Assembly: GCF_900188035.1 (NCBI RefSeq)
Contig: NZ_FZNN01000009.1
Location: 1 to 64,000 of the forward strand
Source of the DNA: Puniceibacterium sediminis
Lineage (GTDB): Bacteria > Pseudomonadota > Alphaproteobacteria > Rhodobacterales > Rhodobacteraceae
Reading direction: 5' to 3'
Length of the DNA stretch: 64,000 nt
Both the position numbers and the translations under genes were made by a program. Position 1 is the stretch's first letter. Each line of letters begins with the position of its first letter. Positions 1 through 64,000 of the stretch are shown piece by piece. A model generated the notes under the pieces. The model had not been told where the DNA came from. It did not search any database and saw only the letters and a list, made by a program, of their open reading frames with translations.

Positions 1-617
1 GGCGATTTGCAAGGCAAGTCTGCCGAGAGGGGGCTTCTTCCACATCGACATCGCCGAGGTTCAGACGGTGGAGGGCAAGCTCTATCTCTTTGTGGCCATT
101 GACCGGACCAGCAAATTTGCAGTCACGCAACTCGTGGAAAAGGCGGATCGCAAGACCGCGTGGGAGTTCCTCGAACATCTGCTCAAGGCCGTCCCATATC
201 GCATCCACACGATCCTGACCGATAACGGCATCCAGTTCGCCGAGCAACCTCGCAACCGAAACACAGCATATTCGCGCCAGATGCGCTTCGACATGATCTG
301 CGAGGCAAATGGGATCGAGCACCGACTGACAAAGCCAAACCATCCGTGGACGAATGGCCAGGTCGAGCGGGTGAACCGAACGATCAAGGAAGCGACGGTG
401 AAACGATACCATTACGACAGCCATGATCAGCTGCGCACGCACCTCACCGACTTCCCGGCAGCTTACAACTGCGCCCGCAGACTCAAGACTCTCAACGGGC
501 TCACGCCTTACGAATACATCTGCAAGATCTGGACTTCAGAGCCAGATCGATTCATCACAAATCCGATCCACCAGATGCCGGGACTGAACAGGGGTCAATT
601 TTCAGTGCCTATTGACA
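1..617 (+). mobile_element. IS481-family insertion sequence, right part
   Basis: The window opens inside an IS481-type element carrying a DDE transposase. A sequence that looks like the terminal inverted repeat (GGGGTCAATTTTCAGTGCC at 591-609, ending ATTGACA at 611-617) follows directly on the last conserved transposase residues; read from outside it begins TGTCAAT, as ends of this family often do. The left end lies outside the window, so the target duplication cannot be checked. The right boundary is inferred from the repeat-like sequence and from the change of homology to an IS3 remnant at about 618. Confidence 0.6.
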
Positions 618-952
618 CCCACTCCCGCCTCGCCTGGCAGACGCCCGCCGCCTTCGCACAGACCTTGGTCCAGCAACGGGGCCCGACGCTGCGCAATCCG
701 CAAAGCTCTGCCCCAGCCCCCGTTGCCCAACCCGCCCAAATGGGCAAACTCAAACACAGAGCCACACTCGGGCTGGATAGAAGTTGGAGGCAACGTCAAT
801 ACCTTTGCACCGATCATACCAAGAAACCTTGGGATCAAACATCCTGGCCGCACCTCAGTTCAAGCCTGCCTTGGCACGGCAACACTGTCCCGTTCGATCA
901 AGAGCACCGGGAGGATGGTTTCAATGGGTACATCTTCGCCATGGCCCGATAG
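2..952 (+). CDS. IS481-family transposase (5' partial, run-on C terminus)
   Basis: The frame is open from the window edge, so the N-terminal helix-turn-helix part is missing. The visible part is an rve/DDE integrase core: first Asp in FFHIDIAEV (about codon 20 of the visible frame), second Asp in LTDNG, Glu in GQVERVNRTIKEA. The family normally stops just after a PGLNT-like end. Here the frame runs from MPGLN (near 590) through the terminal repeat into a neighbouring IS3 remnant and unrelated sequence before stopping at 952, so the native stop has been lost. It may be inactive or make an extended protein; the last roughly 120 codons are not transposase. Confidence 0.75.
   Translation, partial: AICKASLPRGGFFHIDIAEVQTVEGKLYLFVAIDRTSKFAVTQLVEKADRKTAWEFLEHLLKAVPYRIHTILTDNGIQFAEQPRNRNTAYSRQMRFDMICEANGIEHRLTKPNHPWTNGQVERVNRTIKEATVKRYHYDSHDQLRTHLTDFPAAYNCARRLKTLNGLTPYEYICKIWTSEPDRFITNPIHQMPGLNRGQFSVPIDTHSRLAWQTPAAFAQTLVQQRGPTLRNPQSSAPAPVAQPAQMGKLKHRATLGLDRSWRQRQYLCTDHTKKPWDQTSWPHLSSSLPWHGNTVPFDQEHREDGFNGYIFAMAR
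618..815 (+). pseudogene. IS3-family OrfB C-terminal remnant
   Basis: Translation in the frame continuing from the IS481 transposase gives HSRLAWQTPAAFAQTL, RNPQSSAPAPVAQPAQMGK and a decaying tail. This is the style of the C-terminal end of IS3-group OrfB transposases (PHSSLGYQTPAAFA-type motif). No integrase core precedes it, so it is a fragment into which, or beside which, the IS481 element inserted. The rest of the stretch up to 859 holds no gene I can support. Confidence 0.5.
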
Positions 953-1888
953 GATCGAGGCCATGTGTCTGGCCGCAACGGCTCCTGCTTCAAACTGCTG
1001 AATCCTCACGGTTGTCAGGCGCGGAGGGATCATGTTGAGGAAGGGCATATCGTTAAAGCCAGTCACCGATATGTCTTCCGGGCATCTCAGCCCGACGGTC
1101 CGAAAATGATCAATTGCCCCTAGAGCGAGACGGTCGTTCGCGCAGAGGATCGCTGTCGTGCCCGGATCTCTGATCAATATCTCTTCAGCGGCACGGCGTC
1201 CGTCCACTTCGTCAAACTGGGCCGCTTCCACGATTGTCAGATTTTCGACATTCATACCCCGGATTGCGGCGGAGGCACGGAAAGCGTCCAGTCGGAGTTG
1301 ACCTGTTGAAAGATTTCGCGGGCCGGCAAGATGCGCGATGTGCCGGTGTCCTTTGTCATGAAGCAAGGAAAATGCAGCTTCGATGCCCGCCGCCTCGTCG
1401 TTGATGATATAGGGAACGCGGGTGCCTTCGATCTTGCGGTTGAGCGTGACAACAGGCAGGCCGGCCTCTGCCGCCTTGACGATTGTCGGATCGTCCAGAA
1501 GGACCGCGGTATGGATAATGCCGTCCACACCGCGGTCTTGAAGGATCTCCACCAGCCGTTGTTCACGACCTCTCTGACTGTCAGTGTTCACGATGATCGA
1601 GGCATATCCCAGTGGCTCCAACACGCTTTCAATACCGCGCACGATGGGCGGAAAAATCATGTTCGTAATGTCGGGGATCATGACGCCAATGGTCATGGTC
1701 TTTTGGGTTCGCAGGCTGGAAGCAATTCGATTCGGGCGATAGCCAAGCCTGTCAGCTGTTTCCCTGATACGCAGGACAACATCATCGGTCAGAGGAGTTT
1801 CGCGCTTGGGGTCCAGGGCGCGCGAAACCGTCGAGACATGAACACCGGTAGCAACTGCTATGTCTTTGAGAGTAATGCGCTTGTTCAT
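860..1888 (-). CDS. LacI-family transcriptional regulator
   Basis: 342 residues. An N-terminal LacI helix-turn-helix (TLKDIAVATGVHVSTVSRAL, about residues 5-25) and hinge are followed by a periplasmic-binding-protein-like sensor domain with the typical DRLALGAIDHF and SVTGFNDMPF blocks near the C terminus. I chose the ATG at 1888 because the family begins just before the TLKDIA helix; an upstream in-frame start at 1969 would add 27 unconserved residues. It is divergent from the Liv-type transporter/aromatic operon that starts at 2211. Three palindromes of the type LacI proteins bind (around 1938, 1994 and 2170) lie between the two genes, so it very likely represses both itself and the operon. 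The inducer cannot be read from sequence. Confidence 0.9.
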   Translation of the reverse strand: MNKRITLKDIAVATGVHVSTVSRALDPKRETPLTDDVVLRIRETADRLGYRPNRIASSLRTQKTMTIGVMIPDITNMIFPPIVRGIESVLEPLGYASIIVNTDSQRGREQRLVEILQDRGVDGIIHTAVLLDDPTIVKAAEAGLPVVTLNRKIEGTRVPYIINDEAAGIEAAFSLLHDKGHRHIAHLAGPRNLSTGQLRLDAFRASAAIRGMNVENLTIVEAAQFDEVDGRRAAEEILIRDPGTTAILCANDRLALGAIDHFRTVGLRCPEDISVTGFNDMPFLNMIPPRLTTVRIQQFEAGAVAARHMASILSGHGEDVPIETILPVLLIERDSVAVPRQA

Positions 1889-1937
1889 CGGTCCGCCTGT
1901 ACTTCCGTTTGTCAGTATAGCGGCTCTGGCGGGGAGG

Positions 1938-1951
1938 CGCAAACGATTGCG
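1938..1951. promoter_or_regulatory. LacI-type operator, imperfect (O1)
   Basis: CGCAAACGATTGCG differs at one position from the perfect palindrome CGCAATCGATTGCG found at 2171-2184. The central CG is typical of LacI operators. It lies 50 bases upstream of the regulator start, so it is probably autoregulatory. Confidence 0.6.
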
Positions 1952-1993
1952 TATTTTACGTTGACGCAAGTTCAGGTGGCCGTTAACGTTTGT

Positions 1994-2014
1994 GCAATCG
2001 ATTGCGCGATTGCG
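1994..2014. promoter_or_regulatory. LacI-type operator with tandem half-site (O2)
   Basis: GCAATCGATTGC (1994-2005) is a perfect 12-base palindrome with the same core as the other two sites. The right half, CGATTGCG, is repeated directly (1999-2006 and 2007-2014), an extra half-site that could extend occupancy. The surrounding 1889-2210 region is the shared control region of the divergent genes; I could not pick out clear -35/-10 boxes in it. Confidence 0.6.
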
Positions 2015-2169
2015 GCTTCGCGGGCCGTGATCCGGGATCGAAAAGGGGAGAGAGAATAAGAGACATCACGGCCAGGCAAGGCGCCCATTCTATGATTTTT
2101 TCATTGATGGCGGCAAGCGATCAACTTGCATGGCGTCAGAAGGCATCCGGAGGCACTTTCTAAGCGAGC

Positions 2170-2185
2170 ACGCAATCGATTGCGT
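2170..2185. promoter_or_regulatory. LacI-type operator, perfect palindrome (O3)
   Basis: ACGCAATCGATTGCGT is a perfect 16-base palindrome ending 25 bases before the ATG of the Liv-type binding protein and 13 bases before its Shine-Dalgarno GGGAGG. A repressor bound here would sit over the transcription start or early leader of the operon. Confidence 0.7.
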
Positions 2186-2210
2186 AATAATACATCAAGG
2201 GAGGAAAGAT

Positions 2211-3491
2211 ATGATTATCAAACACCTGCTCAATGCGACTGCATTGGCGGCCCTCATGGCTGCGCCGGTTGCGGCACAAGAAGGGCCGATCAAGATAGGC
2301 GCATCGTTGCCCTTGACCGGGAACTTCTCGGTCGCCGGATCAAAGCACCAGCAAGGCTATGAGCTTTGCGTGGGCCTGATCAACGAGCGCGGGGGGATTT
2401 TGGGCCGCCAGGTTGAACTGATCGTATCCGACAACCGTTCAGACCCGGCCACCGCGATCAACCAGTACGAACGGTTCATCAACGTGGATGGTGTTGAAGC
2501 AGTCTATGGCACCTTTTCATCGCGGCTGACTTTCCCAGTCGCCAGCATTCTGGCCAAAAACGGATTTGTGCATCCGGTTCCGGCCGGCGGGGCGCTGCGC
2601 ATTTACACCCAGGGACACAAGAACATTTTCTATTTCCAACCGAACGCCGCTGAATATGTCGGCGCGTCCCTTGCCGGTGTCCTCAAAGACCTTGTCCCAG
2701 CCGACGCCGCGCCCAAGTCCGCAGCGATTATCTCGGCCGACGACTTCTTTGCAAATGGTGTCTGGTCCGGTCTGATGGGGGAAAAGGTCATGGATCCCGC
2801 CGATGGCAGCGAAGTGGCTGATTTGGCACCGGGTTATCTGGCCGACAACGGTATTGAGGTGGTCTTCTCTGAAAAATGGCCGGAAGAGGGCTTCAGCGAC
2901 TGGCTTAACCTTGCAAATCGGGTCAAGCAATCCGGCCCAGACATGATCATTGGCCTGACGGCATCTGCCGAAGAAGCCGTACAGTTGACCCGCGCCTTCA
3001 AGACCGTGCGTGCAGAGGCTGATCTGGTCTATCTGAGCCAGGGCACGCAGGCCGAGTTCGCTGAAGGTACCGGCGAAAGCAGCAATGGCATTCTTATCCA
3101 CACCTCTTGGCATAAGGACGCGCCGTTCGAAGGTTTGCTGGGAGGCGAGCCCTTTTCGAACGCTGATTATGTGGCGGCCCACCAAGCTGCCTATGGCGCA
3201 GTACCAGACGAGGACAGTGCAATTCCCTTTGCCGTTTGTCAGGGCATTGAACAGGCGATGATCGGTGCAGGTAGCACCGACAATGCCGCCATGGGTACCT
3301 GGCTGAGCGGCCGGAGCAAAGACGATCCGGTTCGTAGCATTTTGGGGCGGTTCAATTGGGACGACACCGGCCTGCCCGCAGACAAGCCCTTCCTGATGAC
3401 ACAGTGGAACGGCGGAGAGCTGCAGTTTGTCTATCCGACCGATGAATTCGAAGGCGTGAATCCTATGACATATCCAAAGGGAAGCTTCTGA
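2211..3491 (+). CDS. branched-chain-type ABC transporter substrate-binding protein
   Basis: 426 residues, Peripla_BP_6 (LivJ/AmiC) type. It starts with a short Sec signal peptide (MIIKHLLNATALAALMAAPVAAQ, cut after AQ or AA) and the family opening IKIGASLPLTG. ATG 2211 is preceded by GGGAGG at good spacing; a longer frame starting at 2130 would bury the signal peptide and cross the operator. It is the first gene of the operon and captures the substrate in the periplasm for the LivGFHM-like system encoded immediately downstream. The catabolic genes that follow suggest an aromatic acid or related compound instead of an amino acid, but the ligand is inferred from context only. Confidence 0.9.
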   Translation: MIIKHLLNATALAALMAAPVAAQEGPIKIGASLPLTGNFSVAGSKHQQGYELCVGLINERGGILGRQVELIVSDNRSDPATAINQYERFINVDGVEAVYGTFSSRLTFPVASILAKNGFVHPVPAGGALRIYTQGHKNIFYFQPNAAEYVGASLAGVLKDLVPADAAPKSAAIISADDFFANGVWSGLMGEKVMDPADGSEVADLAPGYLADNGIEVVFSEKWPEEGFSDWLNLANRVKQSGPDMIIGLTASAEEAVQLTRAFKTVRAEADLVYLSQGTQAEFAEGTGESSNGILIHTSWHKDAPFEGLLGGEPFSNADYVAAHQAAYGAVPDEDSAIPFAVCQGIEQAMIGAGSTDNAAMGTWLSGRSKDDPVRSILGRFNWDDTGLPADKPFLMTQWNGGELQFVYPTDEFEGVNPMTYPKGSF

Positions 3492-3560
3492 TTTTTCCCT
3501 GAACTCCCGGGTTTGGTCAGGCCAGACCCGGGTTTTCCATACAATGTGAAAGGACAGCCA

Positions 3561-4304
3561 ATGCTGAAGGTAAACGGCCTTTGCAAGTATTTTGGCGGAA
3601 TCAAGGCGGTCGATGGCTGTACGTTCAACGTTGATCGCGGCTCAATTACAGCTTTGATTGGACCCAACGGCGCCGGCAAGACAACCGCCTTCAACTGTAT
3701 TAGCCGAACGGCTGCCCCGACAAAGGGCGAAGTCTGGCTCGATGGCGAACGGATCGATCACCTGCGCCCGCACAAGATCACCCAAAGGGGGTTAAGCCGA
3801 ACGTTCCAGATCAGCCGCAACTTGGCTGATATGACCGTGCTTGAGAATGTAATCTGTCAGTCCAAGATTGGCGGCTGGCGCGATCTTATGAAGCCCGCAA
3901 TGTCGACCCAAGAGATCGACAAGGCAATGGGAATACTCGATTTCCTGGGTATCACGCGCATCGCCTACGAGGACGGATCGAACCTGTCTTATGGCCAGAA
4001 GAAACTTATGGATCTGGCAGCGCTTCTTATGAGTGACCCAAAGATCATCCTTTTGGACGAACCCGCCGGCGGCGTGAACCCGACGCTGTTGGAAGAGATC
4101 GTGGGCCATATCCGCAAACTGAATGATCAGGGAATGACTGTCCTGATCGTCGAACATAACATGGATCTTATCATGCGCCTGAGCCACAGGATTGTTGTCA
4201 TGGCACAGGGTAAAGTGATTGCCGAAGGCGAACCTGCCGAAATCCGTGAAGACCCCCTCGTCCTGGATGCCTATCTGGGCGGCGTTCTGGAGGATGCAGC
4301 CTGA
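3561..4304 (+). CDS. LivG-like ABC transporter ATP-binding protein
   Basis: 247 residues. Walker A GPNGAGKT (about 34-41), signature LSYGQKK (about 145), Walker B IILLDEPAGGVNP and the LivG-type tail VVMAQGKVIAEGEPAEI are present. The first of the paired ATPases that power the hydrophobic amino acid transporter (HAAT) family. ATG 3561 is preceded by AAAGGA; an earlier in-frame start at 3513 adds 16 unconserved residues. The stop overlaps the next start (TGATG at 4302-4306), implying translational coupling to the LivF-like gene. Confidence 0.92.
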   Translation: MLKVNGLCKYFGGIKAVDGCTFNVDRGSITALIGPNGAGKTTAFNCISRTAAPTKGEVWLDGERIDHLRPHKITQRGLSRTFQISRNLADMTVLENVICQSKIGGWRDLMKPAMSTQEIDKAMGILDFLGITRIAYEDGSNLSYGQKKLMDLAALLMSDPKIILLDEPAGGVNPTLLEEIVGHIRKLNDQGMTVLIVEHNMDLIMRLSHRIVVMAQGKVIAEGEPAEIREDPLVLDAYLGGVLEDAA

Positions 4305-5032
4305 TGTCGCAACTTCTTGAAGTCACAAGCCTTACCGCTGGGTACGACGACGGCCCAGCTATTCTGGACGGCGCGCATCTCACAATCGAACCCGGCAAAG
4401 TGCATTGCATCATCGGGCCTAACGGGGCCGGTAAATCCACCCTGCTCAAGGCCATTTGCGGAATGTTGAAGATCCGCCAGGGCGACGTGAAATTCAAAGG
4501 TGAAAGCCTGAAGGGTCTTCGACCCGATCAGATATTGCGCAAGGGCATCTGCTTTGTACCGCAGGAACGGGCCTTGTTCCCCAAGATGACTGTCCGCGAA
4601 AACCTGCGAATGGGCGGGTATTCTCTGGCGGACAAAAGTGGTCTGGAACGCGCGATCGACGAGATCGAAGAACGTTTCCCGATCCTGAGGGAACGCCGCG
4701 ACCAGCACGCCGGTACCATGTCCGGGGGGCAGCAGCAAACACTGGCCATGGCCCGCACGCTGATCATCAGGCCCGAAATCGTCATGCTTGACGAGCCGTC
4801 TCTGGGTCTGGCCCCCAAGATCGTCCACGAGATGTTCGGCATCATGAAGATGATGGCATCCGAGGGCATCACGATCCTGCTGGTAGAGCAGAATGCGCTG
4901 ATGGGATTGAAGAATTCGGACTGGGGCGTCGTGCTGGACCTTGGCAAGACCCTGTTTGAGGGGCCCGCCCCCGAGGTTCTTGCAGATCCGCGCATCCAGG
5001 AACTTTATCTCGGCGGCAAAAAAGCCGCCTGA
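4304..5032 (+). CDS. LivF-like ABC transporter ATP-binding protein
   Basis: 242 residues. Walker A GPNGAGKS (about 38-45), signature TMSGGQQQTLAMAR (about 137) and Walker B IVMLDEPSLGLAPKIV are intact; this DEPSLGLAP form is characteristic of LivF. It is the second ATPase of the Liv-type importer and overlaps the LivG-like gene by one base, so the two are made in equal amounts. Confidence 0.92.
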   Translation: MSQLLEVTSLTAGYDDGPAILDGAHLTIEPGKVHCIIGPNGAGKSTLLKAICGMLKIRQGDVKFKGESLKGLRPDQILRKGICFVPQERALFPKMTVRENLRMGGYSLADKSGLERAIDEIEERFPILRERRDQHAGTMSGGQQQTLAMARTLIIRPEIVMLDEPSLGLAPKIVHEMFGIMKMMASEGITILLVEQNALMGLKNSDWGVVLDLGKTLFEGPAPEVLADPRIQELYLGGKKAA

Positions 5033-5046
5033 CCCGGAGAAAGCCG

Positions 5047-5925
5047 ATGGAACAGATTGTCCAAACACTCATTCTCGGAATTGCGCTTGGCGGCGTCTTT
5101 GCCTTGATGGGATCCGGCCTGAGCCTTGTATTCGGGGTCATGCGGATCGTGAACCTTGCCCATCCGTCCCTGATTATCGCGGGGGCCTACGTGACCTATT
5201 GGGGCTTCAAACTCTGGGGTATCGACCCTCTCGTTATGCTGCCCATTGCGGCGATCATTTTGGCGGCAATTGGGGTGATCCTCTACAAGCTGGTCTTTGA
5301 GAAAGAGGCGAAATCGGCCAAATACTCGGAAATGACAGTCCTTTTGACCTTTGCAACCGCAATGATCGTCGAGGGGGCCTTGGGCGGAATGTTTACCAAT
5401 ACGCAGCGGGTCACCTCGCCGGACTATGCGACTGACGCGATCTTTTTCGGCAATGTCTTCATTCCGACAGGACAGCTCTATGCCGGGCTGGCCTCGCTTG
5501 TGATTATCGGGGCTTTGGCGCTGTTCCTGAAACATTCCCGCTTTGGCAATGCCATACGGGCAACAACGCAAAACCGTGACGCGGCCGAGCTGCTGGGGGT
5601 GAACGTGAACTTTGTCGGGATCATGAGTTTTGCAATCGGGATCGGCCTTGCCGGCGCCGCCGGATCGCTGGTGTCCTTCGTCTTCTCTTTCTTCCCAGCC
5701 AAGCATTGGGAATGGATCGCGGTCCTGATGTCCCTGGTCGTTCTTGGCGGAATGGGGTCGATCCTAGGGACGGTACTGGCGTCGTTCATGCTTAGCATCG
5801 TTGCTGCATTTGTTGGGGCATACTTCGGTTCGACCTGGTCATCGATGACCTTCTTCCTTGCCCTTTTTCTCATCCTGCTCGTGCGACCTCAGGGATTGTT
5901 CGGCGAAAAACCGGAGCTTGCATGA
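5047..5925 (+). CDS. LivH-like ABC transporter permease
   Basis: 292 residues with about eight hydrophobic segments, BPD_transp_2 family. Conserved LivH features include the N-terminal GVFALMGSGLSLVFGVMRIVN stretch, the central GNAIRATTQNRDAAELLGVN loop that contacts the ATPases, and the C-terminal RPQGLFG. The start follows a GGAGAAAG Shine-Dalgarno 14 bases after the LivF-like stop. It forms the inner-membrane channel with the LivM-like protein. Confidence 0.92.
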   Translation: MEQIVQTLILGIALGGVFALMGSGLSLVFGVMRIVNLAHPSLIIAGAYVTYWGFKLWGIDPLVMLPIAAIILAAIGVILYKLVFEKEAKSAKYSEMTVLLTFATAMIVEGALGGMFTNTQRVTSPDYATDAIFFGNVFIPTGQLYAGLASLVIIGALALFLKHSRFGNAIRATTQNRDAAELLGVNVNFVGIMSFAIGIGLAGAAGSLVSFVFSFFPAKHWEWIAVLMSLVVLGGMGSILGTVLASFMLSIVAAFVGAYFGSTWSSMTFFLALFLILLVRPQGLFGEKPELA

Positions 5926-6977
5926 TGACCATCCTGACAGAAACCGCGGCCGCAGACGCGACCTCTTCGGTGCTTGCGGCAAGAAAGGCGCACAACGCCA
6001 AGCTATCCGCAAACGCAGACAAGAAACGCGCGGTCTGGTTCCCGATTGCGTTCCTGGCCGCGTTGTTGGTGCTGCCGGCGTTGCAGTTTACCGGCAACTA
6101 CAATTATGTCCTGCATCTGGTTCTGTTCACTGCGTGCTACGTCACTATGGCGTCGGGGTGGAACATTCTGGGTGGCTTTACCGGATACATCAGCCTTGGC
6201 CACAATGTGTTCTTTGCCATTGGCGGCTATTTCGCCGGGATGATCTTTGCACGGTACGGAATTTCGACGATTATCCTGGCTCCATTTGCCGGGCTTCTTT
6301 GTGCCTTCGTGGGCTATTTGATCGGAAGCGTGACGCTCAAAACCCGCGGTCCAAGTTTTATCATTTCGTCGCTGGCCCTTGTGATGATCGCCCGCATCCT
6401 GTTTGACCACTGGCAATTCGTTGGCGGCGCGAACGGGGTCGCACTCAAGTCCAATGATCTTTCGGTCGAATGGGCCAAGTTACCTTACTATTATGCCTTT
6501 GTTATCCTTGCGGCTTTTTCTGTGTGGGCGTCCTACAAGATCAAACATTCAAAGTTGGGTCTCGGCTTGCGTGCAATCTCCAAAGACGAGATCAAGGCCG
6601 AAAGCGCCGGGATTGACACCCGCACTTACAAAGTTCTCGCTTTTGCGGTTTCTGGTGCCTTTGTTGGCATGGCAGGCGCAATTTGGGGTGAATACCTGAC
6701 CTACATCCGCCCGAATATCTTCCTGATCATTCTGGTCAGCGTAAATATGGTTCTGATGTGCATTCTTGGCGGAAAGGGGACGATTGCTGGTCCGGTCATC
6801 GGGGCGATCCTGATCATTGCCTTCAATGAATTGTTCGTCGCAACCCTGGGCGCGTCAGAGCTCAACATCCTCGCGACCGGCGTTCTGATGGTTGTGGTGC
6901 TGTTGTTTTTCCCGCTCGGGATTGTCGGAACGCTCGCACGCCATCACCGGTTGCCGCGAATCCTGAACTGGGACTGA
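5922..6977 (+). CDS. LivM-like ABC transporter permease
   Basis: 351 residues. A hydrophilic N-terminal stretch of about 40 residues is followed by some nine hydrophobic segments. LivM/BPD_transp_2 signatures include GWNILGGFTGYISLGHNVFF and the coupling loop GLGLRAISKDEIKAESAGIDTRTYK. The first ATG of the ATGATG at 5922 overlaps the LivH-like stop; 5925 is an equally possible start. It completes a five-component importer in the order SBP-LivG-LivF-LivH-LivM. Confidence 0.92.
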   Translation: MMTILTETAAADATSSVLAARKAHNAKLSANADKKRAVWFPIAFLAALLVLPALQFTGNYNYVLHLVLFTACYVTMASGWNILGGFTGYISLGHNVFFAIGGYFAGMIFARYGISTIILAPFAGLLCAFVGYLIGSVTLKTRGPSFIISSLALVMIARILFDHWQFVGGANGVALKSNDLSVEWAKLPYYYAFVILAAFSVWASYKIKHSKLGLGLRAISKDEIKAESAGIDTRTYKVLAFAVSGAFVGMAGAIWGEYLTYIRPNIFLIILVSVNMVLMCILGGKGTIAGPVIGAILIIAFNELFVATLGASELNILATGVLMVVVLLFFPLGIVGTLARHHRLPRILNWD

Positions 6978-6981
6978 AGCC

Positions 6982-7758
6982 ATGGCATTCACCCTATACA
7001 GTGCGCCCCAATCGACCTGCTCGCAGCGTGTGCGCTACACGCTGCACGCCAAAGGGACGGCTTTTGTTGAGAAAAAGCTTGATCTCTTTGCGGGTGATCA
7101 GTTGAAGCCAGAGTATCTGACGATCAATCCCAACGGCGTGGTGCCTGCGCTGGTCCACGATAGGGCAACGGTGATCGATAGCACGGTGATCATGGAATAC
7201 CTGGAAGATATCCTGCCGGATACGGCGCCGCTACGACCGAAAGATCCGATCGAGGCGGCGCGGATGCGGGCGATGATCCGCTTTATCGACGAGGTGCCAT
7301 CGTCTGCGATCCGGGTGCCGTCCTACAACCTCGCGTTCCTACCGCACTTTCAGGCGATGACTGAGTCTGAATTTCAGGCGCTTGCGGACAGCAAGCCGCT
7401 GCGCCGGGAATTCCTGATGAAAATGGGACAGACGGGTTTTCCCAAGGCTGACATGGACGAGGCGCTGGGAAGGCTTCAGCGCGGGCTGGACCGGATGAAC
7501 CAATGGATAGGAGAAAGTGGCGGTCCATGGGTGATGGGGGCAAACATGACCTTTGCCGACATCGCCGTAATGCCGGTGATCGTCCGCATGGCCGATATCA
7601 ATCTTGATCACATGTGGACTGACAAACCGCTCGTGGCGGCATGGTTGGAGGCTATCCGCGCCACGTCGCCCTTCAGGCCGACATACTACCACGGGTCGCT
7701 ACTGACCGAGAAATATCCGCACCTCGCCAAAGCCGACAAAGAGGCCGCGCCGACCTGA
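6982..7758 (+). CDS. glutathione S-transferase family protein
   Basis: 258 residues. The N-terminal thioredoxin-like domain (about 1-80) has the SAPQSTCSQRVRYTLHAKG opening, the cis-Pro segment NPNGVVPALVHD and the glutathione-gamma-Glu contact DSTVIMEYLED. The C-terminal half is the all-helical GST_C domain with MTFADIAVMPVIVRM. It starts four bases after the LivM-like stop, so it belongs to the operon. In aromatic catabolic operons such GSTs act in isomerisation, beta-ether cleavage or dehalogenation; the reaction here is not evident. Ser or Cys near residues 11-14 could be catalytic. Confidence 0.82.
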   Translation: MAFTLYSAPQSTCSQRVRYTLHAKGTAFVEKKLDLFAGDQLKPEYLTINPNGVVPALVHDRATVIDSTVIMEYLEDILPDTAPLRPKDPIEAARMRAMIRFIDEVPSSAIRVPSYNLAFLPHFQAMTESEFQALADSKPLRREFLMKMGQTGFPKADMDEALGRLQRGLDRMNQWIGESGGPWVMGANMTFADIAVMPVIVRMADINLDHMWTDKPLVAAWLEAIRATSPFRPTYYHGSLLTEKYPHLAKADKEAAPT

Positions 7759-7818
7759 AGGTTTCACGACCAATCCAGAAAACGCGCAGCCGCTAGAAAC
7801 ACGAAAAATGAGGCCACT

Positions 7819-8775
7819 ATGGACAATCATGAACAACAAGATCCCGCGCTCACCAATCTGATCATCTCTCGCGAGGATCAGGTGACGCCAAAAGTCCTGA
7901 ACGCGATGGCGAACACCGATGATGCGCGGTTGAAGGAGCTTATGACGTCTCTGGTCCGTCATATGCACGCTTTCATTCGCGAAGCCCGCCCGACAGAGGA
8001 AGAGTTTGAAGCAGGACTGCGCTGGATCACCCGTTTGGGTCAGCTGACCGATGAAAGCCACAACGAAACCGTGCTGGCCGCTGATGTTTTCGGAATTTCA
8101 ACGCTGATCGACCTGATCAACAACGACGGTATGCAGGGCGAGACGATGTCGGCTTTGCTTGGGCCATTCTACCGTGGCGAAAGCCCGACCTGCGCGTTTG
8201 GCGAAACCATTGCGCGATCAGATACGCCGGGTGCGGAATTGTACATCAAGGGCCGCGTCCTCGAACTCGATGGCTCGCCTGTCGAGGGGGCAACGTTGGA
8301 TATCTGGCAGGCCTCGCCGGCGGGGCTTTATGAAAATCAGGATCCTGATCAGGCCGACTATAATCTGCGCGGGGTCCAGATGACAGGCGCGGACGGGTGT
8401 TACGAGTTTCATTCCGTGCGTCCCGCAGGCTACCCCGTCCCGACCTTCGGCCCGGCCGGGGATCTGCTCAAGGCGCAAAACCGGACACCCATGCGGCCGG
8501 CGCATGTGCATTTCATCGTCGCGGCCCCCGGCCACAAGACCCTGATCACGCAGATATTTACAGACGACGACGAAGCAATGGCTATGGACGTTGTTTTTGG
8601 TGCAAAGACGCAGATCTGCGGTGATCTGGTAGAGCACACGGAACCGCTTCCCGAATACCCGAACGCCAAGGTGCCGTTTTTCACCTGCGAATATGACTTC
8701 ATCTTGAAGCCAGGCGAGCCGTCTTTTCCGATCCCGCCAATCAGCGGCAAGGCAAAGGCGGTGGCACATGTCTGA
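7819..8775 (+). CDS. intradiol ring-cleavage dioxygenase (hydroxyquinol/catechol 1,2-dioxygenase type)
   Basis: 318 residues. An N-terminal Dioxygenase_N helical domain (about 20-105) is followed by the Dioxygenase_C beta-sandwich. The four ferric-iron ligands expected for the family are visible: Tyr in SPAGLYENQD (about 173), Tyr in RPAGYPVP (about 208), and two His in RPAHVHFIV (about 232 and 234). These enzymes open catechol-type rings between the two hydroxyls to a muconate or maleylacetate. It is the pathway-defining gene of the operon. I favour hydroxyquinol 1,2-dioxygenase, but catechol-type substrates cannot be excluded. Its end overlaps the next start by 8 bases. Confidence 0.87.
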   Translation: MDNHEQQDPALTNLIISREDQVTPKVLNAMANTDDARLKELMTSLVRHMHAFIREARPTEEEFEAGLRWITRLGQLTDESHNETVLAADVFGISTLIDLINNDGMQGETMSALLGPFYRGESPTCAFGETIARSDTPGAELYIKGRVLELDGSPVEGATLDIWQASPAGLYENQDPDQADYNLRGVQMTGADGCYEFHSVRPAGYPVPTFGPAGDLLKAQNRTPMRPAHVHFIVAAPGHKTLITQIFTDDDEAMAMDVVFGAKTQICGDLVEHTEPLPEYPNAKVPFFTCEYDFILKPGEPSFPIPPISGKAKAVAHV

Positions 8776-9514
8776 CACCTTGAGGGGCAAGATTGCGGTT
8801 GTCGTTGGCGGCTCGGGTGGCATCGGCGCTGCGACCTGCGAAAAACTGGCCCAAGCGGGTGCAACCGTCGTTGTTGGCTACCGCTCGCGGCGCGAAACGG
8901 CCGAAGCGCTGGTCAAGAGCTTGTCAGGGACTGGCCACACGGCATTGCCGATCTGCGTCACCGACACGGCCAGCATCACTGCATTTCATGCCGCGGCGGT
9001 TTCGCGTTTCGGTCGCACGGATATTCTGGTGAACGCTGCCGGAACAACAACGCCGGTTGGGCACAAAGATCTGGACGGTCTGACAGATGAGATCATTGAT
9101 GAGGTCTTTGCCTCCAATTGGCGCGGGGTCTTTGCAACGATCCGCGCCTTCGCGCCTTTGCTGAAGACCTCGGGGCAGGGTGTCATCATCAACGTCTCTT
9201 CGATCGCGGCCTACAAAGGGTTCGGCTCGTCTATCGCCTATTGCGGCGCAAAGGCAGCGCTCGACTCCATGACACATACGCTTGCCCTGGCATTGGCACC
9301 TGAAATTCGGGTCCTGTCCGTGTCGCCCGGTATGGTTGCCACGAACTTCGTACCCGGGCGGACCGAGGCGGAGATCGCAAAGGCTGGCGCGGCAACACCG
9401 CTCGGCCTTGTGGCGCAGCCCTCGCATGTCGCTGATACGATATACGCTGCAATTGCGCATATGCCGCTTTCGACCGGCATTCGGATCGCAGTCGATGCAG
9501 GGCGGGGTCTGTGA
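8768..9514 (+). CDS. SDR-family oxidoreductase
   Basis: 248 residues, classical short-chain dehydrogenase. The cofactor motif GGSGGIGAATCE (about 15-26), NAAG, the catalytic Ser in NVSSIAAYKG and the Y-x-x-x-K in IAYCGAKAAL are present. It starts inside the end of the dioxygenase gene and ends with TGATG shared with the BKACE gene. A dehydrogenase here could oxidise a ring-cleavage product or a side-chain alcohol; the substrate is not predictable. Confidence 0.85.
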   Translation: MSDTLRGKIAVVVGGSGGIGAATCEKLAQAGATVVVGYRSRRETAEALVKSLSGTGHTALPICVTDTASITAFHAAAVSRFGRTDILVNAAGTTTPVGHKDLDGLTDEIIDEVFASNWRGVFATIRAFAPLLKTSGQGVIINVSSIAAYKGFGSSIAYCGAKAALDSMTHTLALALAPEIRVLSVSPGMVATNFVPGRTEAEIAKAGAATPLGLVAQPSHVADTIYAAIAHMPLSTGIRIAVDAGRGL

Positions 9515-10392
9515 TGCAGCCCAAGGTCATCATGACCTGCGCAGTGACGGGAAACCTTGCCACGCGTGAGAACCATCCGGGCCTGCCCGCCACACCCGAA
9601 GAAATCGCCACCGCCTGTCTTGAGGCGGCGGACGCCGGTGCGGCCATTGCGCATATCCATGTCCGTGACCCCAAGACCGCCGCACCTTCAATGGATCTTG
9701 CCCTCTATACCAGGGTGGTAGAGCTGATCCGAGCCCGGAACACCGGGCTTATCCTGAACCTGACAACCGGCCCCGGCGGACGTTATGTGCCATCTGACGA
9801 CAACCCCGCCGTCGCAGGGCCTGGCACAACACTTTTGCCACCTGAAAAGCGTGTCGAACATATTGCTGCGCTCAAGCCCGAGATCTGCACGCTGGACCTC
9901 AACACCATGAACTCCGGCGGTCAGGTGGTGATCAACACGCCGCGCAACGCCCGGATCATGGCAGAAATCATCAAAGATGCCGGGGTGAAACCCGAAATCG
10001 AATTGTTTGACACAGGCGATATCGGCTTGGCCAAGGACATGCTGAAAGATGGCTCCATCAACGGGCCTATGCTGTGTTCCATCGTAACGGGCGTCAAATA
10101 TGGTTTGCCCTCTACCCCTGACGCGCTTGCGACAGCGGCTCGGATGCTTCCATCCGGCAGCACCTGGACCGGGTTCGGGATCGGGCGAATGGCCTTTCCA
10201 ATGCTGGTGCAATCCTGGCTGCTCGGCGGTCATGTTCGCATCGGCATGGAGGACACCAGCTATATAGGGCGCGGCCAATTGACAGCGGGCAATGGTGAAC
10301 TGACAGACCGCGCTCGCGACCTGATCGAAAAACTGGGCGGCGAAATCGCGACGCCCGACGAAGCACGCGCCCTTTTGGGGCTCCCCTCATAG
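9514..10392 (+). CDS. beta-keto acid cleavage enzyme (BKACE, DUF849) family
   Basis: 292 residues. This is the BKACE/Kce TIM-barrel family: beta-keto acid + acetyl-CoA gives acetoacetate + a new CoA thioester. Zn ligands are visible in AHIHVRDP (about 48-50), and a Glu sits in GMEDTSYIGRG (about 247). CAVTGNLATRENHPGLPATPEEI and LNLTTGPGGRYVPSDDNP are characteristic. ATG 9514 overlaps the SDR stop (TGATG). Intradiol cleavage of hydroxyquinol gives maleylacetate, reducible to the beta-keto acid 3-oxoadipate, so a BKACE here could replace the usual CoA-transferase/thiolase steps; that is inference. Confidence 0.85.
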   Translation: MQPKVIMTCAVTGNLATRENHPGLPATPEEIATACLEAADAGAAIAHIHVRDPKTAAPSMDLALYTRVVELIRARNTGLILNLTTGPGGRYVPSDDNPAVAGPGTTLLPPEKRVEHIAALKPEICTLDLNTMNSGGQVVINTPRNARIMAEIIKDAGVKPEIELFDTGDIGLAKDMLKDGSINGPMLCSIVTGVKYGLPSTPDALATAARMLPSGSTWTGFGIGRMAFPMLVQSWLLGGHVRIGMEDTSYIGRGQLTAGNGELTDRARDLIEKLGGEIATPDEARALLGLPS

Positions 10393-10417
10393 TGAATCCA
10401 GAAAGGAGACGTCTCCA

Positions 10418-11422
10418 ATGAACATTCGAACCAAACCGAAAACAGGGCCGGCATTGCGGGTCGACGAAAAATCTACCGACCTTGATGATCTCAGGATCAT
10501 TCTTGACGAAGCTATTGTCCCGACCCCGGGACCGGGTCAGGTCCTGGTCGAAATAATTGCAGCGGGGGTGAATCCGTCCGACGTGAAAGCGTCGCTCGGT
10601 CATATGCCGCATGCAGTCTGGCCCCGGACGCCGGGCCGTGACTTTGGCGGCATCGTCCGCGAAGGTCCTGCGCATTTGATAGGCATCGAAGTCTGGGGCG
10701 GCGGCGGCGAACTCGGTATCACGCAGAATGGCAGTCATGCCAAGTGGATGGCCCTGCCACAGGCAGCCGTTCGGGCCAAACCCGAGAATTTCAGCTTCGA
10801 AGAAGCCGGATCAATCGGTGTGCCCTTTATCACGGCATTTGAGGGCCTGCGTGAGGCGGGCGGCGTTCAACCTTGGGACAACGTGTTGGTTTGCGGCGCG
10901 AACGGCAAGGTGGGACAGGCGGCCATCCAATTGGCATCTATGGCGGGCGCCCGGGTTTTTGGCGTCGAATACCAACCGATGGACTATCTTGGCCATTCAA
11001 ATGGGGAGATCGAGATGTTCGACAGTTCCTCGCAGGACGTCGCGGCGCTTGTGCGTGAAAAGACGGGCGGCCATGGCGTGGACATCGTGTTCAACACCGT
11101 CGGCAGCCCCTATTTCGAGATTGCCAACAATGCCATGGCAAAACAGGCGCGGCAGATCTTTATCTCTACCTTTGATCGGGCTGTTGACTTCGATATCTTC
11201 AATTTCTTCCGGGGAAGACACAAATATCTGGGTGTCGACACACTTGCTCTGGACAGCGTTTACGGTGCCAGGATTTTCGACAAGCTCAAGCCCAAGTTTG
11301 AGAGCGGATTGCTGAAGCCGTTCCCGATCAACCCGGCCACTGTGTATGGCCTTGCGGATGCGGCAAAGGCCTATGCGTCCGTCCTGCGCTCTACCCCCGA
11401 CCGCGTCATCTTGAAGCCTTAA
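10418..11422 (+). CDS. zinc-free MDR oxidoreductase (quinone reductase-like)
   Basis: 334 residues. An N-terminal GroES-like domain (about 30-130, with VLVEIIAAGVNPSDVKASLG and PGRDFGGIV) precedes a Rossmann domain with VLVCGANGKVGQAAIQLA (about 157). No structural-zinc cysteine cluster is seen, which places it near quinone oxidoreductases/enoyl reductases of the medium-chain family. It probably uses NAD(P)H. It follows the BKACE gene by 25 bases with its own GGAGAC site. In this operon it could act as an enoyl or maleylacetate-type reductase, but that is speculative. Confidence 0.82.
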   Translation: MNIRTKPKTGPALRVDEKSTDLDDLRIILDEAIVPTPGPGQVLVEIIAAGVNPSDVKASLGHMPHAVWPRTPGRDFGGIVREGPAHLIGIEVWGGGGELGITQNGSHAKWMALPQAAVRAKPENFSFEEAGSIGVPFITAFEGLREAGGVQPWDNVLVCGANGKVGQAAIQLASMAGARVFGVEYQPMDYLGHSNGEIEMFDSSSQDVAALVREKTGGHGVDIVFNTVGSPYFEIANNAMAKQARQIFISTFDRAVDFDIFNFFRGRHKYLGVDTLALDSVYGARIFDKLKPKFESGLLKPFPINPATVYGLADAAKAYASVLRSTPDRVILKP

Positions 11423-11423
11423 G

Positions 11424-11765
11424 ATGCAGATCACACGCGTAACCGATGCCCGCAGCTATCAGGCCCCGGAGCATTTCGACATGGCCTGCCTGCGTCTTCA
11501 AGGCAAAGACGCGAGCGCGGCAAAATCAATGTGGATGGGGATGTCCCATTTGCTGCCAGGCGGTCACACATCACTCAAAGCGTCACCGCAAGAGAAACTT
11601 TACGTTGTGGTCAGCGGTCACGTGACGCTTAGCAATGGTGAAAAGGATGTCATTCTGGGCCCCTTGGATTCATGTTTTTTTGCAGCGGGCGAAGGCCGTG
11701 CCCTGAGAAACGAGACCAACCTTCCCGCGACGATCCTCTTGGTTATGCAGGAAACTCCAACTTGA
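11424..11765 (+). CDS. cupin-domain protein
   Basis: 113 residues, a single small beta-barrel cupin. The motif pieces are GGHTSLKASPQEKLYVVVSGHVTL (cupin motif 1, about 50-72) and LDSCFFAAGEGRALRNETNLPATILLV (motif 2). One His of the usual metal-binding set appears as GGHTS; the second motif lacks an obvious His, so metal binding may be weak. It is the last gene of the aromatic operon (one base after the MDR stop) and may be an isomerase, hydrolase or ligand-sensing accessory. Confidence 0.7.
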   Translation: MQITRVTDARSYQAPEHFDMACLRLQGKDASAAKSMWMGMSHLLPGGHTSLKASPQEKLYVVVSGHVTLSNGEKDVILGPLDSCFFAAGEGRALRNETNLPATILLVMQETPT

Positions 11766-11906
11766 GGGACACGGATGTGAACATCAAATAGACGTGGCTT
11801 TGAAACTGGCGCTCTGTCGTGCTGGCTCCGGCTCGATGTCCAGCGCGCGGGGCTTCCCGTTTTCTGCACTGAGGCGCACCAAGTTCACCGCCCGCAGGAG
11901 GGAGGG

Positions 11907-12115
11907 TAATCCCCCCTAAAATTAGTGGTGTTCAAAAGTAGAATTTTCTCGGCAAGATGTCTGAGGAGATTTACGATGAAGAACGGACGATTTAGCGACG
12001 CGCAGATCCTTGCGATCCTACGCCAGCCAGAGGGCGGTGTGCCGGTGGCTGAGCTGTGCCGCGAGCACGGCCTGAGCCCTGCGTGCTTCTACATCTATGG
12101 ATGTCTCTCCCATTG
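11907..12115 (+). pseudogene. IS3-family orfA, truncated
   Basis: An IS3-group left-end-like sequence (TCCCCCCTAAAATTAGTGG, 11911-11929) precedes an ATG at 11976 whose product starts MKNGRFSDAQILAILRQ and continues GVPVAELCREHGLSPACFY, the helix-turn-helix of orfA. After FY the KWRAKYG block is missing and the frame shifts to GMDVSPIAR (near 12091-12117), after which similarity stops. The rest of the element, including its DDE orfB, is not present next to it. Confidence 0.65.
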
Positions 12116-12401
12116 CAAGATTTTCGCTGATCTGTTCCGCCGCCAAGCCCCAGGTTGCAAACATCTATCCGGCGTCACCGGTTGATGGTGCGCCCAAATG
12201 GGAATTCCGCGTGGTGAGCCTCAACGAATGGTCGGCCTCATCGGGCCATTATAAAAGTCAGATTCCTCACACACCGGAGGTTGCCGGTCGGTCCATTTCT
12301 TTGGTCGTCTTGCAATCCTTGTTGCGCGCTCAGGCTCGGGCGCGGGACTCCTCGTTTCTGTTGAACATAACCCAGATGATCCGGGCGTTCTTGTTGGCCA
12401 C

Positions 12402-12436
12402 GTCACGCTGCAAGCGTGCCTTCGTCACGACGATGG
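12402..12436 (+). repeat. 35-base REP-like palindromic repeat, copy A
   Basis: Begins GTCACGCTGCAAGCGTGCC and ends ACGACGATGG. It matches copy B (12640-12674, opposite strand) at 31 of 35 positions. CACGCT-GCA-AGCGTG forms a hairpin. It adds codons (TKARLQRD) inside the conserved IVV/VANKNARI block of the IS110 remnant. Confidence 0.55.
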
Positions 12437-12511
12437 CGCGGTTCATGCCACGTCGTTCGCGGAGGTTGTTGACCCATTGACTGAAGGGGTCTGTCTTTCG
12501 TTGCGCGACAC

Positions 12512-12537
12512 GGACCACGGACCACGGACCACGGACC
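12512..12537 (+). repeat. 7-base tandem repeat (GGACCAC)n
   Basis: Three complete copies of GGACCAC and a partial fourth (GGACC). It lies inside the IS110 remnant, where the reading frame changes, and is probably a slippage product. Confidence 0.8.
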
Positions 12538-12639
12538 GGCCACCGTGGATAAGCAGGGTTCGCAGATGCCTGTCCCCGCGCTTGCTGATCCCCATGAGCA
12601 GCCTTTTGTCGCCGCTGGAATGCTGTCGCGGGACCAGCC

Positions 12640-12674
12640 CCATCGTCGTGCCAAAGGCACGCCTCCAGCGTGAC
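12640..12674 (-). repeat. 35-base REP-like palindromic repeat, copy B
   Basis: Read on the minus strand it begins GTCACGCTGGAGGCGTGCC and ends ACGACGATGG. CGTGCC-TTT-GGCACG is a perfect 6-base hairpin. It places SRWRRAFGTTM where IS110 proteins have a short WL segment (HLAA...GLVPRQ), keeping the frame. Confidence 0.55.
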
Positions 12675-12764
12675 GCCGCCAGATGCCGACCGTTCTTGAA
12701 CTCCCGACCGTCGCCCACTGCGGCAACAACGGCGGTTACAGCAACAATGCTATCCCGGTGCTAA

Positions 12765-12830
12765 GTGTCGGCGTTGCGGATTATAGAGGCCATTGATGTA
12801 TTCGATGATCGCTACCTCAGCTTGTCTGCG
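12765..12830 (-). pseudogene. IS3-family OrfB C-terminal fragment
   Basis: The minus strand reads RRQAEVAIIEYINGLYNPQRR, the typical end of IS3-group OrfB (EYI-x-x-x-YNPxRRH). Only about 20 codons survive, between the IS110 remnant and the DUF1028 remnant. Confidence 0.55.
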
Positions 12831-12868
12831 GGTATCACAAGCTTTGTGCAACAGAGTCGCGTAGCGCT

Positions 12869-13316
12869 GTAATCGATCCTGAGATTGATCGGCGGCTGGC
12901 TTGGTGAGAGCATCAGAATGGCTGCCGATATCACCCCGCGCTTGTCGCTGCCAGCGAATACACCGGCTTCGAGCGCACTCACCAAACGACTGGACATCGA
13001 CCTCTGGCTGCCAAGGAACCCTGCGGGGCAGGCCTCAATGACACTTTCGTCTGTCAGCATATTGTCACCGACGACACAGTCCGTTGTGATGATCTGCGAT
13101 GTAATCGGAACATTGCCATCCCCGGTAAATGCCGCGCGTCGCGACAGTTGCTGGCCCTCGGCCGCAACAGGCGCGGGGCGTCTTGCCTTGCGAGGCGGGC
13201 AGGCCCACCAGGGCGTCACCGCGCAAGACCCAGCCACCGACGCAAAGATTGCCCGTGGCCGCCGCCCCGCCGAAGATACCGCTTACCGGGTCGCGGACCA
13301 GAATAGGGAAGGTCAT
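12869..13316 (-). pseudogene. DUF1028-family gene, decayed
   Basis: On the minus strand the product begins MTFPILVRDPVSGIFGGA, then VGGWVLRGDALVGLPASQG, as DUF1028 (Ntn-hydrolase-like) proteins do. It then jumps frame to RRAAFTGDGNVPITSQ, VGDNMLTDESVIEA and ALEAGVFAGSDKRG, ending LRIDY. The two parts are in different frames, and roughly 50-60 codons of the middle are missing, so an internal deletion with a frameshift has destroyed the gene. DUF1028 genes are commonly linked to dipeptide-type ABC transporters, and this one is divergent from an RpiR regulator and such a transporter. The GTG/ATG-type start at 13316 lies 80 bases from the RpiR start. Confidence 0.6.
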
Positions 13317-13340
13317 GCAACACCCCTGTTTACATAAGCC

Positions 13341-13356
13341 TGAAAAATTTGTTTCA
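13341..13356. promoter_or_regulatory. inverted repeat upstream of RpiR gene, candidate operator
   Basis: TGAAAAATTTGTTTCA (TGAAA-N6-TTTCA) lies between the decayed DUF1028 gene and the RpiR regulator, 39 bases before the RpiR ATG. RpiR/SIS regulators often bind such A/T-rich TGAAA inverted repeats near their own promoter. Inference only. Confidence 0.4.
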
Positions 13357-13395
13357 TATGGGGGTCAAAGTTGTCAATTCTGAAAGGCCGAGGAT

Positions 13396-14247
13396 ATGGA
13401 ACCGGCGAGGCTGTCAGAGCGCATTTTAGAGGTTTTCGATGATCTGACTCGCGCTGAGCGCCTGCTGGCCGATCATTTTCTGGAAAGCCCGGACAGTTTG
13501 GCCATGCATACGGCAGAGCAGCTGTCCGAGATGGCGGGCGTGTCCAAGGCCACCACGGCACGGTTCTTCAAGCGACTTGGCTTCCCGAGTTTCAAAACCG
13601 CTCAGCGGATGGCGCGCGCCGGTGACACGGACACCGGCCAAGGCAAACGGGTGTTCTCGGAGCCGATCCAGCGACGAACAGGGCGCGGCGACCTTGCCGA
13701 CCACCTTGCATCCGACGTGCAGAACCTGATCCGAACGATCGAAGGAATCCGTAGCGACGATCTGAACATGGCTGTGCTAAATCTCGCACGCGCCGAAAAG
13801 ATCTGGGTGGTCGGTTTTGGCGACAACTACCCTCTGGCCCATTTCGCAAGAGCGCAACTGATCAAGATCAAGCCTGACATCCGGATGATTCCTATCGGCG
13901 GTTTCTCGGTGCCCGAGGAATTCGCCTCCATCCGGACGGCCGATACGGTCCTCGCGCTGGCGATTGGCAGGCGGTCGCGGACCTTTCGGTCGATCCTTCA
14001 GTCTGCCATGCTCGCGGGTGCGCAGACGATCACCCTGACCGACCACGTCAGCGCCGGTAATCCGGAACTGGCCCATGTCACCCTGCGCTGCCGCACCAAC
14101 GGTCTATCCTATTTCGATTCGGTGGCGGCCCCCGTGTCGGTGATTACCTACCTGTGCATGGCCGTCGCGCAACGGATCGGGCAGACGGCGGTCGAACGGT
14201 TGCGCTACATCGACAGCATTCACACGGAATGGGATGATGCCGGGTAA
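13396..14247 (+). CDS. RpiR-family (HTH-SIS) transcriptional regulator
   Basis: 283 residues. The N-terminal HTH_6 domain (about 1-77) contains TAEQLSEMAGVSKATTARFFKRLGF; a SIS sugar-phosphate-isomerase-like domain follows (about 105-260) with KIWVVGFGDNYPLAHFARAQL and SVPEEFASIRTADTVLALAIG. ATG 13396 follows a GAGGA-like site. It precedes the dipeptide-type ABC operon by 265 bases on the same strand and is the obvious candidate regulator of it. SIS-domain ligands are usually phosphosugars, though RpiR members next to peptide transporters are common. Confidence 0.88.
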   Translation: MEPARLSERILEVFDDLTRAERLLADHFLESPDSLAMHTAEQLSEMAGVSKATTARFFKRLGFPSFKTAQRMARAGDTDTGQGKRVFSEPIQRRTGRGDLADHLASDVQNLIRTIEGIRSDDLNMAVLNLARAEKIWVVGFGDNYPLAHFARAQLIKIKPDIRMIPIGGFSVPEEFASIRTADTVLALAIGRRSRTFRSILQSAMLAGAQTITLTDHVSAGNPELAHVTLRCRTNGLSYFDSVAAPVSVITYLCMAVAQRIGQTAVERLRYIDSIHTEWDDAG

Positions 14248-14511
14248 GATCAACGAGTCCAAGCCGCTGATCCCGAACCCCAGAAATGCAAAGAAATCGT
14301 CAAAACTGAAATTAAACTCGACAACTCTGCTTTCTTTTTGACGCATCTGCTGCGGGTGCATAGCCTTTGTCGTGGGGTGACCCATCACACCGAACAACCG
14401 TACCGAAGCCGGGCGCCGGGGGTCGAACCCTGGTGCAACAGTGGGTGTTGCCCGCCTGAAATGTGCTTTCGGTCTCACGCACCAACAGTCCCACAGACAG
14501 GGAGAACGGAC

Positions 14512-16071
14512 ATGACTGAAATGCGAACAAAATCATGGCGGACAGCCGCAGCCATTGGACTTGCCGCCGGTCTCGCAGTGCCAGCGCAGGCCGCAGACAT
14601 TGTCTGGGCGCGCTACGGCGATATTGACACGCTTGATCCGCACCGCGCGACCAGCACGCTGTCGCTTCAGGTCTGGAGCCTGATCTACGACACCCTTCTT
14701 GCCGTCGATGCCGACGGAAATCCGGTGCCGCATGTGGCCAAATCCTGGACCTCGAACGAGGCCGGAACTGAATACACCTTCAGCCTGCAAGAGGGTGTGA
14801 TGTGCCATGATGGCACCCCGCTGGACGCCAGTGACGTGAAATACACCATCGATCAGGCGTTCAGCGAAACAACGCCCAGCGTCACCAAAGGCAGTTGGGG
14901 GCCAATCACCGGCGCAGAAGTTGTTGATCCCCTGACGATCAAACTGACGCTCGACACGCCTTTTGTCGCGATGATCCCGTTTCTGGCCGACAGCTTTTCC
15001 TCGATCATTTGCGACAGCAACGCCGATGCCGAAGGGTTCGGGACCACAACCGCCATCGGATCCGGCCCGTGGAAGCTGATATCCTGGACCAAGGGCGATC
15101 GGATCGTTCTGGAAAAGAACGCCGATTACACCAACTTCGGCAAGCTGGCAGACAACCCCGGCGCGCCCTATGAGGATGGGTTGATCATTGCCGTCGTGCC
15201 GGAACCGCAGGCCCGCTATGCCGCGCTGACCACAGGAGAGGTACACATCGCCGAACCGCCCTTTGACGATGTGCCCGCGATCAAGGATAGCGGCGATCTG
15301 AATATCATCGTGGCCGAGAACACCGGACAGAACGTGTTCTGGGAATTCGCCGCACATCGCCCCCCGTTCAACGACAAGCGGGCACGTCTGGCGGTGGCCC
15401 ACGCAACCGACGCGGCGACGGCGATCAACCTGATCTACGGCGATCTGTCGATCCCGGAAATGTGCCCGGTCTCTCGCGGTGTCTTTGGCAACGATCAGGA
15501 TTTCTGCGCCCAGTACCGTCCGGAATACGATCCGGACAAATCGCGGGCCTTGCTGGCTGAACTTGGCTACAGCGACGACAACCCGCTGGAAACGGCGCTT
15601 TTGGTCTGGACCGGCGGCAACCGTCAGAAACTGGGCGAGGTGTTCCAGGCGCAACTGGCCGAGGTCGGCATCAAGGCGTCGATCGAGATCATGGATATCG
15701 GATCGCTCAACGCCCGCGTCCGGCAAGAGAATGAAAACACCGAAGGCACCACGGGCAGCATGGATATGATGACCTGGTCCTGGTACGATCCGGACATCCT
15801 GTATGCCCTGTGGCACACACCGGGCGCCTATCGCGGCTATACCTCACCGGAACTGGATGCGATTCTGGATGAAACCCGCGTGCTGACGGATCCCGACGCC
15901 CGCAAGGCCAAGGTGCAGGAAGCATTCAGATACCTGCTTGAGAATGCGATCCACGTGCCGCTCTATACACCCGGCTGGGAATGGGTCTTTGCCGTCCGGC
16001 CCGAGGTCGAGGGCTTCAAGGTTGCGCCCTTCGTCTATCCGATCTTCAGCGATGTGAAAATCGGCGGCTGA
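14512..16071 (+). CDS. dipeptide-type ABC transporter substrate-binding protein
   Basis: 519 residues, SBP_bac_5 (DppA/OppA) family. Sec signal peptide to about residue 27 (AAAIGLAAGLAVPAQAAD). Typical blocks: YGDIDTLDPHRATSTLS, the EYTFSLQEGVMCHDGTPLDASDVKYT stretch, and IGSGPWKLISWTKGDRIVLEKN. ATG 14512 follows GGGAGAACGG; the frame is open further upstream to 14338 but that part is unconserved. It delivers peptides, opines or other oligomers to the permease pair downstream. The ligand is unknown. Confidence 0.9.
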   Translation: MTEMRTKSWRTAAAIGLAAGLAVPAQAADIVWARYGDIDTLDPHRATSTLSLQVWSLIYDTLLAVDADGNPVPHVAKSWTSNEAGTEYTFSLQEGVMCHDGTPLDASDVKYTIDQAFSETTPSVTKGSWGPITGAEVVDPLTIKLTLDTPFVAMIPFLADSFSSIICDSNADAEGFGTTTAIGSGPWKLISWTKGDRIVLEKNADYTNFGKLADNPGAPYEDGLIIAVVPEPQARYAALTTGEVHIAEPPFDDVPAIKDSGDLNIIVAENTGQNVFWEFAAHRPPFNDKRARLAVAHATDAATAINLIYGDLSIPEMCPVSRGVFGNDQDFCAQYRPEYDPDKSRALLAELGYSDDNPLETALLVWTGGNRQKLGEVFQAQLAEVGIKASIEIMDIGSLNARVRQENENTEGTTGSMDMMTWSWYDPDILYALWHTPGAYRGYTSPELDAILDETRVLTDPDARKAKVQEAFRYLLENAIHVPLYTPGWEWVFAVRPEVEGFKVAPFVYPIFSDVKIGG

Positions 16072-16079
16072 CACTGTCG

Positions 16080-16102
16080 GCGCCGCCCGGGCAGGGCGGC
16101 GC
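16080..16102 (+). promoter_or_regulatory. intercistronic hairpin after binding-protein gene
   Basis: GCGCCGCCC-GGGCA-GGGCGGCGC is a perfect 9-base stem with a 5-base loop, no T-run. Such hairpins between a binding-protein gene and its permease gene often stabilise the upstream mRNA and keep the binding protein in excess. Confidence 0.6.
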
Positions 16103-16126
16103 TACTTCGACTGCAAAGGACAGGAC

Positions 16127-17050
16127 ATGTGGCGTTTTCTGAGCACACGGATCGCGATGGGCGCGCTGACCATCTTGGCGACCACCGTGCTTGTCACCTT
16201 GCTTATCCATGCGGTGCCCGGCGATCCGGTCCAGATCATGTATGCCCAAAGCCAGGGCACGACCCCCGAACAAATCGAAGAGGTCCGCCGTTCTCTTGGT
16301 CTCGACCGGTCGATCCCGGTGCAATACGCGATGTTCATGGAACGCCTGCTGCAGGGCGATCTGGGCACTACCATCCGGGGCGGCCAACCGGTGCTGGATG
16401 TGATCCTGCAACGGCTTCCGAACACGCTGGTACTGGCCTGCAGTGCGATGTTCATTGCAATCGTGATCGGCATCCCGATCGGCTTTCTGGCGGCCTACCG
16501 CGAAGGTAGTCTTGTCGATACAGGCCTGATGATCCTGGCCATCGCCGGGATCTCGATGCCCCATTTCTGGCTGGGGCTGATGCTGTTGTTTTTCTTTGCG
16601 CTTGAACTGGGCTGGCTGCCGGTCAGCGGCAATGGGCCCCTGAACCTGATCCTGCCGGCGCTGACCTTGGGGCTGTCGAACGCGGCGATCTTTGCGCGCC
16701 TCACCCGGTCGTCGATGATCGACGTGATGCACCAGGATTTCGTCCAGACCGCCTATGCCAAGGGGCTGCCCAAGTCGCTGGTCTTGCGCCGTCACGTGCT
16801 GCGGGCGGGGTTTCTGCCTGTGGTCACCATGATGGGTCTGCAATTTGCCTTCATGATGGGCGGGGCCATTGTCGTTGAAAACATCTTCTCGTGGAACGGT
16901 GTCGGGCGGATGGCGGTCGAGGCGATCTTTCAGCGTGACTATCCGGTCATTCAGGGGTTCATCCTGACATTTTCTGTTGTGGTGGTGGTCGTCGCCATCG
17001 GGATCGACGCCCTGTACGCCGTGCTCGACCCGCGCATCCGGAGGGCCTGA
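16127..17050 (+). CDS. DppB-like ABC transporter permease
   Basis: 307 residues with six hydrophobic segments. DppB/OppB landmarks: N-terminal MWRFLSTRIAMGALTILATT, PGDPVQ, GLDRSIPVQYAMFMERLLQGDLG and the coupling loop DFVQTAYAKGLPKSLVLRRHVLR. It is the first membrane subunit of the dipeptide-type importer, starting 55 bases after the binding-protein stop and 24 bases past an intercistronic hairpin. Confidence 0.92.
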   Translation: MWRFLSTRIAMGALTILATTVLVTLLIHAVPGDPVQIMYAQSQGTTPEQIEEVRRSLGLDRSIPVQYAMFMERLLQGDLGTTIRGGQPVLDVILQRLPNTLVLACSAMFIAIVIGIPIGFLAAYREGSLVDTGLMILAIAGISMPHFWLGLMLLFFFALELGWLPVSGNGPLNLILPALTLGLSNAAIFARLTRSSMIDVMHQDFVQTAYAKGLPKSLVLRRHVLRAGFLPVVTMMGLQFAFMMGGAIVVENIFSWNGVGRMAVEAIFQRDYPVIQGFILTFSVVVVVVAIGIDALYAVLDPRIRRA

Positions 17051-17052
17051 GG

Positions 17053-17919
17053 ATGACGTCGCTCACGGATATTCCGAACGGGTCCGCACCGCCGGGGTTC
17101 TGGCGCAGGATGGTGCGTTCGTCCAACGGCGTGGTCGGTCTGATCATCGTGCTTGGCCTGATCTTTTGCGCCGCCTTTGCCGATCTGCTGGCCCCCTACA
17201 ATCCGGCCAGGATGGGCACCGGCGGGCGGTTTCTGCCCCCCGGCGGGAAATTCCTGCTTGGCACCGACGAATTCGGGCGGGATATGCTGTCGCGCATTCT
17301 TTACGGCAGCCGCCTGACCCTGCTGATCGGGGCCGTGGCCGTGGGGATATCGCTGACGGCGGGGATGCTGGTCGGAATGGTCGCCGCCTTCCGTCGCGGC
17401 TGGGTCGAGACACTCCTGATGCGCAGCACCGATGTTCTGTTCTCCTTTACTGAAACGCTGATTGCGCTGAGTTTCGTCGCGGTCCTCGGCCCCAGCCTGC
17501 AGAACGCGGTGATTGCTGTGGGCGTCGCGGCTGTCCCCTTTTATGCGCGCACCTGTTATTCGGCGGCGCTGGTCGAAACCTCGAAGCCCTATTTCGAGGC
17601 AAGCATTGCCGCCGGGGCCGCGCCGGGCCGTCTGGTGTTTCTGCATCTTCTGCCCAACGTCTTGCCGACCATGATTGTTGTGGCGACCCTTGGCGTATCT
17701 ACCGCCATCCTTGCGGCTGCAGGGCTGAGTTTTCTGGGCCTTGGGGCGCAACCGCCGACTTCGGAATGGGGCTATATGCTGGCCGGATCGCGCGACTACA
17801 TCAACCGGGCGCCCTGGCTGATGACCATCCCGGGGCTGGCCATCGCCATCACCGTTCTGGGTTTCAACCTTCTGGGGGACGGATTGCGGACCAGCCTTGA
17901 TCCGGTGGAACGCCGATGA
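17053..17919 (+). CDS. DppC-like ABC transporter permease
   Basis: 288 residues, six hydrophobic segments. OppC-type N-terminal segment (FWRRMVRSSNGVVGLIIVLGL), GTDEFGRDMLSRILYGSRLTL and the coupling-loop region FEASIAAGAAPGRLVFLHLLPN. ATG 17053 begins two bases after the DppB-like stop and its end overlaps the ATPase start. It pairs with the DppB-like subunit. Confidence 0.92.
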   Translation: MTSLTDIPNGSAPPGFWRRMVRSSNGVVGLIIVLGLIFCAAFADLLAPYNPARMGTGGRFLPPGGKFLLGTDEFGRDMLSRILYGSRLTLLIGAVAVGISLTAGMLVGMVAAFRRGWVETLLMRSTDVLFSFTETLIALSFVAVLGPSLQNAVIAVGVAAVPFYARTCYSAALVETSKPYFEASIAAGAAPGRLVFLHLLPNVLPTMIVVATLGVSTAILAAAGLSFLGLGAQPPTSEWGYMLAGSRDYINRAPWLMTIPGLAIAITVLGFNLLGDGLRTSLDPVERR

Positions 17920-19610
17920 GCGCGCTGCTTGCTGTCAGGGATCTGTCGGTCACGCTGCGCTCGGGCGGTGAGGCGCGGATGCTGGCGCAGGACGTCAGTT
18001 TCGATGTGGCCCGGGGGCAGATCCTGTCCATCGTCGGGGAAAGCGGATCGGGCAAGAGCATGACCGCCAAGGCTTTGATGGGGCTGCTGCCGCCCAACGC
18101 CACGGTCAGCGGCGAGGCGTGGTTTCGTGGAGCGAACCTGCTGGCCAAAGGCAGCGCGCCGTGTCGTGGCACTGGGATCGGGCTGATCTTTCAGGAGCCG
18201 ATGACTGCGTTGACCCCGGTGCTGACCATCGGGACTCAACTGACCGAAGCAATGGTTGTCCTGGGTCTTGCCGATCCCGCCGAGGCGCGTCGGCGTGCCA
18301 TCGCGATGCTGGACCGGGTCGGAATACCGGCCCCCGATCGGCGAATGCGGCAATATCCGCATGAATTGTCGGGCGGGATGCGCCAACGGGTCATGATTGC
18401 GATGATGATGCTGCTGGAACCAGAGATCCTGATCGCAGATGAACCGACAACGGCACTGGATGTGACAGTGCAGGCGCAGATCCTCGACCTGCTGCGCGAC
18501 ATCGTGCGCGACACCCGGATCGGCCTGATCCTGATCACCCACGACATGGGCGTCGTGGCCGAGACGGCGCAGGATGTGCTGGTGATGAAGGCAGGCCGAA
18601 CCATTGAGGCCGGTCCGGTTGCCCGGATCTTTACCGCGCCGTCCGCCCCCTATACCCGTGCGTTGCTGGATGCGGTTCCGCGTCTTGACAGGCCGGGCAG
18701 TTCCGCAGGGATGGTTGCGGGAGCCGCCGCCGGAAAAACGCTTCTTTCGGCAGGCCATGTGTCAAAGACATTCCATGCCCGCGCAGGTCTTTTTGCCAGC
18801 GGACTCGCGACCCGGGCGCTGGACGACGTGTCGCTGGACATCCGTCAGGGCGAGACGCTGGCGCTGGTCGGCGAAAGCGGCTCTGGGAAGTCGACCCTCG
18901 GGCGGGTGATCACCCGGTTGACCGATGCCGATCACGGCGCGGTGACGCTGGGCGAGGAAAACCTGCTGACCCTGAGGGGCAAGTCTCTGCGCGCCGCGCG
19001 GCGCAAGATACAGATGATCTTTCAGGATCCCTATGCCTCGCTTGATCCAAGACAGCGGATCGGCACAAGCATTGCCGAGCCGATCGCGATCCATACGACG
19101 CTGTCACGGGCGGAACGGCAGGATCGCGTCGGCGGCTTGTTGGCGCGGGTCGGTCTGACACCAGAGATGGCCGCGCGCTATCCGCACGAATTCTCTGGCG
19201 GACAGAGGCAGCGCATCGCGATTGCCCGCGCTCTTGCAGCCGGGCCGGTCCTGATCGTCGCGGACGAGCCGACATCCGCACTGGACGTCTCGATCCAGGC
19301 GCAAATCCTGGACCTGCTTGCGGATTTGAAACGGGAGGAGGGGCTGACCATGCTGTTCATTTCGCATGATCTGGCCGTTGTCCGGCAAATCGCCGACCGG
19401 GTCGCGGTGATGCGGCAGGGCCGCATTCTGGAACTTGGCCCGACCGAGGCTGTCTGGACCGCCGCCCGCCACCCCTACACCCGCGCCTTGATCGACGCGG
19501 CCCCGGTGCCCGACCCCACACGCCCCCGGGGTGTGCGCCGACCTGTGTCCGGCGATTTCGCCATCGGCGCGCTGCGCGAGGCCGCCCTGGGCCACTGGGT
19601 CGCGACATGA
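17916..19610 (+). CDS. fused DppD-DppF-type ABC transporter ATPase
   Basis: 564 residues carrying two complete ATPase domains. Domain 1 (about 1-260): Walker A GESGSGKS (41-48), signature ELSGGMRQRVMIAMMM, Walker B EILIADEPTTALDVTVQAQ. Domain 2 (about 275-540): Walker A GESGSGKSTLGRV (about 315), FSGGQRQRIAIARAL, LIVADEPTSALDVSIQAQ. The Opp/Dpp C-terminal extension (TEAVWTAARHPYTRALIDAAP) follows each. Such double ATPases replace separate DppD and DppF. Overlaps both neighbours by four bases. Confidence 0.92.
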   Translation: MSALLAVRDLSVTLRSGGEARMLAQDVSFDVARGQILSIVGESGSGKSMTAKALMGLLPPNATVSGEAWFRGANLLAKGSAPCRGTGIGLIFQEPMTALTPVLTIGTQLTEAMVVLGLADPAEARRRAIAMLDRVGIPAPDRRMRQYPHELSGGMRQRVMIAMMMLLEPEILIADEPTTALDVTVQAQILDLLRDIVRDTRIGLILITHDMGVVAETAQDVLVMKAGRTIEAGPVARIFTAPSAPYTRALLDAVPRLDRPGSSAGMVAGAAAGKTLLSAGHVSKTFHARAGLFASGLATRALDDVSLDIRQGETLALVGESGSGKSTLGRVITRLTDADHGAVTLGEENLLTLRGKSLRAARRKIQMIFQDPYASLDPRQRIGTSIAEPIAIHTTLSRAERQDRVGGLLARVGLTPEMAARYPHEFSGGQRQRIAIARALAAGPVLIVADEPTSALDVSIQAQILDLLADLKREEGLTMLFISHDLAVVRQIADRVAVMRQGRILELGPTEAVWTAARHPYTRALIDAAPVPDPTRPRGVRRPVSGDFAIGALREAALGHWVAT

Positions 19611-20542
19611 CCATCGGGATTGCCGCCTTTGGTCCGAAATCGGGCGCCGGCGTGGTCGCGGGGCTGCGCGCTGTTGAACTGGTCGGGCGCGGCGCCATCG
19701 GCGGCTTCGTCAGTTTTGCCGCGCTCACCAACGACGGCAGGCTCTTGCGCGCCTCGACACAGACGGGCGGTGCAGGATCGCTCTTTGACGGCGCGGTGCC
19801 AGAGGAGATTGCCCTGTCGCCTCTGGCCGGCCTGATCTCGAGCGGCCCGAACCGGCCCGAACCCTTGTCGGAATTCGTCGCGGCCGAGCCGGGGGTGGGC
19901 ATCGTGACCGGTCACAGGATGCCGCAGACGCCTGCGCCCGACGGTGTACCGCTAAACCTGCATGTCCTGCAAAGGATGAAAGACGGCGCCGACCCGCAGG
20001 CTGCCATTGACGCGGTGATCGCAAGGTACCCAGACATGGATGCAGGCTTTGTTGCCTTTTCTATGGATGGCAGCATCGGAATGGGAAACATGCCGACCGT
20101 GATGACGCGCGGCGATCACGGATCCGCCATTCTCAACGCACCCGAAACCAAAGCGCGTGTCGCAAGCATTCACAATGCCATTCATCCACATCGGCTGGTT
20201 GCTGCCGCCGCGACCGAAACCGCGCTGGACGCGATGCTTCGTCCGGATCCGCCCTCGCGCTGGATCGAAATCTCGGCTGGTGCGCCACTTTGCGTGTCCG
20301 AGCAGGCCCGGGTTGTCGTCGATGAAAATGGGGTCGTTGAACAGCTTTGTCATCCGGCGAATATCTACCTTTCGGGTGAATGGTCCGTGGGATTGGGGGA
20401 TCGTGTGGCCGTTTTCGCGCAGGGGAAACAGATTGGATGGCTGGGCTACGAACCCTTCATGAAGGTGGTCAATGGCAAGCTTCAAAGTATCGATGGCAAG
20501 GATCACATGCATCTGCCCTTGCTTGACCGGGTACCCTACTGA
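19607..20542 (+). CDS. DUF6963/DUF1028-like protein of unknown function
   Basis: 311 residues, soluble. It begins MTIGIAAFGPKSGAGVVAGL, then GAIGGFVSFAALTNDGRLLRASTQTGGAGSLF. The layout resembles small Ntn-hydrolase-like proteins often encoded beside peptide-type ABC transporters; I place it in the group now called DUF6963, from memory. It overlaps the ATPase gene by four bases, so it is the last gene of the transporter operon and probably acts on the imported compound. The decayed DUF1028 gene on the other side of the same regulator may have been a relative. No catalytic residue can be assigned. Confidence 0.6.
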   Translation: MTIGIAAFGPKSGAGVVAGLRAVELVGRGAIGGFVSFAALTNDGRLLRASTQTGGAGSLFDGAVPEEIALSPLAGLISSGPNRPEPLSEFVAAEPGVGIVTGHRMPQTPAPDGVPLNLHVLQRMKDGADPQAAIDAVIARYPDMDAGFVAFSMDGSIGMGNMPTVMTRGDHGSAILNAPETKARVASIHNAIHPHRLVAAAATETALDAMLRPDPPSRWIEISAGAPLCVSEQARVVVDENGVVEQLCHPANIYLSGEWSVGLGDRVAVFAQGKQIGWLGYEPFMKVVNGKLQSIDGKDHMHLPLLDRVPY

Positions 20543-21059
20543 ACAGCTGCCAGGTGGTGTCGGTACCAAGCGTTCTTCGTCCGCACCACCAACCGGCATA
20601 TGCCTTTGAGTGGATCGGTGCCATCCCAACATGCGGCAAACTCGACGCTCAGACCCTTGCAAGTAGCTGCGTACATGATTGATGCAGGCGCGGCGCTCCG
20701 GGGGCGAGACACGCCTTCTGGAGGCACTGTGACACCGCGCCTAGTGGCTGTCGAACCGTCTGGAAAAGCGGTGCAACCACCAAGGAGAGGAAAGGGCCCG
20801 ATTCCCGTAGCGTAGCGCTTCTCTGTCTTTACGAATTTTCAGAAGCAGTAGCTTTCGCGGGGGTTCATGCGCATAAAGAATACGCAGTCACAAAAGAAAT
20901 CTGATCGTCAATAGAACCTTCTCTCCCATGATTGAAGCAGTTTCGGTGTATTTAAGCCCGTAGTTATACAGTTGAGCCAACTGTGAATGGTCACTGGGCC
21001 TTGACACTCGGTCTGTAAATCAGGAGCGTTATGCATACGTAGTCTTTCAGGAGCTAGCT
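20543..21059. other. intergenic region, no gene supported
   Basis: 517 bases between the dipeptide-type transporter operon and the RutA-like gene. Short open frames on both strands show no recognisable protein, and A+T rises towards the right end (20870-20970). A TTGACA box occurs at 21001-21006 and an operator-like TGCATACG at 21032-21039, so the right end is the control region of the RutA-like gene. Nothing else seen. Confidence 0.5.
21032..21045. promoter_or_regulatory. degenerate copy of the TGCATRCGYATGCA operator
   Basis: TGCATACGTAGTCT matches the 14-base operator at 10 positions, with a perfect left half (TGCATACG). It ends 14 bases before the RutA-like ATG and just before its AGGAG site (21049-21053). 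Weaker than the other members of the set, so its role is less certain. Confidence 0.4.
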
Positions 21060-22112
21060 ATGAGCCGTCTCGACCTTGGCCTTTTCATCCCGTCCACCTC
21101 CGGGAGCCTTATCATCGCGAAGGGGAAGCCGCCGCAAAGCGTGCCGACCTGGGAGCTGAACAAGAAGGTGGCGCAATACGCTGACGAGGCCGGGATGGAT
21201 TTTCTGATCGCGCAGGTGAAATGGCGCGGGTACGGCGGTGAGACGGGGCATTGGGATTCCGCACTGGAAGCCTTCACCCTGATGTCAGGCCTCGGGGCGG
21301 TGACAAAGAACATCAAGCTGGTGGCCTCGGTCGCGGTGCGGACTCTCAACCCCGCAGTGGTCGCCAAGATGGCGGCGACGGCCCATGACATCTGCGGTGG
21401 GCGCTTTGTCGTCAATGTCGTCGCCGGCTGGAACAAGTTCGAATATGCCCAGATGGGCCTGTGGAGCGACGACGACTATTATCTGAACCGGTACGAATAT
21501 GCCGACGAATACCTCACGATCCTGAAGAGGCTGTGGACCGAAGACCACGTCACCTTCAAGGGGGAGCATTTCGAGATCGAGGACTGCGTGTCCAATCCCA
21601 AGCCAGCGAAGATGCCGGAAATCGTCTGCGCAGGGCAATCCGACGCGGCGCTGGCCTTTGTTGCCCGCCAGTCGGATTATTCCTTTATCGGGCGGCTCAA
21701 CGACACGCCCGAACAGCTGGGCGAAACGGTTCGGAAAATTTCCGGCATGGCAGCGGAGCATGGTCGCGAGGTCAAATCGTTGACCCTTCTGACCGTCATC
21801 GCCGCCGAGACGGAAGAAGAGGCGATGGCCGAAAAGCAGCGCTACATCAACAATCGCGATTCCGTTGCAATTGAGGAATGGCAGCGCGCATCTGGCATGG
21901 ACCGCAATCGCGCCGACTACAAGGAACTACCGCCCGAGGTCTCGACCTTCATGTCGATCCCTCATGTGGTCGGATCCTACCAGCAGGTCGCGGAGCATCT
22001 GGACAAGCTGGCCGAGCAGGGTGTCTCGGGCGCCTGCCTGGCCTTCCCGGATTTCGCTGCCGATGTGCCGAAGTTCTGCGAAAACGTCATGCCGCTGATG
22101 ACGTCGCGTTGA
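21060..22112 (+). CDS. RutA-like flavin-dependent monooxygenase
   Basis: 350 residues, luciferase-like TIM barrel (Bac_luciferase). The N terminus MSRLDLGLFIPSTSGSLI and the blocks TWELNKKVAQYADEAGMDF, WDSALEAFTLMSGLGAVT, GGRFVVNVVAGWNKFEYAQMG, ICAGQSD-like VCAGQSDAALAF and VVGSYQQVAEHLD follow Escherichia coli RutA closely from memory. RutA uses reduced FMN and O2 to cleave the uracil ring amide (flavin-N5 peroxide chemistry). Here there is no rut operon; the neighbours are a hydratase, an amidase and a lyase, so a related N-heterocycle is likely. The start follows AGGAG. A terminator-like hairpin (22233-22265) separates it from the next operon. Confidence 0.85.
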   Translation: MSRLDLGLFIPSTSGSLIIAKGKPPQSVPTWELNKKVAQYADEAGMDFLIAQVKWRGYGGETGHWDSALEAFTLMSGLGAVTKNIKLVASVAVRTLNPAVVAKMAATAHDICGGRFVVNVVAGWNKFEYAQMGLWSDDDYYLNRYEYADEYLTILKRLWTEDHVTFKGEHFEIEDCVSNPKPAKMPEIVCAGQSDAALAFVARQSDYSFIGRLNDTPEQLGETVRKISGMAAEHGREVKSLTLLTVIAAETEEEAMAEKQRYINNRDSVAIEEWQRASGMDRNRADYKELPPEVSTFMSIPHVVGSYQQVAEHLDKLAEQGVSGACLAFPDFAADVPKFCENVMPLMTSR

Positions 22113-22232
22113 CGCATTTGTGCATGGGAATGCATGGCGGTGGTTTTAAATCGGACGGCAATTTCGGTCATCTTTGGAAATCTCCCGAAAATGTCTGTAT
22201 TGTCTTTAAAATAAGGTATCCGTTTCAGAATT

Positions 22233-22265
22233 TGACCGCCTTCGAGAGCAGGCGGTCAGCATTTT
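22233..22265 (+). terminator. terminator-like hairpin after RutA-like gene
   Basis: TGACCGCCT (22233-22241) pairs perfectly with AGGCGGTCA (22250-22258), loop of 8, followed by GCATTTT. It lies 120 bases after the RutA-like stop and upstream of the next operator, so the monooxygenase is probably a separate transcript. Confidence 0.55.
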
Positions 22266-22298
22266 ACAATCGCCTGCGTGACAAGGATACAAACTGTT

Positions 22299-22312
22299 TG
22301 CATACGCATGCA
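22299..22312. promoter_or_regulatory. TGCATRCGYATGCA operator upstream of hydratase operon
   Basis: TGCATACGCATGCA, exact consensus. It is the reverse complement of the site at 27038-27051. Near-palindrome with a central CG, as LacI-family proteins bind. It lies 61 bases before the aconitase-type gene start. Confidence 0.75.
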
Positions 22313-22373
22313 TAACCTGCCAAGACTCGAGTAAGCCGCGCCTTGGCGTGTCGCAAAACAGCAAGTAACAGGA

Positions 22374-23819
22374 ATGATAGAACCGCCAATGCATGCGCAT
22401 GACAGGCCTCGAACATTGTATCAAAAGGTGTGGGACGATCATGTCGTTTCGACCTACCAAGACGGCACCCAGCTGATTTATGTCGACCGACACCTCGTTC
22501 AGGAGGTGTCAAGTCCACAAGCCTTCGTCGGTCTGGATGCCGCCGGCCGCGACCTGCACAGGCCGGAGGCCCATATGGCCGTCGCCGACCACGCTGTCCC
22601 GACGACCGAACGGACCGCGACCCTGCGCGAGGGGCTGGCGGCGTCTCAGGTGGCCCGTCTCAGCACGAATGCGGCGCGTCATCACATTCCCTATGTTCCC
22701 ATGACCGACCGGCGCCACGGCATCGTGCATGTCATCGGCCCGGAGCTGGGGTTCACCTTGCCCGGTGCCGTTCTGGTATGCGGCGACAGCCACACCTGCA
22801 CGCACGGAGCCTTCGGTGCCGTTGCCTTCGGGATTGGTGCCAGCGAATGCGAATGTGTTTTCGCCACGCAGGTGCTGCGTCAGTCGCGCCAGAAATCCAT
22901 GCGGATCCGGCTGGAAGGCGTATGCCCGGAAGGGGTGCAGGTCAAGGATGTGATCCTGGCCGTGATCGCCCGGATCGGTGTCGGCGGTGGCGTCGGTCAT
23001 GCGATGGAATTCGCCGGCTCGGCTGTCCGGGCAATGACGATGGAGCAGCGGATGACCCTGTGCAACATGGCAGTCGAGGCGGGCAGCCGGATCGGGCTGG
23101 TCGCGCCAGATGAGACTACCTTTGCCTATCTGAAGGGGCGGCCATTGGCACCGACCGACACGGAATGGGACGCGGCAGTGGCAAACTGGCGTGAGTTGGC
23201 GAGCGATTCCGATGCCGTCTTTGATCAGGAATTCGAGATTGACGTCTCCTCTCTGTCGCCCTTCATCACCTGGGGCACCACGCCGGAAGAATCCGCGCCG
23301 ATTTCGGGCCGTGTGCCTGATCCGGCAGCAATCGACGACCCAAGGGTACGGCGGAGGGTCGAACGCAGCCTTCGCTACATGGCGCTGGAGCCGAATACGC
23401 CCCTGAGCGGGATCGCCATTGATCGGGTGTTCATCGGGTCCTGTACCAACGGTCGTATCGAGGATCTGCGATCCGCCGCGGCCGTGGTTGCCGGGCGCAA
23501 GGTGCATCCGCGCGTTCAAGCGATGGTTGTGCCGGGATCGGCTTCGGTCCGGCTTCAGGCCGAGGCCGAGGGCCTTGACCGTATATTCTCGGAGGCGGGT
23601 TTCGACTGGCGACATTCCGGTTGTTCGATGTGTGTCGGGATGAACGATGATCGCCTTCTCGAAGGCGAGCGCTGCGCCTCGACCTCAAACCGTAATTTCG
23701 AAGGGCGGCAGGGCAGGGGAGGGCGCACGCATTTGATGAGCCCCGCCATGGCTGCGGCTGCTGCCGTGTCGGGGCATCTGGCGGATGTGCGTGACCTTTG
23801 GCCGGAGGGCACAAAATGA
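22374..23819 (+). CDS. aconitase/LeuC-type hydro-lyase, large subunit
   Basis: 481 residues. RTLYQKVWDDHVV near the N terminus, VCGDSHTCTHGAFGAVAFGIG (substrate/FeS domain) and the three [4Fe-4S] cysteines in FIGSCTNGRIEDL and HSGCSMCVGMNDD are all present. Ends overlapping the small subunit (ATGA). Homologues include isopropylmalate isomerase, citraconate/maleate hydratase and dimethylmaleate hydratase. No leucine genes are nearby, while an amidase and an isocitrate-lyase-type enzyme are, so a maleate-type hydratase is more likely. The start is ATG 22374 or 22389; a second operator overlaps codons 6-10. Confidence 0.85.
   Translation: MIEPPMHAHDRPRTLYQKVWDDHVVSTYQDGTQLIYVDRHLVQEVSSPQAFVGLDAAGRDLHRPEAHMAVADHAVPTTERTATLREGLAASQVARLSTNAARHHIPYVPMTDRRHGIVHVIGPELGFTLPGAVLVCGDSHTCTHGAFGAVAFGIGASECECVFATQVLRQSRQKSMRIRLEGVCPEGVQVKDVILAVIARIGVGGGVGHAMEFAGSAVRAMTMEQRMTLCNMAVEAGSRIGLVAPDETTFAYLKGRPLAPTDTEWDAAVANWRELASDSDAVFDQEFEIDVSSLSPFITWGTTPEESAPISGRVPDPAAIDDPRVRRRVERSLRYMALEPNTPLSGIAIDRVFIGSCTNGRIEDLRSAAAVVAGRKVHPRVQAMVVPGSASVRLQAEAEGLDRIFSEAGFDWRHSGCSMCVGMNDDRLLEGERCASTSNRNFEGRQGRGGRTHLMSPAMAAAAAVSGHLADVRDLWPEGTK
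22390..22403. promoter_or_regulatory. second operator copy inside the hydratase gene start
   Basis: TGCATGCGCATGAC matches the TGCATRCGYATGCA consensus at 12 of 14 positions; its first 12 bases, TGCATGCGCATG, match perfectly. It overlaps the alternative start ATG (22389) and the codons for His-Ala-His. With the site at 22299 the spacing is 91 bases, which could allow looping. Confidence 0.45.
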
Positions 23820-24472
23820 AGCCGCTGGACAAGATCCAAAGCATTGCCGCCTATCTTGACGAGGATGCGGTCGATACCGACATCATCTTTCCCGCACGAT
23901 TCCTGCTCTTGATGGACAAGAAGGGTCTGGGCGGACATGCCTTTCACGAAAGGCGCAGGGTCAAGAAGGGCGAGACCCCGTTCATCCTAGACCGGCCGCC
24001 TTTCGACACGGCCGAGATACTGGTCGCGGGCAAGGATTTCGGCACCGGGTCAAGCCGTGAGCAAGCCGTCTGGGCGCTGGCCGATCTCGGGCTGAGGTGC
24101 ATCATCGCCGAGACCTTCGGTGAAATCTTTTACGCCAACTGTTTCAAGAACGGCGTGCTGCCGATCCGCCTTGATGCAGACACTTTGGCGCGCGTCCGCC
24201 AAGCCGCAGGGCGGGAGGAGGAGATTGTTGTTGATCTTCCGTCCCAGACCATCGTCCTGACGGGCGATGAAACGATCAGCTATGATGTCGATGCCTACCG
24301 CAAGGAGGCGCTTCTTCTGGGGCTGGACGAAATTGCAGTGATCCTGAGAGATAGCGGCAAGGACATCAAGGCATTCGAAGAAGGACAGTCGCGCCGGGCC
24401 CCCTGGCTTCGGCTGGGTCCGGACAAATGGAAGGTCTTTGACGACCTGGAGAAGGAGCAGTTCATTGAGTGA
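23816..24472 (+). CDS. aconitase/LeuD-type hydro-lyase, small subunit
   Basis: 218 residues, the swivelling domain partner of the upstream large subunit. DEDAVDTDIIFPARFLL near the N terminus and the substrate-binding loop KDFGTGSSREQAVWAL (about 77-92) are the diagnostic blocks; GEIFYANCFKNGVLPIRL follows. Start ATG 23816 overlaps the large-subunit stop, so the two are translationally coupled. Together they should add or remove water across a dicarboxylate double bond, with the FeS cluster carried by the large subunit. Confidence 0.87.
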   Translation: MKPLDKIQSIAAYLDEDAVDTDIIFPARFLLLMDKKGLGGHAFHERRRVKKGETPFILDRPPFDTAEILVAGKDFGTGSSREQAVWALADLGLRCIIAETFGEIFYANCFKNGVLPIRLDADTLARVRQAAGREEEIVVDLPSQTIVLTGDETISYDVDAYRKEALLLGLDEIAVILRDSGKDIKAFEEGQSRRAPWLRLGPDKWKVFDDLEKEQFIE

Positions 24473-25106
24473 GCAGGAAGATCTGGCCGCAAACTACCAG
24501 CGCGCCTTTGGCAAACGGATTGGTTACGGCGAACGGCCTGCGCTGATCCTTATTGATTTCGTCCAGGCCTATTTCGATCCTGATTGTGCCCTCTATGCTG
24601 GCGTGGACAGCGCGCTTGCCTCTGCATTGCGGCTGCAAAAGGCCGCGCGGGCGGCTGGGGTGCCGGTGATCTACACCAATGTCGTCTACACACCCGGCGG
24701 CGCCGACGGCGGCAGGTTCTGGCAAAAGTCCATGACTTTGCAGAATTTCGAGGCAGGAAGCCCGATGGGCAGATGGCCCGATGGTTTGACGGTCGACCAA
24801 GGTGAACTGGTGATCACCAAACAATACCCGAGCGCCTTTTTCGGAACCTCTCTGGCCTCCACGCTTGCGTCAATGGGCGTCGATACCTTGATCCACACGG
24901 GCCTGTCGACCAGCGGCTGTGTCCGCGCGACCTGTGTGGATTGCTGTTCGCATGGCTTCATTCCGATCATTGCACGCGAGGCCGTGGGCGATCGCCATCC
25001 CGGCCCGCACGAGGCTAATCTCTTCGACATGGACGCCAAATACGGTGATGTCGAAAGCGAGGCCGACGTTCTTCGTTATCTCGAAACCAGAAAGCAGCAA
25101 GCATGA
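24465..25106 (+). CDS. cysteine hydrolase, N-carbamoylsarcosine amidase/maleamate amidohydrolase-like
   Basis: 213 residues, isochorismatase-like fold. Catalytic Asp in ALILIDFVQAYF (about 30), Lys in LVITKQYPSAFFG (about 120) and Cys in STSGCVRATCVD (about 155). The N-terminal FGKRIGYGERPALILIDF and the C-terminal GDRHPGPHEANLFDMDAKYGDVES are shared with N-carbamoylsarcosine amidase and NicF-type maleamate amidohydrolases. The start is TTG 24465: AAGGAG (24452-24457) is ideally spaced and the start overlaps the small-subunit stop. It should hydrolyse a C-N bond of an open-chain amide or ureide. The next gene overlaps by four bases. Confidence 0.8.
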   Translation: MSEQEDLAANYQRAFGKRIGYGERPALILIDFVQAYFDPDCALYAGVDSALASALRLQKAARAAGVPVIYTNVVYTPGGADGGRFWQKSMTLQNFEAGSPMGRWPDGLTVDQGELVITKQYPSAFFGTSLASTLASMGVDTLIHTGLSTSGCVRATCVDCCSHGFIPIIAREAVGDRHPGPHEANLFDMDAKYGDVESEADVLRYLETRKQQA

Positions 25107-25978
25107 CGAAACCCAATCTCCTTGAGGCGCTATCGGGCGATCAGTTCGTCGTCGCGCCGGGTATCCATGACATGATCGCTGCCTCCGTCTTCAATACCAG
25201 CGGCTTCGATTTTGCCTATGCGTCGGGCTATTGGATGAGCGCATCCGCCTACGGGATGCCCGATGCGGGCATTGTGACCTATACGCAGATGGTCGACCGT
25301 GTCCGTACCCTGTGCCAGACCGTGAACGGCGGGGTGATCGCGGATGCGGACACCGGTTACGGCGGTCTATTGAACGTGCATCACACGGTGCGCGGCTATG
25401 AGGAGGTCGGCGTCACCGCGATCCAGATCGAAGACCAGGAATTCCCCAAGAAATGCGGGCATACGCCCTTTAAGCGCATCGTCCCGATCGAGGATATGGT
25501 CGAGAAGATCAAGGTTGCCTGCGACGCGCGTAGCGACCCCTCGATGGCCGTCATCGCGCGCACCGATGCGCGGCAGTCCGAAGGTTTCGAAGGCGCGATG
25601 AAGCGGATCAAGGCCTATGGCGCAGCCGGGGCGGATGTCTTGTTCGTCGAAGCGCTGACCTCGGAGGAAGAAATGCGCGAGGCCTGCCGCAGCCTTAGCA
25701 AGCCGACCATGGCGAATATGGCCGACGGCGGGCTGACCCCGATCAAGAGCGCGTCGGAGTTGAAGGCGCTTGGCTATTCCATGGCGATCTACCCCGCCGC
25801 CACCGGCCTCGCCGCCGCCGAGGCCGCCCGCAAGGTGTTCGACGCCCTGCGCGAAGAGGGTACATCGCAAAGCGATCGTGTCGATCTGTTTTCCTTCTCG
25901 GAATTCAACTCGCTCATCGGGTTCGAAGAGGTCTGGGAGTTCGAACGAAAGTGGGCCCGTCCGGAAGATAAGGCGTGA
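25103..25978 (+). CDS. isocitrate lyase/PEP mutase-family enzyme
   Basis: 291 residues. The Mg-binding DADTGYG (about 76), EDQEFPKKCGH (about 108-118, with the lyase-type Lys-Cys-Gly-His catalytic loop) and ARTDARQSEGFEGAMKR define the ICL/PEPM superfamily, and the KKCGH loop favours C-C bond lyases over phosphonomutases. Candidates are methylisocitrate-, 2,3-dimethylmalate- or oxaloacetate-type lyases/hydrolases. Placed after a hydratase pair and an amidase, it would cleave the 2-hydroxy-dicarboxylate formed by hydration. Overlaps both neighbours (ATGA, GTGA). Confidence 0.83.
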   Translation: MTKPNLLEALSGDQFVVAPGIHDMIAASVFNTSGFDFAYASGYWMSASAYGMPDAGIVTYTQMVDRVRTLCQTVNGGVIADADTGYGGLLNVHHTVRGYEEVGVTAIQIEDQEFPKKCGHTPFKRIVPIEDMVEKIKVACDARSDPSMAVIARTDARQSEGFEGAMKRIKAYGAAGADVLFVEALTSEEEMREACRSLSKPTMANMADGGLTPIKSASELKALGYSMAIYPAATGLAAAEAARKVFDALREEGTSQSDRVDLFSFSEFNSLIGFEEVWEFERKWARPEDKA

Positions 25979-26907
25979 CCCGTGTAGCCTGTATCGGTGC
26001 GGGGCTTGTCGGGTCATCCTGGGCTTATGTGTTTGCGAAGGCGGGTTGTGATGTCACGGTCTTTGACCAGCGCGGCGGTGATGCCTGGGACCAGACGCGC
26101 GGTCTGATCGGCCGGACGGCAGAGGTGCTTGGCACCGGGGCCGATGCGGTGCTGGAGCGAATTCGATTTGCGCCGACGCTGGCAGAGGCGCTGTCCGGCG
26201 TCGAGCATGTCCAGGAATCGATCAAGGAGGATGTGGCCGTGAAACGCGCCGTCTTTGCCGAGATTGACGCCCTTTCCCCCGCCGAGGCAATCCTTGCCTC
26301 CTCAACCTCGGCGCTGCTCGGGTCGACGTTTCTGGATATACCAGGTGCCGCACGCGCCATGGTAGCTCACCCGGTGAACCCGCCCGCGTTGATACCGTTG
26401 GTCGAACTTTGCCCGACGCCCGCGACCGCACCGGAGACGGTCGAGCGGACCCGTGCCTTTATGGAGCGGATGGGCATGAAGCCGGTCTCTCTGACGCGCG
26501 AGATAGAGGGGTTTTTGTTGAATCGGCTGCAATACACGCTGGTGGCCGAAGCCATGCACCTGATTGGCGAGGGCTATTGCACGGCAAGAGATATCGACCG
26601 GGTGCTTACCGATGGGCTGGCGCTGAGATGGGCAACCATCGGACCATTCGGGGTTGCTCATCTGAACGCCGCCAAGGGGTTTCAGGACTTTGTCGACCAT
26701 CTGGGCGGGATGATGCGCACCGTTGGTCGCTCTGCACGCACCGACTATGATTGGCCCGAGGGGCTGGTCGCGGACATCCACAAGGAGATGGACGCCGTAA
26801 TGCCGGTACGCGATGCAGGTCTGTGGCAGGCTTGGCGAGATGAGAATATCCACGCCGTCCGCCGAGTCCAGAGCGAGTGCGACGATCGGGCCCCCGGCAA
26901 CGGATGA
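25975..26907 (+). CDS. 3-hydroxyacyl-CoA dehydrogenase/lambda-crystallin-like NAD-dependent dehydrogenase
   Basis: 310 residues. N-terminal Rossmann motif CIGAGLVGSSWAYVFAKAG (about 5-23), the HxxNPP block in VAHPVNPPALIPLVEL, EGFLLNRLQYTLVAEAMHLI, and a C-terminal 3HCDH domain. This size and layout match free-acid enzymes such as L-gulonate 3-dehydrogenase and carnitine dehydrogenase, not the long multifunctional fatty-acid forms. The start is GTG 25975, overlapping the lyase stop. Last gene of the operon; likely oxidises a beta-hydroxy acid. Confidence 0.8.
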   Translation: MTRVACIGAGLVGSSWAYVFAKAGCDVTVFDQRGGDAWDQTRGLIGRTAEVLGTGADAVLERIRFAPTLAEALSGVEHVQESIKEDVAVKRAVFAEIDALSPAEAILASSTSALLGSTFLDIPGAARAMVAHPVNPPALIPLVELCPTPATAPETVERTRAFMERMGMKPVSLTREIEGFLLNRLQYTLVAEAMHLIGEGYCTARDIDRVLTDGLALRWATIGPFGVAHLNAAKGFQDFVDHLGGMMRTVGRSARTDYDWPEGLVADIHKEMDAVMPVRDAGLWQAWRDENIHAVRRVQSECDDRAPGNG

Positions 26908-27037
26908 CGTGATAATTTCGGCCACCGCGCATTGCTATGCGATGGCTGAAAATTTGGACTGAATTGAATTTGGTCCCTAAAAAATGGGTGAATCATGCGA
27001 TCTTAGAAAGAAAATGGGTGGACAAATACGCATGTTA

Positions 27038-27051
27038 TGCATGCGTATGCA
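27038..27051. promoter_or_regulatory. TGCATRCGYATGCA operator upstream of hyuA
   Basis: TGCATGCGTATGCA, exact consensus, in the orientation opposite to the 22299 copy. A partial second site (AATACGCATG, 27026-27035) lies just upstream. It ends 54 bases before the hyuA-like ATG, within the 198-base gap after the hydratase operon. Confidence 0.75.
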
Positions 27052-27105
27052 ATGCATCGGCGCGGGCTGCGTCTGGAACGGCGAATTAGCAGATAGGCGA
27101 AACGA

Positions 27106-29163
27106 ATGAGACTAGGAGTTGATGTCGGGGGAACGTTCACCGACCTCGTGTTGCACGATGAGACCTCGAAACGAACATATCAGGCCAAGACACCGTCGAC
27201 GCCCGAAGACCAGTCGATCGGGGTGGCCGCAGGCGTCAAGCTGATCTGCGAGAAGGCGGGAATTGACGCGAAAGACATCTCGTTGATCCTGCACGGAACC
27301 ACGGTGGCGACCAATGCCGTGCTGGAAGGCAAAGGCGCCCGCGTCGGCCTGCTGGTGTCCGAAGGGTTCGAATACACCCTGCACCTGGCCAAGTCCTGGA
27401 CACCGGGGCCGCTGTTCGGCTGGATCGTCATGGACAAGCCTGATCCGCTGGCGTCGCTGGCTGACACGCGGGGCATTCCAGGCAGGATGAATGCCCGGGG
27501 CGAAGAGGTTGCGCCTTTTGACGCCGAAGCGGCAACAAAACTGATTGATGATCTCTGCGGATCGGGAATCGAGGCGTTGACGATCTCGCTGATGCACTCC
27601 TACGCCAACCCGGCGCATGAGCGCGCGTTGGCCGCCATCGTGGCAGAGCGTTTCCCCGATATCCCGGTGTCGCTCTCCTCGGACATTCTGCCCGAGTTCC
27701 GCGAATACGACCGCGCCATCACCACAGTGATGAACGATTATGTCCGTCCGATCATGACGCGCTACCTGTCGCGGATCGAGGACCGGCTGCAGGCCGAGGG
27801 TATCGATTCCCGTCTGCATATCGTGCGCTCCGACGGCGGTCTGATGAGCGCCCAGGCGGCGGCTGAACGTCCGGTGCATACCGTACTGTCCGGCCCGGCC
27901 GGCGGCGTGACCTCCACCGTGATGATCGCAAGGCGCACTGCCTACAAGAACCTGCTGGCCTTCGATATGGGCGGCACCTCGACCGACGTTTCGGTGATCC
28001 TGAACGGTGAACCGACAATTTCGCGCTCGACCGAGGTGGGCAGCTTCCCGGCCAAGGTTCCCACGCTTGACGTGCGGTCGGTAGGCGCAGGGGGTGGCTC
28101 TATCGCGGATGTGTCCGAACTGACGAAATCCCTGCGCGTCGGGCCGCGCAGCGCGGGTGCCCGTCCCGGTCCGGTCTCCTACGGCCGTGGCGGCACTGAG
28201 CCCGCGGTCAGTGACGCGAATGTGGTCTTGGGCTACCTGCCTCCCGTTCTCCTCGGGGGCGACATGAAGCTGGACGTGGAGGGCGCCCGCGCCGCCGTGG
28301 GCCGCATCGGGGAAACCCTGGGGCTCAGCCCGGAGGACGCTGCGCAAGGCATTCTGGACATCGCAAACGAGGTGATGCTGGGGGCGCTTCGTGTGATCAC
28401 CGTTCAGCGCGGCCTCGACCCGCGCGAATTCGGTATCGTCGCCTTCGGTGGCGCTGGCCCGCTGCATGCCAATGCCATGGCCGAACTGCTTGGCTGCTAT
28501 CCGGTGGTCGTGCCGACCAACCCGGGGGTGCTGTCCGCGCTGGGCTTTCTGGAAAGTGAATTCAAGAACGAATTCGTGCAGACCTTCATCCGGTCGACGA
28601 CCGGGATGGATGCCGATCTGGTCTGGTCCCGCTTCGGAGAGCTGGAAGGCAAGGCCTTGGAATGGCTGGACAGTGAAGAGGTGCCGGAAGGCGACCGGAC
28701 GATCCGCTATTCGCTGGACCTGCGTTACGAACAGCAGGGCTTCGAAGTGTCGGTGGACATCGACCGCGCCACGGTCGAAGCCAAGGGCACGCTGGATGCG
28801 GTGATCGAAAAGTTCAACGAGCAGCACGAACAGCTCTATGGTGTGCGCTTCACGGTGCCGGTGGAACTGGTCGCCCTGCGCGTGGTTGCAACAGGTGCCA
28901 CGATGCCCGTCGAGGAAGACGTCGCCGCCACGGCGGGCGCCAGCCTGCAAGACGCGCTGATGGAAACCCGCCCAGCCTATTTCAAGGGCAAATGGGTGGA
29001 CACGCCGAACTATGACCGTGCCAAGTTGCCGCCGGGCATCAAGGTCCCTGGTCCGGCGATCATACGTCAGTACGACACCACGATCGTGCTGCTGTCCGAT
29101 CATTACGCCGAGCTGGAAGAGCACGGCAACCTGCTAATCTGGCCGAATGCGAAGGAGTCCTGA
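27106..29163 (+). CDS. hydantoinase/oxoprolinase family subunit A
   Basis: 685 residues, HyuA family. N-terminal actin-like ATPase entry LGVDVGGTFTDLVL (about 3-16), HGTTVATNAVLEGKGARVGLL, FDMGGTSTDVSVI and GAGGGSIA (about 325), GGAGPLHANAMAELL near residue 450. These subunits use ATP to phosphorylate and open cyclic amides such as N-methylhydantoin, 5-oxoproline or caprolactam; relatives carboxylate ketones. It sits directly after an exact operator and is followed by subunit B with a short overlap region. Substrate unknown. Confidence 0.87.
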   Translation: MRLGVDVGGTFTDLVLHDETSKRTYQAKTPSTPEDQSIGVAAGVKLICEKAGIDAKDISLILHGTTVATNAVLEGKGARVGLLVSEGFEYTLHLAKSWTPGPLFGWIVMDKPDPLASLADTRGIPGRMNARGEEVAPFDAEAATKLIDDLCGSGIEALTISLMHSYANPAHERALAAIVAERFPDIPVSLSSDILPEFREYDRAITTVMNDYVRPIMTRYLSRIEDRLQAEGIDSRLHIVRSDGGLMSAQAAAERPVHTVLSGPAGGVTSTVMIARRTAYKNLLAFDMGGTSTDVSVILNGEPTISRSTEVGSFPAKVPTLDVRSVGAGGGSIADVSELTKSLRVGPRSAGARPGPVSYGRGGTEPAVSDANVVLGYLPPVLLGGDMKLDVEGARAAVGRIGETLGLSPEDAAQGILDIANEVMLGALRVITVQRGLDPREFGIVAFGGAGPLHANAMAELLGCYPVVVPTNPGVLSALGFLESEFKNEFVQTFIRSTTGMDADLVWSRFGELEGKALEWLDSEEVPEGDRTIRYSLDLRYEQQGFEVSVDIDRATVEAKGTLDAVIEKFNEQHEQLYGVRFTVPVELVALRVVATGATMPVEEDVAATAGASLQDALMETRPAYFKGKWVDTPNYDRAKLPPGIKVPGPAIIRQYDTTIVLLSDHYAELEEHGNLLIWPNAKES

Positions 29164-29164
29164 G

Positions 29165-30925
29165 ATGGCGAACGTCGATCCTATTACCCTTGATATCATC
29201 GAGAACGCACTCAAGAACGCCCGATTTGAAATGGACGGCGTCGTGGTGCGGATCTCGCTGTCTCCGGTGATCCGGGAACAGCACGACGAATTCCCGATGA
29301 TCTGCAACGAACGCGGGCAGATGATCGTGGGCCAGTTCGGCTCCTATATTCCGGCCATCGTTGAACAGTTTGACGGCGACGTGAACGAAGGCGACATCTT
29401 CGTCTGGAACGATCCATATGCCTGCAAGGGCTCGATCTCGCACAATAACGACTGGTGCGTGATGATGCCGATCTTCCATGACGGCGTGCTGGTCGGCTTC
29501 TCCTCGATCTTCGGTCATATGGTGGACGTGGGGGGCAAGGTGCCCGGCTCCATGCCGTTCGATGCCCGCTCGATCTGGGAGGAGGGGCTGCGCATCCCGC
29601 CGGTCCGCATCTATGACAAGGGTGTGCTGAACGAGGGTGTTCTGGCAATCATGCTGAACAACACTCGTACGCCCGACATGAACCGTGCCGACCTGATGGC
29701 GCTGATTGCCGGGTGCAAGACCGCCTCGACCCGTATCCGGGAGCTTTGCGACCGTTTCGGCCGCGAGACCTATATGTCCGCCTGCGATATGCTGCTGGAC
29801 CGGACCCGGTCGGCCATGTCTGTTCTGATCGACAAGTATATCTCGGAAGAGCCCGTCAGCTTTACCGATTATGTCGATGATGACGGCGTCGGCAACGGCC
29901 CGTTCAAGATGCATCTGTCGATCTACAAGAAGGATGGCAAGGCGGTCTTTGACTGGACGGGGACGGACGATCAGGCCGAAGGGCCGATCAACTTCCACAT
30001 CCACGAAGGGCTCTGCAAACTCTTCTTCGGCGTCTACATGATCATGGCCTTCGACCCGGACATCCTGTTCAACGAAGGCTTCTATGACCTGTTCGAAGTC
30101 GTTCTGCCCGAAGGCAGCCTTCTGAACCCGAGGTTCCCCGCCGCCCTGTCCAACCGTCTGAACACGCATACGCGGTTCTTCGATTGCCAGGCCGGGGCCC
30201 TTGGTCAACGGGCGCCGCACCTGTCGATGGCGGCGGGCTATGGCACCAGCCCGCATTTCATTTTCACCGGGCATGACAAGGACGGGAAGTACTTCCAGCT
30301 GATGGAGCTTCTGTTCGGCGGTGTTCCCGGCCGGCCCCGTGGCGACGGTCTGGACGGCCATGCATGGTGGCCTCTGTTTTCTGCCACCCCGATCGAATAC
30401 ATCGAGAACTATTACCCGGTGATCGTCGAAAGCTATCGCCCGATCCGCGACTCGGGCGGGCCCGGCCTGCATCGTGGCGGTGCCGGGATCGAAAAGATCT
30501 ACCGGGTGCTCGAACCCGGCCGCATCTCGATCCATGACGACCGCGAGGTCGTGCCGCCTTGGGGCATCAACGGCGGGCAGTTTGGCGGAACCTCCAGCAA
30601 ATGGGTTGTGCGCGCCGACACCGGCAAGACCGAGCGTATTCCCTCCAAGATCGACAACCTCGTGGTCGAAGCGGGCGACAAGGTGATCTTCCGCACTGCC
30701 GGGTCCGGCGGATGGGGCGATCCGTTCGAAAGACCGGCGGATAGCGTGGCGCGCGACGTGCGCTATGACCTGGTGTCAACCGAACAGGCGCACGACGGTT
30801 ATGGCGTGGTCGTGACCGCCAAAGGCGAAGTCGATGAAGCGGCGACCAACTCTCTCCGGTCCAGGCTGAAGGCCGACCGGGGTGAGCCGCAGCCGTTCAA
30901 CTTCGGGTTCGAACCTGCCGCATGA
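29165..30925 (+). CDS. hydantoinase/oxoprolinase family subunit B
   Basis: 586 residues, HyuB family. MANVDPITLDIIENALKNARFEMD is the standard opening; RISLSPVIREQHDEFPMICNERGQMI, FVWNDPYACKGSISHNND, SGGPGLHRGGAGIEKIYRVLEPG and the C-terminal GSGGWGDPFERP follow. ATG 29165 has AAGGAG in front; the longer frame from 29147 lies within the A gene. It is the obligate partner of the A subunit. Paired with the N-carbamoyl-type amidase upstream it could give a two-step cyclic-ureide or cyclic-amide opening. A strong hairpin follows. Confidence 0.88.
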   Translation: MANVDPITLDIIENALKNARFEMDGVVVRISLSPVIREQHDEFPMICNERGQMIVGQFGSYIPAIVEQFDGDVNEGDIFVWNDPYACKGSISHNNDWCVMMPIFHDGVLVGFSSIFGHMVDVGGKVPGSMPFDARSIWEEGLRIPPVRIYDKGVLNEGVLAIMLNNTRTPDMNRADLMALIAGCKTASTRIRELCDRFGRETYMSACDMLLDRTRSAMSVLIDKYISEEPVSFTDYVDDDGVGNGPFKMHLSIYKKDGKAVFDWTGTDDQAEGPINFHIHEGLCKLFFGVYMIMAFDPDILFNEGFYDLFEVVLPEGSLLNPRFPAALSNRLNTHTRFFDCQAGALGQRAPHLSMAAGYGTSPHFIFTGHDKDGKYFQLMELLFGGVPGRPRGDGLDGHAWWPLFSATPIEYIENYYPVIVESYRPIRDSGGPGLHRGGAGIEKIYRVLEPGRISIHDDREVVPPWGINGGQFGGTSSKWVVRADTGKTERIPSKIDNLVVEAGDKVIFRTAGSGGWGDPFERPADSVARDVRYDLVSTEQAHDGYGVVVTAKGEVDEAATNSLRSRLKADRGEPQPFNFGFEPAA

Positions 30926-30932
30926 AGATGCG

Positions 30933-30962
30933 GCGCGGCCGACGCAATGATGTCGGCCGCGC
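30933..30962 (+). terminator. terminator-like hairpin between hyuB and lacI
   Basis: GCGCGGCCGAC (30933-30943) pairs perfectly over 11 bases with GTCGGCCGCGC (30952-30962), loop GCAATGAT, followed by TCTAATTCC. It lies between convergent genes and could stop transcription from both sides, though the T-run is poor. Confidence 0.6.
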
Positions 30963-30998
30963 TCTAATTCCTGAATTTTGAGGGGGCTGAAGGGCGGC

Positions 30999-32054
30999 TC
31001 AGACCTCGGGTGGTGCATCGCCCGGCACTGTCTTGCGCCAGACCATGTGGCCGCGGATCGGTTGATCATGGGTCAGGTCGATCGGCTGGCCGGGATTGTC
31101 CAGGTTCAGATGTTCGATGGTGGCCCGCACCATTCTCTTGATCGGTTGCCGCACTGTGGTGAGTTGGTAGGGCAGGCGGGCGCCTTCGGGAATATCGTCA
31201 AAGCCAGCGATCATGACATCGCCGGGGACGCTCAGCCCGAGGTGGTGGCGCAGAGTATCCATTGCGCCCATGGCCATCGTATCGTTGATGCCAAAGATCG
31301 CATCCGGCAGGCCGTCCGCATCGGCATGCATCCGCCGCACGGCATCGCAGGCCCCCTCATAGGTCGAATTGCCCTCAAAGCTGCGGATCGCGGTGCGCGG
31401 TACGCCATTCTCGATCAGACGTTCGACAAAGCCTGACACACGGTCCTTGCTGGTGGTGCCATTGGGATCCCCCGTGATCATGCCAAAGGTTTTCGCCCCG
31501 GCCCGCAGGAAAGCCTCGGCGATCTGGCGACCGCCCCAGGAATTGTCGCAGCGGACGCCAAAGGCGCCGGACTGCGGAATATAGCGATTGAAAAGCACGA
31601 CCGGTATGCCCCGGTTATGACACATGCCGACCATCTGGGTGGACAGTTGGGCCGAGGTCAGGATCACGCCGTCAATCTGGTATCGTAGCAGCCGCATGAT
31701 GGCGTCGTCGGTGGCCAGATCTTCGTTCACGGTAAAGACCAGCAATTGACGATCCCGGTCCTGCATTTCGCGGCCGAATGCCTCCAGCACATGTGTGTAG
31801 AACGGATTGTGCAGATCACCGAGGATCAGCGCGACAATGTTCGACCTGTGCGTGGTCAGACTGCTGGCGATGGAATTGGGCACGTAGTTGAGCTTGCGCG
31901 CCGCGTCCAAAATCTTGTCACGGGTTTCAGGGGCAATGCTGGCGCCCGGTTTGAACGCCCGCGACACCGCCGATTGGGACACCCCGGCCAGTGCGGCCAC
32001 GTCAAATGACGTGGTCCGGATCGAGCCCTCGCGATACTTTTTCCGTTTCGTCAT
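30999..32054 (-). CDS. LacI-family transcriptional regulator of the 21-40 kb regulon
   Basis: 351 residues. Helix-turn-helix TSFDVAALAGVSQSAVSRAF (about 15-34), hinge LNYVPNSIASSL, then a sensor domain with NIVALILGDLHNPFYTHVL, FGINDTMAMGAMDTLRHH and IAGFDDIPEGARL. It is the last gene of a minus-strand operon behind the epimerase and SDR, or has a promoter of its own in the 100-base gap before it. It is the only LacI gene near the operators TGCATRCGYATGCA at 22299, 27038, 37533 and 37777, so it is the likely binder. The effector may be the imported sugar-like or ureide compound. Confidence 0.88.
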   Translation of the reverse strand: MTKRKKYREGSIRTTSFDVAALAGVSQSAVSRAFKPGASIAPETRDKILDAARKLNYVPNSIASSLTTHRSNIVALILGDLHNPFYTHVLEAFGREMQDRDRQLLVFTVNEDLATDDAIMRLLRYQIDGVILTSAQLSTQMVGMCHNRGIPVVLFNRYIPQSGAFGVRCDNSWGGRQIAEAFLRAGAKTFGMITGDPNGTTSKDRVSGFVERLIENGVPRTAIRSFEGNSTYEGACDAVRRMHADADGLPDAIFGINDTMAMGAMDTLRHHLGLSVPGDVMIAGFDDIPEGARLPYQLTTVRQPIKRMVRATIEHLNLDNPGQPIDLTHDQPIRGHMVWRKTVPGDAPPEV

Positions 32055-32153
32055 CTGTCCCCCGTTTACGCGACATCACATCATTTTGCTCTAATTGCGA
32101 GGAAATCCTATTGGACTACATCATCTTCCCGCAACAAGGCGAAAAAAAGCACA

Positions 32154-32900
32154 TTATGCAGCCGTCCAGCCACCATCGACTGGCAGGACTGTCCCGGTCA
32201 CGAAACTGGCGTCCGGCCCCAGCAGGAAGGCGGCGACATTCGCGACTTCCTCGGGCGTGCCAAACCGATTGACGGGGTGACGGGCGCGGGCGTCGGCCAC
32301 GGCCTTGTCGTCCCGACCGAGGAACGACCGCGTCATCATTGGCGTCGCCGTTGCACCCGGGGCGATCGCGTTCACGCGCAATCCATCCTTCGCGTAATCC
32401 ACGGCCAGGCTTTTGGCCAAGGCGTTGATCGCGCCTTTTGATGCCGCGTATGCCGGGCAGTCGCGGGCACCGCTGATCGACAATTGCGACGAACAGAACA
32501 GCATGGCGCCTTGTCGCGCGATCAGGCTAGGCAGAAACGCCCGCGCGCACAGGACGGTTCCGATCAGGTTGACCTCCAGCACGCGGCGCCAGGCCGCGAT
32601 GTCGAGCAGATCAAGGCGACCGGGCATCTCGATCCCGGCGAAGGTGGCCAGGCCATCAAGACCATCCTCATGGCGCTTGGCCAGCTGCTTTACGGCCGGC
32701 TCGTCGCAGATGTCGATCGTATGGCATTCGGCCCGCTTTGGCATTGCGTCCGGAAACCTCTGGTCCATTGCGACCACCTGAGCCCCCCTGATGCAAAGCA
32801 CCTGCGTCAGGGCATGACCAATTCCGCTACCGGCGCCCGTGACCACGAACCTGCGGCCGTTCAATGTTTCGCCGGTCAATAAGGGTGCTCCTTCAACCAT
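32154..32900 (-). CDS. SDR-family oxidoreductase
   Basis: 248 residues. Cofactor motif TGAGSGIGHALTQVL (about 21-35), Ser in FCSSQLSISGARDC, Y-x-x-x-K in PAYAASKGAINALAKSLA, and the C-terminal GTVLPVDGGWTAA. It overlaps the upstream epimerase gene by 25 bases, and is followed by the LacI gene. As part of the ABC operon it probably oxidises the imported compound or its product; substrate unknown. Confidence 0.83.
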   Translation of the reverse strand: MVEGAPLLTGETLNGRRFVVTGAGSGIGHALTQVLCIRGAQVVAMDQRFPDAMPKRAECHTIDICDEPAVKQLAKRHEDGLDGLATFAGIEMPGRLDLLDIAAWRRVLEVNLIGTVLCARAFLPSLIARQGAMLFCSSQLSISGARDCPAYAASKGAINALAKSLAVDYAKDGLRVNAIAPGATATPMMTRSFLGRDDKAVADARARHPVNRFGTPEEVANVAAFLLGPDASFVTGTVLPVDGGWTAA

Positions 32901-33799
32901 TCGACATAGTCCGCAAGACCGGACCCAAAGGGAATTGCGGGCGCCCAGCCCAGCTCGCGCCGGGCCTTGTCTGTTTCGATCCTGCCCTGCACTTCGGTGC
33001 CAGGCAAAAGGCCGGGGCCGACGCTGGCCGAGGTGCCCGGCGCAAGGGCCGCAATCAATCTGACGATCTCGCGAACCGTCAGGACTTCATCCCCGTCGAT
33101 GTTATAAGCGGGGGAGGGGAGCGTCTTTGCGTCAAGCGCCAGAAGGATCGCCTGCACGACGTCCGCAACATGCACGAATTGCAGCAGGTGATCGCCGCCT
33201 TCGCTCAGTTCGTAGCGCTCGCCATGCGCGCTGCGCACGACCGGCTGGATCAGGGCATCGGTCACCCGCCCCGGCCCATAGACCCACCCTGCCCGAAGCG
33301 CCGTCGCCGACAACCCATGCTGCGTGGCAAAGCTTTGCAGGATAAGGTCCGCAGCGGCTTTGCTGGTGCCATAGGCATTGCTGGCAGAAAGCGGGGCTTC
33401 CTCGGTTACCGGGGGCCTGCCGCCGTCTGGCGTGAAGCCGTAGGTCGAGACCGACGACAGGCCGACGAAACGGCGCAGGCCAAAGTCCCTTGCCAGTGAC
33501 AGCAATCCGGTCGTGCCCCTGACGTTTATGTCGATGACCTCGGCCGGATTGTCGGCCAGAAGCATCGGGCCCGAGATGCCGCCGCAGTGGATCACCGCGC
33601 CACATCTGGCCATGGCGGGTGCATGGCGCAGGGTGTCGCGGATATCGGCGCTGTAGCTCTCGACCCCGGCGGCTGGTGGAAGCACCCCGACATCGGTTGC
33701 GATGACCGGAGTGCCACGATCCATCAGCGCCCGGACGAGATGGCGGCCGATAAAGCCGCCAGCGCCGGTCACCAAGACGCGGTTGTTTTCCTTTGCCAT
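32876..33799 (-). CDS. NAD-dependent epimerase/dehydratase family protein
   Basis: 307 residues, extended SDR. VLVTGAGGFIGRHLVRAL (about 8-25), Ser/Thr region LSSVSTYGF and the catalytic Y-x-x-x-K in NAYGTSKAAADLI, plus RAGWVYGPGR. Members of this group linked to sugar ABC systems act as sugar dehydrogenases (for example uronate or erythronate types) as well as nucleotide-sugar epimerases. It sits between the permease and SDR genes of the minus-strand operon, so a catabolic role is more likely than a cell-wall one. Confidence 0.82.
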   Translation of the reverse strand: MAKENNRVLVTGAGGFIGRHLVRALMDRGTPVIATDVGVLPPAAGVESYSADIRDTLRHAPAMARCGAVIHCGGISGPMLLADNPAEVIDINVRGTTGLLSLARDFGLRRFVGLSSVSTYGFTPDGGRPPVTEEAPLSASNAYGTSKAAADLILQSFATQHGLSATALRAGWVYGPGRVTDALIQPVVRSAHGERYELSEGGDHLLQFVHVADVVQAILLALDAKTLPSPAYNIDGDEVLTVREIVRLIAALAPGTSASVGPGLLPGTEVQGRIETDKARRELGWAPAIPFGSGLADYVEWLKEHPY

Positions 33800-33806
33800 T
33801 TCGGCC

Positions 33807-34811
33807 TTACCCTATCTCGGACTCGGCACGGCCCCGGGCGAACTGCGATACCGTGACCGCCAGGATCAGCGCACCGCCATTGAATGCCGACGTGACCCAT
33901 AGCGGAATGCCCAGCATCGTAAGCCCGGTGATCCCGGTGGCGAGAAAATAGACCGAAACAACAGCCCCCCATGGATTGAAACGGCCCGGCTGGATGGCCG
34001 TTGCCCCAAGGAACGCGGCGGCGAAGGCCGGCAGCAGGAAGTTAAGCCCGGAGAATGGATCGGCAGCCCCAAGCAAGCCGGCATAGATCACGCCCGCGAT
34101 CGCCGACAAGAAGGCAGAGGCGACAAGGCAGCCAACCCGGACCCGGCCCACGTCGATGCCCGACAGTCGCGCTACTTCGCGGCCGCGCCCGACGAAAAGA
34201 ATACGGCGGCCCATCGGGGTGAATTCGAAGACCAGCCAGATCACGAAAGCGATCACGATCACGTAGTAGAAGGCATAGGAAATGCCGAAAAGTCGGCCGC
34301 GGGCCACCAGGTCGATCAGATCGCGGGAGATGCCGCCAATGGTCGAGGAGTTGGTCATCCACTGCACCAGCCCGGTGACGATCGACGTGGTGCCCATTGT
34401 CACAACAAGCGAATGGATGCGCACATAGACGATGAAGAAGGCGTTGATCAGCCCTAGGATGATGCCAAAGCACAAAGCGACCATCACGGCAAACACGATC
34501 GGCACGCCATGCACCGCATTCAGCACGCCTACGGTCACGGCTGATAGCGTCAGCATGGCACCGACCGAAAGATCGTAGTCGCCCGCCGTCAGTGGAATCA
34601 CCAGCGCCAGCGCCAGCACCGCGCCCGGCGCCTGCGTCGCAAAGAGGACCGAGAAGTTGGTCCAGCTCAGGAAGATGCCCGGAAGGACCAGCCCGAAGAT
34701 GCCGATGATCAGCAACCAGACGACGATCAGAGCAAAACGCTCGATCAGACTTTTGATGTTCACGGCCTTTCGACCGGCCGCATCACGCGACATCGAGAGT
34801 TGTGTTTGCAT
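33807..34811 (-). CDS. ribose-type ABC transporter permease
   Basis: 334 residues, BPD_transp_2 with eight or nine hydrophobic segments. Landmarks of the RbsC type: VIPLTAGDYDLSVGAMLTLSAV, LGLINAFFIVYVRIHSLVVTMGT, GRRILFVGRGREVARLSGID and GATAIQPGRFNPWGAV. The start is uncertain: ATG 34811 has a GAGG site; 34826 and 34793 are alternatives. Each overlaps the end of the ATPase gene. It forms the channel for the sugar-type importer. Confidence 0.88.
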   Translation of the reverse strand: MQTQLSMSRDAAGRKAVNIKSLIERFALIVVWLLIIGIFGLVLPGIFLSWTNFSVLFATQAPGAVLALALVIPLTAGDYDLSVGAMLTLSAVTVGVLNAVHGVPIVFAVMVALCFGIILGLINAFFIVYVRIHSLVVTMGTTSIVTGLVQWMTNSSTIGGISRDLIDLVARGRLFGISYAFYYVIVIAFVIWLVFEFTPMGRRILFVGRGREVARLSGIDVGRVRVGCLVASAFLSAIAGVIYAGLLGAADPFSGLNFLLPAFAAAFLGATAIQPGRFNPWGAVVSVYFLATGITGLTMLGIPLWVTSAFNGGALILAVTVSQFARGRAESEIG

Positions 34812-36339
34812 AGCATGCCTCGGCAATATTGTCTTTTGAGATTTGGTCGCCCGTCAGTTCGTCGACGATGCGACCGCGGGCAAAGATGAGGACTCTGGTA
34901 CAGAGATCCGCCAGTTGCTCGCTGTCGGAGCTGGCACAAATCACCGCCGATCCGCGGTCCGCGGCATCGCGGATAACGCCATAGACCTGCTGGCGGGTGC
35001 CGACATCCACACCCTGCGTCGGTTCGTCCAGCATCAGAAGCTCCGGTTCGCGGATCAGCCATTTTGCCAAAAGAACCTTTTGTGCGTTGCCGCCGGAAAG
35101 CTGCCCCAGATCGAGGCTCGGGTCATTCGGCCTGACCTCGTATTCCTCCGCGATTTCTGTCGCGCGTTGACGCATGGCGCGGCGGTTCAGGCCGAACTTT
35201 CCGATGAAACGTTCAAGATCAAGCAGCAGCATGTTCTCTCGGATCGAAAGCGACGCGACGCCGCTTGCCTTGGGGCGATCCGAAGGCAGCAGGGCCATCT
35301 TCTGCGCCACCGCGATCTTTGGCTGCATGCTGCGCAGATCATAGGTCTGGCCAGACATCGTCAACGAGCCCGTGGTTGTGGGCGTCGCGCCAAACATCAG
35401 GTAGGGCACCTTTTCGTATCCTGACCCGAGCAATCCGGTCATGCCGAGGATCTCGCCCTCGGCCACGTCGAGTGCGGGAACGGAAAGCCCCGGTTCCTCG
35501 ATGCCGCGGACAGAGACCTTGATCTTTCGCGTCCTGTCCGGCTGCGCCTTGGTGACGCTGCGCTGGACCCTGCGGCCGATGATGCCTTCGACGAAATTGT
35601 CATGCGAGGCGTCTTTGGTGACGAGCGTGCCGCTCACCGCGCCGTCACGCAGAATGGTGGCCCGGTCGGTGATTTCCCGCACCTCGTCGATGTCATGGGA
35701 AATGAAGATCACGCTGTCGCCATGTGCGACCACTTGACGGACCAGGTCGAAAAGCCGGTCCACTCCTTCCTTGGGCAGGAAGGGTGTCGGCTCGTCCAGG
35801 ATCAACAGACCCTGCCCGCCGGTGCGGGAGTCTTCGCGCCTCAGATCCTCCGCAGCCCGCATGATGGCAAGCAGCGCCTGATCGGTCTGGCTGAGAGTGC
35901 CGGTCATGGCCTTGACGTCGAAATGAATGCCAAAACGGTCAAAGGTTGCCTGCGCCGCGCGGCTTTCAGCCCGCCAGTCAATCCGCGCCTTGCGCGCAAC
36001 GACAGAGGCGACGCGCATGTTTTCCAGCACTGTAAGGCTGGGTATCAGGCCGAGGTGCTGATGCACGAAGGCCATCTGGAAATCCCGGAAAGCCCCGGCC
36101 TTCATCGGCAGCGGCAGTGGCCGCCCGAAAACCGAAATGGACCCGCCGGGGTCTGGCGGATGATAACCCGCCAGGACTTTGACAAAGGTGGATTTGCCTG
36201 ATCCGTTCTGCCCAAGAAGGCCGTGGACCTCTCCGGGCAGAACGCTGAAGTCGATGCCTTTGAGGGCTTTTGAGCCCCCAAAGGTCTTTGCGATCGCGGA
36301 CACCTTCAGAGCGGGCACCTTGGCCTTCTCATCCATCAT
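34783..36339 (-). CDS. ribose-type ABC transporter ATPase (double domain)
   Basis: 518 residues, RbsA/MglA type with two ATPase halves. First half: Walker A GQNGSGKSTF (about 43), Walker B LLILDEPTPFLP, but the signature is GTLSQTDQALLAI instead of an LSGGQ-like form. Second half: degenerate Walker A region (GLLGSGYEKVPYLMFG), clear signature LSGGNAQKVLLAKWL, Walker B LLMLDEPTQGVDVG. The asymmetric second Walker A is usual for this family; the first-half signature is more divergent. ATG 36339 follows GGAAGGAG. Second gene of the operon. Confidence 0.9.
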   Translation of the reverse strand: MMDEKAKVPALKVSAIAKTFGGSKALKGIDFSVLPGEVHGLLGQNGSGKSTFVKVLAGYHPPDPGGSISVFGRPLPLPMKAGAFRDFQMAFVHQHLGLIPSLTVLENMRVASVVARKARIDWRAESRAAQATFDRFGIHFDVKAMTGTLSQTDQALLAIMRAAEDLRREDSRTGGQGLLILDEPTPFLPKEGVDRLFDLVRQVVAHGDSVIFISHDIDEVREITDRATILRDGAVSGTLVTKDASHDNFVEGIIGRRVQRSVTKAQPDRTRKIKVSVRGIEEPGLSVPALDVAEGEILGMTGLLGSGYEKVPYLMFGATPTTTGSLTMSGQTYDLRSMQPKIAVAQKMALLPSDRPKASGVASLSIRENMLLLDLERFIGKFGLNRRAMRQRATEIAEEYEVRPNDPSLDLGQLSGGNAQKVLLAKWLIREPELLMLDEPTQGVDVGTRQQVYGVIRDAADRGSAVICASSDSEQLADLCTRVLIFARGRIVDELTGDQISKDNIAEACYANTTLDVA

Positions 36340-36364
36340 GCTAGCGCTCCTTCCGTGTCCAAAC

Positions 36365-37486
36365 TCACTCCATCATCCAGGATTTGTGGAACCCTTTGAC
36401 GTAGTCGTCACCATACCCCTTGTTGGGAACGGCCGGAACGCCTGCCGTTTCGATGTTGGACTCGTCAAACAGGTAGTAAGGTACGCCAATGTCCTTGGGC
36501 ATCGGCAGGCCGGCGAGGCCGCGCATGTATCCGTCGATTGTCGCACGCGCGATCCAGTCCAGGCTTTCTCCGATGTCCATCTCGACCTGTCCTTCCCGGA
36601 TGAAGTCCAGGACAAAGGGAGTGCCGTTGGATGTCGCGATCTTGACCGTCTCGGACTTGCCAGTCAGTTCGACCGCAGGCACGACGAATTGGCTCATGGA
36701 GTCATAGATCGGAATGACATAGTTGGCAGTCGGGTTGGCCAGGAGCGCAGACTGCAGGGAGGGCTGAATCTTGGTGCCCCATTCGGTGATTCCGACGTTG
36801 ATCTCCTGCAGGATCTCGCATTTTGCACAGTTTTCCGTCAGCGCGTCGTGGATGCCCTGAACCAGCGGCGCGGTCGGCGGAACCTCGTCGGATTTCACCA
36901 CGATCGCACGGGCATCGCCGCCGGTCTTGTAGATCATCCAGTTGCCCAGGATATAGCCCTGACCGTAGAAGCTGACGGGCAGGTCACCGGCAAGAAGTTC
37001 GTTTGCGGGCTGCGACGGATCGTAAAAATGCGAAGTAAAGACCTTTACGCCGGCCTCCCTGGCAGCCTCGATCTGCGGTTCGACCACGGCCGGGTTGACG
37101 CCCGAGATCAAGTCCACGATGTCGAAGTCGTTGGCGATGGCGTATTCGATGCCTTGCACCCACTGGTTCGGGTTACCCTGGTTTTCCCATTCGCGGACTT
37201 CGAGGCCGATCTCCTTGCCGACAGCAATCTCGCGCTGGATGATTCCCTTTAGGAACTGGTTGGCGGAGGTGTTCGGGATCGAGAGCATCTTTTTGCCTTC
37301 GGCCACCTTGCGGATATCGAAGGCCTCTCCGGCGGGTTCATAAACCGGCACAGCGCGGTGGCTTTCGATGATTTCCGTCGCCCGTGCAAGACCGTCTGCA
37401 GCTTCATCGGCAAGCGTCGGCACGGCCCCCATGGCGGTGATGAGCGCGGCAACCGAAGCGCGGTTGAAGTAGCGTCGAATTTTCAT
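36365..37486 (-). CDS. sugar-type ABC transporter substrate-binding protein
   Basis: 373 residues, Peripla_BP_4 (RbsB-like). N-terminal Sec signal peptide (KIRRYFNRASVAALITAMGAVPTLADE), then KKMLSIPNTSANQFLKGIIQREIAVG and the ligand-binding-fold blocks GVNPAVVEPQIEAAREAGVKVFTSH. ATG 37486 follows GGGGAA; an upstream frame start at 37537 would put the operator inside the gene. It is the first gene of the minus-strand operon, with an operator at 37533-37546. Two Cys in ENCAKCEIL are unusual for such a protein. The ligand may be a sugar or ureide-like compound. Confidence 0.87.
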   Translation of the reverse strand: MKIRRYFNRASVAALITAMGAVPTLADEAADGLARATEIIESHRAVPVYEPAGEAFDIRKVAEGKKMLSIPNTSANQFLKGIIQREIAVGKEIGLEVREWENQGNPNQWVQGIEYAIANDFDIVDLISGVNPAVVEPQIEAAREAGVKVFTSHFYDPSQPANELLAGDLPVSFYGQGYILGNWMIYKTGGDARAIVVKSDEVPPTAPLVQGIHDALTENCAKCEILQEINVGITEWGTKIQPSLQSALLANPTANYVIPIYDSMSQFVVPAVELTGKSETVKIATSNGTPFVLDFIREGQVEMDIGESLDWIARATIDGYMRGLAGLPMPKDIGVPYYLFDESNIETAGVPAVPNKGYGDDYVKGFHKSWMME

Positions 37487-37532
37487 GACATTCCCCTGTT
37501 GATTTTGTTTCTCTATTTTTTTGGCAACGCAT

Positions 37533-37546
37533 CGCATGCGTATGCA
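37533..37546. promoter_or_regulatory. TGCATRCGYATGCA operator upstream of ABC operon
   Basis: CGCATGCGTATGCA, 13 of 14 positions of the consensus. It lies 46 bases upstream of the binding-protein ATG on the minus strand, close enough to overlap its promoter. Confidence 0.7.
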
Positions 37547-37776
37547 AGCACGATTGAAAGGAAGTGATCATTTGTCAATCTTCTTCTGATGACTCTGCGT
37601 CCATGCGGCGCCTCCCGGCCACAAAAATAGACATTCGCCTGAATCTACTGGGTTAAATTTCCTCTTGTTTTATAACAAAATGCCGCCCTTTAGGGTAGGC
37701 CGCCGTGAATGTGGGCTTTGGGACTGACCTTTGCCTCAATCTGCGACTTGACACCTGAAGCGAATGCTGGCGACTC

Positions 37777-37790
37777 TGCATGCGTATGCG
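37777..37790. promoter_or_regulatory. TGCATRCGYATGCA operator upstream of hisD-like gene
   Basis: TGCATGCGTATGCG, 13 of 14 positions of the consensus, 86 bases before the hisD-like ATG and 230 bases from the divergent site at 37533. A TTGACA box precedes it (37748-37753). The 390-base divergent region (37487-37876) holds no gene; it is the shared control region. Confidence 0.7.
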
Positions 37791-37876
37791 TAAAGCGAAA
37801 TGAATCGTCGGGCCGCTCTTTGCGGTCAGGAAACTGAGGGACGCCCGTTGACGGGCGCGGAAGGAAGGGCGCCGAG

Positions 37877-39187
37877 ATGCCGATTGAATACCTAAAGAGC
37901 GGCAGGTCCGCGACAGACCGGAACGCAGACGATGCCAAGGTGCGCTCGACCGTAGAGGCGACACTGGCAGACATCGAAGAGCGCGGCGATGCTGCCGTCC
38001 GCGATCTGTCGTCGAAGTTCGACGGCTATTCGCCTGAGAGCTTCCGTCTGAGCGAGTCCGACATCGAAGCGCTGATTTCTCGCGTCCCGGCCCGCGATCT
38101 GGAAGACATCCGGTTCGCACAGGCACAAGTCCGGCGTTTCGCCGAGGCACAAAGGGACTCGATGCGCGATATCGAGATCGAGACCGAACCCGGCGTAATT
38201 CTGGGGCATCGGAACCTGCCGGTACAGTCAGTTGGCTGCTATATTCCGGGCGGCAAATTCCCGATGGTCGCCTCTGCCCACATGTCGGTTCTTACGGCGA
38301 CTGTTGCCGGCGTGCCCAGGATCGCCGCCGCGACGCCGCCCTTCAAGGGAGAACCCAATCCGGCAGTGATAGCGGCCATGCATCTGGGCGGCGCGCACGA
38401 GATCTATGTCCTCGGCGGCATCCAGGCGATCGGCGCGATGGCAATCGGAACCGAGTCGATCGACCCGGTTCACATGCTGGTCGGCCCCGGCAATGCCTTC
38501 GTCGCCGAGGCGAAGCGTCAGCTTTACGGTCGGGTCGGGATCGATCTCTTCGCAGGTCCGACCGAAACCATGGTCATCGCCGATACCACGGTGGACGCTG
38601 AACTCTGTGCAACCGACCTGCTTGGGCAGGCCGAGCACGGATACAATTCGCCGGCGATCCTGGTTACGAACAGCCGGGCACTGGCGGAAGAGACGCTGAA
38701 GGAAATTGACCGGATCCTCGGGATCCTCCCGACGGCGGACACTGCAGGCAAAAGCTGGGAAGACTACGGCGAAGTCATTCTGTGCGACACCTATGACGAG
38801 ATGCTGCAAGTTGCCAACGACATCGCGTCGGAACATGTTCAGGTCATGACCGATCGTGATGACTGGTTCCTGGAAAACATGCATTCCTATGGCGCGCTCT
38901 TTCTCGGGCCGCGGACCAACGTGGCCAATGGCGACAAGGTGATCGGCACGAACCACACCCTTCCGACCAAGAAGGCGGGTCGATATACCGGGGGTTTGTG
39001 GGTTGGCAAGTTCCTGAAAACCCACAGCTATCAGCGGATTGTCACTGACGAGGCGGCGGCGTCTATCGGGGCTTATGGCTCCCGGCTGTGCATGTTGGAA
39101 GGCTTTGTCGGTCATGCCGAGCAATGCAATGTGCGTGTCAGGCGCTACGGCAAACGCAATGTCCCCTATGGCGAGGCCGCAGAATGA
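37877..39187 (+). CDS. histidinol dehydrogenase-like NAD-dependent dehydrogenase (HpsN-like)
   Basis: 436 residues. HisD-family blocks: [78 protein letters not shown] and a C-terminal [11 protein letters not shown] His. At the place where HisD has a zinc-ligand Asp (V-A-D-F-x-K) this protein reads VGKFLK. It is not next to other his genes. HisD relatives such as sulfopropanediol dehydrogenase HpsN make a primary alcohol into an acid in two NAD steps, and an analogous double oxidation is plausible here. Overlaps the SDR gene by four bases; controlled from the operator at 37777. Confidence 0.8.
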
Positions 39188-39945
39188 GCGGCCCGACTGA
39201 CGCATTTCGGGTCCAAGGCAAGCGGGCGCTTGTCACCGGGGCAGGGCGCGGACTGGGCCGCGCCATCGCGGAAACGCTGGCTGAGGCGGGGGCGGATGTC
39301 ACGCTCGTCGCCCGGAGCAGGGACGAAATCGCCACTGTTGCAGGCGACTTGAGAGAGAGGGGGCTGCAGGCCGGTACCTTGGTCGCGGATGTCACCGACG
39401 TGGGCGCCTTCGCCGCGTCGCTGGACACGCTCTGCCCCTTCGATGTTTTCGTAAACAATGCAGGTACGAACCGCCCAGGCCCGCTTCTGGAGGTGACGGA
39501 AGCCGATTACGACGCGGTCATGTCCTTGAATGTCCGGGCCGCGGTCTTTGCCGCGCAGGCGGTTGCCCGTGGCATGATCCGCGTCGGCAAGGGCGGATCT
39601 ATCATTAACATGTCTTCGCAGATGGGGCATGTCGGGGCCGCCAAGCGGACGATCTATTGTGCATCGAAATGGGCGCTGGAAGGGTTCACCAAGGCGCTGG
39701 CCGTCGAACTCGGACAGCATCGCATCCGCGTCAACACAATCTGCCCCACCTTTATCGACACGCCGCTGACCCGGCCGTTCTTTAAGGACGAGTCCTTCCG
39801 GAATGACGTGCTGGGCCGCATCAAGCTGGGGCGCCTCGGAACGACCGAGGAGGTCGCGCAAGGGGCGCTCTACCTTGCATCTGATGCGTCCTCGCTCATG
39901 ACCGGCAGTGCGCTGATGCTTGATGGAGGATGGACGGCAGATTGA
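39184..39945 (+). CDS. SDR-family oxidoreductase
   Basis: 253 residues. [20 protein letters not shown] (about 19-38), NNAGTN, catalytic Ser in [11 protein letters not shown] and Y-x-x-x-K in [21 protein letters not shown], ending [13 protein letters not shown] 39184 overlaps the hisD-like stop, so the two are coupled. The pair could interconvert stereoisomers of a secondary alcohol or oxidise the product of the HisD-like enzyme, as SDRs do beside HpsN. Substrate unknown. Confidence 0.85.
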
Positions 39946-40214
39946 GGCAACCGGAAAGAAGTTGGAACTGACGACTTCCCGTCGTCAAGGGCTTTGGGGC
40001 AGATGGCGGTCTGGCTGTAGATTTCCACGCAGACGTGTGCCGGTATATCTATCGATAAGTGAGCCGCCTTTAGTTTTGTTTCGGGTGAAAGGCTTTAGTC
40101 ACTGGGTGATTGTCCGTCCTCTTGTCCGCGCTGCCGCTGCCATGACCGGCCTGGCACCAGTTCCACATGACAGCGGGGTGATGCGAGGTCGCAGAATGAT
40201 TGCAGGCAGATGAC

Positions 40215-40414
40215 GGATTCTGCGAGATGTTTTTTTCCACGCTGCACTCGCTGCCGCCTGCCACAATCCAGTTCTCAAGCCGGTTGCCAAGCGTCTCAAA
40301 GAGCGCGGAAAACCACACAAACTCGTCATCATCGCAATCGCACGAAGGCTGGTCGCAATAGCCAACGCGATCATCAAAACAGGCATACCCTCGCAGGTAC
40401 AGCCCCGCGAATAG
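40215..40414 (+). pseudogene. IS110-family transposase C-terminal remnant
   Basis: One plus-strand frame reads RDVFFHAALAAACHNPVLKPV, then AKRLKERGKPHKLVIIAIARRL and VAIANAIIKTG, ending at TAG 40412-40414. This is the end of IS116/IS110/IS902-type transposases (NPVL-x-x-F-x-x-RL...GKPxK...). Nothing of the catalytic half remains. The rest of 39946-40423 holds only a weak inverted repeat (GACGAC-TTCCC-GTCGTC near 39970) and no gene. Confidence 0.6.
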
Positions 40415-40423
40415 ACCTAGTTT

Positions 40424-41026
40424 CTAGGCGCTCTTCATGCGGTTGAATACTTTTCGCAGGAGGAAGACGCCAAGTCCCGCAGAGATGGCCGAAAATGTAA
40501 TGAAACCGGACCAATCGGAGACCAGATCGGTGAGTTCCCCAAGTCTGCTGCCAAACAGATAGCCGAGAGAGACATAGACCGTCACCCAGACCGCCTCTCC
40601 GGCGGCGTCCCAGGCGGTGAAACGCAGCCAGGACATCCGCGCGGCCCCGGCCATCAGGTTCACCCAGGGACCGAGTGCGGCGAAAAGCCAGGTCGAGAAG
40701 AAGACGCCGATGCCGCCCCATTGTGCGACAGCCGATTGCGCGCGGGCAATATGGACGGCGCGTTTGGGATTTCTTTCGATGGCAGCAATGACCGGCGGCC
40801 CGGCCCAGCGGCCGATATGGAAACCGGTCTGATCGCCCAGGATGGCCGCGACGTATGCCGTGCAAAACACCTGCCACAACACAAGGTCGGACGATGCCGC
40901 GAAGGCGCCGCCCGCAAGCATCACCGCGAAGGTCGGGATCGGCACGGCCAGACATGAGAAGTACGCAGCCAACGCGATGATCGGCAGGCCGTAGCTGGCC
41001 AAAAAGCCGAAAAGAACCTCAGTCAT
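40424..41026 (-). CDS. DedA/VTT-family membrane protein
   Basis: 200 residues, four to five hydrophobic segments. The SNARE-associated (VTT) domain is recognisable from FSCLAVPIPTFAVMLAGGAFA, GDQTGFHIGRWAG, FFSTWLFAALGPWVNLMAGAARMSWLRF and the C-terminal GEAVWVTVYVSLGYLFG. DedA proteins are inner-membrane proteins, several of which flip undecaprenyl phosphate or phospholipids. Encoded with the small membrane-anchored protein upstream (overlap of four bases). This pair lies between the accessory island and rplB, where rplW would be expected. Confidence 0.85.
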   Translation of the reverse strand: MTEVLFGFLASYGLPIIALAAYFSCLAVPIPTFAVMLAGGAFAASSDLVLWQVFCTAYVAAILGDQTGFHIGRWAGPPVIAAIERNPKRAVHIARAQSAVAQWGGIGVFFSTWLFAALGPWVNLMAGAARMSWLRFTAWDAAGEAVWVTVYVSLGYLFGSRLGELTDLVSDWSGFITFSAISAGLGVFLLRKVFNRMKSA

Positions 41027-41397
41027 GGGGGGTGAAATCGCGCGGCTTCGATCACGGCCTCCACCTCAGCTATCAGTGTGTCGAGGTCACGCCCCTGTTG
41101 TGCCGCCAGCTCGGCAAGCGTCACGCGGCGGCCCGATCCGTCCATTTCCAGACCCAGGGCTTGGGCCACGACCTCGGGCGGCACTTGCCAGGATCTGGAG
41201 ACGTAGCGCGGGGTCATCCAGCCCGCTATCGACGGGTCGGTCAATCGTGTGTCCGACCATTTGTGCGTTGAGACAGTCAGCCTGACCAGAAAGAACAGCG
41301 CAATGGTCAGCGCGCCCAGAAAGAGCAGGCCAAGGACCGCATGCTTTTTCAGAAACTGGACCACTTGGTTCTTTCTTTTGCCAATCAAACTTACCAT
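41023..41397 (-). CDS. small membrane-anchored hypothetical protein
   Basis: 124 residues. A basic N terminus (KRKNQVVQFLKKHA) precedes one transmembrane segment (about 21-42, VLGLLFLGALTIALFFLVRL). The rest is soluble and periplasmic or cytoplasmic; WMTPRYVSRSWQVPPEVVAQALGL looks like a small helical domain. I do not recognise the family. It overlaps the DedA-family gene (stop/start overlap of four bases) and is probably co-transcribed with it, so it may be an accessory of that transporter-like protein. Confidence 0.65.
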   Translation of the reverse strand: MVSLIGKRKNQVVQFLKKHAVLGLLFLGALTIALFFLVRLTVSTHKWSDTRLTDPSIAGWMTPRYVSRSWQVPPEVVAQALGLEMDGSGRRVTLAELAAQQGRDLDTLIAEVEAVIEAARFHPP

Positions 41398-41546
41398 GAG
41401 GCTACATTGCCGAAATCCCGTTCGGAATCCATGGCTATCGGAAACCGGGAATGCTTTGCCCTATCCGCTTTATCAACTACATCCGGCTTTCCCGCCACGC
41501 CCACTTGACCCTCTGCCCATCCTCCCATAAACGACCCCATCGGCAC

Positions 41547-41575
41547 AGCCCCGGATTCGTCCGGGGTTTGCCTTT
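41547..41575 (+). terminator. UUCG-loop hairpin upstream of rplB
   Basis: CCCCGGA-TTCG-TCCGGGG (41549-41566) is a perfect 7-base stem with a stable TTCG tetraloop, followed by TTTGCCTTTTG. It points rightward though no plus-strand gene ends nearby, so it could be an attenuator in the rplB leader or a leftover terminator of a lost gene. The 341-base gap 41398-41738 otherwise holds a 12-base palindrome (GGGACATGTCCC, 41699-41710) and a possible TTGAAC box at 41661; no rplW. Confidence 0.5.
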
Positions 41576-41738
41576 TGTCCCGCGCGGGTTTGCCTGCGCA
41601 TCGGGACTGCGAAAATCGGGCACCTTCGGGGGCCTATACCCAGGCCACCCTAGTAGCCGGTTGAACAGACCAGCGGGCGGGGGGCTTTAACATAGGCGGG
41701 GACATGTCCCTGCCATCTGCTAACGGAAGACAGAAAGC

Positions 41739-42581
41739 ATGGCACTCAAGTCGTATAAGCCGACGACGCCGGGCCAGCGCGGGCTGGTGCTGATCGACCG
41801 TTCGGAACTGTGGAAAGGACGCCCCGTCAAAGCTCTCACCGAGGGTTTGACGAAATCGGGCGGCCGGAACAATACCGGACGGATCACATCGCGGCGCCGC
41901 GGTGGTGGGGCGAAACGCCTTTACCGGATCGTAGATTTCAAACGTAACAAATTCGACGTATCGGCCACCGTGGCCCGCATCGAATATGACCCCAACCGGA
42001 CAGCGTTCATCGCTCTGGTTCAGTATGACGATGGCGAGCAGGCCTATATCCTGGCACCCCAGCGTCTGGCCATTGGCGACCGTATCGTTGCCTCGAAAAA
42101 GGCCGACATCAAGCCGGGCAACGCAATGCCGTTCTCGGGCATGCCGATCGGTACGATCATCCACAACATCGAACTGAAGCCCGGCAAGGGCGGTCAGATC
42201 GCACGCGCCGCTGGCACCTATGCCCAGTTCGTCGGTCGTGATGGTGGTTACGCACAGATCCGCCTGTCGTCGGGTGAACTGCGTCTGGTACGTCAGGAAT
42301 GCATGGCCACCGTTGGTGCCGTGTCCAACCCCGACAACTCCAACCAGAACTTCGGCAAGGCCGGTCGTATGCGCCACTATGGCAAGCGTCCGAGCGTCCG
42401 TGGTGTCGTCATGAACCCGATCGACCACCCGCATGGTGGTGGTGAAGGTCGGACCTCTGGTGGTCGTCACCCGGTTACTCCGTGGGGCAAGCCGACCAAG
42501 GGTGCCAAGACACGCAATACCAACAAGGCGTCGCAAAAGCTGATCATCCGCTCGCGTCACGCCAAGAAGAAAGGGCGCTAA
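41739..42581 (+). CDS. rplB: 50S ribosomal protein L2
   Basis: 280 residues, full length. Starts [15 protein letters not shown]; the conserved C-terminal [16 protein letters not shown]-like block ([21 protein letters not shown]) carries the His needed for peptidyl-transferase activity. It supports subunit association and the peptidyl-transferase centre in the large subunit. Here it is the first gene of the ribosomal cluster; the S10-operon genes rpsJ, rplC, rplD and rplW that normally precede it are absent from the 41 kb upstream. Confidence 0.97.
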
Positions 42582-42584
42582 CCT

Positions 42585-42863
42585 ATGGCTCGCTCTGTAT
42601 GGAAAGGCCCCTTCGTTGACGCATACGTGCTCAAGAAGGCCGAAGCGTCCCGCGAAAGCGGTCGCAACGAAGTTATCAAGATCTGGTCGCGTCGCTCGAC
42701 GATCCTGCCCCAGTTTGTGGGTCTGACGTTTGGCGTCTACAACGGTCGGAAACATATCCCGGTAAACGTCTCCGAGGACATGATTGGTCAGAAGTTCGGT
42801 GAATATTCGCCGACCCGGACCTATCTTGGCCATGCGGCTGACAAAAAAGCGAAGCGGAAGTAA
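42585..42863 (+). CDS. rpsS: 30S ribosomal protein S19
   Basis: 92 residues, usual length. [18 protein letters not shown] and [29 protein letters not shown] are characteristic. S19 sits on the head of the small subunit with S13. It begins three bases after rplB and ends three bases before rplV, within the rplB-rpsS-rplV-rpsC-rplP block. Confidence 0.97.
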
Positions 42864-42866
42864 GCC

Positions 42867-43247
42867 ATGAGCAAGGATAAGAATCCCCGCCGCGTGGCAG
42901 ACAACGAAGCAATGGCAAAACTGCGCATGCTTCGGACCAGCCCGCAGAAACTGAACCTGGTAGCCGCGATGATCCGTGGCAAGAAGGTTGAAAAGGCCCT
43001 CACGGACCTGACCTTCTCGAAAAAGCGGATCTCGGACGATGTGAAGAAATGTCTTCAGTCGGCCATCGCCAACGCCGAGAACAACCACAATCTTGACGTG
43101 GACGAGCTGATCGTGGCCGAGGCCTATGTCGGCAAGAACCTGACGCTCAAGCGCGGTCGCCCGCGTGCACGTGGTCGTTTCGGCAAGATCGTGAAACCGT
43201 TCTCGGAACTCACCATCTTGGTGCGTCAGATCGAGGAGCAAGCCTAA
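42867..43247 (+). CDS. rplV: 50S ribosomal protein L22
   Basis: 126 residues. The core [24 protein letters not shown] and the C-terminal hairpin region [26 protein letters not shown], which lines the exit tunnel, are present. The start overlaps nothing; the stop overlaps the rpsC ATG by one base. Slightly extended N terminus ([15 protein letters not shown]), as usual in Rhodobacterales. Confidence 0.97.
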
Positions 43248-43969
43248 TGGGTAATAAAACCAATCCGATCGGGATGCGGCTCCAGATCAACCGCACCTGG
43301 GATTCCCGCTGGTACGCAGACACCAAGGACTACGGCAATCTCCTGCTGGAAGATCTCGCGATCCGCGCGTTCATCCACAAGGAATGCATGCAGGCCGGCG
43401 TGTCCCGCGTCATCATCGAGCGTCCGCACAAGAAGTGCCGCGTGACGGTGCACACTGCCCGTCCGGGCGTCATCATCGGCAAGAAAGGCGCGGACATCGA
43501 AGGTCTGCGCAAGAAGCTGGCCGCGATGACCAAGTCCGAACTGCACCTCAACATCGTCGAGGTCCGCAAGCCGGAACTGGACGCACGTCTTGTGGGCGAG
43601 AGCATCTCGCAGCAGCTCGAACGCCGGGTGTCCTTCCGTCGCGCCATGAAGCGCGCCGTGCAGAACGCCATGCGTATGGGTGCCCTTGGTATCCGTGTGA
43701 ACGTCGCGGGCCGCCTTGGCGGTGCCGAGATCGCCCGGACCGAATGGTATCGTGAAGGTCGTGTGCCGCTGCACACGCTCCGCGCGGACATCGATCACGC
43801 TCATGTCGAGGCACAGACAGCCTACGGCATCATCGGGATCAAGGTCTGGATCTTCAAAGGCGAGATCATGGAGCACGACCCCCAGGCACGTGACCGTAAG
43901 GCACAGGAACTCCAGGACGGCCCTGCACCCCGTGGTGCTGGCGGCGGTCGTCGCGATGATCGGAGATAA
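43247..43969 (+). CDS. rpsC: 30S ribosomal protein S3
   Basis: 240 residues. The N-terminal [23 protein letters not shown], the KH domain with [17 protein letters not shown] (about 74) and the C-terminal domain [36 protein letters not shown] mark S3. It forms the mRNA entry site with S4 and S5. Overlaps rplV by one base; three bases before rplP. Ends with a Gly/Arg-rich tail ([11 protein letters not shown]). Confidence 0.97.
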
Positions 43970-43972
43970 GAG

Positions 43973-44386
43973 ATGCTTCAGCCAAAGCGTACCAAATTCC
44001 GCAAACAGTTTAAGGGCCGGATCTCCGGTCTTGCTAAAGGCGGCAGCGACCTGAACTTCGGGACCTTCGGTCTCAAGGCACTTCAGCCCGAGCGTGTGAC
44101 AGCGCGTCAGATCGAAGCGGCTCGCCGCGCGATGACACGTCACATGAAGCGTCAGGGCCGTGTCTGGATCCGGATCTTCCCGGATACGCCGGTCACCTCC
44201 AAGCCCACCGAAGTCCGGATGGGTAAGGGTAAAGGTTCCGTCGATTTCTGGGCCTGCAAGGTCAAGCCGGGTCGCGTGATGTTCGAACTCGACGGTGTTG
44301 GCGAAGACATCGCACGTGAGGCCCTGCGCCTTGCCGCGATGAAACTGCCGATCAAGACCCGCGTCGTCGTTCGCGAAGACTGGTAA
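43973..44386 (+). CDS. rplP: 50S ribosomal protein L16
   Basis: 137 residues. [19 protein letters not shown] and [29 protein letters not shown] are diagnostic. L16 organises tRNA contacts at the A site. It is the last gene of this block: a strong terminator (44452-44483) follows, and rpmC, normally immediately downstream, is 2 kb away behind two unrelated genes. Confidence 0.97.
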
Positions 44387-44451
44387 ATCTTCGCGCGGTG
44401 CGGTGTAGCGGGTTTCTCCGGAAACCTGCGGACCGCACAGGGTGACAAAAT

Positions 44452-44487
44452 AAAGCCCCCGCCGGGAAACTGGCGGGGGCTTTTACG
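44452..44487 (+). terminator. Rho-independent terminator after rplP
   Basis: AAAGCCCCCGCC (44452-44463) pairs perfectly over 12 bases with GGCGGGGGCTTT (44472-44483), followed by a T. It also serves the convergent minus-strand gene at 44514. It ends the rplB-rplP transcript, which normally reads on into rpmC. Confidence 0.85.
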
Positions 44488-44513
44488 TTCTGACTGATCT
44501 TGGTGGCGTGGGC

Positions 44514-45242
44514 TTACGCCCGGGTGATCCACTCTTTTGCGTCTTCGATCTCGTCATCCTCGAAATGCTTGAATTCCGCATTGATGAACTTTGACCCGAA
44601 CCGCTCGCCCATCTTCGCGAATTTGCCCGATCCGACCAGCGCGAACCGGTCCACCAGCGCGCGGTGATCACGTACCAGCGACAGGTGTTCGCCAAGCGCG
44701 CCCATGCCCTGCCAGCCGTCGAATTCCCGCAGGTCCAGCAGCAGCCGGAACCGCTCATTGGCGCGGACAAAGGCGTTCAGGTCCTGTTCCTCTTCCGCAT
44801 AGACGGCCGCATCCAGCTTGCCCAAAAGCTGCACGTGCAGTGCGCCGCCGCCCAGATCGGTCTGATGGATGGCACCCAGGGATTCCGACAGCCAGCGGCG
44901 GGCCTCTTCCTCTTCGGACAGGGCAAAGATCATGACGGGGCAGGGGAAAAAGACGCTGAACGCCTTTACGGCCCGTGTCATCCAGCCCTTGTCGGCCACG
45001 ATCGCGACACGGTCAAAGCCGCGCCAGTGTTTCAGCCCGACCTTTGCGTCCTCGAACAATGCGCCAAGAGTGAAGTTGCTGAAGTCGCTTTCGATCCGGA
45101 CCAGCAGGCGCAGCCGGTCGTGTTCGGCAATCGCCTCTTCCAGCGCCGGGATCAGCGTTCCGGTATAATCTTCTTCGGTAACAGCACCCGCGACGCGGAA
45201 CGCCAGCATGTCCTCATGCGATATGGCCATTTTCTCGATCAT
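44514..45242 (-). CDS. tandem SpoIIAA-like (STAS) domain protein
   Basis: 242 residues containing two SpoIIAA-like (DUF3478-type) domains in tandem: about 1-118 (MLAFRVAGAVTEEDYTGTLIPALEEAIAEHDRLRLLVRI, then KVGLKHWRGFDRVAIVADKGWM) and about 125-240 (RFRLLLDLREFDGWQGMGALGEHL, HRALVDRFALVGSGKFAKMGE). ATG 45242 follows GGAGG; a longer frame adds nine residues. Soluble; function unknown, the domain is lipid-binding in distant SEC14 relatives. It lies convergent with rplP inside the split ribosomal cluster. Confidence 0.75.
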   Translation of the reverse strand: MIEKMAISHEDMLAFRVAGAVTEEDYTGTLIPALEEAIAEHDRLRLLVRIESDFSNFTLGALFEDAKVGLKHWRGFDRVAIVADKGWMTRAVKAFSVFFPCPVMIFALSEEEEARRWLSESLGAIHQTDLGGGALHVQLLGKLDAAVYAEEEQDLNAFVRANERFRLLLDLREFDGWQGMGALGEHLSLVRDHRALVDRFALVGSGKFAKMGERFGSKFINAEFKHFEDDEIEDAKEWITRA

Positions 45243-45375
45243 GTCGAACCTCCAAGGGTATTGAAGCAATTCATTGCCCGATGAATATCCCCGCTTACGG
45301 CCAAAGCCGGTTGATCCAGCGCAAACCGGCTCTGTCCCTCTCGCCTTGTGCGGGGCTCTGGGCTAAACCGCTCGC

Positions 45376-45996
45376 ATGACACAGATTGATTCCCTCTTCG
45401 TGACCCGCCTCTACCGCTCCCATCTGTCCGAGTACGGCAAGCCCGTGGATCTGGCCGAGATGGAGGCGTCCTGCTATTCCATTGCCCAGGATGACGAGGC
45501 CGGGCAGGAGTGGTGCGAGGAAAACGACTATGTCGGTTACACCTCCTATGCCTCTCTGACCGACCTTGGCTGGCGCTTTCCGATCTTCAAGGATCTGGTC
45601 AAGGTGCTCGACAAACACGTCGCAGTCTTTGCCAAGGATCTGGCCTTTGACCTTGGCGACAAGAAGCTCAAGCTCGACAGCCTCTGGATCAACATCCTGC
45701 CGCAGGGTGGCGTGCACACATCGCACATCCACCCGCATTCGGTGATCAGCGGCACGACCTATGTGACCATGCCCCAGGGTGCCAGCGCCATCAAGTTCGA
45801 GGACCCGCGCCTTGCCATGATGATGGCCGCGCCCACCCGCAAGAAGAAAGCGCCCCAGGAGCTGCGCCAGTTCATCTACGTCGCCCCCGAGGCAGGCGAG
45901 GTGCTCCTGTGGGAGAGCTGGCTGCGCCACGAGGTGCCGATGAACCTGGCCGAAGAAGAACGCATCTCGGTCAGCTTCAACTACGGCTGGGGCTGA
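45376..45996 (+). CDS. 2OG-Fe(II) oxygenase-like protein (TIGR02466 type)
   Basis: 206 residues. The central LPQGGVHTSHIHPHSVISGTTYVTMP has an H-x-H-type iron site, and the C-terminal ESWLRHEVPMNLAEEERISVSFNYGWG supplies the distal His and the Arg that would hold 2-oxoglutarate. This is the small cupin-fold oxygenase group TIGR02466, known as a conserved hypothetical in marine alphaproteobacteria. Substrate unknown. It is divergent from the SpoIIAA-like gene, between rplP and rpmC. Confidence 0.75.
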   Translation: MTQIDSLFVTRLYRSHLSEYGKPVDLAEMEASCYSIAQDDEAGQEWCEENDYVGYTSYASLTDLGWRFPIFKDLVKVLDKHVAVFAKDLAFDLGDKKLKLDSLWINILPQGGVHTSHIHPHSVISGTTYVTMPQGASAIKFEDPRLAMMMAAPTRKKKAPQELRQFIYVAPEAGEVLLWESWLRHEVPMNLAEEERISVSFNYGWG

Positions 45997-46362
45997 CCCA
46001 AGAAACGCAGCCCGGAATCAAGGCGCTTGCGCCGCCGGGCGCGCGCCTGCCCGTCCCGGCGGGCCGGCGCTTGTGTGACGTCAGCGCAAAGTCATGAGCG
46101 ACGAAGGACACAGAACCATAAAGCGCCCCGCTCCGGCGTTTGTCGGCGCCACCCCACGGCCAGGCGCGCGCCCGGCTCCCGGCGTATTGGACGCCACGCT
46201 TGGCGCATAAAACATCCCGGACTCTGTGCATATTCGCCAAAGACCCTTGCCACACACGACTTCCCCCTGTATGCGACCCCCTCATCATGGACTCCACCGG
46301 AATCAGGGTGACCCAAGCAAATCGGCCTGGGGCCTACCGGTGATGTTGAAAGGAAGGGCGAC
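45997..46362. other. intergenic region upstream of rpmC
   Basis: 366 bases with no convincing gene on either strand; open frames there show no recognisable protein. A short high-G+C stretch (46030-46160) is followed by a more balanced leader. The right part holds the likely promoter of the rpmC block (46247-46275). Confidence 0.5.
46247..46275 (+). promoter_or_regulatory. candidate promoter of the rpmC-rpmD block
   Basis: TTGCCA (46247-46252), 17-base spacer, TATGCG (46270-46275), 88 bases before the rpmC ATG. A promoter is needed here because a terminator follows rplP and a minus-strand gene intervenes. Prediction by eye only. Confidence 0.35.
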
Positions 46363-46566
46363 ATGAACGCCAAGGAACTGCATGACAAGACCCCGGACCA
46401 GCTCCGGGACGAACTTGTTTCACTGAAAAAAGAGGCCTTCAACCTGCGTTTTCAGCAGGCCACCGGCCAGATGGAAAACACATCGCGCATGAAAATTGTG
46501 CGTCGTGACGTTGCGCGGATCAAGACCGTGCTGAACCAAAAGGCCGCTAACGCGGCTGCAGAATAA
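46363..46566 (+). CDS. rpmC: 50S ribosomal protein L29
   Basis: 67 residues. [24 protein letters not shown] and [30 protein letters not shown] are standard L29 helices. It sits at the tunnel exit and contacts SRP and trigger factor. First gene of the rpmC-rpsQ-rplN run, behind a GAAAGGAAGG site. Confidence 0.96.
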
Positions 46567-46579
46567 GGGAGCCTGACAG

Positions 46580-46825
46580 ATGCCCAAACGTATTCTTTCC
46601 GGCACCGTGACAAGCACTGCAAACGCCCAGACCGTAACGGTTTCGGTTGAACGCCGCTTCAAGCACCCGGTTCTGCAGAAGACAATCCGTAAGTCCAAGA
46701 AGTACCGGGCTCACGATGAAGCTGAGAAGTTTCAGGTTGGCGACATGGTCCGCATCATCGAATGCGCGCCCAAGTCGAAGACAAAGCGCTGGGAAGTCGT
46801 CGTCGAAGAGACAGCGGCCAACTAG
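46580..46825 (+). CDS. rpsQ: 30S ribosomal protein S17
   Basis: 81 residues. [46 protein letters not shown] and [21 protein letters not shown] are diagnostic of this OB-fold protein, which organises the 5' domain of 16S rRNA. 13 bases after rpmC. Confidence 0.96.
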
Positions 46826-46884
46826 TTAGTTCGAAACCATGGGGAGAAGGCTAACCAAGCCCCCCAAAGGTCAGGAGAAACCAC

Positions 46885-47253
46885 ATGATCCAGATGCAGA
46901 CCAATCTGGATGTAGCTGACAACTCCGGCGCTCGCCGGGTGCAGTGCATCAAGGTTCTGGGTGGTTCCAAGCGTAAGTACGCATCCGTAGGCGACGTTAT
47001 CGTCGTCTCGGTCAAGGAAGCCATCCCGCGTGGTCGCGTTAAGAAAGGTGACGTCCGTAAGGCCGTCGTCGTGCGCACCGCCAAAGAAGTCCGTCGTGAA
47101 GACGGCACAGCAATCCGTTTCGACCGTAATGCTGCCGTGATCCTGAACAACGCAGGTGAGCCGGTCGGTACCCGTATCTTCGGACCGGTTGTTCGCGAAC
47201 TGCGTGCCAAGAACTTCATGAAGATCATCTCGCTCGCGCCGGAGGTGCTGTAA
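46885..47253 (+). CDS. rplN: 50S ribosomal protein L14
   Basis: 122 residues, normal length. [27 protein letters not shown] and [25 protein letters not shown] are characteristic. L14 forms an intersubunit bridge. The gap from rpsQ (59 bases) has an AAGGTCAGGAG-like site; its stop overlaps the rplX ATG by one base. Confidence 0.97.
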
Positions 47254-47564
47254 TGGCTGCTAAACTCCGCAAAGGTGACAAGGTCGTCGTTCTTGCCGGC
47301 AAGGACAAAGGCACCACAGGCACCATCACGACCGTTGACCCCAAGTCGGGCAAAGCTGTCGTCGAAGGCGTGAACATGGCGATTCGTCACACCAAGCAAA
47401 GCCAGACTTCGCAGGGTGGCCGCGTTCCCAAGGCGATGCCGATCCAGCTGAGCAACCTGTCTCTGGTAGACGCAAACGGCAAAGCAACCCGCGTTGGCTT
47501 CAAGATCGAAGGCGACAAGAAGGTTCGTTTTGCCAAGACCACGGGGGACGTGATCGATGCTTGA
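47253..47564 (+). CDS. rplX: 50S ribosomal protein L24
   Basis: 103 residues. KOW motif [22 protein letters not shown] (about 4-25), then [19 protein letters not shown]24 initiates large-subunit assembly. It overlaps rplN by one base and rplE by eight, so translation is coupled. Confidence 0.96.
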
Positions 47565-48120
47565 TACAGCAAACTATACCCCGCGCCTCAAGGCTCTGTT
47601 CAACGACACCGTCAAGGCCGCTCTGAAAGAAGAGTTCGGCTATTCCAACATGATGATGGTGCCGCGTCTGGACAAGATCGTTCTGAACATCGGCTGTGGC
47701 GCTGAAGCTGTTCGTGACAGCAAGAAAGCCAAATCCGCCCAGGATGACCTGACCACAATCGCAGGCCAGAAGGCTGTTGTGACCAAGGCCAAGAAATCCA
47801 TTGCTGGCTTCCGCGTGCGTGAAGAAATGCCGCTCGGAACCAAGGTGACCTTGCGCGGGGATCGTATGTACGAATTCCTCGACCGCCTGATCACCGTGGC
47901 AATGCCCCGCATCCGCGACTTCCGCGGCGTGTCGGGCAAGTCGTTTGACGGCCGCGGCAACTATGCCACCGGTCTCAAGGAACACATTGTCTTCCCGGAA
48001 ATCAACTTTGATAAAGTTGACGAAAACTGGGGCATGGACATCGTGATCTGCACGACTGCCAAGACCGACGCAGAAGCCAAAGCGCTGTTGAAAGCTTTCA
48101 ACATGCCGTTCAACAGCTGA
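47557..48120 (+). CDS. rplE: 50S ribosomal protein L5
   Basis: 187 residues. Blocks [74 protein letters not shown] and [11 protein letters not shown] are standard. L5 binds 5S rRNA and contacts the P-site tRNA elbow. The start lies inside the rplX end. Confidence 0.97.
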
Positions 48121-48134
48121 GGGGACACTAGAAC

Positions 48135-48440
48135 ATGGCAAAGAAATCCATGATCGAGCGCGAGAAGAAGCGCCAGCGTCTGGTGGCCAAGTATGCTACC
48201 AAGCGCGCTGAGCTCAAAGCGCTTGCCACCGACGAATCCATCCCGTTCGAGGAGCGCTTCAAGGCGCGTCTCAAACTGGCGGAACTGCCGCGCAACAGCT
48301 CGGCAACTCGTCTTCACAACCGCTGCCAGCTGACGGGGCGTCCGCACGCCTATTACCGCAAGCTGAAAATCAGCCGTATCATGTTGCGCGACCTTGGCTC
48401 CAAAGGCCAGTTGCCCGGCATGGTCAAGTCTAGCTGGTAA
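48135..48440 (+). CDS. rpsN: 30S ribosomal protein S14
   Basis: 101 residues, the long zinc-free form (no Cys4 set), as usual in Proteobacteria. [29 protein letters not shown] at the start and [26 protein letters not shown] near the end mark it. It binds 16S rRNA in the head of the small subunit. Confidence 0.97.
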
Positions 48441-48452
48441 GGAGGGCACGAT

Positions 48453-48845
48453 ATGAACGATCCTATCGGCGATATGCTCACCCGGATCCGCAACTCTCAG
48501 ATGCGCGGCAAATCCACAGTGATGACGCCTGCATCCAAGCTGCGCGCCTGGGTTCTGGACGTACTTGCGGACGAAGGTTACATCCGCGGCTACGAAAAGA
48601 TGACTGGTGCCGACGGCCACCCGGCCATCGAAATCAGCCTGAAGTACTTTGACGGCGCCCCCGTCATCCGCGAGATCAAGCGTGTTTCCACGCCCGGTCG
48701 CCGCGTTTATCTGGGCGTCGAAGACATCCCCACGGTCCGTCAGGGTCTGGGTGTGTCGATTGTCAGCACGTCGCGTGGCGTGATGTCGGATGCACATGCA
48801 CGCGCGGCCAATGTTGGCGGCGAAGTGCTTTGCACGGTGTTCTAA
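48453..48845 (+). CDS. rpsH: 30S ribosomal protein S8
   Basis: 130 residues. [20 protein letters not shown] and the C-terminal [26 protein letters not shown] are diagnostic. S8 binds the central domain of 16S rRNA and represses translation of the spc operon in Escherichia coli; the regulatory target cannot be confirmed here. It has an AAGGAGGG site. Confidence 0.97.
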
Positions 48846-48857
48846 GGAGAACTGGTA

Positions 48858-49391
48858 ATGTCTCGTATTGGGAAAAAACCGGTCGGTATGCCTTCGGGCG
48901 TGTCTGCAACGCTCTCCGGTCAGACCATCGAAGTTAAGGGCTCCAAGGGAACCCAGAGCTTCACAGCAACCGACGACGTGACTCTGACCATCGGGGAGGA
49001 CGAAATTTCTGTCACCCCCCGTGGCAAGTCCAAGCGCGCGCGCCAGCAGTGGGGCATGACTCGCACAGTTATTGCGAACATGGTCCACGGCGTGTCCGAC
49101 GTCTTCAAGAAAGAGCTTGAGATCCGCGGCGTGGGTTACCGGGCACAGCTTCAGGGCAAGGTCCTGAAACTGAACCTCGGCCTCAGCCATGATGTCAATT
49201 TCGAAATCCCTGATGGAGTGACGGTCACCTCGCCGAAGCCGACCGAGATTATCGTGGAAGGTCACGATCTTCAGCTGGTTGGCCAGGTGGCCGCTAATAT
49301 TCGCGACTGGCGCCGCCCCGAGCCCTACAAGGGCAAAGGTATCCGGTACAAAGGCGAATATGTATTCCAGAAGGAAGGCAAGAAGAAGTAA
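48858..49391 (+). CDS. rplF: 50S ribosomal protein L6
   Basis: 177 residues. [56 protein letters not shown] and the C-terminal [25 protein letters not shown] are standard for L6, which lies near the factor-binding site. Twelve bases after rpsH. Confidence 0.97.
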
Positions 49392-49401
49392 GGACGCAGC
49401 T

Positions 49402-49761
49402 ATGGCAAACAGTAAAAGAGATCTGTTCCTCAAGCGCCGTCTGCGCGTCCGGAACAAACTGCGGGCAGTGAATGCAGGGCGCTTGCGCCTCTCGGTTCAC
49501 CGCTCCAACAAGAACATCAGCGCTCAGCTGATCGACGATGTGAATGGCGTGACGCTTGCTTCGGCTTCTTCCCTCGAGAAGGATCTGGGCATCATCGGCA
49601 AGAACAACGTGGAGGCCGCCGCAAAGGTGGGCACCGCGATTGCCGAACGCGCCAAAAAGGCCGGTGTGGAAGAAGCATATTTCGACCGCGGCGGTTTCCT
49701 GTTCCACGGCAAGGTGAAGGCTCTGGCCGACGCCGCACGTGAAGCAGGTCTGAAGATCTAA
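49402..49761 (+). CDS. rplR: 50S ribosomal protein L18
   Basis: 119 residues. ATG 49402 ([22 protein letters not shown]) is ten bases after the rplF stop; a longer frame starting at 49279 lies inside rplF. Blocks [28 protein letters not shown] and [24 protein letters not shown] identify L18, which binds 5S rRNA. A hairpin (AGGGGGCC/GGGCCCCC, about 49773-49794) without T-run lies in the 126-base gap before rpsE. Confidence 0.96.
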
Positions 49762-49887
49762 ACTACGGCGTAGGGGGCCTGTTCAGGGCCCCCTCGATGA
49801 TCCGGGGGTCTGTGCCGCAGGGCAGGGGCCCACCAGGGATCGAGATAATGAGGTGCTTCTGGCGCCACAGTACAAGGATGCCTGAAT

Positions 49888-50472
49888 ATGGCAGAACGTG
49901 ATAACCGTCGGGGTGGTGGCAATCGCCGCGAAGACTCCAACCCAGAATTCGCCGATCGTCTGGTCGCGATCAACCGGGTGTCCAAGACCGTAAAGGGTGG
50001 TAAGCGCTTTGGCTTCGCCGCTCTCGTGGTTGTGGGCGACCAGAAGGGCCGCGTCGGCTTCGGCAAGGGCAAGGCCAAAGAGGTCCCCGAGGCGATCCGC
50101 AAGGCAACCGAGCAGGCAAAGCGCAAGATGATGCGCGTTCCGCTGCGCGAAGGCCGCACGCTGCACCACGACATCGAGGGCCGTCATGGCGCCGGTAAAG
50201 TGGTCATGCGCACAGCACCGCAGGGTACCGGTATCATCGCCGGTGGTCCGATGCGTGCCGTGTTCGAAATGCTGGGTGTTCAGGACGTGGTCGCCAAGTC
50301 GATCGGTTCGCAGAACCCCTACAACATGATCCGTGCAACGCTCGACGGTCTGGGCAAGGAAACTTCGCCCCGTATGGTCGCACAGCGTCGTGGCAAGAAG
50401 GTCGGTGACATTCTTGGCCACAAGGACGAAGCCCCCGCTGCCGAAGCGGCTGCAGAGCCTGCAGAAGCGTAA
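49888..50472 (+). CDS. rpsE: 30S ribosomal protein S5
   Basis: 194 residues. The N-terminal double-stranded-RNA-binding domain has [40 protein letters not shown] and the C-terminal domain [34 protein letters not shown]. It has a longer acidic/alanine-rich tail ([12 protein letters not shown]), common in this order. S5 takes part in mRNA helicase activity and decoding accuracy. Confidence 0.97.
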
Positions 50473-50484
50473 GGAGCTGAGAAC

Positions 50485-50676
50485 ATGGCAAAAACAATCG
50501 TCGTACAGCAGATCGGTTCGCCGATCCGCCGCCCCGCGAAGCAGCGCCAGACCCTTATCGGTCTGGGCCTGAACAAGATGCACAAGACCCGCGAACTTGA
50601 AGACACTCCCGCCGTGCGCGGCATGGTCAACAAGATCCCGCACATGGTCAAGATCATCGAAGAGCGCGGCGAGTAA
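50485..50676 (+). CDS. rpmD: 50S ribosomal protein L30
   Basis: 63 residues. [33 protein letters not shown] is the L30 signature. Twelve bases after rpsE. A terminator follows, and the rplO gene that normally comes next is separated by a GFA-family gene. Confidence 0.95.
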
Positions 50677-50716
50677 TCGCCCGCCACCTTCCCTTGGGAA
50701 GGCTGCAATGAATTAG

Positions 50717-50747
50717 AAACGCCCTCCGGCTACCCGGGGGGCGTTTT
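50717..50747 (+). terminator. Rho-independent terminator after rpmD
   Basis: AAACGCCCTCCGG (50717-50729) pairs with CCGGGGGGCGTTT (50734-50746) over 13 positions with one G-T wobble, loop CTAC, followed by T. It ends the rpmC-rpmD transcript before the inserted GFA-family gene. Confidence 0.8.
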
Positions 50748-50930
50748 GCGTTGGCGACCGCAAAAGAAAATCGCTTGCAGAAATTCCGCAGCCGACCGGG
50801 ATCAAGGCCGCAGTGCCGCCGCACCGCCCGGCTCTGACGATCCGAAAGTCCGTATCGCTTTTTGTCCAGGTTTGCTGTCCCCTTCCCGGGCGCGCGGTAC
50901 CGCAAGGCGCGCACAACAGGAGGAGAAATC

Positions 50931-51371
50931 ATGTCCAGTCCCTATGCCGGTGGTTGCGACCACGTCCACATCAAGGCCAGTGCCGAGCCGATCGACAACC
51001 ACGAATGCCATTGCAACGTCTGCAAGGGCGTCACAGGCCAGCAGCACACCCACGTTGCCTTTTTCAACTATGGCGATGTGTCGGTGGATCACCCCGAAAA
51101 GATGAAGCGTCAGCCCTTCAACGCCGAAAACCCCAATGGCCCGCTGGAACTGTGCACCTGCGCCGAATGCGGTGCGGCACTGATGCTGGATGACAAGGAA
51201 AAGCGGATCCGCGTCGCGGTCCCGAACGTCATGGGCTATGATGACGCGGCCTTCCCGGCGGCAAGCTATCACGCCTTCTACGACGACACCAAAGGCTACG
51301 CCAAGCCGTCCGACGGCCGCCCGGTCTATGAGGCCCTGCGCCCCGATTTCGTCTGGCCTGCCTCGGCCTGA
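50931..51371 (+). CDS. GFA-family (CENP-V/GFA) zinc-binding protein
   Basis: 146 residues. Glutathione-dependent-formaldehyde-activating fold with the zinc motif HECHCNVCKGVTG (Cys about 27, 29 and 32) and a second pair in CTCAECGAALML (about 80-85). ATG 50931 follows AGGAGGAG; the frame is open upstream but not conserved. Only some family members act on S-hydroxymethylglutathione, so function is uncertain. It lies between rpmD and rplO with a hairpin on each side, an insertion into the usual spc gene order. Confidence 0.75.
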   Translation: MSSPYAGGCDHVHIKASAEPIDNHECHCNVCKGVTGQQHTHVAFFNYGDVSVDHPEKMKRQPFNAENPNGPLELCTCAECGAALMLDDKEKRIRVAVPNVMGYDDAAFPAASYHAFYDDTKGYAKPSDGRPVYEALRPDFVWPASA

Positions 51372-51390
51372 TCTCTTTCTGCCGAAATCC

Positions 51391-51424
51391 AAGCGTCCTC
51401 CGGACCCCCCGGGGGACGTTTTCA
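51391..51424 (+). terminator. terminator-like hairpin after GFA gene
   Basis: AAGCGTCCTCCGG (51391-51403) pairs with CCGGGGGACGTT (51409-51420) with wobbles, followed by TTTCAC. It isolates the GFA gene from rplO. The 51425-51658 leader of rplO holds no gene. Confidence 0.6.
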
Positions 51425-51658
51425 CGGTTTTCCTCCGGCCCCACAGGGTGCCGCCACCGTTCCTGAACCAACGGCCAGCCCCGCGCCCCTCGGTCTATTT
51501 CGAAAGAGAAGGGGCAGGGGGCAGGAGAGGCTTGAACCGGCGCGGGTCTGCGTCTATACGCCCCCGGTGGTCCCTCACGGGACCCGACTCATATTTTGAA
51601 AACGCCGCGTTTGCCCACTCCGTCGCTGGAGGGCACTTCCGGCAAAGGAGAAGCGACA

Positions 51659-52141
51659 ATGAAACTTCATGAACTCCACGACAATCCCGGCGCAACCAAG
51701 CGTCGCAAGCGTATCGGCCGTGGTGCTGGTTCGGGCATGGGTAAGACCGGTGGCCGTGGTATCAAGGGTCAGAAGTCCCGTTCGGGTGTGGCGATCAAGG
51801 GCTACGAAGGCGGCCAGATGCCGCTCTACCAGCGTCTGCCCAAGCGCGGCTTCAACAAGCCGAACCGCAAGGCCTATGCTGTCGTCAACCTGGGCCTGAT
51901 CCAGAAATTCATCGAAGCCGGCAAGATCGACGGCTCGGCTCAGATCACCGAAGACGTGCTGATCGCGTCGGGTCTGGTGCGTCGCAAGCTGGACGGTATC
52001 CGGGTTCTGGCCAAGGGTGTTTTCGACACCAAGCTGGACCTCGCCGTCACCGGTGCTTCCAAATCCGCGGTTGAAGCGGTCGAAAAGTCGGGCGGGTCGG
52101 TCACGATCACTGCTCTGGCCCCTCGGACTGCCGCCGAATAA
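51659..52141 (+). CDS. rplO: 50S ribosomal protein L15
   Basis: 160 residues. [26 protein letters not shown], then [34 protein letters not shown], are standard. ATG 51659 follows AAAGGAGAAG. L15 joins late in large-subunit assembly. It precedes secY by 109 bases containing two hairpins. Confidence 0.96.
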
Positions 52142-52191
52142 CCGGTTGTGGGCGGCGCTGACGCCGCCTACATAGCGAACAGGTTTTCCCG

Positions 52192-52230
52192 ACGCCGCCC
52201 GAGCCGTTAAACCGCTCCGGGCGGCGTTTG
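52192..52230 (+). terminator. terminator-like hairpin between rplO and secY
   Basis: ACGCCGCCCG (52192-52201) pairs with CGGGCGGCGT (52218-52227), loop of 16, followed by TTG. A smaller hairpin (GGCGGCG-CTGA-CGCCGCC, about 52151-52168) precedes it. It may set the ratio of secY to rplO mRNA. Confidence 0.5.
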
Positions 52231-52250
52231 TCTGACAAGAGAGATTCCTC

Positions 52251-53611
<1,361 letters not shown>

Positions 53612-53615
<4 letters not shown>

Positions 53616-54256
53616 ACATCATACTTCTAGGACCGCCGGGCGCCGGCAAAGGCACTCAGGCACGCATGCTCGTGGAAGAGCGGAACATGATCCAGCTTTC
53701 CACCGGCGACATGTTGCGCGAAGCACGTGACAGCGGCACAGAGATGGGCCGGATCGTGGCAGATGTCATGGCGCGCGGCGATCTTGTGACGGATGAAATC
53801 GTGATCGGCCTGATCCGCGAAAAGCTGCAGGGCGACATCGCTGGGGGGCTGATTTTCGACGGCTTCCCGCGCACGCTCAAGCAGGCGGATGCGCTGGCCG
53901 AATTGCTGGCGGACATGGGCCAGACGCTTGACCGGGTGATCGAACTGCGCGTCAACGACGACGCGCTGGTCAGCCGCATCACGGCGCGGTCCACCTGCGG
54001 CACCTGCGGTGAGGTCTATAACGACATCACCAAGCCGATCCCGGCCGATGGCAAATGCTCGAACTGCGGCGGTACCGAATTCAAGCGCCGCGCAGACGAC
54101 AATGAGCAGAGCCTCAAGAAACGTCTGATGGAATATTACAAACAGACCTCGCCGCTGATTGGCTATTACTACGCCAAGGGCACGCACTGCCGCGTCGACG
54201 GTCTGGGTGAAATGTCCGCCGTCAAGGCCGCTATCGCGGACAAGCTGGACGGTTGA
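53612..54256 (+). CDS. adk: adenylate kinase
   Basis: 214 residues, long form. P-loop [11 protein letters not shown] (about 7-17), the NMP-binding [27 protein letters not shown] and a LID domain with a Cys4-type zinc site (CGTCGEVYN and CSNCGG, about 130-153). It interconverts ATP, ADP and AMP. Start overlaps the secY stop (ATGA), the usual secY-adk coupling. Confidence 0.97.
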
Positions 54257-54552
54257 CGCCACGGGCTGCGGCCCCAAGGGCGCCGCGCCTGGGTTGCCCG
54301 GGGGCAGGGATCTATCGGCCCGGGTTCAACCCGCTGTGCGGCGCGGTCGCGCGGCGGAAAGATACGGGGTTGACGCCTGTTCGGATTCCCCATACCCACC
54401 CCTATCTCTGCCAGAGAATCGCTATTGTTGGGTTATACGCAACACCCTGCAAGAACACCTGATCAGCGGCAAATCCATCGGCGAATAGCCCGGGTTTGAT
54501 GTTGTGAAAAAAGGGTCTGGAACTACGGACCCGCAACGAAAAGGAAATACAC
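54257..54552. other. intergenic region adk-rpsM
   Basis: 296 bases. No gene is supported. A TTGACG box at 54370-54375 followed 17 bases later by TACCCA is a weak candidate promoter for rpsM; the sequence near 54440 (GTTGGGTTATACGC) is another. Too uncertain to choose. Confidence 0.35.
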
Positions 54553-54921
54553 GTGGCACGTATCGCCGGCGTTAACATCCCGACCCACAAACGGGTCCCG
54601 ATCGCCCTCACCTATATCACCGGAATCGGCCAGGCTTCTGCCGAATCCATCTGTGAAGCCGTTAACATCGACGCCGCCCGTCGTGTGAACGAACTGTCTG
54701 ACGCCGAAGTGCTCGCCATCCGCGAACATATCGACGCCAACTTTACCGTCGAAGGTGACCTGCGTCGCGAGACCCAGATGAACATCAAGCGTCTGATGGA
54801 CCTCGGCTGCTATCGTGGCCTGCGTCACCGTCGTAACCTGCCCGTTCGCGGTCAGCGGACTCACACCAACGCTCGCACCCGCAAAGGCCCCGCTAAGGCC
54901 ATTGCCGGCAAGAAGAAATAA
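54553..54921 (+). CDS. rpsM: 30S ribosomal protein S13
   Basis: 122 residues. [70 protein letters not shown] and the basic tail are standard. S13 bridges to L5 and contacts P-site tRNA. First gene of the alpha-type group rpsM-rpsK-rpoA-rplQ. rpmJ is not present between secY/adk and rpsM. Confidence 0.97.
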
Positions 54922-54936
54922 GGGAGGGCTGACAAC

Positions 54937-55329
54937 ATGGCACGCGATACAAAACGCGCAGGCAAGAAGAAGGTCTCCAAGAACATCGCCGCTGGTGTGG
55001 CGCATGTGAATTCTTCTTTCAACAACACCAAGATCCTGATCTCGGACGTGCAGGGCAATGCCATTGCATGGTCCTCGGCCGGCACCATGGGCTTCAAGGG
55101 GTCGCGTAAATCGACACCTTACGCTGCTCAGCTTGCTGCCGAAGATGCCGGTAAAAAGGCACAGGAACACGGCGTGAAGACGATCGAAGTCGAAGTTCAG
55201 GGCCCCGGTTCGGGCCGTGAATCAGCACTTCGCGCGCTGGCTGCTGTTGGCTTCAACATCACCTCGATCCGTGATGTGACCCCGATGGCACACAACGGCT
55301 GCCGCCCGCCGAAACGCCGCCGGGTCTGA
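54937..55329 (+). CDS. rpsK: 30S ribosomal protein S11
   Basis: 130 residues. [22 protein letters not shown] and the C-terminal [19 protein letters not shown] are diagnostic. S11 forms the platform near the 3' end of 16S rRNA. Fifteen bases after rpsM. A stem (TTGGGGC/GCCCCAA, about 55347-55374) lies between rpsK and rpoA, without a T-run. Confidence 0.97.
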
Positions 55330-55442
55330 TTCCTATTATTTTTGGTTGGGGCTGCGCCTTTGTGCACGGCCCCAATCCGTCATTTTAACCTCGGGCGTTT
55401 TTGCCTTTAGGACATGAGGCAAAAACAGGAATGGAGGGACGT

Positions 55443-56459
55443 ATGATCCACAAGAACTGGGCTGAACTGATCAAGCCAACGCAGCTTGACGTAAAGCCGG
55501 GCAACGATCCGACGCGCGTCGCGACCGTCATCGCGGAACCGCTTGAGCGCGGCTTTGGTCTGACCCTTGGCAACGCGCTGCGGCGTGTGCTCCTGTCGTC
55601 GCTGCAGGGGGCCGCTATCACCTCTGTGCAGATCGACAACGTACTGCACGAATTCTCGTCCGTTGCCGGTGTACGCGAAGACGTGACCGACATCGTTCTG
55701 AACCTCAAGGGTGTTTCCCTGCGCATGGAAGTCGAAGGGCCCAAGCGCCTGTCGATCAATGCCAAGGGCCCCGGTGTCGTCAAGGCTGGCGACATTTCCG
55801 AATCCAACGGTATCGAGATCCTGAACAAGGATCACGTGATCTGCCACCTCGACGATGGTGCGGATCTGTTCATGGAACTGACCGTGAACACCGGCAAGGG
55901 TTACGTTTCGGCTGACAAGAACAAGCCCGAAGATGCCCCCATCGGCATGATCCCGATCGATGCGATCTATTCGCCGGTCAAAAAGGTCGCTTATGATGTT
56001 CAACCCACCCGCGAGGGCCAGGTGCTGGACTATGACAAGCTGACCATGAAGATCGAAACCGACGGCTCGCTGACGCCCGAAGATGCCGTGGCCTATGCTG
56101 CGCGTATCCTTCAGGACCAGCTGTCGATCTTCGTCAACTTCGACGAACCGGAATCGGCCAACCGTCAGGACGACGACGATGGTCTGGAATTCAACCCGCT
56201 CCTCCTCAAGAAGGTGGACGAGCTGGAACTTTCCGTCCGTTCCGCGAACTGCCTGAAGAACGACAATATCGTCTACATCGGCGATCTCATCCAGAAGACC
56301 GAAGCAGAAATGCTGCGCACGCCGAACTTCGGTCGCAAGTCGCTGAACGAGATCAAAGAGGTTCTGTCCGGCATGGGTCTGCACCTTGGCATGGATGTCG
56401 AGGACTGGCCGCCAGACAATATCGAAGACCTTGCCAAGAAGATGGAAGATACCTTCTAA
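55443..56459 (+). CDS. rpoA: DNA-directed RNA polymerase subunit alpha
   Basis: 338 residues. The N-terminal domain has [24 protein letters not shown], the C-terminal domain (about 250-325) [42 protein letters not shown], which binds UP elements and activators. ATG 55443 follows GAGGGACGT; the frame is open further upstream to 55401 but not conserved. Usual position between rpsK and rplQ. Confidence 0.97.
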
Positions 56460-56512
56460 GATCGGCTTAACAAATTGCGCGGATGTCCCGTTTCGGGGCA
56501 TCTGCCACACCG

Positions 56513-56556
56513 GAGCCATACGGTTTCCATACGCGAACCATACGGTTTCCATACGA
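56513..56556 (+). repeat. short direct repeat in rpoA-rplQ gap
   Basis: The motif ATACGGTTTCCATACG occurs twice (about 56518-56533 and 56540-56556, the latter starting CATACGG), separated by CGAACC. It may be a remnant of slippage; no function is evident. Confidence 0.5.
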
Positions 56557-56650
56557 CCCCGACCCGGGCAATCCGCCCCAATGACGGGTGAGACACGCAT
56601 CTCGCCCCGGACAAAGCATAGAGCTTCACAAAGCTTAAAGGAGATAGAAA

Positions 56651-57073
56651 ATGCGTCACAAAAAAGGCTACCGCCGCCTGAACCGTACCCACGAGCACCG
56701 CAAGGCACTCTGGGCAAACATGGCCGGCTCGCTCATTGAGCACGAACAGATCAAGACCACGCTGCCCAAGGCAAAAGAACTCAAGCGCGTGATCGATAAG
56801 CTGGTAACCCTCGGAAAACGCGGCGATCTTCACGCCCGTCGTCAGGCCAATGCCCAGCTCAAGCAGGACATGCACGTTGCCAAGCTCTTCGAAGTCCTCG
56901 GCCCGCGCTACGCCGAGCGTCAGGGTGGTTACGTCCGCGTTCTGAAGGCCGGTTTCCGTTATGGTGACATGGCGCCGATGGCGATCATCGAATTCGTCGA
57001 GCGTGACGTCGATGCCAAGGGTGCTGCCGACAAGGCACGTCTGGCCGCATACGAAGTGTCCGAAGACGCATAA
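56651..57073 (+). CDS. rplQ: 50S ribosomal protein L17
   Basis: 140 residues. [45 protein letters not shown] is the L17 signature. Start preceded by AAGGAG. In the 191-base gap after rpoA a direct repeat (CCATACG-GTTTCCATACG, around 56515-56555) occurs. Ends the ribosomal cluster; a clear terminator follows. Confidence 0.97.
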
Positions 57074-57097
57074 ATCTCGTTAGGGATCAAAGATTTA

Positions 57098-57132
57098 GGG
57101 GCCTCTGCCAGTTTCTGGCAGGGGCCTTTTTT
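57098..57132 (+). terminator. Rho-independent terminator after rplQ
   Basis: GGCCTCTGCCAG (57100-57111) pairs with CTGGCAGGGGCC (57115-57126), loop TTT, followed by TTTTTT. Classic terminator closing the rpsM-rplQ transcript. Confidence 0.9.
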
Positions 57133-57265
57133 ATTGCCCCGGCGCGGGCTGCGGCGTTGCTTTCAGCGTCTCGGAAAGGGCAATTGGCAGGCCGACAACC
57201 TGCGATCCCAGCCTTGCAATCGCGCCGTGCGGCGCGCATATCTGATGCGCAGAAGGAGACCGCGC

Positions 57266-58645
57266 ATGTTCCGTATCTTTTTGATTTCGTTCATGGTTCT
57301 GGCGACAAGCCTGTCGGCCCAAGTCCAGAAGGTCCCGGAATCGCAGGCGGAAATCTCGCTGACCTTTGCACCTTTGGTGCGCGCGGCGGCGCCTGCGGTG
57401 GTCAATATCTATGCAAGCCGAGTGGTTCAGGCGCGCTCCCCTTTTCTGGATGACCCGATTTTCGGGGACTTCTTCCGGGATTTCGGGCTCGGGCGGCCAC
57501 GGGTTCAGAACTCTCTGGGCTCCGGGGTCATCCTGTCGGATGATGGATTTATTGTGTCGAATTATCATGTGGTTGGGCAGGCGACGGACATCCGCGTGGT
57601 GCTGAATGACCGGCGCGAATTCGTGGCAACGGTCCTGTTGGGGGATGAGGAAAGCGACCTCGCGATTCTCAAGCTCGAAGGCGCCGCAGACATGCCCCAT
57701 CTCGATCTGCGCGACAGCGATACGGTCGAGGTCGGCGAACTGGTTCTGGCGATCGGCAATCCCTTCGGGGTCGGCCAGACTGTCACCAGCGGCATCGTTT
57801 CGGGGCTGGCCCGGTCGGGTACGGCAACGGGCAACACGCGGGGATATTTCATCCAGACCGATGCGCCGATCAACCCGGGCAACTCCGGCGGCGCCCTGAT
57901 TGATGTGAAGGGGCGGTTGGTAGGGGTAAACACCTCGATTCTCAGCAGTTCGGGCGGGTCCAACGGCATTGGTTTCGCCATCCCTTCGGCGCTTGTCGCT
58001 CAGTTCGTGGATCAGGCGCGGGGCGGCAAGGACAGCTTTGAGCGGCCCTGGGCGGGCATGGGCGGCCAGCCGGTCGATGCGGATCTGTCGGAAAGCCTTG
58101 GGCTCGTGCTGCCGGGTGGGGTGGTCGTGTCGGAACTGCACCCCGACAGCCCGTTCCGGACCGCCGGGATCGAAGTCGGGGATGTGATCACCGCCGTGGA
58201 TGGCCAGCCGGTGAACACGCCCCCCGAAATGATCTACCGCATGTCCATCCGCGGTCTGGGGGCGACGGCGCGCGTCACACGGCTGCGCGGGGAGGTCGCC
58301 GAGGAGGTGGAGGTCCGCATGATCGCCGCGCCCGAGGCTCCGGCCCGCGACGAACAGGTTCTGGGCAAGCGCGACGTACTGCCTGGCGTGCGATTGTCCA
58401 ACATCAACCCCGGAGTCATCGTTGAAACCGGCCTGCCACTGGCGGCGCAGGGTGTGGTGGTGCTCGATCCCGGCCCTTACGGGACACGCGTCGGGCTGAA
58501 GCCGGGTGATATCGTGAAGGGTGTCAACGACCAGGTGATCGAAACGGCGGATCAGGTTGGCCGGGCCCTGCGCCGGGCCGGATCGAAGGTTTCGCTGGAC
58601 ATCCTGCGCGGCGGTCAGCGCGCGCGCCTTCGTTTCAGGGTCTGA
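57266..58645 (+). CDS. Do/DegQ-type periplasmic serine protease
   Basis: 459 residues. Signal peptide MFRIFLISFMVLATSLSAQ. Trypsin-like domain with the triad His in SNYHVVGQA, Asp in ESDLAILKL and Ser in NPGNSGGALID; then two PDZ domains (about 255-345 and 365-455), with ELHPDSPFRTAGIEVGDVITAVDG. ATG 57266 follows AGAAGGAG; the frame is open further upstream but lacks the signal peptide position. It degrades or refolds misfolded envelope proteins. Followed after three bases by rarA. Confidence 0.92.
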   Translation: MFRIFLISFMVLATSLSAQVQKVPESQAEISLTFAPLVRAAAPAVVNIYASRVVQARSPFLDDPIFGDFFRDFGLGRPRVQNSLGSGVILSDDGFIVSNYHVVGQATDIRVVLNDRREFVATVLLGDEESDLAILKLEGAADMPHLDLRDSDTVEVGELVLAIGNPFGVGQTVTSGIVSGLARSGTATGNTRGYFIQTDAPINPGNSGGALIDVKGRLVGVNTSILSSSGGSNGIGFAIPSALVAQFVDQARGGKDSFERPWAGMGGQPVDADLSESLGLVLPGGVVVSELHPDSPFRTAGIEVGDVITAVDGQPVNTPPEMIYRMSIRGLGATARVTRLRGEVAEEVEVRMIAAPEAPARDEQVLGKRDVLPGVRLSNINPGVIVETGLPLAAQGVVVLDPGPYGTRVGLKPGDIVKGVNDQVIETADQVGRALRRAGSKVSLDILRGGQRARLRFRV

Positions 58646-58648
58646 ACC

Positions 58649-59947
58649 ATGGCAGATCTGTTTCAGGATAAATTCATCCCCGACACTGCTCCGCGACCGC
58701 TGGCCGACCGGTTGCGGCCAAGGTCGCTGGCCGAGGTGATCGGTCAGCAAAAGGTCATCGGGCCGGATGGGCCGCTGGGGGTGATGCTGGCCTCGAACTC
58801 ATTGGGGTCACTGGTGTTCTGGGGCCCGCCGGGGGTGGGCAAGACCACCATCGCACGGCTGCTGGCGGATGAGACAGACCTGCATTTCGTTCAGATCAGC
58901 GCGATCTTTACCGGGGTCCCCGAGCTGCGCAAAGTGTTCGACGCGGCCAAGCATCGGCGGCAGAACGGGCAGGGGACGCTTTTGTTCGTGGATGAAATCC
59001 ACCGTTTCAACAAGGCGCAGCAGGACGGGTTTCTGCCGCATATGGAGGACGGGACCATCCTTCTGGTCGGGGCCACGACCGAGAACCCATCGTTCGAGTT
59101 GAACGCCGCCCTGCTCAGCCGGTCGCAGGTTCTGGTGCTGGAACGCCTGTCGTTGGGCGAATTGGAGCTGCTCGCCCAGAGGGCCGAAAAGGAACTGTCC
59201 CGCGCGCTGCCACTGGACGGGCATGCGCGTGAGGCGCTGCTGGAAATGGCGGATGGCGACGGCCGTGCGCTGCTCAATCTGATCGAACAGGTTGCGGCCT
59301 GGAAGGTGGATGGCAAGCTGGGCACCGATCAGCTGACCACAAGGCTGATGCGGCGCGCGGCGCAGCACGACAAGTCGGGCGAAAGCCATTACAATCTGAT
59401 CTCAGCCTTGCACAAATCCGTGCGCGGCTCGGACCCGGATGCGGCGCTCTACTGGTTTGCCCGGATGCTTGAGGGCGGCGAAGATCCCCGGTTCCTTGCC
59501 CGCAGGATCACCCGCATGGCAGTTGAGGATATCGGTCTGGCCGATCCACAGGCGCAGGCCGTCTGCCTGCAGGGGTGGGAGACATATCAGCGGCTTGGCT
59601 CACCGGAAGGGGAATTGGCGCTGGCGCAGGCGGTGGTTTACCTCGCGCTCGCGCCGAAATCCAACGCGGTCTATGCGGCCTACAAGGCGGCTCGCCGCGC
59701 GGCCAAGGCGACCGGATCGGTGTCCCCGCCCAAACATATCCTGAACGCCCCGACGGCGCTGATGAAGGACATCGGCTATGGCGACGGCTATGCCTACGAC
59801 CATGACGCCGAGGACGCCTTTTCCGGGCAGGATTATTTCCCCGAGAGCATGGGCCGGACAGTGTTCTATGAACCGGTCGAGCGGGGGTTCGAACGGGATC
59901 TGAAGAAGCGCGTTGAGTATTTCAACAAACTACGGGCCAAGCGCTAG
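58649..59947 (+). CDS. rarA: replication-associated recombination protein A
   Basis: 432 residues, clamp-loader AAA+ family. PLADRLRPRSLAEVIGQQKVIG, Walker A GPPGVGKTTIARLL (about 54-62), Walker B LLFVDEIHRFNKAQQDGFLPHME, sensor 1 VGATTENPSFELNAALLSR and the RarA/WRNIP C-terminal domain (AVEDIGLADPQAQAVCL, LKKRVEYFNKLRAKR). It acts on stalled forks. Three bases after the protease gene; overlaps nothing downstream. Confidence 0.94.
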   Translation: MADLFQDKFIPDTAPRPLADRLRPRSLAEVIGQQKVIGPDGPLGVMLASNSLGSLVFWGPPGVGKTTIARLLADETDLHFVQISAIFTGVPELRKVFDAAKHRRQNGQGTLLFVDEIHRFNKAQQDGFLPHMEDGTILLVGATTENPSFELNAALLSRSQVLVLERLSLGELELLAQRAEKELSRALPLDGHAREALLEMADGDGRALLNLIEQVAAWKVDGKLGTDQLTTRLMRRAAQHDKSGESHYNLISALHKSVRGSDPDAALYWFARMLEGGEDPRFLARRITRMAVEDIGLADPQAQAVCLQGWETYQRLGSPEGELALAQAVVYLALAPKSNAVYAAYKAARRAAKATGSVSPPKHILNAPTALMKDIGYGDGYAYDHDAEDAFSGQDYFPESMGRTVFYEPVERGFERDLKKRVEYFNKLRAKR

Positions 59948-59997
59948 CGCCGCGCCGCCCAAAGCGCCGTCGCTTGACATCTCACAGCACAGGCGCG

Positions 59998-60387
59998 ATG
60001 CACCGCTACATGGTATTTACACTGTTACAGGTCGCTTTGGGCGGCGCTTTGGGGGCCTCTTCACGCTATTTGACGGGGCTGGCCACGATCCGGCTGATCG
60101 GCCCGGGGTTCCCCTGGGGGACGCTTACCGTCAATGTCGTCGGGTCGTTTCTGATGGGCATCGTGGTCGTGGTGCTGGCGCAGACCGTCGGAAACCGCTA
60201 TGCGCCTCTTTTGATGACGGGGTTCCTGGGCGGTTTTACTACATTCTCGGCCTTCTCGCTTGATGCGGTCACCCTATATGAACGGGGGGCCCTTGGGCTT
60301 GCGGCGGGATATGTGCTGGCCTCTGTGATCCTTTCGTTGCTGGCACTGATGGCGGGCCTGTTGGTCGCGCGGGGGATATTGGCATGA
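59998..60387 (+). CDS. crcB: fluoride efflux channel CrcB
   Basis: 129 residues from ATG 59998, four transmembrane segments. GGALGASSRYLTGL, GTLTVNVVGSFLMGI (with the conserved Asn) and GFLGGFTTFSAFSLDAV are CrcB/Fluc signatures. The start is uncertain: 59974 (TTG) and 60010 (ATG) are in frame and no strong Shine-Dalgarno is seen. It works as a homodimer in the inner membrane. Stop overlaps the rluC-type start by four bases. No fluoride-riboswitch-like leader was recognisable. Confidence 0.9.
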   Translation: MHRYMVFTLLQVALGGALGASSRYLTGLATIRLIGPGFPWGTLTVNVVGSFLMGIVVVVLAQTVGNRYAPLLMTGFLGGFTTFSAFSLDAVTLYERGALGLAAGYVLASVILSLLALMAGLLVARGILA

Positions 60388-61424
60388 GCCAGGTACAGAC
60401 ACTGACGGTTTCACAAGACGATGGCGATCAGCGGCTGGACCGCTGGCTGCGGCGCATTTTTCCGCATCTCGCACAGACGCGCATCGAAAAGATGTGCCGC
60501 AAGGGCGAATTGCGCGTCGATGGCGGGCGGGTCAAGGCCAACACGCGGCTTGAGGCCGGCCAGCAGGTGCGCATCCCGCCGCTGCCCGACCCCGGCCAGA
60601 TCCAGTCCGGTCCCAAGACCGAGGTGACTTCGGCCGATGCCCGCATGATGCGCGACATTGTTCTGTATCAGGACGACCACGTCATCGCGATCAACAAACC
60701 GGCCGGCCTGCCGACGCAGGGCGGCAGCAAACAGACCCGCCATGTGGACGGCCTGTCCGTGGCCTTGCAGTACGATTATGAGGACAAGCCGCGTCTGGTA
60801 CACCGTCTGGACAAGGACACCTCTGGTGTTCTGCTGCTGGCGCGCACGCGCGCGGCGGCACAGGCGCTGACCGCCTCGATGCGGCACAAGGAAACGCGCA
60901 AGATTTACTGGGCGCTCGTCGCCGGGGTGCCGACGCCCTATCTGGGCGAGATCAAGTATGGTCTGGTCAAGGCTGCGGGCCGTGGCGCCGGCGGCGAGGG
61001 CGAAAAGATGATCGCCGTGCATCCGCGCGACATGAACAGCACGCCGGGGGCCAAGCGCGCCTATACGATCTATGCAACGCTTTACCGGGTTGCGGGTCGC
61101 GCGGCCTGGGTCGCGATGGAGCCGCTGACAGGGCGCACCCACCAGCTGCGCGCGCATATGGCGGAAATCGGTCATCCGATCATCGGCGATGGCAAATACG
61201 GCGGATCAGGTCAGGAAAATCAGGGCGACGGCTGGGGCGCTCAGCTGGGCGGAATGATTTCAAAGAAACTGCACCTGCACGCGCGCATGATGCGGTTCGA
61301 ACATCCCGTGACGCACAAGATCATCACCGTCACCGCGCCGCTGCCTGAACACATGGCCCACAGCTGGGAAACCTTCGGCTGGACCGAAGACCTCGCGTCA
61401 GAAGACCCCTTCGAGGCGATCTGA
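60384..61424 (+). CDS. RluC/RluD-type 23S rRNA pseudouridine synthase
   Basis: 346 residues. An N-terminal S4 domain (about 15-75, RLDRWLRRIFPHLAQTRIEKMCRKGELRVDGGRV), then the catalytic domain with Asp in HRLDKDTSGVLLLARTR (about 137-153) and GRTHQLRAHMAEIGHPIIGDGKYGG. It isomerises uridines in 23S rRNA; RluC is more likely than RluD from context, but specificity cannot be fixed. Start and stop overlap the flanking genes by four bases or one base. Confidence 0.9.
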   Translation: MSQVQTLTVSQDDGDQRLDRWLRRIFPHLAQTRIEKMCRKGELRVDGGRVKANTRLEAGQQVRIPPLPDPGQIQSGPKTEVTSADARMMRDIVLYQDDHVIAINKPAGLPTQGGSKQTRHVDGLSVALQYDYEDKPRLVHRLDKDTSGVLLLARTRAAAQALTASMRHKETRKIYWALVAGVPTPYLGEIKYGLVKAAGRGAGGEGEKMIAVHPRDMNSTPGAKRAYTIYATLYRVAGRAAWVAMEPLTGRTHQLRAHMAEIGHPIIGDGKYGGSGQENQGDGWGAQLGGMISKKLHLHARMMRFEHPVTHKIITVTAPLPEHMAHSWETFGWTEDLASEDPFEAI

Positions 61425-62107
61425 TGGGGTCCGATCTGCGCCTTGTGGTGTTCGACGTCGACGGTACGCTGGTCGACAGCCAGGCCGATATTCTGGCCGC
61501 GATGACTGCCGCCTTTGGCACGGTCGCGCTGCCCACGCCGACCCGCGAAGACATCCTTGGCATCGTCGGGCTGTCCCTGCCCGAGGCGATGTCGGTCCTT
61601 GTCCCCGGTATTGCGACGCCGCTGCGCCGCGATCTGGTGGCGGGGTACAAGGCCGCCTATATGGACCTGCGCGCCGAAAACGGGGTCGAAGTGTCGTCAC
61701 CGCTCTACCCCCACGTCCGCAAGGTGCTGGAAGAGATGCACGCCGTGCCCGAACTGTTGCTGGGCGTTGCCACCGGCAAATCGCGCAAGGGGCTGGACAA
61801 GCTGCTGGACGGCCATGACCTGCGCCACCTGTTCGTGACGCAGCAGGTCGCGGACAATCATCCGTCGAAACCGCACCCCGCGATGCTGCGAAGCGCCCTG
61901 TCGGAAACCGGCATTGATGCGCACCGTGCGGTAATGGTGGGCGATACGAGTTACGATATGGAAATGGCACGGGCGGCGGGCATGCTCGCGATTGGTGTGG
62001 GCTGGGGATACCATGATCGCGCCCGGCTGAAGGATGCGCATATCCTGCTGGACGACATCCGCCTGCTGCCCGGTCTTTTGCAGCAGATATGGGAGCAGAT
62101 GGCATGA
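61424..62107 (+). CDS. HAD-superfamily hydrolase (Gph-like)
   Basis: 227 residues. Motif I VFDVDGTLVDS (about 8-18), motif II Thr in GVATGKSRKGL, motif III Lys in HPSKPHPAML and motif IV VGDTSYDMEMARAAG. The cap insertion type is that of phosphoglycolate phosphatase-like enzymes. It overlaps the pseudouridine synthase stop by one base and the ATP12-type start by four. Substrate not predictable; a small phosphate ester is likely. Confidence 0.9.
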   Translation: MGSDLRLVVFDVDGTLVDSQADILAAMTAAFGTVALPTPTREDILGIVGLSLPEAMSVLVPGIATPLRRDLVAGYKAAYMDLRAENGVEVSSPLYPHVRKVLEEMHAVPELLLGVATGKSRKGLDKLLDGHDLRHLFVTQQVADNHPSKPHPAMLRSALSETGIDAHRAVMVGDTSYDMEMARAAGMLAIGVGWGYHDRARLKDAHILLDDIRLLPGLLQQIWEQMA

Positions 62108-62823
62108 GCGAATGGGCCCCGAAACGGTTCTGGAAAACTGCCGAAGTGGCCGAGGCCGAAGGCGGTTTTGGTGTCACACTGGATGGGCGGACCGTCAAAA
62201 CACCGGCCAAGGCCTCTCTTGTGGTGCCGACCTCTGCGTTGGCGCAGGCCATCGCGGCCGAATGGGACGCGCAGATCGAACAGATCGACCCGGCCTCGAT
62301 GCCCTATACCCGTGGTGCGAATGCGGCCATCGACAAGGTCCGGATCCAGCACGGCGAAGTGGCCGATATGCTGGCCGATTACGGCGACAGCGATCTGCTA
62401 TGCTACCGCGCGGATAGCCCTGCCGAACTGGCCGCCCGTCAGGCCGCAGGCTGGGATCCGATGCTGGACTGGGCCGAGGCGCGGCTGGGTGCGCGCCTGG
62501 AAACACGCATAGGCATCATGCACGCCCCCCAGACACCGCAAGCAGTGACAACGCTACGGCAACAGGTCCACAACTTGGATGCCTTTGAACTGGCCGCTTT
62601 CCACGACCTTGTGTCACTGACCGGATCTCTGGTTTTGGGATTCGCCGCTGCATTCGAACAGGCCACAGCCCCCGAGATCTGGGCCCTCTCGCGCATCGAC
62701 GAGGACTGGCAGCAGGAACTCTGGGGTGCCGATGAAGAGGCGCAAGAGGTCGCCGATCGCAAGCAAGCCGCGTTCCTGCAGGCGCAGCGGTTCTTTCTGA
62801 TCTCGCAGAACCGGCCAAATTGA
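62104..62823 (+). CDS. ATP12 family F1-ATPase assembly chaperone
   Basis: 239 residues. Starts MSEWAPKRFWKTAEVAEAEGGFGVTLDGRTVKTPAKASLVVPT and has DSDLLCYRADSPAELAARQAAGWDP and DLVSLTGSLVLGFAAAFEQA, as in the ATP12 family found in alphaproteobacteria and mitochondria. It chaperones the alpha subunit of F1. ATG 62104 overlaps the HAD stop. A stem-loop (GAGGGCTG/CAGCCCTC, 62830-62861) follows and may end the operon. Confidence 0.92.
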   Translation: MSEWAPKRFWKTAEVAEAEGGFGVTLDGRTVKTPAKASLVVPTSALAQAIAAEWDAQIEQIDPASMPYTRGANAAIDKVRIQHGEVADMLADYGDSDLLCYRADSPAELAARQAAGWDPMLDWAEARLGARLETRIGIMHAPQTPQAVTTLRQQVHNLDAFELAAFHDLVSLTGSLVLGFAAAFEQATAPEIWALSRIDEDWQQELWGADEEAQEVADRKQAAFLQAQRFFLISQNRPN

Positions 62824-62829
62824 CCGTCT

Positions 62830-62861
62830 GAGGGCTGACTAAAGGGAAAGAAACAGCCCTC
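62830..62861 (+). terminator. stem-loop after ATP12 gene
   Basis: GAGGGCTG (62830-62837) pairs perfectly with CAGCCCTC (62854-62861), loop of 16. The T-run is displaced (GGGCCATTTTC), so it is a weak terminator candidate before aapJ. Confidence 0.45.
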
Positions 62862-63021
62862 GGGCCATTTTCGGCGGCATCCCGCTTGACGTTCAAATAT
62901 GAATCCGACCAAACTTGCGATCACAAAGGGGGGGGAACTCCCAGCTTTGGTCTTTGCGGTCCCTGTGGCCGTTCAAAAAAACCGTTTCATAAGGGAACGG
63001 AGAAAACAGGAAGAGGTTAAC

Positions 63022-64000
63022 ATGACTAAAACCGTAATTCTTGGCACATTGACGGTAGCAGCACTTGCTGCTGGCGCTGCCGGTGCTGCCACGCTGGACG
63101 ATGTCAAGGCACGGGGTAAACTGAACTGCGGCGTGACCACTGGTCTCGTTGGGTTCGCGGCCCCGGATGCAAACGGTAAATGGGATGGTTTTGACGTCGG
63201 TATCTGCCGTGCCGTTGCTGCTGCCGTTCTGGGCGATCCGACTGCAGTCGAATTCGTTCCCACAACTGGCAAGACCCGCTTCACGGCGCTGTCTTCCGGT
63301 GAAATCGACGTTCTGGCCCGTAACACGACCTGGACCTTCTCGCGCGACACGGACCTCAAGTTCGATTTCGTCGGCGTGAACTACTATGACGGTCAGGGCT
63401 TCATGGTTCCCAAGGCTCTGGGCGTAAGCTCGGCCAAGGAACTCGACGGCGCGACTGTCTGCATCCAGACCGGCACCACGACCGAGCTCAACCTTGCTGA
63501 CTATTTCCGCAAGAACAACATGAGCTACCAGCCCGTGCCGATCGAAACCAACGCCGAGGCGCAGCAGCAGTACCTGAACGGTGCCTGCGACGTCTACACA
63601 ACGGACGCTTCCGGCCTGGCCGCGACACGTGCGGCATTCGAAGCACCGGGCGATCACGTCGTTCTGCCCGAAATCATCTCGAAAGAGCCGCTTGGCCCGC
63701 TTGTTCGCCACGGCGACAACGACTGGGGCGATATCGTACGCTGGACCTTCTACGCGCTGGTCGCGGCCGAAGAGTACGGCATCACGTCTGCCAATATCGA
63801 AGAGCTGGCAGCTGGCACCGACAATCCCGAAGTGAACCGGATCCTTGGCACCGAAGACAACCTTGGCGCGATGCTGGGTCTGGAACCGACCTGGGCCAAA
63901 GCAGCCATTGCTGCAGGCGGCAACTACGGTGAGCTGTTTGAAAAGAACATCGGTGAGAACACGCCGATCGGTCTGTCGCGCGGTCTGAACGCGCAGTGGA
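63022..64000 (+). CDS. aapJ: general L-amino acid ABC transporter substrate-binding protein (3' partial)
   Basis: 326 residues visible; AapJ proteins are about 340, so only the last few are cut by the window edge. Signal peptide MTKTVILGTLTVAALAAGAAGAA, then TLDDVKARGKLNCGVTTGLVGFAAPDANGKWDGFDVGICRAVAAAVLGD. The PBPb-type solute-binding domain continues with TGKTRFTALSSGEIDVLARNTTWTFSRDT. ATG 63022 follows GAAGAGG. It feeds broad-specificity amino acid uptake with AapQMP, which should lie just beyond the window. Confidence 0.93.
   Translation, partial: MTKTVILGTLTVAALAAGAAGAATLDDVKARGKLNCGVTTGLVGFAAPDANGKWDGFDVGICRAVAAAVLGDPTAVEFVPTTGKTRFTALSSGEIDVLARNTTWTFSRDTDLKFDFVGVNYYDGQGFMVPKALGVSSAKELDGATVCIQTGTTTELNLADYFRKNNMSYQPVPIETNAEAQQQYLNGACDVYTTDASGLAATRAAFEAPGDHVVLPEIISKEPLGPLVRHGDNDWGDIVRWTFYALVAAEEYGITSANIEELAAGTDNPEVNRILGTEDNLGAMLGLEPTWAKAAIAAGGNYGELFEKNIGENTPIGLSRGLNAQW

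Follow-up and report, generated by a model that had tools for sequence, protein, structure and literature searches.

The DNA analysed here is a 64,000-nucleotide stretch of Puniceibacterium sediminis (contig NZ_FZNN01000009.1, positions 1 to 64,000; hereafter the window), in which the remnant of an IS110-family transposase gene carries two inverted copies of a 32-bp palindrome, CGTCACGCnnnnnGCGTGCCnnnGGCACGACG, referred to below as E (Table 1). A paralogue of this remnant on C31, which matches the Pfam profile Transposase_20 (2.5e-19), aligned as a query with positions 12333–12539 and 12524–12739 of the window. The nearest annotated intact IS110 found among plasmids, from Tritonibacter scottomollicae, is without both segments, which identifies them as insertions. 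Relative to this intact gene, the net gains of +27 bp and +24 bp correspond to 9 and 8 codons, both in frame and open, in agreement with the original prediction that the inserts add codons without a stop and with its suggestion that an intact IS110 would lack them. The same prediction had described two 35-mers, inverted to each other and identical at 31 of 35 positions. This relationship was confirmed and the palindrome is real, but the length was revised to 32 bp, as each 35-mer was missing the first base of E and had gained four flanking bases (ATGG) through a coincidental match.

Table 1 Features at the E-bearing locus of the window
Feature	Position	Strand	Details
E copy 1	12401..12432	(+)	MNRAIV^ANKNAR block of IS110 transposase; 8 bp replaced, net +24
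E copy 2	12644..12675	(-)	Ala-Trp of HLAAWMGL, IS110 transposase; 5 bp (CATGG) replaced, net +27
IS110-family transposase remnant	12333..12739	(-)	Host of both E copies
Repeated unit	11905..12736		IS3-like orfA start (named by eye) and IS110 remnant with both E copies
CACGGAC 7-bp tandem array	12509..12537		4.1 copies, inside IS110 remnant
Truncated DUF1028-family gene	12812..13237	(-)	PF06267, profile positions 79–187 of 193; adjoins IS remnant

Both inserts are present in three related IS110 remnants of the source genome (C47, C31 and C16) and not just in the window, indicating that both are older than the copying of that remnant. The window copies would represent two separate insertions of E into an IS110, the remnant of which was presumably copied within the genome afterwards. 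The repeated unit (11905–12736) shares 88.9% identity with the C31 stretch, and its portion 11905–12724 shares 92.3% identity with the C16 stretch. Three instances of the IS3-like orfA start fused to the IS110 remnant exist in the genome; they share their left end, and their right ends differ. The CACGGAC array of the window copy is 14 bp longer than those of the C31 and C16 copies, which shifts the frame.

A scan for CACGCNNNNNGCGTGCCTTYGGCACGACG with one genome per species returned at least 115 stretches, 80 of them with names and 35 more used for sequence only. Among the matches listed, 79 of the 80 named loci bear alphaproteobacterial names, a class that we presume for some of them, and many of the 80 belong to Acetobacteraceae; the sole other named locus in this set is a Burkholderiaceae MAG, whose IS best matches Rhodobacterales plasmids. 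At least 135 distinct copies from these stretches define the borders of E as CGTCACGC.....GCGTGCC...GGCACGACG, including one (L061 at 2106) that may be a chance match. With up to three mismatches, 98 matches were obtained in 608,698 bp against none for the reversed pattern, and the control reached 3 at five mismatches; since these loci had been chosen for holding the pattern, this count describes the sharpness of the borders rather than significance and is not an independent test. The genome search proposed in the original prediction gave 12 matching places in the source genome (general 32-mer, ≤3 mismatches) and none with the reversed control. A 33-mer consensus derived from the source genome matched 6 of 393 other genomes of the same family, and the general pattern with at most one mismatch matched 8 of 149 same-family genomes including the source, with no match for the reversed pattern in either case. 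The seven other genomes of the latter set hold one copy each, showing that E is sparse in the family of the source. The occurrence of E is not due to chance.

E is interpretable as a pair of 17-nt hairpins with a two-base overlap, CGTC-ACGCC-nnn-GGCGT on the left and CGTC-GTGCC-nnn-GGCAC on the right, with CGTC at each outer foot. The element begins with CGTC at positions 1–4 and ends with the inverse, GACG, at positions 29–32, and is therefore tagged at both ends. The stems are 5–6 bp long and start with ACGCC or GTGCC, the loops are of 3 nt, and there is no tail. Pair 9–13 of the first hairpin, which the search pattern left free, is Watson–Crick in 0.895 of 57 distinct sequences compared with 0.712 after shuffling (0 of 500), by a statistic that ignores the kinship of the sequences. 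In some variants the changes in the three arms are linked, as at C40:85899 in the source genome. The thermodynamic optimum of the consensus is one long hairpin (z −3.1); its diagnostic pairs 10–23 and 11–22 exhibited no covariation. For the window copies, the folding advantage over shuffled sequences is only a moderate one (z −1.0 to −1.8), and the Rfam covariance models gave no match at an E-value of ≤1 in nine loci with E.

Twenty insertions were compared with E-free relatives in which both flanks could be placed. Their hosts, named from annotated relatives, are IS110 (three sites), IS1380 (two), IS3, IS630, IS5 and IS21 istA/istB (six). Insertion of E takes place in both orientations, as an exact 32-bp unit, with the loss of 5 bp of target in 8 insertions, 7 bp in 10 and 8–9 bp in 2, and a 6-bp replacement was seen in none of the 20. 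None exhibited the target-site duplication known for IS or MITEs, the target being lost instead. Same-site insertions are counted separately in these figures; collapsed to distinct sites, there are 7 at 5 bp, 7 at 7 bp and 2 at 8–9 bp, with one IS21 site in both the 5-bp and 7-bp classes. In 18 of 20 insertions the last base of the replaced target is G, and in 16 of 20 its first base is C in one relative or more; E itself likewise starts with C and finishes with G. Some flank anchors are weak, down to 19–21 of 36 bases (right side of L044 and L084), and copy 2 of L111 has lost 9 bp, or 8 bp if a 1-nt gap beside E is allowed. The C31 copies of the window insertions were aligned but not counted as events, and the C16 copies were left out. 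Also outside the 20 are L060 (masked bases and one flank lost), L099 and L125, together with L137 and two of the three L122 copies, which have no usable empty site (L137 looks like a 5-bp replacement by eye). Extra anchor rows of low identity were set aside for L098, L115, L089 and L122 copy 2.

Hairpin tips were considered as the target of E, which is unproven: arms of at least 6 bp were found at 7.4% of the 135 copies, a small excess over the 3.1% after permutation (maximum 6.8% in 200 permutations). The intergenic copy of L064 splits a palindrome with 10-bp arms, and some other intergenic copies split palindromes too. Two measures were applied to one small set of 14 coding sites: contiguous stems showed no enrichment (combined p 0.49), and local folding energy showed a mild one (p 0.005).

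The reading frame was examined in the same 20 insertions. The frame is preserved at net gains of +27 and +24 and lost at +25. In-frame insertion, taken as characteristic of the element in the original prediction, is not supported as a property of E, as 10 of the 20 are +25 bp frameshifts and a stop arises within the in-frame IS3 insertion of L067. The 9–10 insertions that are in frame, against one third expected (P 0.19–0.09, a count that includes repeated sites and has IS genes as hosts), led us to reject selection for frame as an explanation. Five of the six frames of the consensus are open, and an open insert is therefore to be expected. The two open, in-frame copies of the window need no special explanation, which suggests that selection for frame is not needed to account for 'in-frame' palindromes in dead transposases.

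Judged by eye from their flanks, nine of the 12 places in the source genome are in IS genes, comprising six in the three IS110 copies, one (C66) in istB and two within an IS21 unit on C40, and three look intergenic. In 11 other same-family genomes with E, placed by flanks and not by annotation, four copies lie in IS genes (two IS630 and two IS3) and seven in apparent intergenic palindromes. Within the annotated subset of the 135 copies, every assignable intragenic copy is in an IS gene. IS usually occupy a few percent of a genome; against this fraction the IS share of E copies looks high, and survival in harmless places would explain part of it. Three copies each lie within 0.5–1 kb at L111, L122 and L171, with one IS21 unit per set by eye, and two viral contigs carry E between genes (L206 around 4560–4591 and L207 around 1489–1520).

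Several of these loci have features of their own. The viral copy of L206 is located within a terminator-like palindrome. L171 and L172, on contig C40 of the source genome, represent an IS21-like stretch with three E variants, in one of which all three arms have changed in a coordinated way. At L101, an IS1380 transposase contains two inverted copies (1135 and 1417) that are 282 bp apart, with a frame open over 515 aa, and this pair resembles the IS110 pair of the window. In L038, L054, L121 and other Acetobacteraceae loci, E is found in mosaic intergenic arrays with another short hairpin module, GCCAAG...CTGAGGGC.

The nearest published elements are the CGTC-tagged REPs (Di Nocera et al. 2013, PMC3733652). 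In the portion of that survey considered here, they have one unpaired CGTC tag, stems of 8–9 bp with AT in the first positions, loops of 4–5 nt, a CCA tail and no associated tyrosine transposase; they occur mostly in Alphaproteobacteria, are missing in Acetobacteraceae, and include RPE-4 and RPE-6 of Rickettsia and dRS3 of Neisseria. One explanation is that E belongs to the classical CGTC-tagged REPs or Rickettsia palindromic elements, and that the RAYT-like Y1 transposase responsible for moving it has since been lost or comes from another source. The same portion of the survey (PMC3733652) reports for CGTC REPs the CGTC at the hairpin foot, the mostly alphaproteobacterial loci, intergenic and sometimes intragenic copies, two insertions within one gene and copies inside larger palindromes. 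However, E does not fit the definition of families 1–4 given there, with its shorter stems starting ACGCC or GTGCC, its 3-nt loops and the absence of a CCA tail, and it also differs in being tagged at both ends and in having many loci in Acetobacteraceae. Its assignable intragenic copies lie in IS genes, and a 5- or 7-bp target replacement was not met in that part of the survey. The Y1 profile PF01797 was the sole enzyme profile searched, in 15 E-bearing genomes with the L084 locus outside the search. It matched at an E-value of ≤0.001 in three of them (G402, G403 and G407), which would be consistent with a RAYT-like mover, but not in the other 12. The latter include the source genome, so that the REP-type transposase anticipated in the original prediction had no match there or in 11 of the 14 other genomes, and no mobilising enzyme for E was found by this search. 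In showing no evident transposase, E resembles the CGTC-tagged REPs. We therefore consider a classical REP with a Y1 mover to be an unlikely identity for E. The proposed likeness to REP and Rickettsia elements holds in that E is a dispersed palindrome that enters coding sequence and its nearest class includes RPE-4 and RPE-6, whereas the supposed in-frame habit is not supported. Our best reading is that E is nearest to the published CGTC-tagged REPs, yet lies outside their stem, loop and tail definition, and represents a REP-like miniature element of a new type.

Like REPINs, E consists of two inverted REP-like halves that form one mobile hairpin unit, but REPINs, in the portion of their description considered here (Bertels and Rainey 2011, PMC3116915), are accompanied by RAYT transposases and have their two REPs separated by a spacer, whereas the halves of E overlap in 32 bp and 12 of the 15 E-bearing genomes searched gave no Y1 match. 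E differs from GTAG REPs in its CGTC tag. The small dispersed repeats of Nostoc, said to have been described by Elhai and co-workers in 2008, are reportedly 21–27 nt long, mobile, conserved in fold and located inside other repeats; E is similarly small, mobile and folded, but its sequence differs and the Nostoc repeats are cyanobacterial. RPE-1 of Rickettsia is a longer palindrome that lies in frame in functional genes. On a partial description of RPE-1, both are palindromes inside coding sequence, and E differs in being in frame in 9–10 of 20 insertions and in having IS genes as hosts. Fragments of E had no match in a literature text search, topic searches of the literature found no paper on E, and the part of a 2025 REP survey (PMC12306157) considered here does not mention it.

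Several IS sites carry E in more than one locus. These are an IS3 site (L067, L186 and, by eye, L137), an IstB site (L115, L148 and C66 of the source genome), a site at the IS110 N-terminus (L044 and L049), an IS630 site (L098 and L060) and an IS21 istA-istB site (L089, with 7 bp lost, and L111, with 5 bp lost). One pair from each group was compared with two E-free relatives per test, and in all five pairs one or both of the E-bearing copies lie nearer to an E-free copy than to each other (bootstrap 1.0), the IS630 test being based on a single flank and the IS3 test largely so. Since target bases are lost upon insertion, the E-free copies are not simple revertants. By these sequence comparisons, it is well supported that the same IS sites were hit independently more than once. 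Alternatively, E may have spread among IS copies by recombination, through gene conversion from E-bearing copies, which would explain the shared sites and the mostly identical deletion lengths; the three IS3 copies, moreover, have G beside E where both E-free relatives have T. Against this, in IS110 and IstB the flanks beside E agree with the respective lineage, and the deletions differ at the IS21 site. Opposite orientations are also seen at what seems to be the same Ala-Trp site, between the window copy at 12644 and that of L125, which has no aligned empty site. Taken together, gene conversion appears quite improbable as the source of the shared sites. That the segments are native to these transposases, or alignment artefacts, is hardly credible: three remnants of the source genome do carry both, but E-free relatives keep other bases in the place of E, and the same 32-mer is found across six IS families and in intergenic DNA.

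We regard it as reasonably probable that E is a non-autonomous mobile palindrome of a new REP/REPIN-like type, moved in trans by a putative non-Y1 enzyme that swaps out a few target bases. E inserts as a 32-bp unit in exchange for 5 or 7 bp (rarely 8–9), mostly a stretch beginning with C and ending with G. The enzyme acting in trans would be other than a Y1 tyrosine transposase and, by analogy with REPINs, E is probably mobilised as a folded single strand. Copies may survive where they do little harm, that is, in intergenic DNA and IS genes. A bolder and unlikely version is that an uncharacterised enzyme operates by strict replacement, in which 32 bp enter and precisely 5 or 7 bp, for the most part bounded by C and G, are removed, and that transposon genes are its favoured targets. 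On this view, E would act either as a tiny parasite of transposons or as a silencer of them on the host side, disrupting the same conserved motifs again and again across many IS families.

The part of the 2013 survey considered here (PMC3733652) does not settle by what mechanism CGTC-type palindromes move or whether they are still moving. The sharply defined empty and filled sites of E, its 5/7-bp signature and its recurrent target sites make the mechanism of such palindromes testable, and E provides an example of very small elements entering larger mobile elements.
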